From contig CM049307.1 of the NCBI GenBank assembly GCA_026874595.1, positions 53,544,370 through 53,608,369 of the forward strand: a stretch of DNA of 64,000 nucleotides. Reading direction: 5' to 3'. Under the pieces are notes generated by a model that was given only the letters and a program-made list of their open reading frames with translations, did no database searches and was not told where the DNA came from. This stretch comes from Sipunculus nudus. Lineage: Eukaryota > Annelida > Sipuncula > Golfingiida > Sipunculidae. The position numbers were made by a program, and so were the translations under genes. This document shows positions 1-64,000 of the stretch, one piece after another (within the stretch, counting starts at the first letter, position 1; the number at the start of each line of letters is the position of its first letter).

Positions 1-543
1 ATTGGGCCAAAATTGTGCATGTGTTTAGATCTCACATAGGTCTTTATCATACACAAAACTGGAGGGGTTACCTGCAAAGATTTTTGCACAGTGTTTGTCT
101 GTTTGTCTGCCATGGGCAAAAATCGCTCATATACATGTAGTGGTTTGACTTTTTTGCCTAAAATTTTGCAGGTGTATACAACTTGGACAGATTTCTGGAT
201 TTGTGGTAGGTGGCACATCCTACATACACATTAAGGCTGCAGACATCCATGCTAATATGCAACATACCTCACTCTATTTCCCCTTGCCACTCAATCCATG
301 CCTCACTATCCGATTTTGGCAGATACATGTAGTCACTTGTCGGTTACCCGTATTCTAGTTTTAAAAGTTTACACATTTTTCTCTGTTTTTGAGATATATA
401 AATACAGACTAAATCTTGGCCTGTTGGTTAATCTGTTTGATGCTTCAGTTGAATGGGTATATACTACCATTCTGGTGATAAAATTTCCTTTTGCGAATCT
501 CTTCCCAGTCAGCTGAGCGTCATGACCCATGGGTCACTTGTTT
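1..543 (+). repeat. Dispersed repeat, inverted copy at 29405-29949
   Basis: The whole stretch is nearly identical to the reverse complement of 29405-29949. Similarity stops at about 543, just after a CATGACCCATGGGTCA segment that is itself nearly palindromic, so one boundary is visible and the other is beyond the window. It is built of the same GGTGGNGCCACC-type modules seen in ABCA intron 15. The 72-codon open frame at 298-516 occurs in both copies but has no recognisable domain and is explained by the DNA identity. Confidence 0.9.
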
Positions 544-1519
544 TCTGATCTACCTACCCCAACAAGTGTGTCGCACTTGTGACACAAATACAACTTATTG
601 TTTTGCACTCAAGACACTTGCTGCAGTCTTGCAGCGCTGACATATATAGTAAACAATACAAGTGCTGCAGCCTCTGGCGGGGAGAGTCTATACCATCCAA
701 GTTGGTACGGATCCGTACAAACCCTCAGACACGTATATGCCTTGTGAAGCGTGAGGACACCAAACAAACCCCACATATTATTATTGTTACAGATGCTTAG
801 ACTCCGTTGGGACCAAAACTTTTGCTGAATGATCAGTATGTAATAAAGTATGGGCACTTAATCTCAATGAAGTCAGATATTATTTCGACTCTGTTGGGCC
901 GCTGGAACCTTCAAGTTGGAACAGCCAATAGGAAATTAGCATCATTGACAACACGCGATGTATGATGGGAAGGATGCTTATGCAAATATGGTCTATCCAA
1001 GTGCATGGCACTGGCATTCCTGGGAAAAGCCCCCCTGAATTCATCTTTTGCATAGATTGCCCACCTAATTTGCATGGGATTCCTTTTCTGGCAGTGTCCA
1101 GTTGGCATGCAACAACTGAACCCCGGCAGTTCAAAGGATGAAAAACATTTACAGGCGCACATAAAGGTGATATATCTATTTAATTTGATACATAAAAAGT
1201 TTATTTCTATATATAAATACAAGATTGTTTCTCTATCACACAACAAGCAGTGGTAATTCATATTACAGGTCCTTCCATGTACGGCAGGCTGAACCCTCAC
1301 CGCTAGACGGTCAGACTCCATATCACAGATAAATGGAGTCAGTACGTGGCGGACTATCAAGACACATGACAGGTCCATGGGGACATCATATCTACCTGAC
1401 CTAATTGTATGAAAGATGTAAACCGGATGCATAAAGCCGGGTCTGAAATGTCTGCTTTGTCCCACACAGCCAGTTGTTGTTTTCCCAAGCTCATACTTAC
1501 CCAGAAATAGCCTTTCAAA
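544..1519. other. Upstream region of NUBP2, no gene seen
   Basis: AT-rich sequence with no supported coding exon on the + strand. It should contain the NUBP2 promoter if the tentative exon 1 is right, but no TATA box or clear factor site stands out. On the - strand a strong donor-like GTAAGTATG lies at about 1492-1500; see findings. Confidence 0.4.
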
Positions 1520-1534
1520 ATGGCAGAGGTTATG
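1520..1534 (+). CDS. NUBP2: NUBP2 exon 1 (tentative)
   Basis: Five codons (MAEVM) from an ATG in good context (CAAAATGGC), followed by donor GTAAAT. Joined in phase 0 to an acceptor ending at 2892, it gives an open frame with the right N-terminal length. Against it: the exon is tiny, and an alternative acceptor ending at 2890 would need a different, phase-1 first exon. Confidence 0.4.
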
Positions 1535-4500
1535 GTAAATGCTGATAATCCTGTCTTATACCTGGTTCTGTTTTTAGCATACAAGTTTCAAAGTCTTGAC
1601 AAATATGTCAGATAAATGGTTTTTTAACAGAGTTAAATAAAATAAGACACCTTTGATAGGTAACAGTCAAGAATAATCTCTTTAAACTATTTTATTAAAG
1701 CCATGTTCCCCATACCAGCAAAACAAAAAAAATCTCAGCGAAGACCATCCCAGAGGCAATGTTGTTACTTTTTGCTTACTAGTACAATCAGCCGGCTTAA
1801 GTGCCAAAACACAGGATGACGTGCTGGTGTGCTGTCAGTTTAAACAAAATGTAACAACAATGGCTCTGGGGTGGTCTTTGTTGGGCTGGTATCCATTTTG
1901 CTAGCTGCCATAATATGGTCTTAACATCATATGAGGTTGAGGAAGCCGAAACCAAAGTGGAAGCTTAATATATATATAATAAGAGTATGCCTTTGGCAGT
2001 CAGTTGTGTGGGCTTGACAGGTTCTATTCATGCATGATCATGTGGGTTTGCTCATGGTATTTATTGCTGCCCGCTTCCTTGGAAGGAACCAGGGACATTA
2101 ATTTTGGTTTGTCTGTCTGCTTGTACCTCTGTCCCTCTGCCTGTCTGTCCATCAGATTTTTGTTTCTGTGCAATAACTTTCCTAAATATTATCTGATTTC
2201 ATTTAAATTTGGGTCACTGATTGCTCTCAAGCTTACCTTGGGTAGGATTGGTTTTGGCATGTCTGTCTGAAAATCTATTCTCACCAGCTCAAAAAAAATT
2301 ATCAAATTTTGGTCCTAATTACCGGCCAAAGTTATGATATGTGGAGACATCTTCAGGGCACCTTAAAAACTATAATAGAGCCAGTATGACATGTGGAGAC
2401 ATCTTCAGGCCAACATAAAAACAAAAACACATTGATAGGGCAAACAGGAAAGACAACAAGAGGCAGAAGAGGAGGACATAAATTCCACAAATTTGCTTGT
2501 GTTGAAATGGATTTACAGTCCAAAACTTAGGTTGGATGGGCCGATATATTTTCTAACTTTTATTTGGTGTTTGAAGGTTGGAAAACAATGTCTGTGTTTA
2601 TCACAGAGACACTTCCTGGTATAAACTACCACTATTGTGAGAGGGTCTTTTATGATAGAATGAAGGATTTCTCCTACAGCTATCACATAATTTGCCATTC
2701 ACTCATCTGATTGGACAACAGGTAGCCATGGTTTAAATTCATTTAGGCATTTAGAAAGTGTATCTTTTTGTCTATTTCTGATAATTTTACAGGTAAATAA
2801 ATTTAAAAGTGATATTGCCTAGAAAACTGATACTTCTGATTAACTATGATCAATTTCATTCGAGTATTATAAATTTCTGTTTTGTTACAGAGGTCACAAG
2901 TAATGACAACTTGTCAACAGTCAAACACATTATCCTTGTACTGTCTGGGAAGGGAGGAGTTGGTAAAAGCACTGTGACCACACAACTGGCCCTTGCCCTT
3001 AAACATGCTGGCAAAAAGGTAAGTGGTGTACTCTTTGTACTATTTTTAGCATAATGATAAATAATTTATTATTGTGCATATAGCATATTGGATATATGCA
3101 CTTTTCTAAATCAAAAGTGTTTGTCTCATATTTAATTTGTTGCAATTTGATTTTTTTTTTTAAATAAAGTTTAATTTTTTATTACATATTTTGTAATGTT
3201 TCTGTTTTGTATTTTATCTGTTAATTGTTTATTGAATATAGATAATTCAGTTTTCATAATAGGTAATATTTAATTCCAAGATAAGTTTTTATCTAGTGAC
3301 TGTTGATTCAGGTATACGTGTCTCTTGAGCAAATTGTATGCCACAGTTAAGGCAGTGTCTCCCTCGTCTGTTGTGAAAGTAGTTATTGTCTTGAGCTTTA
3401 CAGTCAGCATTTCTTGAACAGATTTATAAAATAGATTAAAAATTTTTTTGGCCATATCACTTGAAATCTTAATATTAGGTATAAATTATTGCATCTGGTT
3501 CAGAGTTTCTTTCACAGCTTTGTTCTGGGTTGAGTCACTGAAGATTTCTCAAATGCCTCTGTTAAAGGTGGGAGTGTTAGATGTTGATCTTTGTGGTCCA
3601 AGCATTCCAAAGATGTTTAATGTAGAAGACAAAGATGTCCACCAGTGTTCAGAAGGGTAGGTCACATCAGGTGGAATAGGTGGAATAATGGTCCCATGGT
3701 GATGATGTGATTTTCTTAAATATTACTGTTTATAGCCAGATCTGAAATGTTTTTTTAATCAGATTGGATCATAACTACTACCGTAGATAGTTGGAAATAA
3801 TAATATAATTGTCAGTTTTATCAGTTATTTCATTGTCAGTATGATTTGTGTAATTTAAAATCTAGACACAATTAAGTAGATTTCATTATTAACTGCATTA
3901 TGATATCAGTTTTAAAATTTGATAATTCATCTCAAGCCTATGTGGAATTTGTTTAAGATATAAAATATTTTGTTACATTTTACACAGATTAAAAACAATT
4001 TAATGGACATTAACCATAATTTCCATTTAGACGATTTTAACATTATGCATTATATTAATGATGCAAAATTTTATAATATAATACATATATATATATATGA
4101 TAATGTTCCTATGTCAAGTGGCATGCTAAACCATAAATATAAAATAATTACTCCAAAGGTTTGATGTTATATTCTCTGTTTTCAGGTGGGTACCTGTATT
4201 CGTTGACCAGGAACAGACTCTGGCTGTAATGTCTATTGGTTTCTTACTCAATAACAGAGATGATGCTGTTATCTGGAGGGGACCAAAGAAAACTGGTAAA
4301 AATTATATGAACGTGTTATTTTCTCCTTATCTGTACTTATTCAAGAACAATTCCTTACTAATTATAAATATAAACTAGAAATCTAAGGAATGTGGAGGGT
4401 CCCTATCGTGAGATGCCCAAAAACCATGTTTGCATTCCCTTATTCTTCCCATATTCCCAGGTTGTCATTTTCTGTAAATGCACCAAAATCTAATGGATTC

Positions 4501-7500
4501 ATCATTGGCCCATTCCTGAAAGGACCTGAAAATTTCATGAGATTCCATGCATGATTTGTGTAAGATATGTTGTAAACAAACACACACATGAACAGAAGTG
4601 AATGCATACCCTCCTTGCAGACACATTAATATGATATTTTTGGCCTTTTTACATAAAGCAGCACAAAAATTTAGTGTGCATGGCAGTTAATACAAAATCT
4701 GTGTGATGTCAACATAATGTACACATTTACACATGTGGCCACTTCCATCAGCATTAAGTATATTTGTGATACTGGGGTAATAAACAAGTCTGCTTCTATG
4801 TGAGAAGTGTTCACAGTATAATATGAGTATAATATGACTGACAGATAGAAATTTTATAAAAAAAAGTGTAAAATTTATTTCAGCATATCTTATGTTATTA
4901 ATATCAGTTACAGAAAATTACTTGAGTTTTCTGCAAATTAGGAAATTTGTAGCACATAACATAATTGTGAATTTCTCTTTTCTCCCATGCAGCAATGATT
5001 AAACAATTCATCGGAGATGTTTACTGGAGAGACCTGGACTATTTAATCATTGACACACCCCCAGGGACCTCTGATGAACATATAGCGGTCATAGAAAACT
5101 TACGTCAGTACAAGCCAGATGGTGCAATCCTGGTCACCACACCTCAGGTATGTGAATCTGACTGGCATTTATGGATAGTTGCAGTATTGTCCCAAGATTT
5201 AAAAAACAAAGCCATAGTGGGTAAGGTATTGAACTTTTCATATGATACGTCGCATTTATACCAAGCTTAAGCCTCAGGGTACCTTGCAATACATTAAGTC
5301 CAGTTTTGTGAATTACAGTAGTCTCCCAAGTATGGACACTGTGTGATAGAGAAGTGCATGATTACTTAGGCGTTTCAATGGCAACCATTTGGCACATCCT
5401 GCCCCAACCACATTTATTCTCTCAATTTCTTCTTTTCTATATTTCTGTCTTTTTCAGCATTTCACATACAATATTAGACTTTAACATGAACTATGCTGTT
5501 CCAAGACTGGTGCTGTTCTAAGACTGATACTGCTCCTGTCATTCATGGGGCAATGTGTGATGAATATTTACACCTTGTAACACTGCAAATTGCTGAGCAG
5601 TCCCTTCTGTGTGATTGCCACCTGTACATTAGAAACAGTTCTCAGATGAATTACTGATATATGAGGCAAAAAAAAAGGTTGTGTACTCTGTCATTTTTTT
5701 TAGAAATCAGTGAGGGAAGGCTATTTTTATTTACCTTTTTATTATGAATTTTCAATAAAAATCTGATTGCAAACATTGGGTTGTTTCTAAAATACGTACA
5801 CGCATGCGTGCAGGGCTGGTTATATTTTAGCTTAACCAGCAGAAATGTGTGTACAAGTTCATGCACAAATTATAGTAAAAACTGCACATTATTGCTCACA
5901 AACAACAAGCACAGATAGGAAAATTTTATTTAAAATTGGAAATAAAAATTTTTGATGCGGGGGGATAAAATTGATGCGGGCGGTGCCTGAGAACCCAAAC
6001 TTTTTTTTGGCCAAACTGCATTCTTTTTCGACTTCTTGTAAAATCTAATCTTAGAGATGGATAGCATGATATAATGGTACCATGTAATTTATTTGAATAT
6101 TAATAAGCATAAAAAAATTATTGTATATTTTGTCGAATAGCCTGGTTACCTCAATTTCATTACATCTTTAAATCTGTTGAGGATAACTATTATCATTTTC
6201 CCATGTTTTCCATGTGATCAGCACATAATTGTCATTATTACTGTAGTTATAATTTATAACATTGTCCATGTGATGTTCATATAATATTTTTTCCTGGTCA
6301 TTACATTGTACAGTATGATACAGCATAACATATTTTTGCCAACACAGATTTCTGCAGTACAATAAATATAATTTCCTTTCAGTTTCTTGCAGACACTTTG
6401 ACACACAACATGAGGCAGGATCTTGCTATTTTACATGTATACCATAAATGGCAGTTTTCTTTTTATCACAGGCTGTGGCAGTGGGGGATGTGAGACGTGA
6501 GCTGACGTTCTGTAAGAAGACAAAGATTCCAGTGCTGGGTGTTATAGAGAACATGTCAGGATATGTCTGTCCACATTGTGAGGTGATACCATCTTACTCG
6601 GCACTTTATCATTTCCTCACCTTGTGTTTTATAATATTACTTTCTTCAACCAACCTGCGATATAAATAATGGATTTTAATATTAAAGAAAAGGAGATTTT
6701 ACGGTTTTATTAGCTCAGCTGACTGTGAGTCATCCCATCATGTAAATGGCAGGGGGTGAAAGCAGTATAATTAAAAATATGTTGGCCTCCACTTATACAG
6801 TAGGGATTCAAGTGTTTGTGAAATTACTAAAAGTTATTTTAAATATTTTATTTATATCTTACACTTTTTCATTTTCACTTAGAAAGCTGAATTAATTCCG
6901 GCTTTAACAATGAAATGATAAAGTTTTGATGAAAGAATTTAAAAAATATCAGAAAAATGACATTTCTTGACAAATGCATTACTATAACATTTTCTAAAAT
7001 TTTATGAGCTTTTTAAGTACTGAAATTTCTCATTGTATCATTCCTGACTTTTTAAACAGATCTTAAAGAACAAAAATACAACTCATTTTAACCATATGTT
7101 TCAAGCATGCCACTTGGTAAGGATGATCTTGAATCTAATTTAGCATCATCTTTCTTTTCTTTGTTTAACAGGAGTGTACCAATATATTTTCCAAAGGAGG
7201 AGGAGAGGCATTGGCCACTAACTTCAATGTTCCATTTCTAGGTGAGCTATTACAATAATTGTAATTTATATCATAGTATGATTTCAACAGCTATAAATAT
7301 TAAAATTGCAATATCATAACAAGATTTGATTTATTAATGAGACATCCCAAGCTGCATTTTGCTACAAATTATATGGACTGGTTAACAAGGCATAAAGGGT
7401 CTTGTTTATAAACAGCATACACATATAAACACATAAGCTTATTAACCCATGCCACAGAGGCTTTGAAGATATTCTGGAATGCATTAATGTTTGGCCAGGA

Positions 7501-7763
7501 CTAGCTAAAAACTGCAATTCCAGCAGATTGGATAAAGGATTGGATACCTTTAAATAACCCAAAGTTTATATATACATTTAATCACCAACACTTTCTATAT
7601 ACCATGATTTACTTTCATTTCAGGTGCAATTCCATTGGACCCTGCCCTGACACAGAGTTTAGAAGAAGGCAAAAGTTTTATAGACTTATTTCCTACCTCA
7701 CCAACACATAGTGCAGTAAACGGAATTGTGCAAAAGGTCATAGGTCAACAAGACTCTTCATGA
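1520..7763 (+). CDS. NUBP2: Cytosolic Fe-S cluster assembly factor NUBP2, 8 exons
   Basis: P-loop NTPase of the Mrp/NBP35 family. In the cytosol it forms a scaffold with NUBP1 that assembles 4Fe-4S clusters for transfer to target proteins (family knowledge). Coding exons: 1520-1534 (tentative), 2893-3018, 3568-3656, 4186-4295, 4993-5147, 6472-6582, 7172-7241, 7624-7763. All junctions are GT/AG and all phases agree, giving 271 residues, the length of human NUBP2. Visible motifs are deviant Walker [10 protein letters not shown] at about 24-32, [18 protein letters not shown], Walker B-like [25 protein letters not shown], and the cluster-binding CPHC with Cys198 and Cys201. The long N-terminal cysteine-rich extension of NUBP1 is absent, which makes this NUBP2. 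Only the first exon is uncertain. The introns hold AT-rich sequence and scattered repeats. Confidence 0.95.
1535..2892. other. NUBP2 intron 1 (if exon 1 is right)
   Basis: Non-coding. A short direct repeat (TATGAYATGTGGAGACATC, at about 2334 and 2387) is the only structure noticed. The 3' end has a pyrimidine-containing tract and TTACAG at the acceptor. Confidence 0.4.
2893..3018 (+). CDS. NUBP2: NUBP2 exon 2, Walker A
   Basis: Encodes [17 protein letters not shown] and the following helix to HAGKK. Donor AAAAAG|GTAAGT. The start could be 2891 if the alternative acceptor is used. Confidence 0.9.
3568..3656 (+). CDS. NUBP2: NUBP2 exon 3
   Basis: Encodes [17 protein letters not shown] and on to HQCSEG, a strongly conserved family block. 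Ends in phase 2 at GG|GTAGGT. Confidence 0.95.
4186..4295 (+). CDS. NUBP2: NUBP2 exon 4
   Basis: Encodes [20 protein letters not shown] and the VIWRGPKKT motif. Acceptor TTTTCAG|G, donor ACTG|GTAAAA, phase 1. Confidence 0.95.
4993..5147 (+). CDS. NUBP2: NUBP2 exon 5, Walker B region
   Basis: Encodes AMIKQF, then [15 protein letters not shown] and the ILVTTPQ strand. Acceptor CATGCAG, donor CAG|GTATGT. Confidence 0.95.
5935..6000. repeat. Diverged repeat in NUBP2 intron 5
   Basis: The block with GATGCGGGCGGTGCCTGAGA is a diverged inverted copy of 28868-28950, where the order is reversed and complemented (TTCTCAGGCACC ... CATCAA). It is the only recognisable feature in the 1.3 kb intron 5148-6471. 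Confidence 0.55.
6472..6582 (+). CDS. NUBP2: NUBP2 exon 6, CPHC motif
   Basis: Encodes [29 protein letters not shown]. The two cysteines of CPHC are the family's cluster ligands. Acceptor ATCACAG, donor GAG|GTGATA (weak but in phase). Confidence 0.95.
7172..7241 (+). CDS. NUBP2: NUBP2 exon 7
   Basis: Encodes [18 protein letters not shown] and NVPFLG, matching the family's CT-IFS-GGGE block. Donor CTAG|GTGAGC, phase 1. Confidence 0.95.
7624..7763 (+). CDS. NUBP2: NUBP2 exon 8, C terminus and stop
   Basis: Encodes [18 protein letters not shown] and a C-terminal helix ending IGQQDSS, then TGA. Confidence 0.95.
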
Positions 7764-7928
7764 TATCTGCATTTTAGACGTGGACTTTCCAATGTGATAC
7801 TGGATATATAAAAACAATCAAAAAGATTCAATATCCCATTAGTTATTCTAATCATATACTTACCGTTTATATACTGATTAATACAAAAACTGAAGTTACA
7901 AGACTGTGATGTCAAGTGTATTTTATTG

Positions 7929-7934
7929 AATAAA
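7929..7934 (+). terminator. NUBP2 poly(A) signal AATAAA
   Basis: Canonical hexamer 166 bp after the NUBP2 stop. It is the first one downstream and implies a short 3' UTR. Confidence 0.6.
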
Positions 7935-8149
7935 TAATAAACTATATGTAGGCACAGAGTTCTTTGTTGTGCATGTAAAACATACATGTAAATACACAGA
8001 TACTATAGATGTGTGCATTGTACAGTTGCATGGTCTGCATATTCCTGCAGACCTGTCTGTATGGAATGTAAACACATAAGTACTGCCTTCTAGCTAAGGG
8101 CTGGTCATACACATCTGGAGGGGGGGGGGGGGGGACTTATTACATAAAG

Positions 8150-8360
8150 AAAAAGCAATACTACATACTGCGGCTGGCTTCATATTTTTTGGGTTAATGT
8201 TCAGAATATTCAGCTTTTCACTGTTTTCTAAGGATTTAAGTTTCCAGGAGAAAATTTATCACACAAAGAATAACCAACAGTGCACCCCCTGGTTGGTTTC
8301 ATATTTTTTAGGTTACTTTTCAGGATGTTCACTTTTTCACTGTTCTCTAAGGATTCTGTT
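8150..8360. repeat. Tandem duplication of about 120 bp
   Basis: Two diverged copies of a block containing TTTCATATTTTTT, GGTTA, TTCACTGTT and TCTAAGGATT begin at about 8172 and 8292. A run of 15 G lies just before it (8120-8134). Confidence 0.6.
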
Positions 8361-9930
8361 TCTCACCATACCGTAACCTATATACCCTATATATACATTG
8401 TTACATGAATTATAAAATATGCACTCGAGGTGGTTGTCTAACCAAGGTCTGATAGAAAGAGAAAAAAAATTAAGACCGTGAAAAAGTTGTTAATATTTTG
8501 AGGTGGTCGCTAAACCCAGATGATGGCTATGTGGGGTTTTACTGTACAATGTTTTCTCCTGCAAATGCTCTGCAGATGTTTTCCACATGCTTTAATAAGC
8601 ATAAAGTAAATGTTAGGATTCATCTTCTACAACAAGCATGATGTTCAGAACATTTTACAATGTTATTTAACAATTATTTTTCTTACTTTCAAGTAATAAA
8701 TTTGAATTTTCGATAAAAATTTCATCCAGATAAATGATGCACCACTGTACAAAATCTTTACAGGGTTACAAACAAGTACTACACAAAATAATGGCAATAA
8801 TAACTCCTGGATAAATAGAAAATCATCAGATATTATGTAATATTCAAATATGTTGCTTAAAAAATCACTATGCAAAAACTATGCTATAACTATCCGATAA
8901 AGTTTTACCGTGGAAAAAGTGCCATGGAGGTATGTGGTAGAATATTATAATCATACATGAAAAATCCTGTATAAATTTAAAGTTGAGATTTCCTCCAGGG
9001 ATAATTCATGCATTGGTAAACTTGTAAAGTGATCAATACAGAATTTCATGGGTACCAAATTAACTGCATGATGTTGATTTTTTGACTGGCATTATATTAT
9101 ATTATATTATATGAACATATATGGACAACTTACCTAAGACCTCTACTGAGCAAACTGTTTACCTACCATGGATCTAACACTGTACATTTAAAACATATTG
9201 AATTTGTCAACACAGATAATAATATTAAATGAAAATACATGTATACAACATCACTGTATCTCTTTAATTCTGCCCTATTTTTTTGTGAATATTAGCAAGA
9301 TATGATATAAAATAATAAGCAAATTAGCAATTAAATGGGTTCTATTTTGGTAAGTTAATAAGACTGATATATAAACCTGACAAGTAAGTAAAAATATGCT
9401 TTAAATACACCAAATGTTTATACACAAAAGTTAAAAGAACTGTTTAACAGCGGAGAACTTGTTCACAGTAAACCTAATTCCAGATAATTTATTTACAGTT
9501 ATGAAACCTGAGCATTGTCATGTTGATTTATCATAAGCTGGTTAAAATCTTACACTGCAGTATATATGAATTAATTGTCCTTATACTGGTATAAAAACAG
9601 TTACATAAACAGTACTGATCTTTATAAACCTCCTATACACATAATCATTTATAAAATAAAATGATAATTATGAATTCACAACATATAAACACGGCCATTA
9701 AACAAAATGACTAAATACTAATTAAGCACTGGTGCCCTTTGTCCTATTTATATTTCAAGAAAAGGAAAGTGAAATATATTTGTGTGTGTCTGCTGTATAT
9801 AAACCCTGAATACCCTTTCAGATACAGAAATGAAAATCTGCAGTTAAAAAAAAGGAGCAACAATTATACCAATATGCCTGGTCAATTAACTGATAAACAT
9901 GAATACTGCAGTTGATGAATATGCAACAAT

Positions 9931-10131
9931 CAGAAGCGGATCCAGGGGAGGGTTCCAGGGGGTCTGGACCCACCCTTTTTCATCTGCTGCAAGTTTTTTT
10001 AAAGGGTTTCAGACAAAATTTGCAGCCTGGTTCCCCCCTTTTCCTGACCTGGTGATCTTTTTTTTTAGGGTTTTCATTATAGTTCTTCTTGGTTGGACCC
10101 CCTCTTTTCCTAAATCCTGGATCCGCCCCTG
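9931..10131. mobile_element. hAT-like miniature element, 201 bp
   Basis: Begins CAGAAGCGGATCCAGGGG and ends CCTGGATCCGCCCCTG, imperfect terminal inverted repeats starting CAG and ending CTG as in hAT elements. AACAAT directly abuts both ends and looks like a target-site duplication, though hAT duplications are usually 8 bp. There is no transposase, so it is non-autonomous. Confidence 0.65.
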
Positions 10132-10990
10132 AACAATAATATCATTTTGTCACGTAAAAGATAAATTTATGATATTCCTGTATACACACAGACTAAAGCA
10201 GGGATGTACATAATATATACAAATAAAATCCACTAATTAACTTGTATATACTTTCACAGGTAACTAACAATACGTTTGTCAACATCATGCCGATTGTCCC
10301 AAAGACAAGGGTACCGGCATAAACATTAAAAATTCTTGCAACTTTCCTGTATCCTTATTGTTACTTTCTAATTGTCTTTCAAATTGTCTGCAGGACCAGT
10401 AGAAACAGGCTACACTCCATTTTCCATCACAGACAGGGATCAAAGGCCATGTCTCTAAGAAACAAGAGTCCCCACCCTCTTAAAAAGTCATGCATTTTTA
10501 AATTTAAGAAAACCGAAATTATTTAGTCATGATTTAGGGGAATTTTTCAATAAGTAATGAGAAAATTCATGAAATTTCTTTCTAAGGCTGCCTAAGAAAT
10601 GTCTCTCATCAATGTGCTGTGTTTCTTTTGTTGAATTAGTAATTATTAAATGAATCGAAGCAACCACAGTTCATGCTAAAATTCTCTAAAAAAGGGGAAA
10701 AAGGTCACAAACTTTTGTTTTTATTCGATGAGAAAGTCATGTAAATGTGATCTGGAAGGGTAGGGAGAAGAACCCTGTGTGATAGCGTTGACACTGCACT
10801 TAATACAAAGGTTAAAAGACTGTTAAGTGCATTTTTTAAAGTAAAATAAAAGATTTTCTTAAACAATTTGTTCCTTCCCTGAGAATATTGAGATAAAACT
10901 AAAAATTTATTTTACCTACAAACCAGCTGAGGATGTGTAATTATTTCAGTTACTGTACATATGTTGCCCACCCTGATGTACACTTAAACC

Positions 10991-11510
10991 TCGTTTATCC
11001 GCCAACCACGCCTACAAATGACAAAAGTCCCGATTTCCTTACTACTTATTTACCTCGTTCATTTGCCAGCCTCGCTATCCGCCATCTGCCAGGTGTTTTT
11101 TGACCCCGATGTGCCACATTCCCTTGATCATTCGCCAAGCGGTCAAGCGGCTGTAGGTGACATTCTGGCCCAGAAAGACAAGTGGCAGCCTGACAACATA
11201 GAGAGAGTTAGCAAGGTCGCCAGACTTGCCAAGGAGCCGGAGTTGAATAGATGTTGTATCTCTGGTTCTGCTATGCCTGCGCTCAAAGGCCCAAGTAACG
11301 GACAAGTTGCTGCGCCAGAAAGCCAGAGTTTGGTGCAAAACAGGGCATTACTGATTTTGCATATTCTAATGGCTGGCTAATAAATGCCCGATTTAAATCC
11401 TTGCCCATCTCATTTGGACATCCCCCCCCCCCTTGATCAACCGCCAACCTCGCTTACCTTCAGAAAATTCCCCGGTCCAAAAGTAATGAAAGAGGTTAGA
11501 CTGTAATCCA
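10991..11510 (+). pseudogene. Decayed pogo/Tigger-like transposon with transposase DNA-binding remnant
   Basis: A frame at about 11259-11396 reads LWF, then A.QRPK, a stop, and after about 20 codons GITDFAYSNGWLINARFKSL. This matches the spacing of the CENP-B/Tigger HTH domain, whose hallmark is DF.AS.GWL..FK. In-frame stops and probable frameshifts make it non-functional. The flanks AACCTCGTTTATCCGCCAAC and, inverted, AACCTCTTTCATTAC resemble degenerate terminal repeats of such elements. The 120-codon open frame at 11018-11380 lies in a different frame and is probably fortuitous. Confidence 0.6.
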
Positions 11511-12479
11511 TTAAAACTCTGGTCCCTGACAAATGCTGTTTATTAAAATAGGTTAAGGATACCAATAATTAGCTTTTGATCTCCAACAGTCTGAAGAGAT
11601 ATTATTTATTTTCATTAAAATGTGTAGATGTTTACACATTGTTCCCTGAGCTTTGTCAGCTTAAATAAAAGCATATCACATAAAGAGATGGAATTTTTGC
11701 AAAAGTGGTCCAACTTCAGTTTTCAGGTTACCTGGCATTGCAGTTTTTGTCAATTATACTAGTTAGCTTCAAGCCAGAGAGGTCCTAAAGGAACCTAGAC
11801 ATTGAAAATTAGGCATGTTTTATACTATTATCTTTTGTGATATAACAAAACAAGTTTTTTGTATTTTGCTAAACTGGACCTGAACACTCAGTTGAAGCCT
11901 TCACCAACAGGTGTCTCACTAATGCCATGGGAAAGGTCTATCTAGCAGGAATTGGCACTTGAAACACTAAGCACCACAGGTTGGCTCTTTTGTCTGTATT
12001 AAAGTTTTGGTTAAATGAAGTTAAATGCAGATGATTCTTCATGAATGAAATGCTTAAAATGCCATATCATACTGGTACTACAGCCATGGAAATAATATCA
12101 CAGAGACTTAACAAAACAAAATAAAAGTTTCCATTTTGATAAAATTTGGGTACTAATATGAGAATATTCCTAAAATACTGTCATGTTTCTTTTTCTAACA
12201 TAATGCATCATGCAGAATGTTCAACTTCACTAAATCACCATATTAAGCAAATTTATCTACTAACTTTGATCACAGCTGATTTCCCCATGTGTTTGCAGTC
12301 CCATCTCATCGAGGAAGTACTTGAGCCTACATACATTGATGTATAGGTTTTGCTACATGTTGTCCTTAAATGCTGGCAGTAAATGCTATGAATGTTAAAG
12401 TAGCTCTCTACATTAAACATATATTTCTTCAGTATATAAACATTTATTGCATTGGACTTGCACAATCGTGGTATTAAAA

Positions 12480-12850
12480 TATATATTCAAATGAAAGAAT
12501 ATTAAATCACTGTTCACATAAAGTAGAACCTCTCCTGTCAAATACCTATCAATTTTAGGCATATTTTGGATGCCTCTCTTGTTTTCCAGAATGCATTTTC
12601 CAATATTACATACAGTACATCATTGTATATAAGACTGACAACGAGACCACCAAAGTGGTATATTTACATATTTAAATAATAGAGTATTAAGTCATTGTTA
12701 ACATACAGTAGAAACTCTTCTCTTAACAACCTTTCAATTAAGGGCATATTTTGGATGGCTCTCTTTTTATCAAGAATGCATTTGCCAATACTATATACAG
12801 TAAACCTCATATACAAGACTATCTTTGAGACCACCAAAGTGGCACATTAA
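12480..12850. repeat. Tandem direct duplication, unit about 187 bp
   Basis: AGTAGAAMCTCTYC, GGCATATTTTGGATG, GAATGCATTT and GAGACCACCAAAGTGG recur in the same order at an offset of about 187 bp (12521 and 12708). The second copy contains TATACAGTAAACCTC, a mariner-like terminal motif, so this may be a duplicated miniature element. Confidence 0.7.
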
Positions 12851-13785
12851 CTGTGGAGGTCATGTAAAATATTAATAAATGGGACTTATACAATATATGA
12901 ATATGTTGATATATCAATCACTGCATCCATTGGTAATATGATATTGATGGCCCTGACAGGAATCAATCTGATTACTGATAGCTGTGAAGCTGGCAATAAT
13001 CAATATATGAATAAATACAATCTTCATAAACTTGAACAACAGGCTGTAAATGTTTTTGATTAATTATCTATGTAAAAATGAAAACATATTTTCCATTATT
13101 GTTTACCAATAAATGCAGTGAAATGCCACCAAGGCATGGTCACTTGAATACATTTCTCTTGTGAGAAAGATCTTTTATAAATGATATTTTGAAGATATAT
13201 ATCAATATTAAAACTTCTTCCAATATACAACCTCAGTTTTATTGATAATCAATTACCTAACCCAAGTCTCTTATCACAGGATATCTTTTATATAACACAA
13301 GGAGGCTGTAGTCTGAGCCTACAAGGATGCCTCCACCAGGATCCTTATCAAACTTTCCCATATCCTACCAGTGTCATGGTTCACTAACATGTTTCACAGG
13401 TCAGCTCTGGAACAAAGACAGCCCCTAATACCTAGGAATGGGCTTGGCCCTCAGCCAAGACAAAAAAATTGCCCTATCTCACTATGATACAGAATCATTT
13501 ATACATATATTATGGTGACCCAGATTACCTGCAAAAATAGAATGGATTTTTCCTTAAGTGTTCCATAAACAATCCACAAAATTTCATAAAATCTGTACAT
13601 AACTTTTAGGATAAAGTAGCTGACACACACACTACCAAAGAAACCAAGGGTATAACATAATACCTTCATCACCTGTGTATAAAGATCTCAACGCCCATCT
13701 GAGTAGCTCGCGGAAGCTTTCACCACATGTAGATAAAATACTAGGATGAGGGATATTCCACTGCATTTTGATTTTAATTTTAAAT

Positions 13786-14284
13786 TTAGTTTTCATTGAC
13801 AAGTACAGTGTGCTGGTAGCTAGGTCTACAGCATGTACAGCAGCATAGCAGCTGACACAGACTGCAGCACTTTGCTGTACAACCCTTACTCTCCTCCGCT
13901 GGTGGAGTCTGGGCTCTTGCAAAGTTCAGGAACACCTGTTCTAGCGTAGTCTGGCTGACTGAGTAGTCTTCTATGTGGTATTCCTCCTTAGCACGCTCCA
14001 TCGTTCCAAATACCTCAGCCCACGTACAATCATTTTTCAGTATATGATAATGGACCATCCCTTCGTGAAGGTCTTTTAACGTACTGCTGGGAAACGTGCT
14101 CTCAATGAATTCCCGGAGTCTGTAAGTGTTGCCCTCTGACCCATCGGCTGAGCTTTTTACCTTTGCAAGCAGGGTGTACCCCTCCCCAAACTTTGCTTTA
14201 AGATGCTGCTGGCTACCCAAACATTTAAACTGCCCATTTACCATAATGGCAATTTTGGTGCACAAGGCCTCACACTCTTCCATG
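13786..14284 (-). CDS. ABCA3: ABCA3-like exon 19: NBD2 end, regulatory domain, Cys-rich tail, stop
   Basis: Starts by completing Ser of the H-loop [13 protein letters not shown]. It then encodes GQFKCLGS, a domain ending [17 protein letters not shown] (the family's C-terminal regulatory block), and a tail with nine cysteines in 18 residues (about 1760-1777) before VLVNEN and TAA. Confidence 0.95.
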
Positions 14285-17200
14285 CTGCAAGTAAACAAAA
14301 ATAACTTTTAAAATATGTCTTTAAGCCCTACCAATTTTGATTAAAGTCATTTATTCACTACCTTTTCTGTAGAATTTATGTGATTCCTGACTGACTTAAA
14401 TTAATGAACTTTTGGTAATTCCTGCTAAATTTTTTTCACAACACCCCTGTGAGAGAACATGTTAACAGTTGAAAGGTCACTAGTCACAAAACTCTGGTTT
14501 GTTTTGCCACCAGATGTCCTTCTTGAATGTGTTTGGACTATTTCGGAGGGCCCCTCAAATGTTATACATATATGGATAAAAGAAAACACTCACAGCCTGT
14601 GTGAGGTGGGGTTAGCATTTTGCAGTCTATTTTTTAAAAAGTTCAAGTGATTAATCTTTTGTAAATAAAGTGGAACCCGGCCTTGCGATCAACCCGCAAT
14701 TGCGACCCATCCACAATTACGACCACCTTTCTTGGTCCTGAATATAAGATCCAGGTAATTTAGAGTTTCACAAATACGACCACCCCAAAATTACCACCCT
14801 GAACTTTTTGTTTGCATTATACATGTATGTACAAAATTAGTTGCCATCAATACATTAAAGGGACCCATCACCTATCTGTCCTTTATAAACTAAAGGTAAT
14901 CCTATGCAGATTTTATAAAAATAGGCCAGAAAATGTAGATATCACCGCACACAGGCTGCCTGTTTTGTTTATATCAATGTGTTTATAATATGTGGGGGCC
15001 TACCAAAATAATCAAAACAAATTCAATAAAGGCATCTGGCGGCAAATCAGATCAGCCAGAGCTTTGTAAGTGGTGTTTTGCAACAAGTGATCTTTCTACC
15101 TCAGCATATACATAACCTATCACCTTAGGTTACATGTTTTTCCTGTTTGTCAACATTGCTGTGTTTGCAAACATGTTGTTGATAAACAAGTTCATACAAC
15201 CTCCACAGAGGCCTTATAAGAACTTTTCATAATCAGAATTATCCTTAGATCAATAAAATATACACAGAGGAAGCCAAAATCACATAAATTCATTTTATAA
15301 AAGTAGATGAATGGGCACCTTTAATGATTATGCATTGACAGTTATTACCTATTCCACGCTTAAAATATGAAATTTAAGCCTTATAATGATATCATATATG
15401 ACATATCAGCACACACCTGTGTGATGTAAGCACTAAGGTCCTGCCACTTGATCGCACATGAGAAAGGAAGTTCCATAGGTGTCGCCTAGCAACTGGATCC
15501 ATACCTGTGGATGGCTCATCGAGGAAAACGATGGGAGGATTACCAACCAAAGCAATGGCTGTACTCAGTTTACGCTTGTTACCTCCACTGGTGTGTAAAA
15601 CAAAACAGTATAATTAATAACTCTGTCAAAATATTTAGAATATAATAAGCTTTCAGTGGTATAATAAATCTTAACTTTTATGTGATTGACAATGCTCCAT
15701 TTTTTTATCATTATTGTAATATTTGTTTTTATTTTGTATTTATTTCAATATTTACCAACACAGGTGACTCATATATGATAAATATTCATTTAACACTATA
15801 AGTCATACATCAATGGAAAAAAATATAATTTACTGATCACTTTATGATAAAAAATTATTGAAAACAGATTACGAAATAATATTTGCCAAAGTAATTTGAA
15901 AAATAAATATTGTTAAGGTTATTTAAATATAATAAATCTGTATTATTCCCATTTGAACTTTCATGTAAAAAAAATTATATTTTTAAAATTATTAAAAAAA
16001 AATATTTATACAAAACCACCATGTATCATGAAATAATGCTTAATTTCATATCACAAAATATAATTCTATGATAAAGGCATCATTATGTATTATACAATTA
16101 GAATAATAAAATAACAAACCACGTTCGGTCTTTATTTAATGTCCTGTTACCATTATGAACATTCAAGTCTGACCTGTAAGCACCGACCATTCTGTCAGCA
16201 TGTTCTTGTAGTAAAAGAGCACGGATCAGCATGTCAATGTGTGCAGGAATGTCTGCCTCTTGCATCCCCCTGAGCCGAGCGTACATCCTCAATGTCTCCC
16301 GCCCAGTCATCTGAGAGATCAGGGCATCAAACTGGGGGCAGTAACCTATCCTCTGCTGAACCTGTCGAAGTGATCAGCAGAATCAAATTATTATCTCACT
16401 GGGTGAAAATCAGGTGAATCAAATGGATATTTCAGCATAGAGCTTGGAGCCATGTTAGCCAAACAAATGAGGCTGGCTTGGACAGAAAGCCAAATTTTGT
16501 GGCTCAACTCAGCTTTCAAAATATTGGCTGGCTTAAACTGACCTGACAGCCTATTAATTTGACGATGGTGCAAAGTATGCATTTTATTTAAACAACTTAT
16601 ATATATTACGTGTGACATAGTGCATCCATTAAACATTTATATAATTAGTGAATAAATATCAAGTATAGTTTACTATAGTGGTTTCAAAAGCCAACACTTT
16701 CATTCTAAAACAATCAAACCATTTCCTTTTAGTGACCATAAAAAAAACCCAAAAAATAAAAAAAAAACCTCAACAATTTTACAAACATTGTTCTTCATTT
16801 AAGCACCTTGACCTCCAACTTTGTCAGTCAGCATCAAAATCATCAAAACTAACATTGTATTAATCTGTATATGTTTTGAGCATTTTTATTTGTAAAATTT
16901 TGTATTAATTTTCTCTCAAGCCAAACTGAGCTTTACAAAATCAGCTCACTTCGGCTTAATGAAATATTGGTGGTGCCTCTTCATAATCTTGGCTCGGCTT
17001 GATCTTATCTCGGCTGGTGGTGATGCCAAATGGTGGCAGTGCCAGGTTCTATTTCAGTGGGTAAATATCAGAATAATCAATTTTTTTTTATCTCATAAGG
17101 CAAAGGCTTGTCAATAAGGCTATTACTCTTTTAGTGTTTAATAATCAAGTCATTAATGTAGTGGGTAAAGGTCTGGTGATTCTGGTCTAATGATGTTATA

Positions 17201-20200
17201 ATCTTGATGCGTAAAATTATTAAAATGTTTTTTTTAAATATTCTATGAAAATGTCGATCATCCAGAACTGATCTACAGTCTCACGTGACACATATTTCTA
17301 AATATTCCACTTCATTAAAAGGCCACCAGGTTATGACAGAGATACAAAGCCCCATACACATATTATACAACATGCCATTCATCATTCAAGTTCCATATCA
17401 ATGTCTAAGTGTGATATGGCTTATATATTTATTTTATACAGTGCTTGTATATCAGCCCGGCACTCAGTGTACTCAGTGATGCAATGCCTGAAATTAAACT
17501 GACAAGCATCAGTATTTGTGTGATGTCACCAGGTTCAGTGACTCACCGCAATGAATGAAATTGACAAGCATCATGGGGCGAGTGACATCATTTGCTTTGT
17601 GACACAACTGCCCATAAATGAAACTGACAATAAAGCTAAAAGTAGGACCCTGACTGTGTAAAAATGCCACGCACTGAAGTGTTTTGCTTGAGTACTTTGT
17701 GAAAATAGTTTGACTGTTCCTGGTTGGTCATGTTCATAACTTGCATGGCCCTTTATTAAAAAAATTATGAACCAGCTTGTTGGGTATTGCCTTTGTATTG
17801 GTTTTCAGGCCTTCGGAGACCCTCAGGTTAATACAAAGGCCAGTCAGATAATAAAAGATAAGTATCACATTTAAGTTAGGAACAATATGAATGATCAGAG
17901 ACACTCACCCTCCGTAAATTCCTGCTGACATCCAGACCAACGAGATAAGCTGCTCCTCGTGACATGGTCTCATCACCCGTCAGCATCTTGAAAGTAGTCG
18001 TCTTACCTGCACCGTTCACTCCAAGAAGCCCAAAACATTCTCCTCTTGGTATAGCGACAGTGATATGATCCACTGCAAGGAGGCTATCATAATATTTCGT
18101 CAAGCCATTTATCACAAGAGCATTGTTGCTTAGCAACTGAGGAAGTAGTGACCCTTTGACCCTTTCTCTCTCTGCCATCACATCAGAGTCTTCCTGCACC
18201 AAACTTGACGAACTTATACTCGCTGCTTGTTCGAGTGTCTCATACCTGTTTGACTTGACTGATTGTCTCCGCAATGCATACAACACTCTCCGAGGCAGAT
18301 TTGATTCCACAAGGAACACAAAGGAGAAGTACATCAGCCCTTGTGCAGCGAGGAACACCAGCATGCGACCAATTCCACGAGACTCCCAGGCCAGGTAGTT
18401 CCTCTGATAGTCAGCACAGGTGTCTCCACAATGACCTTGTTAACAGATAAGATAATTATTACATTGTTTTAATGTTATGGGAATCTGAAGGTAAAAATTC
18501 ATTTATGTAAAAGATTTGAAACTGAAACTATTCAATGAGTATCAAGAGCTGTCATAACATTTCCCTGTCTCTTCCAAAAATTCTATGTGCTCAGCTGAAT
18601 AATGCAGAAAGGCTTGCCATATTAATAACAGATAACTATCAGAGGAACATAAGTACTGTGGAACATAGGTACCAAGGTAGTGGGGAACATAGGTACTAAG
18701 GTATTGGGAAACATAGGTACTGAGGTACTGGGAAACATAGGTACCAGGGAATATAGGAACCGTAGAACATAGGTACCAAGGTACTGGGGAACAAAGGTAC
18801 AAAGGTAGTGGGGAACATAGGTACTGAGGTACTGGGAAACATAGATATAAGGTAAAATAGGTACTGGGGAACATAGGTACCAGGGAAAATAGGTACTGGG
18901 AAACATAGGTACATGGGAAAATAGGTACTTTGGAACCAAGTTATCAAGGTACTGGGGAACACTAGTACCACTGAATATAGGTACTGGAGAGCATAGGCTC
19001 CAAGGTACTGGGGAACATAAGTACTGAGGTACGCAGGAACATAAGTTCAGAGGTACAGGAGAACACAGAGGTGTTGGGAACATAGGTACGGAGGTACTTG
19101 GGAACATAGGTACGGAGGTACTTGGGAACATAGGTACCAATATACTTGGGAACATAGGTACGGAGGTACTGGAGATTATAGGTACCAATGTACTGGGGAA
19201 CATAGGTACAGAGGTACTGGAGAACATAGATACCAATGTTCTGGGGAACATAGGTATGGAGGTACTGGAGAACATAGGTACCAATGTACTGGGGAACATA
19301 GGTATGGAGGTACTGGAGAACATAGGTACCAATGTACTGGGGAACATAGGTATGGAGGTACTGGGGAACATAGGTACCAATATACTGGGGAACATAGGTA
19401 CGGAGGTACTGGAGAACATAGGTACCAATGTTCTGGGGAACATAGGTACCAAGGTACTGTAGAACATAGGTACCATGATACTAAGGAAAATAGGTACCAA
19501 GATACAAGGGAATATAGGTTCCAAGGTACTGTGGAACATAGGTACCAAAGCACTGGGGAACATAGGTATGGAGGTACTGGGGAACATAGGTACCAATATA
19601 CTGGGGAACATAGGTATGGAGGTACTGGAGAACATAGGTACCAATGTACTGGGGAACATAGGTATGGAGGTACTGGGGAACATAGGTACCAATATACTGG
19701 GGAACATAGGTACGGAGGTACTGGAGAACATAGGTACCAATGTTCTGGGGAACATAGGTACTAAGGTACTGTAGAACATAGGTACCATGATACTAAGGAA
19801 AATAGGTACCAAGATACAAGGGAATATAGGTAACAAAGTATTGGAGAACATAGGTACCATTTTACTAAGGAAAATAGGTACCAAGCTACAAGGGAATATA
19901 GGTTCCAAGGTACTGGGGAACATAGGTACCATGATACTAAGGAAAATAGGTACCAAGGTACAAGGGAATATAGGTACCAAAGTATTGGAAAACATAGGCA
20001 CCATTTTACTAAGGAAAATAGGTACCAAGCTACAAGGGAATATAGGTACTAAGGTGCTGGGGAACATAGGTACCATCATACTACGGAAAATAGGTACCAA
20101 GATTATCGGGAACATAGGTACCAAGGTCCTGGGGACCATAGGTACCGAGCTACTGGGGATATAGGTACAAAGGGTATGGGGAATATAGGTACTTTGGAAC

Positions 20201-23200
20201 ATAAGTACAAGCCAGACCTGTGTATAAGCCTGTAACAGATTTGTTTGGCCCTCAGGATCTAAGGAAGTCCAAGGTCACAGCAGCAGGGCAGATGACCTTT
20301 TGGTTTGTTGAGTTGCGTGAATTGGAAGAATGAACTATTACATAGTCTATTTTTGGAGGTAAAGAGGAGAAAAACTAAGTAATAACTAGACATTTCTAGA
20401 GTATCCCCAGACATAGTATGCCCCCCCCCCCCCCCCCCCCCTTTAAGAATTGGCCCCCATTTTAGCAGCATATACTGACACTTGGCAAGCAATTATTGTT
20501 TCTTCCATCTATCAATCCACAATCTTTTTGGAGATGTTGGTCCGGTGACCTTGACCTTTTGGCACATCACAAGGCTATCAAAGATCTTCTGTCACCTTGA
20601 TTTTGGGACCAATCCATGCAAACAATCTTGAGATATTTAAGAGTTTGTGTAATTTTCAGCAGAAATGGACCTGTTCAAAGTCAAGGTCACTCTCTTATAC
20701 CTCCTGTGACCTTGACCTTTGACCTCATGACCCCAAAATCAATCAAGTTTGAAATCCATACATCAATAAAAGCAGGAATTATCATCCAGAAACTAATTTT
20801 TGGACAGATGGCTCCTGTGACCTTCACCTTTGACCTTGTGACCTCAAAATTGATAGGGGTCTTTCACTCTTGGCAGGTGAACTATATGTGCAAGATGAAA
20901 GATCTGAGATGAATTGTTTGGCTTAAAATGCATCCACAGTATCTTTTAAGATGTGAGTCCAGTGACCTTGACCTTTGACCTCATGACCCTAGAACCTATA
21001 GGGTTCTTACTTTAGTGGTTGGCCATACATAAGTCACGTTTGAAATTCATATGGCTATCAACACTGGAGATATCATAAGAGGTGTGTGATTTTCACTAAA
21101 TTTGGACTGATTAAAGGTCAAGGCCACTGTCATGGTAAAGGTCATGACCCAAATATAAATAGACCTCATCCCATAACCCATCTCTCTACATGTGCATAAT
21201 ATGAAAGAGATCTGTCCATTAGTTTTTGACTTATAATGCTTACAGTACTGTCAAGTGGCAATTATGGGGGTATTAAAAGGCGTAAAAACAAAAAAAGGAT
21301 AATAGTTGTCACCACCAGTTTCCGGTATATTACAAGGCTATCCAAGATCTTCAGTCACCTTGATTTTTGGACCAGTCCAAGCAAGCTTACTTGAGATATT
21401 TAAGAATTTGTGTTATTTTCAGCAAAAATGGACCTATTCAAGGTCAAGGTCACTCTCCTAGCATAGGTCATGACCCCATTTTAAATAGGCTTTGTCCCCT
21501 TACCTATATCTATACAAATTTAAGGTTTGAAAAAGATCAGTGAAATATTTTTTGAGTAATCCCGCTGTCAAGGTTTTTCTGCGGAGGCGGGAACGTCGTG
21601 AAACCATAGTATCCCGACTTTGTCTGGGGATACAATAATTGTGTGTAGAGAAATCACAGGTAATTGTGTGATTTAATATGAATCAGGAATGGTCCTTAAC
21701 TTACTAATGACGTGCAACAGACAGTCGCCTTATGCGTATGCATTTTAATGTAAACTGGTATGAATGAACCAGTGTGTCACTGGAGAGAGAGTTATCAGAA
21801 ATCAGTATTATTATGCATAAGAAGATTACAAATATCTGAAATAAAAAACAAGGCCTACAGGCCCTGAGAACCTGTGCATTGGGAAATACACCAGGCATAA
21901 TGCTTCAATGCTGGACCATTACTTCTCATGTATATGAACAATGCAAGTACTAAACATTTTGAATAAGAAACAATTACACAAACATCACTGCTGAAATTCT
22001 GGCATGGGTGCATACAACACAAAAATGATTGTAGCTGGCACCAACAGTCTTGTATACAACGGAGCTATCAGAGATATATACATATGCCCAATTTCAGGCT
22101 GATATATCAAATTCCTCTGTAGAAATAAGCAGGCACATACACTGTGCAAAGTCATTGTAGGTGGCGACACCTGACTTGTGAACGAGAAAGCCTTCAAAGA
22201 CACATAGACAGGTCAAAATATCAGGCAAATACATCAAACTTACCTTGAGTCTGATGCATGGGGCTGACCAGGCTTAGGAGAGAAAGGCAGTTGCCCCGAG
22301 TGAACTGTGACAAATTTGCTAGCTGGCTCAGGCTACTGCACTAAGTGAACTCATGAACTGCACCTGGCTAGACTGAGTGAACTTTCGACCTGTACCTGGC
22401 TGCACTGAGTGAACTCTTGACCTGTTGCATAATCTGACACAGTTGGTAGTCCACATGCAGCCCTGAGGGGCATGACACCCATGAGGTGATCACATGGTGG
22501 CCATGAGGTGTTCACATGTCACCCATGAAGTGATCACATGCCTTGTGCTTGGCTACACTGACTGAACTCTTGACCTATATCTGGCTGCACTGAATGAACT
22601 CTTGATCTGTTGCCAAATCTGAAACAGTTGGTAGTTTCTCAACCTATTTAAAGATACAAACACAATCTTGGTCTGTTTGTAAATCTGTTTACACATACTG
22701 AAATACTTTGGCTAAAATGCTTTTTTTCAAGCTGACATATTCATAAACTTTTTATCAAAATATCTAAAATAATAAAAGATGCAGTTCTTTCATTGTTAAA
22801 GGTCCAATAATTCTGCCAAAAATCATTCAAGTAAACTTAAACAAAGGCCACCTTAAGAAAATTTTTTGTGCAATGTTACAGAAGTTATAATTGAAACAAT
22901 AATTTTGTAGAAGAACAGTTTTGCAGTCCTCAGTTTGAAATAGACATAATAATGGCCATAAGACCAACTTAAGCATTTCTGATATGATTGAAAGAACCAT
23001 GTCCTAGGATAATTCTTTTGAAAAATTGAATGATTCAACTTGACAGTTTCATCATAAACATTTTTAAGCTGAAAGAGGCTAAAATTATGAGGTTTTGCCC
23101 ATAAAAAACAGGTCATTGTAGGTGGCACCACAAAATCTGCAACTTCAAATATGAGTCATGTGACCAACATTTGCACAATACTTGGTAATGCTAGCTTCTG

Positions 23201-26200
23201 TCATTTCTGAGATTACTATGTCAGTATGCTTAATTGGCCAAATGACTGTTCAAATTTGTGTAACACCACTAAAATTCATCAAATGCAAACCATTTTAAAA
23301 AACTTGAGAGGGCTTGCCTCTAGGATCATTTTTGTAAAATATTGAACAATTTGGCTGGACCATTTACAAGAAGAAGACTTTTAAAGGTTTTTCAGCTTTT
23401 TCCCTATAAAATCTTAGTAAATGCAGATAGTGAAAAAATAAGCTGAATCCCAAAACATTTGATATGTGACAGATTACTGCATTAGGGATGGTAGCTCCTG
23501 CTATTCCTAAGAAATTATGGGTTAATGTACAGTTGATCAATGACCCCTGTACAAAAAAAGGTCAATGCAGGTGGCGCCACCAATACCTGAATTTCATATA
23601 TGACTCATGTGACCAACACTGGCATAAAATTTGGTGATGATAGCTCTGGCCATTTCTGAGATTGCCATTTTAGTATGCTTTTTCGGACAGTTAGCTAAGT
23701 TTAACTTCCTGTAACTCTGCCAAAATTCACCAAACTTGAACCATTCGAACAAACTTGAGAGAGATGGTATAAAAGTTTATTTCTGTGAAATATTGAACAA
23801 TTTGGCTTGACTGTTTTGGAGGAGAAGAATTTTAAAGTTTTTTTTAGCTTTTTCTCTATAAAATCTAAGAAAATGCAGAGTTTTTCAGATGGCTTATTTT
23901 TTGCATTAAATTTCATGATACTAGCAACAGTTGTTTTCAAAATAGTATGGTTATTGACGATGACAGACGATGCGAAACCATCGCATTAGCTCACAGGTTC
24001 GCTAAAAATTACTACAGATGCATATTGAATGCAAAAGTATAATACAGATACATCTCACTGAAGGCAAAATCTTGAATAAAGTTGAGTATGAATACCAATT
24101 ATTTATAATCCATGTACAGCCATCTTTATACACCCACAGAGAGCTGTATACCTGTGATTGTAAACATTGCCTGGCATGAGGAATATCTAAAATCATAAAT
24201 CTACATTTTTAAAAAGCTTTTAAAAAACATTCTTGTCAATATTAACCATAGATAACCTGAAATCTAAATGTCTAGAGGCATTATGTAACGGATGCTGATA
24301 AACTGGTGCCAGGCTAGATGTATCTGCTTCACACAGCTAACATATATGGTAAAATGACTCAATTCAATATTTATAATTCAGCCAAAATTCATTCTTTGGA
24401 ACCATAAAAGACCATTATTATAAGAATTATTCAGGGGATTATTCCTGAAAAAAATATTAAACAAATTGGCCTCAGTGGCGCCAGTCAAAAAACGTTTTGC
24501 AGGTTTATAACTCATATGGGAAAATACAGCAAAATGGCTAAGTTAAGCTTCCCATAACTCAGCCAAAATTTACTGAACCAAAACCATTTGAACAAACTTG
24601 AATTATCAACATCTAAGGATAATTTATGTGTGAGATTTAGGAATTTGGCCAAGTGTTTTTTGAGAAGAAGTTCTTTGTAGCCACTGAGCTAAAATGGGCT
24701 GTTATGGCATATGACTAAATTCAGCTTCCCATAACTCAGCCAAAAGTCACTGAACTGAGACCATTTGAACAAACTTCAGAAAGCACTACCCTAGGATCAT
24801 TTCTATGCGATATTAAACAATTTGGCCATATGGTTTTAGAGAAGAAAGTTTTTTTAGCAGTCGGTATGATACGGGCACTGATGACCCCCGTACAAAAAAG
24901 GCCGATGCAGGTGGCACCACCAATACCTCAATTTCAGATATGACTCATGTGACCAACATTGGCATAAAATTTGGTGATGATAGCTCCAGACATTTCTGAG
25001 ACATTGGACAGATGACTAGGTTCAACTTCCTGTAACTTGGCCAAAAATCACCGAACTAAAACCATTTGAACAAACTTGAGAGAGATTGTTCCAGGAATCA
25101 TTTCTGTGAAATATTGGACAATTTGGCTGAACAGTTTTGGAGAAGAAGATTTTTAAAGCTTCTTTAGCTTTTTCCCTATAAATTCTAAGACAAGGCCTAC
25201 AGGCCTAATGCGAACCTGTGCAAAGTTTGGGAGTATGAATGGAGGTTTATTTTTAAAATTTAATATTGATCCTTTTAAGTCCTGCATATCTACCTTAGTC
25301 ATTATGATTTCAGCAAAATGGACATTTCGGACCTGCAAGTTTCAGACTAGAACATTTTAAAACTAGAATATGGGTAGTCGACAAGCGACTATGTGTATCC
25401 ACAGAAATCAGAGTGGGACGGGTGAAGTGAGGCATGGATTAAGTGGCAAGGGGAATAGAGTGAGGTTTGTTGCATATTAGCATGAATGTCTGCAGCGTAA
25501 ACGTAATTGTAGGTGGTGCCACCTGTCATACAATCGAGAAAATTGGCCAGGATGTATAAACCTGCAAAATTTCAGGTGGATAAGTCAAACAACTGCTGAG
25601 ATATGAGTGATTTTATCCCAAGGCAGATGAACAGATGGAAGGTGTTCATAAGTGGTTGCAGGCAGCGCTACCAGTTTTGCTTAAGATGAAGAGCCATGCG
25701 AGATCTATACACAAGCAAAATTTTGGCCCTATTGGTCAAATGGTTCCTGAGATATGAGCTTCGATGTCTGCAGAGTAAATGTGAATGTAGGTGGCGCCAC
25801 CTGTCATAAAATCGAAAAAGCTGTCCAGGATGTATAAACCTGCAAAATTTCAGGTGGATAAGTCAAACAACTGCTGAGATATGAGCGCTTTTATCCCAAG
25901 GCAGATGAACAGATGTATGCTGTGCATAAGTGGTTACAGGTGGTGCCACCAGTTTTGCATATGATGAAGAGCTATGCAAGATCTATAAACAAGCAAAATT
26001 TTGGCCCAATCGGTCAAATGGTTCCCGAGATATGAGCTTGGATGTCTGCAGAGAAACACCTGAATGTAAGTGGCGCCACCTGTCATAAAATCGAGCAAGC
26101 TGTCCAGGATGTATAAACCTGCAAAATTTCAGCTGGATAAGTCAAACAACTGCTGAGATATGAGTCATTTTACACCAAGGCAGATGAACAGATGTATGCT

Positions 26201-29200
26201 GTGCATAAGTGGTTACAGGTGGCGCCACCAGTTTTGCATATGATGAAGAGCTATGCAAGATCTATAAACAAGCAAAATTTTGGCCCAATTGGTCAAACGG
26301 TTCCCGAGATATGAGCCTGGATGTCTGCAGAGTAAAAGTGAATGTAGGTGGCACCTGTCATAAAATCGAAAAAGCTGTCCAGGATGTATAAACCTGCAAA
26401 ATTTCAGGTGGATAAGTCAAACAACTGCTGAGATATGAGTGATTTTATCCCAAGGCAGATGAACAGATGAACGCTGTGCAAAAATGGTTGCAGATGGCGC
26501 CACCAGTTTTGCATAAAATGAAGAGCTATGCAAGATCTATAGACATGCAAAATTTTGGCCAAATCAGTCAAATGGTTCTTGAGATATAAGCTTGGATGTC
26601 TGCAGAGTAAATGTGAATGTAGGTGACGCCACCTGTCATAAAATCGAGAAAGCTGTCCAGGATGTATAAACCAGCAAAATTTCAGATGGATAAGTCAAAC
26701 CACTGCTGAGATATGAGTGATATTATCCCAAGGCAGAAGAACAGATGGACACTGTGCAAAAATGGTTGTAGGTGGCGCCACCATTTTTAGTGTATGTTAT
26801 AAAGCTATCAAAGGGCTACATTTGTGCAAAATTTTTAGCCTGATCGGTCAAATGGTTTCCGAGATATGCGAGTTTATGTGTGGAAACAAACACACAAATG
26901 GACGCTGGGCAGAGAGGAAAGGTCAGAGGTCAACCAAAAATGAGGGCGCAGCAGTTCACATGTGACCTGATGATAAACCCAATTCGCTTAAAATTTAAAC
27001 CAAGTTTTTTCAAACAGTTGAAAGATATAGTCCCAATAATCTGGGAATTCTGCATCTAAACATTGTGTTTAGATGTCTAGATGCTGTGTCTAGACGTTTA
27101 GACACACTGTTTAGACACCCCCCCCTAGAGCCAGGTCAGTTGCCATGGTAATGTCTGGAACCCACCTGTTTGTACTGAGTGACCTCTTGACTTGGCTGCT
27201 GAAACTCAGATTGTTGTCAAATCTGTTTTCAAATACAGAAAGCCTTTTTCAATGGGCTACAATGCTTTTTTAAAACTGTATTGACCCAATCTATTCTTAT
27301 AAAACTGGCAGAACCCTACCATAGAATAATTCTTGTAAAGTTTAAACCAATCAGCTTAACAGTTTCATCATAAATCCATGATTCAGCTAAAAGAGTTAAA
27401 AATTACTTTTTAGCTTGTAAAAAAACACATCAATGTAGGTGGTGCCACCAATACCTCAAAATCAGATATGACATATGTGACAAACATCGGTATAAAATTT
27501 GGTGATGATAGCTCCAGCCATTTCTGAGATTGTAATTTTAGTATGCTTTTTTGGACAGAAGACTAAGTTCAACCTCCTGTAACTCGGCCAAAAATCTCCG
27601 AACTGGAACCATTCGAACAAACTTGAGAGAGATTGTTCCAGGGATCATTTCTGTGAAATATTGGACAATTTGGCTGGAAAGTTTCACAGAAGAAGATTTT
27701 TAAAGGTTTTTCAGCTTTTTCTCTATAAAATCTAAATTAATGCAGATACCCAATAATAAGCTCCAGGGCACCAAGTTTCACATGTGACTAATTCTTACAT
27801 GCAATTTGGAGCTGCTAGCTCCGACGGTTTCTGACTTACAGCCATGGACGGTGGAAAGCCAGCCCTGGACGGCGGACGGCTGACAGCTGACAGACGATGC
27901 TGCGCCATCGCATAAGCTCACAGGTTTGCTAAAAATGCAATTAGCCAAAAAATAAGCAAAATCTGATAGAGTTTTTTAGAGGACTAATTTTTTGCATAAA
28001 ATTTCGTGATGCTAACTCTTGCCGTTTTCAAGATAGTAACAGTTAACGTACAGACGACGGACTTCGCCACACCGTCGCATAAAGCTCACAGGTTCGCCTA
28101 ATGACTAATATACCTGTAACATGTGGTGTTCCACGCTGATAACACACGACTGAATAGTTTTTCTTCTTTGTAATTTACGCCAAGTACTATGTAATGTTTT
28201 ATTGGTTAAGCACAGCTATTTACAATTAGAACCAAAACAAATTACAGTGTTTGGCTGTTCTGGGAAATTTGGCACAGCACGTGATGGGCCCTGAAACTAG
28301 GTCACTTTGTGGGTTGCAGTGAGCTGTCGATCTGAATGGCCTCTCCATGTCAAACTGTCTGGCACGTTGCCAACCACTATGCCAGAATTAGGTCAGTCAA
28401 AGAAAATCGTCAAGGACAATCAATGTATTACCATGGGTTGAAACACTGATTAAATGGGAGCTATTACCATGTTTTCCTGTATTAGCTTGCAATTTTGAAC
28501 TTTTCATTTACCTTAATCTTGTGACAAAATGATATGGCGTACAATTTCATAAGCTACAATACCAGTAATACTGACATGTAAATTTTTTTTTTTACTGTGT
28601 GAATATGTTAACAACATGTCAGTCATCTCCATGACCAGGCAGTGTGTTAGACCAGTTCATTGGCAATTACTGGCAGATCACGGAAAAATTCTTTCCTGTA
28701 TATAAGCAGGATTGGATTTTAGACCATGCTATTTGGGAACAAATTTCCCTGCTTGATTTTGAGACATTACGGTAGATACATGTACTGGTGTCTAAGGATC
28801 AGCCCCAGTATAGTTGTAAAGATACCTTAGCAGTATACAACATGTAGATAAGCCCTAAAAAATAAAAGGTATGGTTCTCAGGCACCATCCTCATCAATTT
28901 AAAACCGCGGCATCAAAATATTTCATTTCAATTTTCAAAAGAAACTTACCAAATCGGATGTTATTTCCAGAAGATGAAATAAATAATTTTGATAAAATTT
29001 CCTTTGTTTTGTAGTGTTTTACATGTTTAGCAAAAATTCTGTTATTATCATGCTTTCTCCTGATCATATGAGGTTAAGTAAACCTATTACATGTGCGTTT
29101 GTTGGTTGATGGGAGGATTTCATCCAGATCCCAGACTTTGTCCTGATCTGACTGGCTGGTACACATGTGACATCAAGGACTGAATTTTATCAACAACTCA

Positions 29201-32200
29201 GATTAAGTAATGCATGTTGTTTTTATTCTCTGCTGAAAATTTGGGACTGACAGAGGCAGAAATACTGTGCTTTTACTGAGATCTAGAATTTTTAGTCACG
29301 GGATTTCCCAGTGTGTGACGTCACTGCCGAGTTGACAGAGCTCATAAATGTGCCAATATTTTTTTAACAAATCACACAACCTCATGTTTTTAGTGGAAAA
29401 ATAGATAGAACAAGTGACCCATGGGTCATGACGCTCAGCTGACTGGGAAGAGATTCGCAAAAGGAAATTTTATCACCAGAATGGTAGTATATACCCATTC
29501 AACTGAAGCATCAAACAGATTAACCAACAGGCCAAGATTTAGTCTGTATTTATATATCTCAAAAATAGAGAAAAATGTGTAAACTTTTAAAACTAGAATA
29601 CGGGTAACCGACAAGTGACTACATGTATCTGCCAAAATCGGATAGTGAGGCATGGATTGAGTGGCAAGGGGAAATAGAGTGAGGTATGTTGCATATTAGC
29701 ATGGATGTCTGCAGCCTAAATGTGTATGTAGGTTGTGCCACCTAACACAAATCCAGAAATCTGTCCAAGTTGTATACACCTGCAAAATTTTAGGCAGAAA
29801 AGTCAAACCACTACATGTATATGAGCGAATTTTGCCCATGGCAGACAAACAGACAAACACTGTGCAAAAATCTTTGCAGGTAACCCCTCCAGTTTTGTGT
29901 ATGATAAAGACCTATGTGAGATCTAAACACATGCACAATTTTGGCCCCATCGGTCAAATGGTTCCTGAGATATGAGCTTGGATGTGTCCAGCGTTAACTA
30001 GAATGTAGGTGGCGCCACCTGTCATAAAATCAAGAAAGCTGTCCACGATGTATAAACCTGCAAAATTTTAGGCAGTTATGTCGAACCACTACAGAGAAAT
30101 GAGTAATTTTAGGCCACGGCAGACTAACAGACAGACGCTGTGCAAACATTGTTACAGGTGGCGCCACCATTTTTTGTGTATGTTACAGAGCTATCAAAGG
30201 GCTACATTTGTATAAATTTTATTTCCTGATCGGTCAAACGGTTCCCGAGATATAAGCTTGGATGTCATCAGCGTGAACGTGAACATAGGTGGCGCCACCT
30301 GTCATAAAATCAAGAAAGCTATCCTGGATGTATACACATGACGAATTTCAGGTGAATTAGCCAATTCACTGCAGAGATATGAGTGATTTTAACCCAAGGC
30401 AGATGAACAGATGGACACTGTGCAAACATGTTTACAGGTGGCGCCACCATTTTTTGTGTATGTTATAAAGCAATCCAAGGGCTACATTTGTATCAATTTT
30501 ATTTCCTGATCGGTCAAACGGTTCCCTAGATATGAGGGTTTATGAGTGGAAACAGACCCACAAATGGACACTGGATAGAGAGGAAAGGTCAGAGGTCAAT
30601 GCAAATTGGTTAGGCACCAGTTCACATGTGACCCGATAATAGGTGTAAGTTTGGGAAAAATCGGTCCATTAGTCTCCGAGGAGCTCTCTGGAAACGAACG
30701 CCGCCACGGCAGAGGAACTCGGTCAAAAACATAGTATCCGCAAAACTTCGTTTTGGCGGATACAAAAATACAGGTGGCTCCACCAGTCTGCAGAAACTAA
30801 TAAAAACACTTAATGGTCAATATCCATGCAAAAAATCATGGTGATCTCTGCATTAGTTGTTCAGATACTTCAGTTTTTGTATCAAATTGTCCATTATTCT
30901 GAGGGATACTTCGGAATCCTATAGCTTGAAGGATATGGGTAACAGAGACCTAATTTCAAGTTTCCACAGGCACCTTTCATGGGCCTCCTTGCATGACAAG
31001 AATGAAGATTCTAGGTCCAGTTGTTGCGATTTGTACCCTGTTGACAGATAACCACATCTTTAAAGGTCTCAAAAAAAAGAAAAAAATTCGTTAAAATTTG
31101 AAAAAAAAATAGAGGTGGCACATCCAGTCTGCAGAAACTGATGGAACAGCTCATGATCAATATGTATGCCGAAAATCATGACCATCAGTGTTGTGGTTAT
31201 TGAAATACTGCAGTTTTTGTATCAAATTTTCCATTATTCATGGGGGGGGGGGGGGGGGTATTTTGGACCCATACAGCTTAAAGAATATGGGTAACAGAGA
31301 CCTAATTTCAAGTTTCCATGGAGACTTTTCATGGGTCTCCCTGTGTGTCAAGAATGAAGATTCTTGGTCCAGTTTTTATGATTTTTGCCCTGTTAACAGA
31401 TGTTCATATCTTTAAAGGTCTCAAAAATACAGAAAAATTTCGTAAAAAAAAACCAACAAATACAGGTGGTGCCACCAGTCTGCAGAAACTTATGAAACAC
31501 TCCATGATCAATATCCATGCAAACAATTATGGCTATCTCTGCATTAGTTGTTCAGATACTTTAGCTTTGGTATCAAATTTTCCATTATTCTGAGCTGTAC
31601 TTTGGAGTGCCATAGCTCAAAGGATATGGGTAACAGAGACCAAATTTCAGGTTTCCATGGAGACTTATCATGGGTCTCCCTGTGTGTCAAGAATGAAGAT
31701 TCTAGGTCCAGTCGTTACGATTTGTACCCTGTTGACAGATAACTACATCCTTAAAGGTCTCAAAAATGGAGAAAACAATTCTTGAACACTGAAAATTACA
31801 GGTGGAGCCACCAGTCTGCACAAACTGATGAAACATCTCATGATCAATATGTATGTCGAAAATCATGACCATCAGTGATGTAGTTAATGAGATATTGAAG
31901 TTTTTGTATGAAATTTTTGACTATTCTGGGGGGGGTAATTTTGGGCCCCATAGCTCGAAGGATATGGGTAACAGAGACCTAATTTCTGGTTTCCATGGAG
32001 ACTTTTCATAGGTCTCTCAGTGTGTCGAAAATGAAAATTTTAGGTCCAGTCGTTACGATTTGTGCCACGCTTACAGATGACAGCATCCTCAAAGGTCTCA
32101 AAAATAGAGGAAAAAATCGTAAAAAATCAAACAGTACAGGTGGCGCCACCAGTCTGCAGGAACTGATCGAACATCTCATGATCAATATGTATGCCAAAAA

Positions 32201-35200
32201 TGAAGACCATCAGTGATGTAGTTATTGAGATATTGAAGTTTTTGTATGAAATTTTTTACTATTCTGGGGGGTACTTTGGGGCCCCATAGCTCAAAGGATA
32301 TGGGTAACAGAGACCTAATTTCTGGTTTCCAAGGAGATTTTTCATGGACCTCTCAGTGTGTCAAGAATTAAGATTCTAAGTCCAGTCTTTATGATTTGTG
32401 CCTTGTTAACAGATGTTCACATTTTTAAAGGTCTCAAAAATAGAGAAAAAAATTCGTAAAAAATCGAAAAATACAGGTGGCGCCACCAGTCTGCAGGAAG
32501 TGATGTAACATCTCATGATCAATATGTATGCCAAAAATCATGACCATCAGTCAAGTAGTTAATGAGGTATTGAAGTTTTTGTATGAAATTTTTGACTTTT
32601 CTGGGGGGTACTTTGGGGCCACATAGCTCGAAGGATATGGGTAACAGAGACCTAATTTCTGGTTTCCAAGGAGATTTTTTATGGACCTCTCAGAATCCCA
32701 AGTTACAAGGTTTTAGGTCCAGCGGTTACGATTTGTGCCTGGTTAACGGACGGACAGACGGACAGACGGACAGACAGACAGACGGACGACGGACAAAGAG
32801 TGATCGCTATAGCTCAGATGACTTTCAGTCAGCTGAGCTAAAAAATGTTTTTCCTCCATGAATTGGGCTTATTTTATGTAAAATCTATATTAATATTTTT
32901 TTCATAGGCAATTATGTTATATGATAATATAATGAGATTTGGAATACGTTTGCTTGACCTATGACATCTTTTTCTAAACATACAAAAAAAGTTATAATAA
33001 AATCCTCCCTAGCATTGATTTCTGAAAACTAGAAAGACATTCACAGAAGGAATTTTATCATCTGAATGCCAAATTTTGCAGATGGTATCCCAATTCAACT
33101 GAAGCATAGCCCAAAGGATATGGATAACTGAGGCCTAAGTTCTGGTTTCAAAGGAGATTTTACATGCACCTTCTTGGATGTCAAGTTAGTAGATTCTAGG
33201 TCCAATGGTTACGATTTGTGGCCTGTTAACAGACAATCACATCTTTGGAGGTCTCAAAAATAAAAATTTTAAGAAAATGAAAATGCGTACAAATTTGAAA
33301 ATATCCAGGTGGTGCCACAAGTCTTCAGGAACTGATGAAACACTTGATGATGAATGTGCATGCAAAGAATCATGGTAATCAATGTGTTAGTTGTTCAGAT
33401 ACTGCAGCTTTTGTATCAAATTTTTAATCATTCTGGGGGTACTTCTGAGCCATATAGCTCAGAGGATATGGGTAACAGAGACCTAATTTCAGGGTTCTAA
33501 GGAGATCTTTCATGGACCTCCCTGGATGTCAAGTTAGAAGTTTCTAGATCCTGCAGTTAGAATTTGTGCCTGGTTAACAGACAAATGGACAGACAGATGA
33601 ACGGAAAACAGACAAAGACTGATCACTATAGCTCAGATGACTTTCAGTCAGCTGAGCTAAAAAGTGTCTGAGAACCAAACCTTATTTTTATTTTGCCTAA
33701 TATATCATAATTATATGTACATACACCAACCACAATCAAGATATACTTGCATGTTTGTATGACATACCTGCACAGCACGATATATTAACCTGAGTACTGT
33801 TACATATCATCTCTACCAGAGGGTTGTCACAATATTTAAGGAACTCAGAATTCAGGTAAAAGTCCTGAAGGCCTTGACCAAGACAGAAATTAGGCAGCAC
33901 CGCCAGGAAGGCCCACTCCAAGGCTCGTCCAATATCAGCCGTCTCAAGCTGAGGAATGGCCAAGATGTTGACTGCCAGCACAGTGGCGACACCTGTCAGT
34001 GCATAAAATTATCACATTAAGCAGCAGCACAGGTGATAATTGTACAGATCCTGACAAGCTCAACATCGAATATAATCATATTATTTACTTTTCTTTATAA
34101 AAAAATTTTATTGGAATGATGTAACATGATGAACACATTTTCTGAATGCTGATACTATTCATCATTATTAATATAATATAAAGCAGAAAATTATTTAATA
34201 TTACTTTATGAAGTATGATGAAAATAACATGCTGCAACATGCGCAGTCTTGTAAGTTTTTTTTACACAAAGAGATCCCCAAAATTCGAGCCAATATTTCA
34301 TGTCAAACAGTAAATGAAGTCCTCTAAAATTGCTCCCAGCACAAGATTTGTATAATGCCTGGTGTATTTATTTAGTGTAAACAATTAGAACAAATTCTTA
34401 ACATTTTCAGCAGAGAAGAAATCTGTATGTCCAACAATTTTTTTTTTCATATATGTAATCTTCCTTGTCTTTATAGACAAACTAACTCATATACAAAATT
34501 TGATAAAAGAAATTAATATGGGACATAAGGCCTGGAGTAGTGACAGTAATGAACTTTTCTATACCTGCCAGTATGTTGAACATGGTCAGCCAGACGAGCC
34601 CGGAGGACGGCACCTTGAACATGAACGACATCAGGTACATCATGGGAAGCATTGCCCAGCCGTAGAGAGCGAACAACAGCAGCACATATCCCCAGCGACC
34701 GTCGTTAATATATGCCTCAATGTTAAAACACACAAAGGTCAAGATGAGCAACAAGCATGGAACAATATAGTTGATGAAGTTCCAGCAAAATGTTGATGAC
34801 CAGAACGTGAATGGATGAACGCCACTGACAAACTGGCTGTGCTTGGCTTTGATCGAACGCTCTTTGACCAAAAACAGCACAAAACTGCTGACCAAGAAAG
34901 ACATGCCAAACATAACATTAAATGAGACTGTAAATCCAATAAAGTCAATTGTGAGATCGTCATTGACCTTGTCCTGCACAGATCTTGGTAGTGGATGGTT
35001 CATGGTGGATATGGTGTAGTTGTCTCTTAGAACGTATCGAAGCAAAACATTATCCAAAGCACCCAAGATCATGGCTGGTGTATGGTAGGCTTGGTCATTG
35101 AACAGCCCTGTCACCTTGATTACTTGTGATGTTGTCGTGGTTTCTTGTGATGTTGTCATGGCAACTTGTGATGATGTCATATTTACTTGTGATGTTGCCA

Positions 35201-38200
35201 TGGTTAACTGTGGTGATCCCATGGCTACTTGGGACAGTGATGAAACATCCTGGTTTTGAAACTTGGCAGCAATTGGGTATCTGCTGTTGTATTCTGGCAA
35301 ACTTTTCACACCGAGATCAACAATAAAGTTGTCCACATTAGGATCTGCTGCATACTTTGACATATTATTTAAATACTGCATTGTCACCTGATCAGTTTTG
35401 ACAACTTGATCAAAATATCCAGCCAGCTCCACAGTGGCGCTACTTGCATTAAGGTCATGGGCAAAAGGCACGTAGCTATGTTTTGCGAACTTGTCCAAGT
35501 TCAGGAGCAGGGGAGGTGAATCTCTGGGTTCGGGTAGCGTTTTTACAACGATGAGTCCCATTATGGTAAAGAAGAGCGGAACCATGAGCTGAGAAGTAGT
35601 TACTAAGACATTGCGTGCCGTGTGTAACATGTGCTTCACAAACATTGCCCAGAATTGTTGCACTCCAAGTTTCAAGCCATGGTTATGTTTCGGCTGTATT
35701 TCCACTGTAACTGAAAGTAAACATTCCACAAGTAATTTCTATATACTCATCAATACATGGCGAGGCAAAAAAACAAAACAATATACTTAACTTTGAGTTG
35801 AATAATAAACTATATTGTATGATAAATCCTGTCAACTGAAAAGTTACAATATTGAAAACCTCTTAAGAAGTTATATGTGTAACATGTGTAAAATGGGCAT
35901 ACAGAATGAATTCAATAAAGTATTAGTATACAGTATTGCCAAGTACATACTGCAATTCATTGCAGCATATCATTTATTCCACACAGAAAGACTGAGAAAG
36001 TTATTTTTTTATAAATTTTATATTTCTTTTTAAATATTATTTATATATTATGCCTGACATATTAACATGAGATATAACCCTTGCAATCTTTTTTGTTACA
36101 ATCTAAAACATTTACATATTTCTTTACATAGATAAATGCAAGACCAAACCAAGATAATTTTGTGGACATAAGCAACATTAAATATTGCAAAGTGACACTG
36201 ATTCATGCTGACGAACCAATAGACTAGTGTACATTTGTTCAGTTCCATCATTGTCAATGTAAAATAAATATTCTTTTTAAATCCTGTGTGTGCTTCATTA
36301 TTTGTAAATGCAACAAATCCTTTGACCAGTCTTTAAAGGTATTATCACCCAATAATTAAAATACTTAAAATAAATCATAAGTGTCATATTATACTGTAGT
36401 GATTACCTTCTGGCTCAGTTGCCCCTGGAAACACCACAGGTGAAGTTGGTCCATTAATCTCCTCAGGTGTAACTGTTAAATTGCTCTCCTCCCCAACCCT
36501 GGAATGAATAATATTGATATGATATTGCCGCACTGGACCATTCATGTATATGCAAGTTTATGCACAACAATAAGTACCCACCATTATGCAGTGTCTATCT
36601 GAACCAATTGACCTTCACATCACAGACCATATGCTCCGCCCTTTTAACTTAATTATTATAATGAGCCCTAAAAAGGCTCCTACACAGAACGTATTCCATG
36701 CCCATGGTTGTGAGAGCTGTTTACCAGACAAGACGTCACAAAAGTTGTTGATGTATGATGTTGCACTGTCTGACTTCATCAACTGGAATTGCTGTTCTCC
36801 ACTGTTGAATATATCGCTTTCATTGTGAACTGTCTTGCCATATTTTGGATTACTGTCTCATACGAATTACATGCCAGGTAAGACATTATTATTCAGTTAG
36901 AGGAATGGTCCCTGCAACCTATGGATTAGAACTTTTTATACTGTCTCCTTTGACATGGGTACTGGTAAAGACTACACATGTTCTGTTTGGCAGAGCTCTG
37001 CCAAATTATAAAAATTCTGTGCTTGTCAGATGATTGACATTTTACAATGCCAACAGTCACCTGACTGGTTGCTCGTTAGTCCAATGTTTATGATTATTCA
37101 TTGAATGAATATGCCATTAAGGTCACGTAGACTTCATGGATAGGTCAATTCATCACACAACAGTCTGCTAGTGCTATTACAGATCTCTAAATAAGACATT
37201 ATGTATTCTACTTTAATTTGAGGATCTGGGCATGGCCAAGATCGTGTAAATTTGCTGATACCTGTCCCCCTTGAAAACAAAGTCTCTGCATATCACAGGC
37301 TGCATGCTGATATCAGTCAAAAGAATCACACAATAGACTACCATCTGGTTCCATCAAGATATTAATATCAGGCTACACTCCTCTCTGTAAGTTATAAGGT
37401 CTCTCCTACTTGTGTCCCTTGAATAAGTATGTGATTGTTAATACAAATTATTACATCTCCCAATGTTTGCTGATATACAAACCACTAAGGTGGCTTGCAT
37501 AGAAAATAGTTGAAAAGACCAGCAGACACTTGACTATCATATCTGACTGATTTTAAAGAGCAAAAATAATTTTAGAGTCCACACCCCTTCATCCATATCT
37601 ATCTTCAGTAAAAATTTCACCAACATTGCTCTTCAGATAATGTGTGCAAAAGGAATTCCAAATTTTCTGCCTGGCCACCATGCTCTTAATCCAACATGTC
37701 TAATATTTTGATAACACCCATCCATTTATGGGTGTTTATCTTCAGTAAAATTTTCAAAGCAATTGCTTTAATGATTCAAGAGATAATGCCTACAAAAGGG
37801 TACACTAAAAGGCTAAACTATTTTTTCTCAAAACCTGATCAACTTGATTTTATTTATGCTCATACCTTAGGAAGACCTCCTCCATGGTTGTGACTGAGGC
37901 ACCAAAACTGCCGATCCCCAGAGCACTACGGCTGTCCTCCAGCTCAATAAACAAGTCCTCAAAATGCTGGGAACTCTCATGTGGCAGGATGTAGGAGAGC
38001 TCAGCGCTGACGTTACTCTCCAGCCTAGCAGTGGGTACGTGGGACAGCACTACTCTTGTGATGCGATCCACATTGCAGTTAGCATCCTTAACAATCACCA
38101 TGTAATAGCCAGCTCCTGCAAAGCAGGGAAATATATTACCGTATTTTCTCCATCTGCATGTCTATTTAAAACCACATTCAGAATTTCTTATTTCCAGTCT

Positions 38201-39147
38201 GTGAATCCCATGAATATTTTTTAGGCAGTGAATTAATGTTATCTGCTGTTGTTGATTATTAAATTTATTTTTTTGGCTATGGTTAGGACACAGCCTATAG
38301 TGGTCAACTCACTGGATATCATTTCCTGATTCAGTGCCATCAGTATTAATAAGACAAAATAGTCAAATTCCAACAGAACTGCAGAGATTCACTCTATTAT
38401 CTTCTATGTTATTCCTTATCCCATGCATATAAAACCTGAAATCCAAAAGAGTATTGATAATATATAATTCTTATAAAAAAATCACATGGTTACCTTACTC
38501 AGTAGTGGCACCATCAAAAGCCCATATATCAATCCTTTACAATATCCTGAGAATGACAATAAAATTCCCCCTAAAGTCTTATTGTGCGAGTGATATTCTG
38601 CAGCAAGTCATTTTTATCCTTATTGCATCAGATGCCATACAAACAACATGCACTTTTAAGACTATGATTCTTACCATATTTATTCTTCAGGAATAGAGAG
38701 GAGCCACAGCACTTGACGACCCCATTAGCCATGATGGCAATCCTGTCTCCGAGCAGGTCAGCCTCGTCCATGAAGTGCGTGGTGAGCAGCATGGTACGTC
38801 CAGGGCGGTGACGCTGCAGGATGTCCCAGGTATGCCGTCTAGCGTCCGGGTCCATACCTGATGTGGGTTCATCCAGGATAACCACCTGAAGATAATTCAT
38901 TTTTTTAATGAGAAAAATACCACTATGTATAATGTTGTTAGTAACTGTCACTTGTAGAAAATTTATGAGAGTCATATTACAATGATGTTAATGGAAGTAT
39001 TGGATTTTTGTTTGGAACAGCCCTTAGATAATTTTAAGGAACAGTCCTTAACTATTTCTATTGGAGTGTTATGAGACCCTGAATTATTGTGCAAGGGTAT
39101 TTGGCTAAAGTGTTTCTCACAAAGATTGAAAAAAATCCACATTTTTC

Positions 39148-39199
<52 letters not shown>

Positions 39200-42100
39200 T
39201 ATATCCTTTATCTGTGGAAATTTTATTTTTGAAGTGTATTGAATTTGGTGCTCATATGTTACTTTCTCTATAATTTGAGTTTTGTTATGTATACATCCTT
39301 AATAGGTATTAAAATTCCATGAAATACTGAATACATATATAAATTAAGCAAATGTGAAAAAAAAAGAATTTGCAGCTTATTAAAAAAAATAATCAAGATA
39401 TTTCAAACAAATTTTAAATTCCAATTTGCATTTAACAGGAGTTAAACTTCTAACACACACATACATTAAATATTTTTAAGCATGCAGATTTTCCCTTTCC
39501 AAAAGTTGCTAGATATGAGCTAGTATTCCTTCATAGAAGATACAAATAAATAAATGCAAATGTATTGGTAAATACCTAATTTTTAATTAAAATGATAATT
39601 ACTTCTTTGCTGAAAATAAACACAGGTACATTACCTTTGATCCACCAATCAGGGCGATGCCGACCGAGAGTTTACGCTTCATTCCACCAGAGAGTGTTTT
39701 TGCCTGAGCGTGACGCTTGTCATGTAGACCTATAGACTTGAGGATTGTTGTCACCTCTGATAGCACCAACTCTGTTGGGTAGTCCTTCAGCTGAAATATC
39801 ATGACATAATTGTATAAAAGCAAACTTAACCTTAATTTAAAATTAATTAATGGTTTTAATAAACAACCCTGTGGCAGTGAGCATTCAAATTTGTCTGATA
39901 CAGCCTACTTTAACTAGTTAAAGTCATAACAGCAGTTATGTCTAAAACTGCAATCTAATGGCCATGCATCCATAACATTATAGGAACTTAGATGTACAAA
40001 TCTAGTAATCGTAATGGTACACTGTAAAAGAGGTAAAAACACAGATAATGAAAAATATACAAAGTGCTAAAAACACAAAATCACACATAAATTGTAAAAT
40101 TTGTAGGTACCACCATCAATCTTGTTTTGCAGTCCACTTGGTCTATCAAACACATGTACAGATTTTCCTCAGAAAAATTACCAATGAAGAGACTTATAGA
40201 TGACAGACAACAGATGATGGATGGATTTCACAAACATGTGAACTAAATATTAAATATATTTTTAAATGATCATGAAACTTCCAACAATTCTTATAAAAGC
40301 TACATCATTCCTTACTTTAGCAAAGAACACCAAGTGCTCCTCCACAGTTAGAGTGTCAAACAACACGTCATGTTGAGGACAGAGGCCAAGGCTGCTCCGG
40401 ACCCCGCTCAGGTCCTCCAAAATATCATATCCATTCACTACAGCTGTCCCTCTTGTAGGGGGGATGAAGCCTGGAAAATTTTAAGTTTACAAGAACATCA
40501 TTAAAACATCCTCACAAACACAAACCTTAACATGATATTAAACAGTATCATCTGGTTCTGCTCATATTTGTTATTTTCTTGTCAGTATTATATATTTTAT
40601 TTTTAAAAAATTTAAAGAATATTCCTTTGTTGAAATGCTCAATGCACTAAGACCAGACAGTTATTCAATTTTTGTGGAACATGTTTTATGACAAAAGAAT
40701 AGCTGGATATTACTGTTTTATTATATATTCATTGAGCTGTATTGCTATCTTCTTTGGAACCTCAAGAAATGGTTGTGTCCAGATTTGTAATTAAGGATCG
40801 GGGACAGATGGATAAATTAATATAACGGTTAATAATCAAGACATGTTTTATCCTGAATGCTATCAAATAAGCAAGGGACAAACAGGGAAACATGAATAAT
40901 ACAGTAAGTCAGCACAGCTATGTATTACCTTTGGCATTCTATTAAACATATGTTGTAAATAAACAGGTTAGTAGGCAACTGTGTGAAGTTCTGCTGTGTT
41001 AGGATGAAATTGGATCAAACAAACAGAAGTATTGTAATGCAATTCATTTGAAACTTAAAATTATACTTCAAAAGCTATAAATATGTACATTTACATGAAA
41101 AGCATGGCCTTCTTGTAATAAAGTAATATGATATGATAAGCCTGCTTGAATAAATATTCCTTGATTATATACAGTGAAAGTTCAAAATTACAACCATCAA
41201 AGAGAACTTGATAAAGTAGTAATCTAAGCAAGTCTGATATAATAAGCAAAAAACGAATAGGGACTTTGAAAACTTGTCATTATTTTAAGTTGGCCACTAA
41301 ACTGATGTGGTCTTTATTCAGGGGTTTACTGTATATCAAATATAGAACAGAATGAAGAAGACAGGAGAGAAATATGGGCACCAAACTACATGGGCTCTGG
41401 TGGAACATAGATGAAGTATGCTGGCCGGCACAATAGATGTGAATGAACAAAGCAAGAAAAAGTAAGAGTTCTGAATCGGCGATCTCAAAGAGCCAGTAGC
41501 TATCATCAGTCATGGGTAGCATTGTTATCCTCTGGATCCCCAATACATTTTTGATTAAGGTACATTTTAATTGTGAACTTTAACTGGAATCTGTAACTTT
41601 TACCTGGAACCTGTAAAATGTCATAACCTGCCATAATAAACCATGATTTAATTACACTTACGTCTTACTAAACCCACATAAGTCTGAGTATTAACTAAAT
41701 TAGTAAATAGTATAACAAGAACTAAATATGTATAAATATTGACTGACCTGTCAGCATTGACATGGTTGTTGTTTTACCAGCCCCATTGTGTCCAAGGAGG
41801 GCTGTAATTTGACCTTCATACATATTCAAGGTCATTCCAGCCACTGCCACTTTCTTGTTTTGACCTTTTCCAAATTTCTGAAATCAAACAAATCAGGCAG
41901 ATAATTAGCAAGATATCTGACATACACCCTTTCTTCTAAATAAAAACCCATGATTAAATTAAATTATTCATTTTTAAGATATGCTGAACTATAAAAATAC
42001 CTATCCAAATACTCTTGTTTTTCTTCTTCTTCTGCATTCCCGTCTCTATCCATATATGTAATGGTGTAAAATAACCTCCTAAAAGTATTTAAACTTTTTT

Positions 42101-45100
42101 TCAGTTTTTCAGTTGGTATGGACTGATAAAATTAGAACAATCAATGGAATTTGTTCACTGACATTGAAAAATGTCTTGTCATCTTTCTGGTGCAACCTTG
42201 TAACCTTAAATTCTATGAAAAAATTCATCAAATAACAAGCTAGTTAAGGGATCAGAATAAATGTACAGACACAGTCTGGAACTCCTTAAAGGTGCCCAAC
42301 CACCTACCTTTTGAAAAAAGTATTTATGTGATTTCTAGCTTCCCTTGTGTATATACTAATGATCAAAGGGTAATTTTTACTGTAAAAAGTTCTCATAAGA
42401 CCTTCATGAAGGATGTATGAACTTGTTTATCAACAACATGTTTGTTAACACATTTTGACAAACGGGGAAAAACATGTAACCTTTGGTGGTTGGTTTCATA
42501 TATGCGGAGGTAGTAAGGTTAATTGTTACAAAATGCCATTTGCAAAGCTCTGGCTTATATGACTTGCTGCCAGATGCCCTTTGTTTTGATTATTTTGGTG
42601 GGCCCCCACATATTAAAACATGTTGATATACACAAAACAAGCCGCCTGTGTGCGGTGATGTCCACATTTTCCGGCCTATTTTTATGAAATCTCCAAGGAT
42701 TACCTTTTGTTTATAAAGGTCAGATAGGTGATTGGGCCCCTTTAAGTAAACAGACTTGACTTTATCATGGCTCCCAACACCACCGTTGACTCACCTTCTT
42801 CAGGTTTTTGATTTTGATACCTGCCAGCAGGTTGACTGGATCAGCCTCAAAGTACTCGTCAGTAGCCATTGTGGGCTGCTGCAGTAAGGGCGTGGTCTCT
42901 GAGTTCAGGTCCACCTCCAGTGATGAACGATTTCCACACCAGTAGGATCTCTACAACAGAAAAGTTCAGGCCATGTAGATGGTTAGATTGATAACAAGAG
43001 CACCGCAAATCGCGCATGATATCTTTTGACCTCTGACCCCATTAAATATGCATGAATTTTGCTGAGATTCTTATTACAGTGAGAAACTTTATTTGTTGAT
43101 ATTCACAATGAGTTAATGTAAGTCATCATGTCGCCACCAAAGTCTGATGATTTCTGACCTCATTAAATATCCATAGATCCTGCTGGAAATTGTACTTAGG
43201 GGCGATATAATATTGATTAAGATTTCCATTGAGTTGCATGAAAATCTATCATATTCCTGATAAATAACTGTGGCAATACCTCAGAGTAGTTTTGTGACCT
43301 TTGACCTTGTTATATATGTATAGATTTTGTATAAAATCTAACTTGAGCGAGAATATCTCTTGCTAAGTAGTTATGGTGTGTTTAATAAAAATCCATAAAA
43401 GCCCTGATAAGTTATCGCAGTGACATTAAAAGATAACAGATGGACAGACAGACTTATATAGAGACGAATGGACTGTGGGTATACCATAAAAATTCAGTCA
43501 TAGACGTGAGTATGAAAATAAAGTGACTGGAGGATGTCCAGATTCTTGTTTTAACGGTAACTGGGAATATTATCATGAATTGGTTCAGTTAAACAAACAA
43601 GTTTATGGATTATCCTTCTTCTGTATTGCACAGATAATACAGTGACCAAGATTCTGAGTCTATCCAGACTTTAAAATTGAAGAAACTGTAGGTAAAACAT
43701 CAAGCCTTTCTTGACTTCATCAAGACAATGCATTATATCTTCTGTTAGTACTCAACTGTGGGTTGCTGCCAGATGTGTTTAGTGAACTGCTTATTTAAAT
43801 TAACTTGACAGACTCTCTTGTCATGATAATATTGACACTTTTTTTGTAATTCCTTAACAATAATGAATATTCACATTTTTCCTGATAGTTGCCCCTAATA
43901 TAAAGGTATTAACAAACCTTTCTTAATTTTTTTTTTTTTGGTGGATGTAACCACTTCCATTTTTTATGCTCTCTTATCTAATTCTTAATCTGAGTATGTA
44001 CATCTGCAGAGTTCCATTTCAGTAAAGGACTATGTGGCAGGGCGGTAGCATTCGCTTCCTATCATATTATTTTTGTATCCTGGTGTCACCCAGGCATGGT
44101 GTCTACCACACCTGCGGGTCCTGGGTGTGTAATCATCCCCATTGCTGGGTCATAACACTGAGGAACCCCCCAAAGACTCACTCATTTGTGAATGATACAC
44201 GGCTGTGGGACACAGCCTTCCCATTAAGCCTGCAGAGCATTCAGCCTCTAGGTGGGTGCAAACCGTGAAAATCTCACCGCATCGGCTGAGATTTGAACTC
44301 ACAACCACCCTGTGCTCCACCCCTGAGACAAAGAAGCTGGTTGTATTAACAAACTTGCCAAAATATGTACTATCTTCTCCTATCAGTACATTTTAGCTGA
44401 ATACAAACATTTTGGCCAAACCATCCTGGCTTACAAGATCAGTGTCTCTTTTCTACCTGTTACATTCATTGTTTGTGTCTGTATGTTGATAAATACAATC
44501 CAAGTGTGTCTGTTTTCTATAACAACACTACATGGCAAAAGTTACCATATTGCCAGAGACTTGCAATCAAGGAAGAAAGATGTTTTTGTCATGAATAACA
44601 AATAAATTACATTTTTCACAGTTACTGCTGGGTACTACTATGTTTATGTTTTCTTTAGCATGACTGATTATGCCTGGTGCCAGTTTATTTCTAAAGTGCA
44701 TAGGTGAAAGGAAATGGTTCTCAGAATGAAATATAGACAGAAACTTTTATATTCCCAAGAGAAAACACTGTATTTTGTTAATACATAATATGCCTAGTAA
44801 AACAAAGGGCACTTTAAAAGACTGACAGCAAGCCCAATTTCACAGTGGAAAATGAGAGTGATATCACTTACTGTGAAAGGGAAGTACCATGGCTGAGGTA
44901 TCCCATAGTCCCCTGGGGCCACAGCCTCAACGTACCAAGCTAGGAGGATGTACAACACCGAGTCCACAATTAGCATGATCATGACGTGAAGCATGGTGAA
45001 TGTGTCGTCCACTGATACACCCCTGTTTATGTTTTCCCATGTCACACCAGCAGCTGTAGAAAAATAATTAAAATTTTCAATCTTTCTCATTTAGCAGCCA

Positions 45101-48100
45101 ATTTCTCTTTAAACATGTGTCGCCAGGGTTTATAAATAAGTCCATTCAGTCTATCATGTAAATTGTAGTTAATAAAGTAACCACACTGATTTAGCTAACC
45201 TACAATTCTAAAATATGACCAGGTCATATAACCTCAAATATTAAGTTCAAACAGAACCTGCTGTAACATATATTCTTAATCAAATCAACAGAATGCAACA
45301 GACTGTGTCATGAATAATTAAATTAACACTGTGTTTGTAAACGGAAGTATTTTTAAGTTATCATTGATCTAGACGGGCTCAGACAGGGGAATGGAAGCAA
45401 CACATCATCTTATGAGATTCAGGTAGAAAACATTATGTGACTTGTCTGCTCAACAATCAGGGTTTAAAAGTGGAGAATTTCTCATTGTTCAGAGACTCAC
45501 TAAGCAAGGTATCAGTCTATCAAACAAAACCATATGCAGTTTCTATTATTACTCTACCTGTTCCTTCATACATGCCGATCACCTGACCACCCAGTGCCAT
45601 GGCAACGTTTGAGATGAGGCAGCAGCCTATCTTGGTGCCCCAGGTTAGGGTGTTATAGCGCTGCTGGAGGAATGAGTACGGGATGAATGTCACAAAGAAC
45701 AGCACACCCCCGGCTGCTGCTGCGGAGTTAGCTGAAAAATAGATCAATTACTGGAACAGCAATCCTCTCTCCATTTTTTCTCTAATATATAATCATCTAA
45801 GGTTAATAAAAGGTTGATTTCTCAGTCACCTACCGTCACTGTATCGTGTTTTTTTTTAATATTCAGTAGAAATTTACCAATTCTGAGCTTAAGCCAATCA
45901 GACATTTCTTTCAACAAAATAAAATAAGAAAATCTGATTGTTAAGATGTGTTTTTGCCTGTTATTATCATGTTGTCCCCTGACAATATGAAATTTTTATT
46001 TATGATTTTTAATGACAGGTCAGAAGTTTCACACTCCCACACTGATGTCTGCAAAAATCATGAGAAACCCAACCTTTTATTTGACCATACAATATTGATT
46101 TATAACATCTAAGGTTTGGTATATAAAAAAAACAATATATAATATATTGTTTTTTTTTTTTTCTATGAGGAGGTCCAAATAATTTATGAAACAATTTAAA
46201 GTGTGATTGTGCTTATGATTTTGAAAAACAATTTTAAAGATAACTTACAGAAGTTAAAGATTATTTGTTCTAACTTTACCATCCAGTTATACAGATACAC
46301 TACCACACTAACTTAATTTTGGGCAGCTTCCAACTGGAACCATCATAATGATAACCACCTAAAAAAGAACTGTCCCATTTAACAAGTGATTGCATCAGAC
46401 ATCTTATAAACCACCTTCCCTTAATTTTATTTCCAATAATCTACACCATACCTTTCTTGAAGAAGACGCTGACAGCAAAGCAGAAGCTGATGGTTGCTAT
46501 GGAGTAGAGGATGAGGAAGACGAGGATGACAGACCAGTGAGTGTACGTGATCACAGCATGCGGGATTCTTATACAGAACAGTGTGGTCATTATAGCAACC
46601 GCTATCAGCAGAAACAAGAAATACTTGATAAACCAGGCCAGCCAGTGAAGCCAGCCTGCCAGCCCCATCATCTTCATGGATTCCTGGAAATAGGTCAAAG
46701 GTCATAAAAGCCTAGTCAAAGCAGTTCAAGGAAATACAGAACTAGTGGTTTTAATATTTGCAAGACTTGAAGTGTAATTATAGCCTTTTACTTGGAAACA
46801 GAGGTTTTTTTTTTAATATATAGAAACCAGGTCACAGTGGCCCAGTTTCAGTTTTGGTAGGGAACTTATGGACATCTCACTGCATGCTGAATTTCAAATT
46901 TGTAGATCTAACAGCTTCAAATGTGATAGTTTAATGGACAGATGGATGGACTGTCGACAGACAAAGGACCATCACTACAGCTCAGCTGATATATAATCAG
47001 TCAGCTAAAAATGAAGAAGGACAAATAAAACAGTGAATATCTAGTGACTCACATGATCAGGGATTGTAATGGTTAACATCAAATTAATAGTTAAGGAATG
47101 AACAGCAATGGATTCTGAGTGTAAATTTTTGTTATCTTAGATTTTGACAAATATCAGCAGAACTAGTAATGCTGGAATAATCAGGCTTGTCTTCATCTTA
47201 ATTAGGTTCAATAAAATTGGTCAAGGTCCTATCTCAATATGCTATATTTATCTGTAAACAAAGAGAACCCTGCACAGATGATTGCATTTAGACAGAGACA
47301 GCCAAAGAGACATATTCAAATATTCAGTCTTTGTAGGACTTCTTATGATTAAGTTATACATGTAATAATAATAATAATAATAAAAATAATATCAAATAAA
47401 ATGATAAAATAAGAGCAAATGGCATGCAGGTCACACAGCTCAATTTGGAATTTGTTAAGGGATGCATATAAAACTGTCTTGCAGGTGAAGCTTGCTTTTC
47501 TAGCAAAACGGCTGAACGCTGGACATGTGTGCCACCAGCATGTGTTCGAATTCCGCGATTGGCCCAATATTTTCCCCTGAGCAAAATGTTTCAATAACAT
47601 ATGGGGGCTCATCCGAAATGACACCCAACTTTGGAATGTGAGGAATGGTGGTTTGAAGTAATTTGGTAATTACAACCCCCTATTTCACCGAAAATGTGAC
47701 TCCTGGGATAATTCTTCTTCTGATAGCATAACACTCTTAAAATGGGTGTGTTACAAGGTGCACATAAAATATGACCAAACTGTCTTGCTAATGAAGCTTG
47801 CCTTTCTAGCAAAGCTGTTGGAATGCCAGACATGTGCGCCAGCGGCATGGGTTGGAATCCTGGGATCAGCCTGATATTTCCCCTGAGCAAAATGTTTCCA
47901 TAACAAATTCAACAATATTTTAAAGGTCAAGCAAACAGAGAAAAAGATACATCTCTTGAATAAACATTTTTCTCACCTTGAGTTTACGTTCCTTTTCATG
48001 CACAATGTCTTTAACAATGTGTAAGGCACTGAACACAAAGCTAAGCATTAGGAGGAGCGGGAACTGATTCTGAATGACGAGGACAAAGTTGTCATCATTA

Positions 48101-49797
48101 TACGGTGGATATGGGAAGCGCTGCAGCTCTAGGATAACTTTATTATTGACTCCGGTAGTGTTAGCCAAGTATGACCTGATGGCTTGATTCATACCATGTT
48201 GGACAGTCAGGAAGCCTTCACGCATGTAACCTACAAGAGTAAACAAACATGCTTTACCCATACAAATTTACTGTCACATTTCAAGGAAAACAAAAGGATT
48301 ACATAATGTAAAAACAATTATTATTGACCTTCCTTCTCAAGCATATCATTGCACTTGATAACTTTAAAATGAAAAGTTTAAAGACACTAAAAATTTATTA
48401 TTAAAAGTAGTATTAATCATTTCAAACTGTTTATTTTTAAACTATTTATTCAAATATTGTTTATGTTTGCAAACAGGAATTTGAATGACATCTGTAATAA
48501 TGTATTAGGCCTTGACCATTTGAGACTTTTTTTAGTTTTAATTAAGGTATATTTCAGGTATGTCATTACCATTAAAGGATAGAACTGCAAAACCCCATAC
48601 AAAATATGACAGTCTCATAAAAAATTTGGTTGAGGTATTTAAAAACAACTAATTTCCCCATTTCAAAGATATTAACCAGGTTGGATTATATGATTTGCAT
48701 TGAAAAATTAAATAGAGGGATAAAAATGTACTTTTTACCTGGGGTTCCTCCCCATTTATCCTTGACTTCTCTGGGACCCACTTTCTGGAAGAGGGGAAAC
48801 TGGTATCCAGTGTACCACCGGGTATCTGAGAGGAAAGGATTGGAAAACTTCTTTCCATGTCCAGGATTTCTCGGTGAGGACGGCAGCCGAATCTTGTAAA
48901 CCATGTCAGTAGGTCCTTTCGTTGCATTCTGGAACAGTCCTTTAAACACAATTCCTCCCAAGAAATAAATATTACTGGGCTGATCTGTGGCTGTCAAGTA
49001 ATCCACCATTTCCTCCTCAGTGTCAAATGCTTTAAAATCTGTCACAGCAAGCAAAATACACAGAATCATCAATTTTGGCCTTGACTGACTTTTCTATAAT
49101 ACTAAATGACATAGGAAAATATTGTTTCTTAATCTTTATCAATAACTATATTTTCTTCACAGAATTTCCAACATAACATTTCTATATACTTTCTATTCAA
49201 TATATACTTTACTCTTATCCAGTTCCTGCACAGAATGAAATGAAAGCACACTAAAAGGTTTGGTTTCTTATGTAAAAAGGATTTCCTATGGTTTCTGTAA
49301 TTCTGACATCAATGTTTATAGAATAGCAAAAAATAAAATTATTATTAATACAATGCGAACATATCAGTTTTAATAATATCTCCCTTCACATTAAAAAAAA
49401 TATTCACCTTACTTCAAACAAAATTGCCAACTTCAGGTTATGTTACTAATTGTATGTTTATTAAAGAATTACCTTTACTAATATGATTTATGGAAGGAAA
49501 GTGTTTCATCACATCTCCTGCTATTATACTGTTTGGAGTGTAAGCCAGTTTCCATGGTAAGAATGGTAAGATTGGTACCGGCACCAACTCAGGAGGTAAC
49601 TTATCAATGCTGAATGAATCCCATGTTGTTGGCTGTTTGATATCACTTGCAATAACTCGTCGTCGAATCAGAACCAAGATTACAGCAAACAGTGTAGGCA
49701 GCGCAATCTCAAGCACAGTCACCAGCTTCTTCCTGATCTGCAGCTTGTAGTTCTTCCACAGTAGTAACCCTAGCTGTCTCAGCCGACCCATGTTCAT
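13786..49797 (-). CDS. ABCA3: ABC transporter subfamily A, ABCA3-like, 19 coding exons
   Basis: Full transporter that uses ATP to move phospholipids across membranes; vertebrate ABCA3 loads surfactant lipid into lamellar bodies (family knowledge). Exons in transcript order: 49473-49797, 48739-49038, 47977-48230, 46452-46683, 45558-45731, 44872-45053, 42795-42950, 41748-41877, 40316-40470, 39635-39790, 38675-38885, 37866-38115, 36407-36498, 34565-35710, 33768-33992, 17909-18435, 16174-16361, 15417-15587, 13786-14284. All boundaries are GT/AG, phases agree, and the sum is 5373 nt, giving 1790 residues (human ABCA3 about 1704). Order: TM1 at about 22-44, extracellular domain 1, TM2-6, NBD1 at about 540-760, TM7, extracellular domain 2, TM8-12, NBD2 at about 1430-1660, cytosolic tail. 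Both NBDs keep Walker A, Q loop, signature, Walker B and H loop, so both should be ATPase-competent. Closest to ABCA3 by the LLLWKNY start, [13 protein letters not shown] and EYFEADP. The ortholog call is inference. Confidence 0.95.
14487..14640 (+). mobile_element. Diverged fragment of TTAA-flanked element
   Basis: Resembles the inner part of the element at 42286-42745 in the same orientation (GCCACCAGATGTCC, GGGCCCCTC, AGCCTGTGTGAGGTG). It lies in ABCA intron 18. Confidence 0.5.
14855..15324 (-). mobile_element. TTAA-flanked miniature inverted-repeat element, 470 bp
   Basis: Inverted relative to a homologous copy at 42286-42745. Both ends are TTAAAGG followed by inverted GCCCA-type sequence and CACCTA, so terminal inverted repeats of about 22 bp sit inside TTAA. 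No coding capacity. TTAA targets are typical of piggyBac-like transposases; that assignment is inference. Lies in ABCA intron 18. Confidence 0.75.
15417..15587 (-). CDS. ABCA3: ABCA3-like exon 18: NBD2 signature and Walker B
   Basis: Encodes [19 protein letters not shown], Walker [18 protein letters not shown] (Asp1591, Glu1592) and LVLTSH. The internal CAGGTATG is read through, because STGMD is intact. Confidence 0.95.
16174..16361 (-). CDS. ABCA3: ABCA3-like exon 17: NBD2 Q loop
   Basis: Encodes [32 protein letters not shown], and ends GAY in phase 2 before the signature. Confidence 0.95.
16362..17908. other. ABCA intron 16
   Basis: AT-rich. Short repeated fragments with GGCTCGGCTTGATC-like and GACAAGCATCA motifs occur, but no element with clear ends and no gene. 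Confidence 0.5.
17909..18435 (-). CDS. ABCA3: ABCA3-like exon 16: last membrane segment and NBD2 Walker A
   Basis: Encodes [18 protein letters not shown], a hydrophobic segment [20 protein letters not shown], a linker, and Walker [17 protein letters not shown] (about 1468-1483). The acceptor ends AAG rather than CAG, but phase and sequence continuity with exon 15 support it. It sits only about 200 bp from a 1.5 kb minisatellite. Confidence 0.9.
18650..20195. repeat. 24-bp minisatellite in ABCA intron 15
   Basis: About 65 units of GGTACCAATGTACTGG plus GGAACATA with variants. Higher-order structure: a block at about 19290-19460 recurs nearly exactly at about 19590-19770. Because 24 is divisible by three, long open frames appear on both strands (up to 526 codons, an octapeptide repeat MFPSTLVP on the - strand). 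These are a by-product of the period. Confidence 0.95.
20421..20441. repeat. Poly(C) run, 21 bp
   Basis: Uninterrupted run of C just left of the TGACCTTGACC repeat block. Confidence 0.95.
20520..21633 (+). repeat. TGACCTTGACC-rich dispersed repeat ending in a hairpin
   Basis: Diverged modules with GTGACCTTGACCTTTGACC, CAAGATCTTCWGTCACCTTG and GTCAAGGTCACTCT recur at about 20540, 20690, 20820, 20960 and 21350. The right end is a hairpin, arms GTATCCC and GGGGATAC (21609-21633), followed by AATAATT. It contains two perfect AGGTCA-N-AGGTCA arrangements on the - strand (20713-20725, 20969-20981). Confidence 0.8.
21849..24005 (+). repeat. Composite element E1 (AGGCCT-start family)
   Basis: Starts with AGGCCTACAGGCCC and GAGAACCTGTG (21866-21876) and ends CACAGGTTCGC (23992-24002) then TAAAAA, so the ends are inverted repeats of 10-11 bp. 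Inside are several modules, one with the perfect palindrome GGTGGCGCCACC at 23570-23581. The first part is a direct-repeat copy of 50196 onward. Confidence 0.7.
22320..22640. repeat. ACTGAGTGAACTCTTGACC short tandem motif
   Basis: CTGGCTRSACTGAGTGAAC followed by TCTTGACCTG is repeated four to five times at about 45-50 bp with insertions. The same block recurs at 50590-50830. Confidence 0.7.
24006..25190 (+). repeat. Repeat segment homologous to 51057-52260
   Basis: Diverged direct copy of the later part of element E3 (TTATTTATAATCCATGTA, CTTCCCATAACTCAGCCAAA, GAGAAGAAG, CCCGTACAAAAAAGGCC). Joined to E1 it reconstructs most of the E3 layout. Confidence 0.7.
25509..26930 (+). repeat. Alternating 149/131-bp palindrome-jointed tandem array
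   Basis: GGTGGCGCCACC or near matches begin at 25790, 25939, 26069, 26218, 26347, 26493, 26622 and 26771. Intervals are 149, 130, 149, 129, 146, 129 and 149. Two unit types alternate: one follows the joint with TGTCATAAAATCGA, the other with AGTTTTGCATA. Joints at 25790, 26218 and 26771 are perfect. Confidence 0.9.
27053..27105. repeat. Cluster of three overlapping short hairpins
   Basis: Arms CATCTAAACA/TGTTTAGATG with a 3-nt loop (27053-27075), GTCTAGA/TCTAGAC (27075-27095), and GTGTCTA/TAGACAC (27086-27105). The second and third share sequence and could be alternatives. Confidence 0.75.
28100..29404. other. Part of ABCA intron 15
   Basis: No gene and no clear element, except the diverged inverted copy of 5935-6000 at about 28868-28950. 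Confidence 0.5.
29405..29949 (-). repeat. Inverted copy of 1-543
   Basis: Reverse complement nearly identical to the window's first 543 bases. Here it is continuous with the alternating array that follows (joints 29731, 29879). Confidence 0.9.
29731..30763 (+). repeat. Second alternating 149/131-bp array with terminal hairpin
   Basis: Joints at 29731, 29879, 30008, 30157, 30288 and 30437; intervals 148, 129, 149, 131 and 149. The last four joints are perfect GGTGGCGCCACC. The array ends in a hairpin at 30734-30763 (arm GTATCCGC then AAAAC, pairing with GTTTTGGCGGATAC, one bulge) followed by AAAAATA. Confidence 0.9.
30773..32845 (+). repeat. Tandem array of six units of about 337 bp with GGTGG joints
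   Basis: Unit starts at 30773, 31114, 31465, 31801, 32139 and 32476. Each begins GGTGGNNCCACCAGTCTGCA and contains GGATATGGGTAACAGAGACC and AAAGGTCTCAAAAATA. Joints at 32139 and 32476 are perfect GGTGGCGCCACC. The array ends in a (GACGGACA)n tract and the TAGCTCAG/CTGAGCTA hairpin (32810-32840) plus an A-run. Confidence 0.9.
33120..33665 (+). repeat. Isolated copy of the 337-bp unit with hairpin end
   Basis: Diverged unit with joint GGTGGTGCCAC at 33308. It ends with the same TAGCTCAG/CTGAGCTA hairpin (33629-33659) and AAAA, about 100 bp from ABCA exon 15. Confidence 0.8.
33768..33992 (-). CDS. ABCA3: ABCA3-like exon 15
   Basis: Encodes [18 protein letters not shown], the [18 protein letters not shown] membrane segment (matches the ABCA LPNHCLG block), and an extracellular segment with [13 protein letters not shown] (two N-glycosylation sequons). 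Phase 1 at both ends. Confidence 0.95.
34565..35710 (-). CDS. ABCA3: ABCA3-like exon 14: TM7, extracellular domain 2, TM8-10
   Basis: Large 1146-bp exon encoding 873 to about 1254. Order: [16 protein letters not shown]7 at about 907-928, extracellular domain 2 with a six-fold heptapeptide repeat (about 1031-1072), [20 protein letters not shown], then LNVMF-like membrane spans with [20 protein letters not shown] and [20 protein letters not shown], ending FNILAG. Confidence 0.95.
35112..35237 (-). repeat. 21-bp coding minisatellite in ABCA extracellular domain 2
   Basis: Six in-frame 21-bp units encode heptads of the form S-Q-V-x-M-T, with Gln exactly every seven residues and Ser before it in five of six. 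Rich in Ser/Thr, with one NMT sequon. Confidence 0.9.
36407..36498 (-). CDS. ABCA3: ABCA3-like exon 13: linker
   Basis: Encodes [20 protein letters not shown] and on to ATEPE, a variable linker between NBD1 and TM7. Phases 2 and 1 fit its neighbours. Confidence 0.85.
36499..37865. other. ABCA intron 12
   Basis: 1.4 kb without exon or recognisable element. Confidence 0.5.
37866..38115 (-). CDS. ABCA3: ABCA3-like exon 12: regulatory domain after NBD1
   Basis: Encodes [15 protein letters not shown] and on to [18 protein letters not shown], then [18 protein letters not shown], the family's regulatory block. Phase 1 in, phase 2 out. Confidence 0.95.
38675..38885 (-). CDS. ABCA3: ABCA3-like exon 11: NBD1 Walker B and H loop
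   Basis: Encodes [17 protein letters not shown] (Asp693, Glu694), [20 protein letters not shown] (His725) and [13 protein letters not shown]. Confidence 0.95.
39148..39199. repeat. (TA)n(TG)n microsatellite
   Basis: TA dinucleotides run directly into TG dinucleotides in ABCA intron 10. Confidence 0.95.
39635..39790 (-). CDS. ABCA3: ABCA3-like exon 10: NBD1 signature
   Basis: Encodes [17 protein letters not shown] and on to [20 protein letters not shown]. Phase 0 at both ends. Confidence 0.95.
40316..40470 (-). CDS. ABCA3: ABCA3-like exon 9: NBD1 Q loop
   Basis: Encodes [38 protein letters not shown] and FFAK. Confidence 0.95.
41167..41336. mobile_element. Mariner-like miniature element, 170 bp
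   Basis: Ends ATATACAGTGAAA and TTTACTGTATAT are near-perfect inverted repeats with TA at each edge, as for Tc1/mariner insertions. No coding. Lies in ABCA intron 8. Similar sequence with a GTGGTCG core is at about 8430-8545 and about 14670-14790. Confidence 0.6.
41748..41877 (-). CDS. ABCA3: ABCA3-like exon 8: NBD1 Walker A
   Basis: Encodes [36 protein letters not shown] (Walker A at about 570-578) and MSMLTG. Confidence 0.95.
42286..42745 (+). mobile_element. TTAA-flanked miniature inverted-repeat element, 460 bp
   Basis: TTAA at both edges. Left end AAAGGTGCCCAACCACCTA; right end, read inverted, AAAGGGGCCCAATCACCTA. Same family as 14855-15324 but in the opposite orientation. Located in ABCA intron 7. 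Confidence 0.8.
42795..42950 (-). CDS. ABCA3: ABCA3-like exon 7: linker into NBD1
   Basis: Too short for a simple open-frame search but clear by homology: [45 protein letters not shown]. Acceptor TTGTAG, donor AAG|GTGAGT, phase 0 at both ends. Confidence 0.95.
42990..43515 (+). repeat. Repeat related to 59425-59915, carries a DR1 motif
   Basis: Diverged direct-orientation copy of 59425-59915: ACCACCGCAAA-like start, three TGACCTYTGACC...TTAAATAT modules, and ends GGTATACCATAAAAA then a decayed hairpin. TGACCTTTGACCT at 43295-43307 is a perfect AGGTCA direct repeat with a 1-bp spacer on the - strand. Confidence 0.8.
44030..44345 (-). mobile_element. Possible tRNA-derived SINE
   Basis: The - strand has GTTCAAATC (44290-44298), fitting the Pol III B box, after a GC-richer head with GTGGAGCACAGGGTGG as a poor A-box candidate. 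It is more GC-rich than its surroundings and non-coding. No copy elsewhere in the window. Confidence 0.35.
44872..45053 (-). CDS. ABCA3: ABCA3-like exon 6
   Basis: Encodes [19 protein letters not shown], the membrane span [19 protein letters not shown] and [15 protein letters not shown], matching the family block before NBD1. Confidence 0.95.
45558..45731 (-). CDS. ABCA3: ABCA3-like exon 5
   Basis: Encodes [20 protein letters not shown] and [20 protein letters not shown], membrane spans of the first half. Confidence 0.95.
46452..46683 (-). CDS. ABCA3: ABCA3-like exon 4
   Basis: Encodes [18 protein letters not shown], two membrane spans including [17 protein letters not shown], and [17 protein letters not shown]. 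Confidence 0.95.
47440..47910 (+). mobile_element. Two related SINE-like repeats in tandem
   Basis: Blocks at about 47460-47595 and 47775-47905 share GAAGCTTGC, TTTCTAGCAAA, GACATGTG, GCCA, CAGC.GCATG, and end CCCTGAGCAAAATGTTTC. Each has a B box-like GTTCGAATTCC or GTTGGAATCC. Between them is a TATGGGGGCTCATCCGAAAT segment. Located in ABCA intron 3. Confidence 0.45.
47977..48230 (-). CDS. ABCA3: ABCA3-like exon 3
   Basis: Encodes [32 protein letters not shown], the TM2 segment [16 protein letters not shown] and HEKERKLK. Phase 1 in, 0 out. Confidence 0.95.
48739..49038 (-). CDS. ABCA3: ABCA3-like exon 2: extracellular domain 1
   Basis: Encodes [33 protein letters not shown], a [10 protein letters not shown] segment and [17 protein letters not shown]. 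Phase 1 at both ends. Confidence 0.95.
49473..49797 (-). CDS. ABCA3: ABCA3-like exon 1: start and TM1
   Basis: Encodes [22 protein letters not shown]1 around [20 protein letters not shown], and ends NHISK in phase 1. Two start codons are possible: 49797 and the second Met at 49791, which has the better context (AACATGG) and fits the length of vertebrate ABCA3 starts. Confidence 0.95.
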
Positions 49798-49849
49798 GCT
49801 TTACTTGATCCTCACAGTTTGATGTCAGTGATCACAAAAAGTCTTCCAT
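49798..49849 (-). promoter_or_regulatory. ABCA3-like 5' UTR with probable acceptor
   Basis: On the - strand CTCTCAGCAG|ATGGAAGAC suggests an acceptor at 49850, so an upstream non-coding exon is likely. The UTR contains a five-codon upstream frame from ATGGAAGAC to TGA. Confidence 0.4.
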
Positions 49850-50195
49850 CTGCTGAGAGATAATGGAGGTGTTGTTACAGACACATGCAGAATTTTCTTC
49901 TGAAGAGAATAAATAGTGAAAATAGCAATAAAAATATTTGAATCAAACATAAACAAGGGACCTTAGTTCATGGCACTCAGCTGAAATTGATTAGGATAAT
50001 ATTTTTTATAAAAAAAACTAACATATGGATATATGGCAACAGTTAATTTTTTGTATATCATTTTTTGAGAAATGTACACAATACACACATTTGAAGTTGT
50101 CTGTGTACTTTTATGGGCCTCGCATGATTACATATTGTGAAGGCTAAGGATTGGTATATCAACTAAGAGGCTGTAATATGCATGTAAATTATAAA

Positions 50196-52445
50196 CAAGG
50201 CCTACAGGCCTAATGCGAACCTGTGCATTGGGAAATACACCAGGTATAATGCTTCAATGCTGGACCATTACTTTTCATGTATATGAACAATGCAAGTACT
50301 AAACATTTTGAATATGACAAAGCTATTTGATATGTATAAATATGCCCAATTTCAGGCTGATATATCAATTTTTTTCTGTAGAAATAAGCAGGCACATACA
50401 CTTTGCAAAAGTCAATGTACGTGGCACCACCTGTCTTGTAAATGAGAACACCATCAAAGACACATAGACAGGTCAAAATATCAGTCCAATACATCAAACT
50501 TCCCCAGAGTTTGATGCACTGGGCTGACAAGGCTTAGGTGAGTAAGGCAGTTGCCCCCCAGTGACCTGTGACAAATTGCTGCCTTAAGCTACTGCACTGA
50601 GTGAACTCTTGACCTGCACCTGGCTAGACTGAGTGAACTTTTGACATGTACCTGGCTGCACTGAGTGAACTCTTGACCTGTTGCATAATCTGACACAGTT
50701 GGCAGTCTGCCAAAGCTATAAATAGATTCAGGCTGAACTTTGGGTGCCAAATGTGATGCAGTGAGCAGTCTGCCAAAGCTATAAATAGAATGCAGCTACT
50801 GCACTGAGTGAACTCTTGACCTATACCTGGCTGCACTTCTTCCAATCCAGGCACTGTGCCAAAACTATTTATAGAGCTGACATCATCTTGGCTAATGGCC
50901 AACATCAAGGCACTGGCAATCTGCCAATGGTAAACAAAGTGCTGCCATCTGAACACAAAAGTGGTTCCTACTTGAAATGACTTTGAAATTTATTTTCCAA
51001 ATACAAAATGCTTTTCAGCTGACTTTTTATAATAAAGAAATCAGGAATATATGTAAATTTATTACGGATGCATACTGAATGCAAAATTAAAATACAGATA
51101 TATCTCACTGATGGCAAATTCTTGAATTAAATTGAGTAGGGATACCAATTATTTATAATCCATGTAAGTTGTCTTTATATAGCCACAGAGAGCTGAATAT
51201 CCATGATTGTAACATTGCCTGGTATGATGAATAACTTAAATCCTATGTCTAAATTTTTTAAAAGCTTTTAGAAAATCTTTCTTGTCAATATTAACCAAAG
51301 ATAACCTAAAATCTAAATGTCTAGTGGCATGATGTAATAGATGCTGATAAACTGGTGCCAGGCTAGACGTAACAGCATCACACAGCTAACATATATGGTA
51401 AAATGACTCAATTCAATCTCCATAATTCAGCCAAAAATCATTCATGTGGAACCATTAATGACAATTATTATAAGAATTATTGTAGGAATTATTCTTGTAA
51501 AATATTTAACAAACTGGCTTCAGTGGCATCAGTCAAAAAACGTTCCGCAGGTTTATAACTCATGTAGGACGATACAGCAAACTGGCTAAGTTCAGCTTCC
51601 TGTAACTCAGCCAAAAAGCACTGAACAAAAATCATTTGAACAAACTTGAATTATCAACATCTGAGGATAATTAATGTGTGAGATTTAAGAATTTGGCCCA
51701 GTGGTTTTTGAGAAGAAGATCTTTGTAGCCACTGAGCCAAAATGGGCTGTTATGGCATATGACTAAATTCAGCTTCCCATAACTTAGCCAAAAGTCACTG
51801 AAAAGAGACCTTTTGATTAAACTTCAGATAGCACTACCCTAGAATCATTTCTGTGCGATATTGAACATTATGGCCATATGGTTTTAAAGAAGAAGTTTTT
51901 TTGTAGCCCTCAGTGTGATACAGGCACTGATGACCCCCGTACTAAAAAGGCCAATGCAGGTGGCGCCACCATACCTCAATTTTAAATATTACCTATGTGA
52001 CCAACATTGGCATAAAATTTGGTGAAGATAGCTACAGCCGTTTCTGAGATTTAAATTTTAATATGCTTTTTTGCACAGTTAACAAAGTTCAACCTCCTGT
52101 ATCTTGGCCAAAAATCTCCGAACTAGAACCATTCAAACAAACTTGAGAAAGATTGTTCCAGGGATCATTTCTTTGAAATATTGGACAATTTGGCTGGACA
52201 GTTTCGGAGAAGAAGATTTTTAAAGCTTTTTTAGCTTTTTCCCTATAAAATCTAAGAAAATGCAGTTAGAAAAAAAATAAACAAAATCCGATTTAGTTTT
52301 TTTGATGACTGATTGTTTGCAAAAACTTTGGTGATGCTAGCTCCTGCCGTTTTTGAGATAGCTATGGTTAACGTACAGACGACGCACAACGGACGACACA
52401 CAACGGACGTCGCCGCACCATCGCATAAGCTCACAGGTTCGCTAA
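50196..52445 (+). repeat. Composite element E3 (AGGCCT-start family)
   Basis: Starts AGGCCTACAGGCCT then GCGAACCTGTG (50215-50225) and ends with its exact inverse CACAGGTTCGC (52432-52442). Contains the ACTGAGTGAAC motif block, the palindrome GGTGGCGCCACC at 51959-51970, and a GACGAC/GGACG tract near the right end. Direct-repeat relative of 21849-25190. Confidence 0.8.
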
Positions 52446-54560
52446 CAAGGCCTAGAGGCCAATTGAGAACCTGTGCAATGGGATATACAGCAGGTATATG
52501 TACATTATACATAATGTTTCTGTGATAACATGCTTGATCATTATTGGAAAAGTACTTGATTACTGTTACTCTTCATGTACCTGTGTGACATGTATATGAT
52601 CAATGCTAGTGCTAAATATTTCAAACCCGAGTACTAGCATCAATTACACAAATGGCACTCCTGAAATACTGGCATGGATGGACACAAAACAAAAATAACT
52701 GCAGGTGGCGTCACCATTCTTGTGTATGAGTAAGCCATCAAAGATGTATGGAGGTGCAAAATTTCAGGCAGATACTTCAAACCAGTCTTGAGCAATGTGC
52801 ACAGATGTAAAAAACCCAAAACAATTGTAGGTGGCACCACAAGTCTTGTACACAACAAAACTATTCAAGATGTTAGGACATGCACAATTTTAGGCTGACA
52901 TGTCAAATCCCACCTGAGAAACAAGCAGGGACATGTATACACTGTGCAAAAATGATTGTAGGTGGCCCCACCAGTCTTGTATTATGATGAAGCTATCGGA
53001 GATGTATAAACATGCACAATTTCAGGTCAATGTATCAAATCAATCCTGAAAAATAAGCAGGGAAATACAGTGATACACTGTGCAAACATCATTTGTGGCG
53101 ACACCAGTCTTGTGTACAAGAAAGCCATCAAAGATGCATGGACATGATATAATTTCAAGCCAATACATCAAACTTCTCTTGAGTTGGGTCCACTAAGCTG
53201 ACCAAGCTCAGCTCAGGAAGGCATTTGACCCTAAGTCTATGGTGGCTAAGTGCTAGGTGTAGCTATTGCTCAGTCTGTTTCTACAATATATCTACCAGCT
53301 TTGTTTACCACAGTATCTCAGTCCTTTCTTTGTTGAAGGTCAAATAATTCAGCAAAAAACATTTGAGTAACCTTGAACAAAGGCCACCTATTTATAATCA
53401 TTTTTGTGCAATGTTACAGAATTTGAAACAAAAACAGTTTTGCAGAAAAAGATTATTGCAGCCCTCAGTTTGATATTGTCTTACTTGGCCACTTGGCCAT
53501 GAGACTAACATCAGCTTTCTATGACTCTACCAAAAATCAATGAACTCGATCTACTCCTATACAATTAAGAGAACCCTACCCTAAGATAATTCTTGTGAAA
53601 GATTAAACCATTTGGCTAGACAGTTTCATCATAAAACATTTTTAATGTAGAAGCTGAAAGAGGCTAAAATTACAAGGTTTTTGCCCGTTAAAAACAGGCT
53701 GATGTAGGTGGCACCACAATATCAAATATGAGTCATGTGACCAACATTTGCACGAAACTTGGTGAAGGTAGCTCCTGTCGTTTCTGAGATTGTTATCTCA
53801 GTATACTTACTTGGCCATATTACTAAGTTTAAATTCCTATAAAACTGGCCAAAATCCATCAAACCAAAATCATTGAAACAAACTTGAATCTCATCTCTGG
53901 GCTCATTTCTATGAACTATTGAACAATCTTGCTAAATTATTTCTATAAAATATTTCTATATTTTTACATAAAATTTGGAGATACTAGCTGCTGTTGTTAC
54001 TGAAAAATTATGGGTTAATGTACTGATGACCCCCATACAAAAAAGGTTGATACGGGTAGTGCCACCAACATCATAATGTCAAATATGATTCATGTGACAA
54101 ACATTTGTATAAAATTTGGCGATGATAGCTCCAGCTTTTCTGACTGAGACTGTAAATTTAGTATGTTTTTTTGACTAAATGACTATGTTCAGCTTCCTGT
54201 AACTCTGTCATGAGTCAGAGACCAATTCAGGGATTATTTCTGTGAAATATTTTACAATTGGGCTGGACAGTTTCAAAGAAAAAGATTTTAAAGGTTTTTT
54301 TCTTTTTCCCTATAAAATCTAATTCAATTCAAATAGCAAAAAAAATAAGCTCGATACAAGAAAGTTTGACATGTGAAGGAACAAAGTTGTAGGAGATCTT
54401 AGGGACACCTAACTAAGCCAAATTTCAGATTGTAGGGTCAATGGTGTCAAAATGTGCCAGATGAACAGACACACAGACATATGAACAGACAAACGGCTGG
54501 ACACATTTGACAGATGACAGACACTGATGGATCACTATATAGCTCAGTTGACTTAAATGT
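52446..54560 (+). repeat. Composite element E4, abutting E3
   Basis: Begins AAGGCCTAGAGGCC and GAGAACCTGTG immediately after E3. It contains several GGTGGCNNCACC-type joints (about 52706, 52831, 52962, 53707) and ends in an ACAGACAAACGG tract and TATAGCTCAG without a full hairpin. Confidence 0.65.
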
Positions 54561-57310
54561 TAGAAGGGCAGGCTCTTATAATTTTTTTTGTCATTTTTGG
54601 ATTGATTAACTGCAGAACTGAGCAAAAGAGCTGTAAAATGGGAGTTCAGTTATTATAAGGATCTTTAAGCAGAATTAAGGCCAATTAAGACTCTTCAATT
54701 CCAATTAAAATATTTTATGAATCTTCATTTCCAGTCCAATTAAGCTGAATGTGGTGGGGAAAAATGTCAACTCAAAAGCCTTTAATATCTATTCAATTCA
54801 GAATTCTTGCAGTTGCAGTTTCTGAATACAGGACAATTGATCAGGAATGTTCAGGTGTTGCTACATAAATTTCAGTGTCTTAAATGAGCAGAATTTCATG
54901 GTTCATGCCTTTAACCAAACATTGCAGAGCACATCTAGGGCTTGAAAATTCCAGCCAGTAGCATGTGAAAAATGATGGGGGGGGGGGGGGAATGTTCTGT
55001 ACAAATATGTCATCTTGGATATAATAAATTTACCAACTATAAGTACTGTTAATAACTTGAAAATCTGGGGCCCTATCACTCTTAATTTTCCACAACAGCA
55101 GAAATACGCTTTCATGCACACATATATATATATAAACCATAAAAGAGTTTGAGTTCTTCCATGTACCAAAACATTTGGATCATACTAATGAGGATATCTG
55201 TCAATGGTCAACCTGTTTCTTACAATGAATCAAAAGATATGCTATTGAACACTGGCGAACTATAAGGAACATATTAGGAAGTCATATCAAAGGAAATGTC
55301 ATAAGATGCTAGTTATATAGTACAAATATCTGTTTCCCTAACCTTTGAAAGTATACTTGCACAATTACCAATCCAATGTTCTGTGGGAGAGTAATTAAAT
55401 GTGTGGGACACCTAAGATATCTGAGGACCACTGACTTTTGACAGACTCACGTCCAGAGGTCCAGTGGCAATACAAATATTTTTGGAGCCATGCTGGTCTG
55501 CAAAGTGAAACTTAAATACTGATATTCAAACATATGTACAAGTGCTTCCAGTAAGTGAAATATATATTAAAGTGTTGAGTTGTAACATTAATTCATCAAT
55601 TTAACTCAATTCATCTGAGCCTTATAATTCAATTCCAATTAATTCAATAACATGCAGCCATAGTGCTACCATGGCCGGTTCAAGTTGGAACATTTGCTTG
55701 GTTGGAACCTGCTTCACTAGGCATGTTTGGGACAAAACTCAGGCCTATTGTTTCCCCAGCCACTGAAACCCCAAGCCTTGTCCCTAGCTAGCTGTAACTA
55801 GTTGCAATGTAATAGTCTTATACTTATGAGATAGATGTAATTATCTGGCTGTGTTAACAGTATGCATGACTGCCTCTGGATGGGAAGAGCCATTTTGTTG
55901 GGCACCATATATATGCAGTTAGATTTAAGGAGGAAGTACTCTCTTCATGATTTACTCCAGCTACCACTCCATTAATTGCATTTTTTTAAGTTTAATTAAA
56001 TTCCAATATAACACAATTTCCCTGTATTTCCAATTTGTACAATTCAAGTTTAATGGTTACTGATCCTGGTCTGTCTATAAGTACTAGTTAAGTTAAATAA
56101 TTTTATATGTTCACAGTGCTGCATTTACAGAAATTCAGTGGTTTCAGCTAGTGTTTGTGTTTGAAAACCTGAGTCGTCATGGTAAAATTTAATTTTGATT
56201 TGTCAGCGTTCTTGTACTAAAAAAGTCACTTGTAATTTTAGGTACAATGTGCTATTAATGTGTAATAATATGACTATTCTTTTTATGGGCATGGTTAAGC
56301 CCATTTGCAAGAGAAATATGAAACTGGACTCCTTTCAATTTCACCGGCTAATCTGAAATTGTGAAAATAGCAAAACCAGAACTCGACGTGACTGTGCTTT
56401 TTAAAATCAACGTTAACACAGTGTAGTGCAGTGGTTCAACGGGGAAGTATAGGTGTTTACTGGTGGATATAAAAAATAATACATCAATATGCACTCAACA
56501 GGCGGAAATAAACTTATTAAATATATTACCTTGTGGTGTCGCCTGTCTTGTGTTTGTAAACACGCGCTGCGGTTCCGCTTGTCATTATCACATGACAAGA
56601 AGCAGTCAGCTGACTTTGTGTAATGTGATCGGTCATTTCCTAAAAAGAGGTCATGACCTCACTGATGGTCCAAAGTCCAATTCGTCCCATTGCAGCAACG
56701 ACCTGGCGGATATCCCCCCCCCCCCCCCCATTTGAACGTCATGTAAACACATATCTACAAGTTCTGCATATTTTAAAAAGTAAAATGTGAATCAAATTAA
56801 ATTAAAATTATATTAAAATTATCAGACATGAAATGTGAAATTTGCATAAAATGATAATAGCCTTATAATTAAATGCATTTTAATATAAAAATCAATTGCC
56901 GCAAAAGTTGTTATGAATTTATTCAATAGCCTATGTGAATTTTATTTAAAATATGACTTTTTTAATCTATAAGGTTTTTTTTTAAAGAAATAAGCGAAAA
57001 TTAATTAAACCTTAATTTGCAAATTTATAAGACAAAGCAAATAGGCCTATATGCTGGTAGCCATGTAGATTGAACTACAGAGTAAATTTATCTAGTAGAA
57101 TATGGCGAAACATTATTTCACAATGAAGACCTGTTTATCAGTATGCGGATGCAGGGTACAAACGGCAAGATAATGAAATACGCAATATAAAATAAATGAT
57201 TTATATGAATTTCTCTAGTGGGCAAGTTTTCCCCCCTTATTTGGTCTATAATTATATTTATCAGAAACTCTTTAAGTTTTTATCTTTAATGAAATGCACA
57301 ATTACAGATT
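54561..57310. other. Intergenic, no gene seen
   Basis: AT-rich upstream region of the ABCA gene. G-run 54977-54990 and C-run 56714-56729 are the only clear features. Confidence 0.5.
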
Positions 57311-57860
57311 TCAATATTTGAACTGGAACATACCCATGTACCAATATATAGAGCTGACATCAAACAACTGTGCTGCTTTTAGTTCCTCGCAAGAATGCTT
57401 AAGGTAATCAGCTTCAATGTCATCTAACCCAGGAGCTTTATTAGATTTAAGCTCATAGATAATGTCATTTATTTCATATACATCTACAATCATGTTTCTC
57501 ACATTTGATGTCCTTATCTCCAAGATCCCTGTACATTTGAGAACATATACTGTTAATGACAGAGTTAGAATATACGTTCATATATAATTGGTAGGTAGTT
57601 TAGTCTAACTCTTTTACATCCTGTTTATGTCTTTCAAAAAGTTCTATCAGACTTGTATTCCAATGTTGTCTGCCAATTTATCAGGCATAATAGTTCTATA
57701 ATTATGCTTATTATACTCTACCCATTTCCACCTGTTTGGGCCGGTTTACCACAATTACGCCACATTATATGTCTGACGAGCAGCCTTATAATAGTACTTC
57801 ACGTTCTCATTCCAACCAGGCACATTACCCTTATGGGGACTGGCATTCAGCTCTGAACTG
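57311..57860 (-). pseudogene. Broken LINE (non-LTR retrotransposon) fragment
   Basis: On the - strand, 57481-57383 encodes VYEINDIIYELKSNKAPGLD and ADYLKH, the KA.G.D.I reverse-transcriptase motif of non-LTR elements. About 330 bp upstream, VPGWNENVKYYYKAARQTYN matches the PGWN...AR linker between endonuclease and reverse transcriptase. Stops and frame changes separate the two, so it is dead. Confidence 0.75.
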
Positions 57861-59424
57861 AAGACTTTTTCTATTATTTTTAACATACACTGTTAGAACA
57901 AAGGGGTTTTTACAAAGTTTTTTTATGTAGAGAAAGGTTTTTTTTGTCTTCCTTAACCCTTAGCTTCCTTAAGAAGGGTTTTGTTCTGTGTATTTACCGA
58001 GAAAAACCCCATTTGCCTTGAAGAAAACCCTTTTACAACCTTTTACAAAGAGAGATTAGACCTTAATTACATATATCAATGCAAGAGTGCACTGCAGGCG
58101 TATTACTAAATGTGTCACGCGTGACGTATTGTTTTAAAAATCATTAATGTCTCTCAAGTGTCCAGAATCTTTAAACATAACATTAATACATTTAAAGCCT
58201 GAGAAAAAAAATGAGTAAAATATTTTCATGGTTTCGTAATATTGCTAATACAGTGAGAGATATCAGGTTTCCGAAGCTCAGTGCCTGAGTCCAAAGTACG
58301 TATACTATATGGGTGTTAGTAGGGTGGATTGGTGTGTTTGCTGTCTTTTCACTTATATGTCACAAAACTTCCAAATAAACCTGATTCTAAAGTTCATTAG
58401 AACATTTGTCACAATTTTAAATTTAATAAAAATTAAATTCGGTTTACTATCTAAAATTGTGAATAATATGTGATTTTCTTATAGATTTGGACATATACTG
58501 TCAAAATACTAAAACATTATTACCAAATTGTTTATCAGTTATATTCATTGATGAGCTAGTCAGATTAATGCAATTAATTTGAATGGAATGTTCCCAATAG
58601 GTTGTTGTTAATTTTCAATTTCTATGTTGAACACAAACACACGAATCAGGAACTGGCCAGATCAGCTCAGCTACCCTCTCTGAGTAGCTTACCAACGACA
58701 GCCCTGCTGCTCACTGATTGGTTGATTATTGGCTGAAGAGAGGTATGGGAGATTCCAAGGCAGCTATGACGCATTATGTATGAAGTATGGAATAAAGACT
58801 CTATCATCAAAAAAGCTTCTTCCCTTTAAAATAAATTTGTACCTGCCAAAATATTGCCTTGAAACCGTTTGCTTACTCCTGTCAACGAGTGTTAAAAACA
58901 TTGGACCGGGCGTGATCACAGGTGTCAAAGTAAACAGCGCATGAGGCCGTCTGCAACGCGGAGCCACAACACAAGTCAATCAGGAGATGCCCTGACTGAC
59001 TTGGCCCAAAAAAAATGTTATACATATTCCCTCTGCCTCAAAACACCGCCTGTTGCGGCTCACAATCAGACCTCCAGTCACGCGGCCTTGTTACGGAAAA
59101 CAGACACACGTGGACTGTGTAATTTGTTCCACAGAGTTTCAGCAGATCTACTAAAACACACTTCCCCGTAAGTGACAGTTTTTGTGTAACTAAAAATTAA
59201 TACCCCAAGAATTTTTATTTCCTCATCTATGCATGATGTATTTTTATCCATCAAATATTTTGATTATATTGAATGAAGTTATCTGAATTTTACACAAGAA
59301 AGAAGTATGGTAGATATGCAAACAATAAAAGTCCTTAACAAATCCACTCTATGTATTCACAGATCCGGATGCACGTTAACATATTAAACAAGCTTATAAT
59401 AACAAGCTAGCTAGACCACCGCAA
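57861..59424. other. Region with possible CCAAT-box promoter
   Basis: Mostly AT-rich. Around 58690-59170 GC rises and two inverted CCAAT boxes (ATTGG at 58717-58721 and 58728-58732) lie 11 bp apart. They read CCAAT on the - strand and could belong to a distal 5' exon of the ABCA gene; no exon can be proved. Confidence 0.25.
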
Positions 59425-59915
59425 ACGTCCATAATACGCCCTTCTAATGTCTTGTGACCTCTGACCTTATTAAATATGCGTGAAATCTACTGAGGAATTA
59501 AATTGAGCTGAGAAACTCTATTGGTAGATATGTATATAATGAGTTTCATGAAAATCCATAGGCTCGGTGCGTCCAAAGTGCGTTGACCTCTGACCTCATT
59601 AAATATACGTAGGTTTTGCTTGATATCGAACTTAGACGAGATATTTTATTTGTTAACATTTCTTCATGATGAGTTTTATTAAAATCCTACATATTCTTCG
59701 TAAGTTATTACGGCGACACCACAAATAGGACCCTCGACCATATTATATATATGCGTGTTTTTTGCCCATAATCGAACTCGGGCGAGATAATCTGTTGGTA
59801 TGTTTGGTGAAAATCCATCAAACCCCTGGTAAGTTATGGCGGCGACCCTAAAAGTTAACGGACGGACGGACGGTGGGAATACCATAATACTCCCGTCATT
59901 TGACGGGCGTATAAA
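59425..59915 (+). repeat. Hairpin-ended repeat with DR1 motifs
   Basis: Four modules of about 110-130 bp (TGACCTCTGACC, TTAAATAT, CGAACT, GGCGAGATA, AAAATCC). It ends AACGGACGGACGGACGG, a 12-bp-arm hairpin ATACTCCCGTCA/TGACGGGCGTAT (59887-59912), then AAAAAG. Perfect AGGTCA-N-AGGTCA on the - strand at 59455-59467 and 59584-59596. Confidence 0.85.
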
Positions 59916-60379
59916 AAGCTGGTGTGTAATTTTTTTTTCCAATTCGATTTAACGCGTATTAATTATATTTCATGAAATCTTTCAAGGACTAAGTATCGTG
60001 TAAACATCATAAAATGGCCAACCCCCCCCCCCCCCGAACATTTGTCAACTACTAGGTCATTGATATACCTTTCTTGTGACAAAAAATGTGTTATTGACAG
60101 TTTATTCCATGATTGAGAAAAAGTAACATTTTAATTGATATGTCAACCCCACGGTATCTCGTGTATGTTGTGATAGAACCAACGCAAACGTTAATCACTG
60201 ATTGGTTTGTCAGTTAGAGGTAAGACTTTATTGCTTGTCATGACATCAGGGACTGTGACCTTTAATAACTTTCGTTTTACCTTGAAAACTGCTTATCTTG
60301 ATATGCTGGGTTCCTGATTATTGATATTTTATTAGTGCAAGCCATGGTAGTCAGTCATTCAGTAAAAGTTGAGCCATGC

Positions 60380-60730
60380 AGGGCTCGAACCGATCAAGTA
60401 TAGACTCAGCAAGTCGGGGCCCTCATCGGATCCCTCGCCAACGACGAAATCAATTCAGGAATAGTTTGTTTCCATGAATTGACCTAAAAATATTTGAAGA
60501 ATTGTGTAGATGCAACACCAAGCTAAGCGCAAATAGATCCGAGGCGCCATCCCAGGTTAGCTCCAGAACGTCGAGGTCAAGACGGGATGACGGACGAGCC
60601 AGCGGAGCAGGAGCGCAACAACGCCCATTCCGTGCCGAGGGCCTGCGCACCACAACATCAACATATAGACAGCTTCGCTCTAGTCTAGAACCTTAACTTT
60701 GAACGAAGAGCGCGCGATCTCAACAGGGTA
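60380..60730. other. GC-rich patch open on both strands
   Basis: Marked GC and CpG rise with frames open on both strands for about 65 codons. No domain is recognisable; it may be a CpG-rich first exon or old repeat. The CTCGAACC at about 60384 is not enough for a tRNA call. Confidence 0.25.
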
Positions 60731-62486
60731 GCCAGATGACTTGTGATTGATATAGTGAACATAAATTCCTCCTTCTTCTGAGTTTGACCCTTGCAGACTT
60801 CACATTTTTACATTAAAATCACTTTTATACATGTTAAATATTTAAGAGTAACTCAAGAGGGAGGAAACAAAATCAGATAATAATATATATACATTCCAGT
60901 TAGCCACTAGGACAAAATTATTTCTACCAAACAGTTTTTGGTCATTTTCTCAAAACAGTATATTTTATATAGTCAATTACACCATCTGAGGAAGGATATA
61001 TTACTCACAAACTATATTTGGCATAAAGCTATCCAATTATGCATACCTATTTACAAAATTTACTGTGACCAGAAATGCGATTTTTTCTTTAATCGATACC
61101 TTATTTTATTAAACATTTACATGCCATTAATCAATTAATCATTTGTTAGTTTGTAAAAAAATGAAATTAACATTTAAGAAGAAAGAAAAATGAAAATATA
61201 CAATTAAAAACGCCCAGAAATATTTGTGTCTTTTAAAATTATATTATTTTTAAATCCATACTTACTGCCAGATGTGAGATATATCGCATTTTTGTGTGTG
61301 TAAAAATGAACATTTTGCTTTACTTGTTAAAATCTTCAGACTAACCACAAACATTTTACTTATATATATATGTATATATATCAGATCTATAGTGGAGGAT
61401 ATCCTAAGAGGATTCCAAATACGTATATATTATTGGGGCTATATGTAATTTAATATATATTCTAAAGCTTACCTGAACCAAAGTAGTCTGACGATAGTAT
61501 ATATAAGACCTTAATGTCAGCTTCCAATGCCCTCAGGCTCGCCCCTTTCGAGCAATCTCCGGATTGTTTGTAACAGTCCAAGGAAAGCATGGAGCTAAAC
61601 CGTCAAAAATATATAAGCCTATATACAGTGGTGAAGATAAGGGGTCAATATATTAATTCGACTCATACAGTGCACTTAAATGCACATGTTTGAAATAGAT
61701 CAAATGCAGGGATTTATGTAAATGCGGTTCGTTTTTAATTTTAAAATGAAAATGCGATAAAATTTATCATTGGCATTTATACGATTGCATTTACAGACAA
61801 TAGCAGTGGAACTCCTAATTTGCCTCCCGGTAGTGAGATTTAAAGATGGATTTGTGATTATTTTTAAGATGGCACTTTTGAACTGCATTTGTAGATTTTT
61901 TTTTTTTTTTTTTTTGCAAACACAGAGAACATCATCAGTGATCCTATATTGTATAGGCCTATTGTATATTGTAACGCCGGAATTTAATATTAATACAATT
62001 AAAGAAGCATTTTCAAATGCAAATTCACATTGACTTGTATTTAAACTTAGTCTGACGAAGCTAAAATATTTTAATTGGAATTTAAGACGTTTTCGTTTCC
62101 CTATATTAGTATGAGGCGTGGTGTCAAAGGGGGCGTGGCATCACAAGGGATTTCGGGCAAGAGTTTAGTTGACAGCGAGACAGAATAAGGACGAATAAAC
62201 CAATGGCCGAAATGGCCGAGATATGATCGATCACTTAAGCAGGTGCTACACCATACGTTTGATCGTTTGCATTATGCATAAACAAACTTTCACTTGGATT
62301 CATTAAACCATCATATCTGCGTCTTGGGATAAATAAAATATTACAAACACTGATTTAAAAAATGTCTGCTATAGTATTATTGAAAAGAGATTCTTAGTTT
62401 GGTTCGAGTATCCTCATACAACTTTAATGGCACAGGGTACAAGTCTAAGGTTTCCCCGTTAGGTGAGGAAGGTCAAGGACGCAATA
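60731..62486. other. Upstream region of the right-edge gene
   Basis: AT-rich to about 62090, with a T-run at 61898-61914, then a GC rise toward the gene. GGGCGTGGC (about 62132) resembles a KLF/Sp1 site. Confidence 0.35.
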
Positions 62487-62494
62487 CCGGAAGT
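62487..62494 (+). promoter_or_regulatory. ETS-type site CCGGAAGT
   Basis: Perfect ETS/GABP consensus 74 bp before the start codon in a TATA-less, GC-richer stretch, as in many housekeeping promoters. Confidence 0.45.
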
Positions 62495-62567
62495 ATACGT
62501 AGATTGTAAACTTTTCGACAGATATCTCACTATGGTTATTGTTGTGTATAGAAAGTGATAAAATATA

Positions 62568-63483
62568 ATGCCAGACCACGAAGACACAAATAGAAACGGT
62601 CAGCGAAAGTCCCGGAGAATTGCTGGCCTGTTACCCGAGAAATCGCAAGGAAGTCCTGCGAAACGGGGGCGCAGGACGCCACGGAACCAGATGGGTGGGC
62701 AGCTGTCAACACGCTCAAGTCAAGCTCGCCCAGCATCTGAACCAACTGTCAGGCAAAGTAAGAAACGTAAAGCACAGCTACCAAATACAGCACAGCCCAG
62801 GCGATCACGATTTAGAAGACACAAGGTTGGTGACTGCAACAGTCAACAAAATAGTAGCTGTCAAAGCAGGATTCTTGGAGAAGTCGCCACGGCCACCACA
62901 CCAACAAGTGCACAAACTTCAGGGAATTCTCGGAGAAACAGATCCACTGGTCGATTAAGTTTTAGTAATCAGAATGCCAGTGATGGGACTGTTGATTCTG
63001 TGTCAAGGAGAACCAGATCAAATGGCAGAGTCAGTGCTGTTGAAGAGAGGGTGTCAGATACGGGGAATAACAGTAGAACGGACAGTACTGCTAGGAACAG
63101 GTTTGGACCTGTCAGACCAGGCTTGCGGAGGGGTCGAAGATATTCAAATAGTCAATCTCAGTCATCTTCATCAAGGGCTGCATCCAATTCATCACGGCGT
63201 GATTCACGGAGTCAAAATGCCGAATCAGATGAAACGGCACCGAGGCGGAGTAATGTTGATGACTGTTTACGAGAACTTGATGTTTCTAGCACTGTAGATG
63301 AGGCAGCTAATGATGCTGCCCCACAACCAGTAAATGGGTCAGTCCCACATGGCCAAGTGCGGCCAATCCGGACTAGAACAATTCCTTCAGTGTCTATCCC
63401 TATCAGAGGACAGGCGTATTGTGAGTGTTATCCAGATGGAGGGCAACGAGAGACTGCGTGTCAGTGTGGTGAGGAGGACACAG
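62568..63483 (+). CDS. Unknown basic Ser/Arg-rich protein, first coding exon
   Basis: An open frame starts at an ATG after AATATA and would run to a stop at 63497. However CACAG|GTAATG at 63479-63488 is a good donor, so the exon probably ends at 63483 (305 codons plus 1 nt) and continues beyond the window. The protein is low-complexity and rich in Ser, Arg, Gln and Asn. It has basic clusters such as QRKSRRIAG, AKRGRRTPR and SKKRKAQL that look like nuclear localisation signals, Ser/Arg tracts in the middle (SQSQSSSSRAASNSSRRDSR), then an acidic patch. It ends with a Cys-containing segment AYCECYPDGGQ...ACQCGEED, where a folded domain may begin. No membrane span or signal peptide. I do not recognise the family; a nuclear regulatory or ubiquitin-pathway protein is conceivable but unsupported. 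Confidence 0.7.
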
Positions 63484-64000
63484 GTAATGATGAGTGAACA
63501 AGATCAGAAATGCATAAAAATAAAAAGCACAATGACACTTCCTACACATAGATGAACCAGCCTTGTTTTCCAAAAGCCTCCCCCCCCCCCCCCCCCCCCC
63601 ACTCCTTTCTTTCACAAAAAAAATCCCTTGTAAGCTATCCTTACAAAAGGATGAAAAAGGTAATCATATGTCTCCACAAGTCTTCAATATTCTTGCTATA
63701 GTTTGTTTCATCCCCTCTGTCCACCTGTTTTTGCTATAAAAATGTTTATTCTTTATATTTTGTGGGAGAAAATGGTGATTAAAGGTAGAAGATTATTGGG
63801 CCTAATTTTCAACAAGAACAAACAAAAAATCCTATCTGATGTAATGTTTTAGAAACCAAATTATTTAATTTTTTAATTAGTTTACATTCAACAACATATC
63901 ATTCACATATGGTAGTTAAGGTCATTGACCACATGTTAAAATGCCCTCAGTTGACAGCTGCTGATGTCTAGGATTTCAGATAAACACTCTGAAAAATATA
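63484..64000. other. Probable intron 1 of the right-edge gene
   Basis: Starts with the donor GTAATG. Contains a run of 21 C (63580-63600), then AT-rich sequence. No exon recognised before the window ends. Confidence 0.5.

What the first reader, a model, noticed from the sequence alone, without database searches (positions are those of the whole stretch)
25509..30763. Two arrays alternating 149- and 131-bp units, each joined by the palindrome GGTGGCGCCACC
Joints recur at 25790, 25939, 26069, 26218, 26347, 26493, 26622, 26771 and at 29731, 29879, 30008, 30157, 30288, 30437. Intervals alternate strictly (about 149, about 130). Flanking units are two different, diverged sequences, yet the 12-bp palindrome stays perfect at seven of the fourteen joints. 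Retention of a short palindrome in decayed arrays suggests it is a functional joint, for example a protein-binding or recombination site, rather than a passive remnant.
Basis: partly seen in the sequence, partly recalled or inferred. Interest (0 to 1): 0.75.

Follow-up and report, generated by a model that had tools for sequence, protein, structure and literature searches.

The report
Palindrome-headed repeats inside Helentron-type jumping DNA
The two arrays are the internal tandem repeats of short, non-coding, Helentron-type jumping elements that are very common in this animal genome, and the shared 12-letter palindrome is an old, well-kept part of those repeats that appears to decay like the rest once a copy has landed.

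Summary
The arrays alternate 149- and about 130-bp monomers that are diverged copies of one ancestor, each headed by GGTGGCGCCACC. It occurs 111,757 times exactly in the 1.43-Gb genome; its reversed control occurs 14 times.

The arrays are central repeats of a non-autonomous Helentron (HINE). The window holds a compound copy (about 29,409-32,845): subterminal inverted repeats, adjacent inverted repeat, microsatellite, 337-bp array, 280-bp array, terminal palindrome. Two genomic copies are 96-97% identical.

About ten repeat types share the palindrome, usually preceded by YA. In the six best-sampled types, AAATTT-like (+44-51) and GAGAT (+75-79) blocks follow: one ancient module.

Among close copies of the main unit the palindrome diverges about as fast as the unit; it is conserved only between older lineages, and not at the joint into one unit type. 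So constraint seems to act on source elements. Where visible, array borders lie about 20-40 bp from a palindrome position.

My reading is a double-stranded, probably protein-bound cis-site of the element; CTCF is a weakly supported candidate. In passing, element orientation is uniform over a megabase of one chromosome.

The parts
29409..32845 (-). Compound HINE (non-autonomous Helentron). In its own orientation it reads on the - strand: T run, 5' subTIR, inverted repeat, GTCC/GTCT microsatellite, 337-bp array, spacer hairpin, 280-bp array, 3' subTIR, terminal palindrome. Ends are exact to a few bases only (A/T runs).
   Evidence: 97% identical to L012 over 3.5 kb and 96% to L010 over 2.7 kb; ends read
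32811..32845 (-). HINE 5' end: subTIR AGCTCAGCTGACTG (window CAGTCAGCTGAG at 32826) and next to it an inverted repeat (GTCATCTGAGCT, 11 of 12, gap 5)
32746..32795 (-). microsatellite of the HINE left flank (GACGGACA on +)
29409..29445 (-). HINE 3' end: subTIR (29434) and perfect terminal palindrome TGACCCATGGGTCA (29415-29428), about 5 bases from the element end; the next host base is T
29693..30533 (+). second 280-bp (149+131) array; joints 29731, 29879, 30008, 30157, 30288, 30437
30764..32747 (+). 337-bp array whose units are also headed by the palindrome, exact or decayed (30773 to 32476)
25474..26868 (+). first 280-bp array; joints 25512 to 26771. It belongs to another, diverged element of this type (25355-26315 aligns with 29585-30536 and 26030-26975 with 29693-30641)
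33105..33663 (-). remnant of another HINE with one 337-type unit (palindrome at 33308, 2 mismatches) and the same end AGTCAGCTGAGCTAAAAA
1..542 (+). end of a HINE of the same subfamily in the opposite orientation, 98.7% identical to 29409-29950, cut by the window edge
23540..25196 (+). stretch with D-type repeats, palindromes at 23570 (exact) and 24910 (1 mismatch)
52704..53136 (+). F-type (about 132 bp) array with decayed palindromes; roughly 58-67% identical to the 280-bp arrays in long alignments

Best explanation
The arrays are the central satellite-like repeats of HINEs, which move by rolling-circle transposition with a Helentron transposase made elsewhere. The monomers descend from one old module of about 95 bp: YA-GGTGGCGCCACC, then an AAATTT-like block near +45 and GAGAT near +77. 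The palindrome is kept in the lineages that go on making copies, because it is a cis-element of the source copy; most likely it is a double-stranded dyad bound by a protein, host or transposase. After insertion it decays like its surroundings. Shown: HINE anatomy, shared module, and (for the main joint types) conservation between lineages without visible protection among close copies. Inferred: the movement mechanism, that the site is protein-bound, and that it aids amplification.
For: HINE anatomy at both ends in the 4 copies read (W, L010, L012, L020), with single-base differences in L010 and L020; inverted repeat 11 of 12 in W. PF14214 Rep domain: 143 matches in this genome, 150 of 195 candidates scored. 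Module: GAGAT in 31 of 60 non-A/B palindromes at +61..95, against 2 at +1..35 and 0 at +99..133. Between 11 representatives, identity is 0.59 at +25..28, 0.61-0.62 at +43..46 and 0.59-0.69 at +70..79 against control 0.477, sd 0.016 (representatives were picked by exact palindrome, so the palindrome itself is not tested there). Units found by body alone: palindrome exact in 12 of 34 C337, 14 of 20 D and 6 of 9 E units. Between lineages: A units at body 0.222 have joint 0.111; B2 at body 0.375 have joint 0.093. YA precedes 157 of 162 typed palindromes with up to 1 mismatch.
Against: At A-to-B1 joints the palindrome is not conserved (15 of 51 exact after dropping 4 joints with over 6 mismatches; divergence 0.23 at body 0.17). 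One subfamily spread with altered palindromes at its first joints (GGTTGTGCCACC, GGTAACCCCTCC in W, L010, L012), so not every palindrome is needed. Among the closest B2 pairs the joint differs more than the body (0.101 v 0.028). Pairs of units are not independent. Other blocks are as conserved: the best body 12-mers are perfect in 0.71-0.82 of units, the palindrome in 0.50-0.58 at A joints; some of those blocks were enriched by the anchor used to choose loci. YA is less strict in units found by body alone (27 of 34, 18 of 20, 7 of 9). F, I and J units lack an exact GAGAT near +77 (9 units). No autonomous partner was found: the one Helentron-like locus read over 20 kb shows no subTIR or palindrome within 2 mismatches.
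Confidence: 0.6

Rival explanations
1. Passive remnant: the palindrome is simply part of a repeat of common origin, with no function. Its apparent conservation reflects few source elements plus subfamily differences that by chance lie in the bodies.
For: Neutral-like divergence among close A copies and at A-to-B1 joints; other body blocks are as conserved.
Against: The palindrome recurs in about ten types whose bodies are otherwise hard to align, and stays similar between lineages where bodies differ by 0.2-0.375.
Confidence: 0.22
2. Recombination or replication joint: arrays expand or swap bodies at the palindrome during rolling-circle synthesis.
For: Different bodies begin right after the same palindrome. 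Published precedents in PMC5139131 (passages, section 12): a conserved palindrome near the repeat junction in DTC84 of Donax, and breakpoints in palindromes of phBglII400. The 337-bp array begins 9 bp before its first palindrome.
Against: Of about 19 of the 280-bp arrays listed, 7 show a left border fragment, starting at B position 80, and 15 a right one, stopping at B 84-98; none of these is at the palindrome (the other borders were not resolved). 1 of 25 double-mismatch joints is complementary; 7 of 25 are at symmetric positions, but 5 of the 25 are copies of one variant, GGTTGCGCTACC. The bodies are homologous rather than swapped.
Confidence: 0.12
3. The site is a host CTCF site: YAGGTGGCGCC fits the animal CTCF core YAGRKGGCRSY (recalled), and the palindrome offers the core on both strands.
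For: YA precedes 157 of 162 typed palindromes.
Against: The recalled upstream CCA half of the CTCF site is absent. The right arm is as conserved as the left where it lacks the YA context (A-to-B2 joints 0.97-1.0 at positions 10-12), which a one-strand core does not predict. The central CpG decays mainly to TG/CA, so it is not clearly protected.
Confidence: 0.1

Closest known systems
Cg_HINE elements of Crassostrea gigas (PMC7492417; passages and section 6 seen)
   Same: subTIR, adjacent inverted repeat, GTCC-type microsatellite in the left flank, satellite-like central repeats, subTIR plus palindrome in the right flank; exceptionally two arrays in a row
   Different: Here about ten repeat types share one palindrome-headed module. 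The parts seen report conserved segments shared between some clusters, not this palindrome.
DTC84 element of Donax trunculus and the pearl family (PMC5139131, passages; the original paper was not seen)
   Same: a conserved palindrome near the repeat junction of the central repeats
   Different: The DTC84 sequence could not be compared, so homology is unknown.
BIV160/Cg170 satellite family (PMC5139131, passages)
   Same: old monomer family with short conserved motifs in diverged bodies, partly carried by Helitron-type elements
   Different: two conserved motifs are described there; whether either matches the blocks here was not tested, as no sequences were compared
DINE-1 and mite HINE (PMC4067079, passages)
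   Same: subTIRs of 12-15 bp, inverted repeat near the 5' subTIR (DINE-1), 3' stem-loop, TT or T-rich target, optional central repeats
   Different: autonomous partners are described there; none found here

Membership tests
Helentron non-autonomous element (HINE) | subterminal inverted repeats at both ends | tested here: met
   CTCAGCTGACTG, 12 of 12 inverted between the ends of the window copy
Helentron non-autonomous element (HINE) | inverted repeat next to the 5' subTIR | tested here: met
   11 of 12, gap 5; an earlier scan with too narrow ranges returned nothing
Helentron non-autonomous element (HINE) | palindrome or stem-loop near the 3' end | tested here: met
   TGACCCATGGGTCA at window 29415, about 5 bases from the element end; one mismatch each in L010 and L020
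Helentron non-autonomous element (HINE) | microsatellite and central tandem repeats | tested here: met
Helentron non-autonomous element (HINE) | insertion at TT without target duplication | tested here: inconclusive
   T follows the 3' end and a T run lies at the 5' end in 4 of 4 copies read, no duplication seen by eye; no empty site was examined
Helentron non-autonomous element (HINE) | autonomous Helentron with the same ends | tested here: inconclusive
   143 PF14214 matches; 4 short loci (L022-L025) and 1 locus of 20 kb scanned, no subTIR match; whether these code for Helentron rather than Helitron proteins was not tested
canonical Helitron | 5' TC, 3' hairpin then CTRR, insertion between A and T | tested here: not met
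   By reading the ends of 4 copies: T run plus subTIR at one end, CACTTGT then T at the other
CTCF binding site | bound by CTCF | not testable with these tools
   orthologue present; no binding data

The most novel reading that the evidence does not exclude
Helentron-type elements have spread over 100,000 palindromic binding sites for a host chromatin factor (CTCF or a like dyad-binding protein) as regularly spaced arrays. Because the elements lie in one orientation relative to genes or replication, they lay down oriented tracks of such sites over megabase stretches.
Probability: 0.06. Interest if true: 0.85.

Novelty: new member of a known kind. Interest (0 to 1): 0.4.

Why it matters
Satellite-like arrays carried by Helentrons are reported from molluscs and insects, and the role of their conserved motifs is open as far as the papers seen here tell. 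Here one motif is present in over 100,000 copies and in many lineages, so constraint on source copies can be separated from decay after insertion. That turns the question of whether the motif is functional into a rate test and a binding test. If the motif is a protein site, the elements may have rewired much of the genome; if not, it warns against reading function from motifs that persist in decayed arrays.

Tried and rejected
Rfam on the window: 0 matches at gathering thresholds. The exact 12-mer in papers: 1 paper, on an endochitinase, seen in the listing. Papers for CTCF with Helitron: 23 hold all four terms, 12 listed, none opened. Papers for AGGTGGCGC with CTCF: 3 listed, none opened, so the CTCF consensus used here is recalled. 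Papers for Helitron orientation: 1 listed, passages seen; 25 found, 10 listed, none opened apart from none of those. A look-up of the DTC84 paper by a DOI recalled from memory found nothing held; one search found only two papers that mention DTC84 and palindromes.

Hairpin: the consensus fold gives only the palindrome itself, 4 pairs, covariation term 0. All 15 rows carry an exact palindrome, so this says nothing about covariation inside it.

CpG protection: joint CpG kept/(kept+deaminated) 0.59-0.88, body CpGs 0.35-0.85. Only modestly higher and partly confounded by subfamilies, so not used.

Orientation test around exons: 18 ion-channel loci held no HINE match, so it could not decide.

Species: the animal was not identified. 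A COX1-type frame on C123 (L002) reads as bacterial to me.

Bias in sampling: loci L003-L014 and L046-L063 were chosen by a body anchor and L026-L045 by exact palindromes, all on C1. Seven random 10-kb loci (L015-L021) hold 2 exact palindromes in 70 kb, below the genome mean. Place lists are capped at 100.

Rows dropped: units with more than 12% gaps. Left joints with more than 6 mismatches (1 of 139 A, 4 of 55 B1, 0 of 59 B2) or more than 5. In one search only palindromes with up to 1 mismatch that fitted a listed type were counted. Offsets of up to 2 bases were allowed for joints, which slightly favours the palindrome. B2 joints were read one or two bases off and are not used.
Full report
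What is there. The window lies on contig C2 of a genome of 1.4265 Gb in 153 contigs, in and around an ABCA-type transporter gene on the minus strand (Pfam ABC2_membrane_3, ABC_tran and R1_ABCA1). The array at 25.5 kb begins two joints earlier than stated (25512, 25661). The unit types, here A (149 bp) and B (129-131 bp), are 73% identical over 125 aligned bases of their consensus, so they form a higher-order dimer of one ancestral monomer.

Abundance. GGTGGCGCCACC occurs 111,757 times exactly, against 14 for its reversed form, and 218,229 times with up to one mismatch, against 575. A body anchor independent of the palindrome occurs 21,548 + 22,113 times.

What carries it. The stretch from about 29,409 to 32,845 matches L012 at 97% over 3.5 kb and L010 at 96% over 2.7 kb, with sharp ends and unrelated flanks. 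Read on the minus strand it has a T run, the subTIR AGCTCAGCTGACTG, an inverted repeat (11 of 12), a GTCC/GTCT microsatellite, the 337-bp array, a GTATCCGC...GCGGATAC spacer hairpin, the 280-bp array, the inverted subTIR, and the perfect palindrome TGACCCATGGGTCA about 5 bases from the end, followed by T. L010 and L020 show the same ends with single-base differences. These are the features listed for HINEs in the parts seen of PMC7492417 and PMC4067079. An end pattern of the element occurs 11,813 + 11,495 times. Helitron-type Rep domains are present (143 matches; 150 of 195 candidates scored). The one locus read over 20 kb has no subTIR or palindrome within 2 mismatches; it has one 2-mismatch match to a 13-base piece of the element end. 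The autonomous partner is therefore unknown.

One module, many repeat types. Palindromes with up to one mismatch in the fetched loci fall into eleven types by the sequence that follows (A, B1, B2, C337 and D to J; H, I and J were seen once or twice). The two bases before are CA or TA in 157 of 162. In A, B1, B2, C337, D and E an AAATTT-like block is common at +44 to +51 and GAGAT at +75 to +79; F, I and J lack an exact GAGAT there. A gap-poor alignment of 15 representatives shows the same blocks. For 11 representatives, cross-type identity exceeds a random-offset control (0.477, sd 0.016): 0.59 at +25 to +28, 0.61-0.62 at +43 to +46, 0.59-0.69 at +70 to +79. Because representatives were picked by exact palindrome, its own conservation is not tested there. 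When units are found by the body alone, the palindrome is exact in 12 of 34 C337, 14 of 20 D and 6 of 9 E units, and YA precedes it in 27, 18 and 7.

Is the palindrome protected? In A, B1 and B2 units found by body models (153, 57 and 60 units kept; 138, 51 and 59 with a usable left joint), I compared pairs. For A units, at body divergence 0.031, 0.079, 0.124, 0.177, 0.222 and 0.263 the left joint diverges by 0.022, 0.074, 0.095, 0.107, 0.111 and 0.142. So it nearly keeps pace early and then levels off. For B2 units it stays at 0.05-0.10 over the whole range; among the closest pairs (body 0.028) it is higher than the body (0.101). For B1 units it exceeds the body in every bin (0.232 at body 0.171; 0.406 at 0.265); without the central CpG it is about equal up to body 0.13 and higher beyond. 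Exact joints: 80 of 138 B-to-A, 36 of 59 A-to-B2, 15 of 51 A-to-B1. Constraint between lineages at two of three joint types, with none clearly visible among close copies, is what one expects of a site that matters for source copies. Against this, some body blocks are equally well kept, and a subfamily spread with altered palindromes at its first joints.

What it might do. As a single strand the palindrome could form only a 4-bp stem. One of 25 double mutants is complementary; 7 of 25 lie at symmetric positions, but 5 of the 25 are one variant. A recombination joint is not favoured: of about 19 of the 280-bp arrays listed, 7 show a left border fragment, starting at B position 80, and 15 a right one, stopping at B 84-98, which is 19-38 bp before a real or expected palindrome. 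The other borders were not resolved, and the 337-bp array does begin 9 bp before its first palindrome. A double-stranded protein site is what I find most likely. YAGGTGGCGCC fits the recalled CTCF core, and a CTCF orthologue with very similar fingers 3-5 is present. But the recalled upstream CTCF half is missing, and both arms are equally kept. I therefore rate CTCF at about 0.1 and a dyad-binding protein of unknown identity higher.

Known or new. A conserved palindrome near the repeat junction (DTC84) and satellite breakpoints in palindromes (phBglII400: 13 of 16 in a 12-bp one) are reported in PMC5139131 (passages and section 12). Double arrays in HINEs are reported in PMC7492417 (passages). 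I found no paper with this 12-mer in repeats (one unrelated paper) and none on the function of such motifs (one paper listed, not opened). This is a new member of a known kind, with an unusually clear shared module.

Side finding. On C1 the HINE end pattern lies on + at 56 of 56 listed places from 96 kb to 1.147 Mb, then on - at 11 of 11 from 1.237 to 1.469 Mb, then + at 3 and - at 1 up to 1.592 Mb. The A/B anchor agrees: 77 + and 0 - before 1.077 Mb, then 24 - and 0 + from 1.103 to 1.472 Mb. Thinned to 30 arrays at least 20 kb apart or of changed strand, 25 of 29 neighbours agree, permutation mean 16.4, p = 0.00015. That the minus lists are complete there is inferred from how the tool seems to fill its list. 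All 20 palindrome-picked loci of that stretch are +. Against generality, over 17.4 Mb the exact end pattern thinned to 74 places shows 41 of 73 like neighbours, permutation mean 36.6, p = 0.18. Where I could see a gene, HINE arrays nearby lie opposite to it in palindrome orientation, that is, HINE 5'-to-3' along gene sense: ABCA in the window, B-RAF in the + stretch, a WD40-like exon in the - stretch (weak), and a coiled-coil frame in L021 (no Pfam match over cut-off). That is 4 of 4, too few to decide. The opposite-oriented element end at window 1-542 lies outside the exons seen, and HINE-bearing L018-L020 showed no gene that I could recognise.

Noticed in passing
G000 C1:96,426-1,592,080 (genome, outside the window): HINE orientation is uniform over long stretches (56 + and 0 - over 1.05 Mb, then 11 - and 0 +), though not detectably so over 17.4 Mb; it may follow gene sense, replication direction or a piRNA-type locus.
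   Followed up: partly
window 18653-20192: Tandem array of about 64 copies of a 24-bp unit (GTACTGGGGAACATAGGTACCAAG), inside a 550-codon open frame on the minus strand, next to a transporter exon.
   Followed up: no
L066-L084 (19 loci around CTCF and ion-channel exons, about 70 kb): No HINE match and no palindrome with up to 1 mismatch in these loci, against HINE hits in 4 of 7 random 10-kb loci: elements may be depleted close to exons.
   Followed up: no
G000 contigs C60, C61, C62, C66, C72, C74, C75, C89, C123: Nine near-equal COX1-family matches on eight contigs plus one on C123 in long open frames suggest bacterial contigs (symbiont or contaminant) in the assembly; only C123 was translated.
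   Followed up: partly
L015-L021: CpG observed/expected varies from 0.22 to 0.86 between random 10-kb loci, as in mosaic-methylated invertebrate genomes (recalled).
   Followed up: no
window 20865-21636; L027, L029, L034, L036, L045: E-type element, 84-96% identical to L034, with TGACCTTGACCTTTGACC blocks that resemble nuclear-receptor half-sites (recalled).
   Followed up: no
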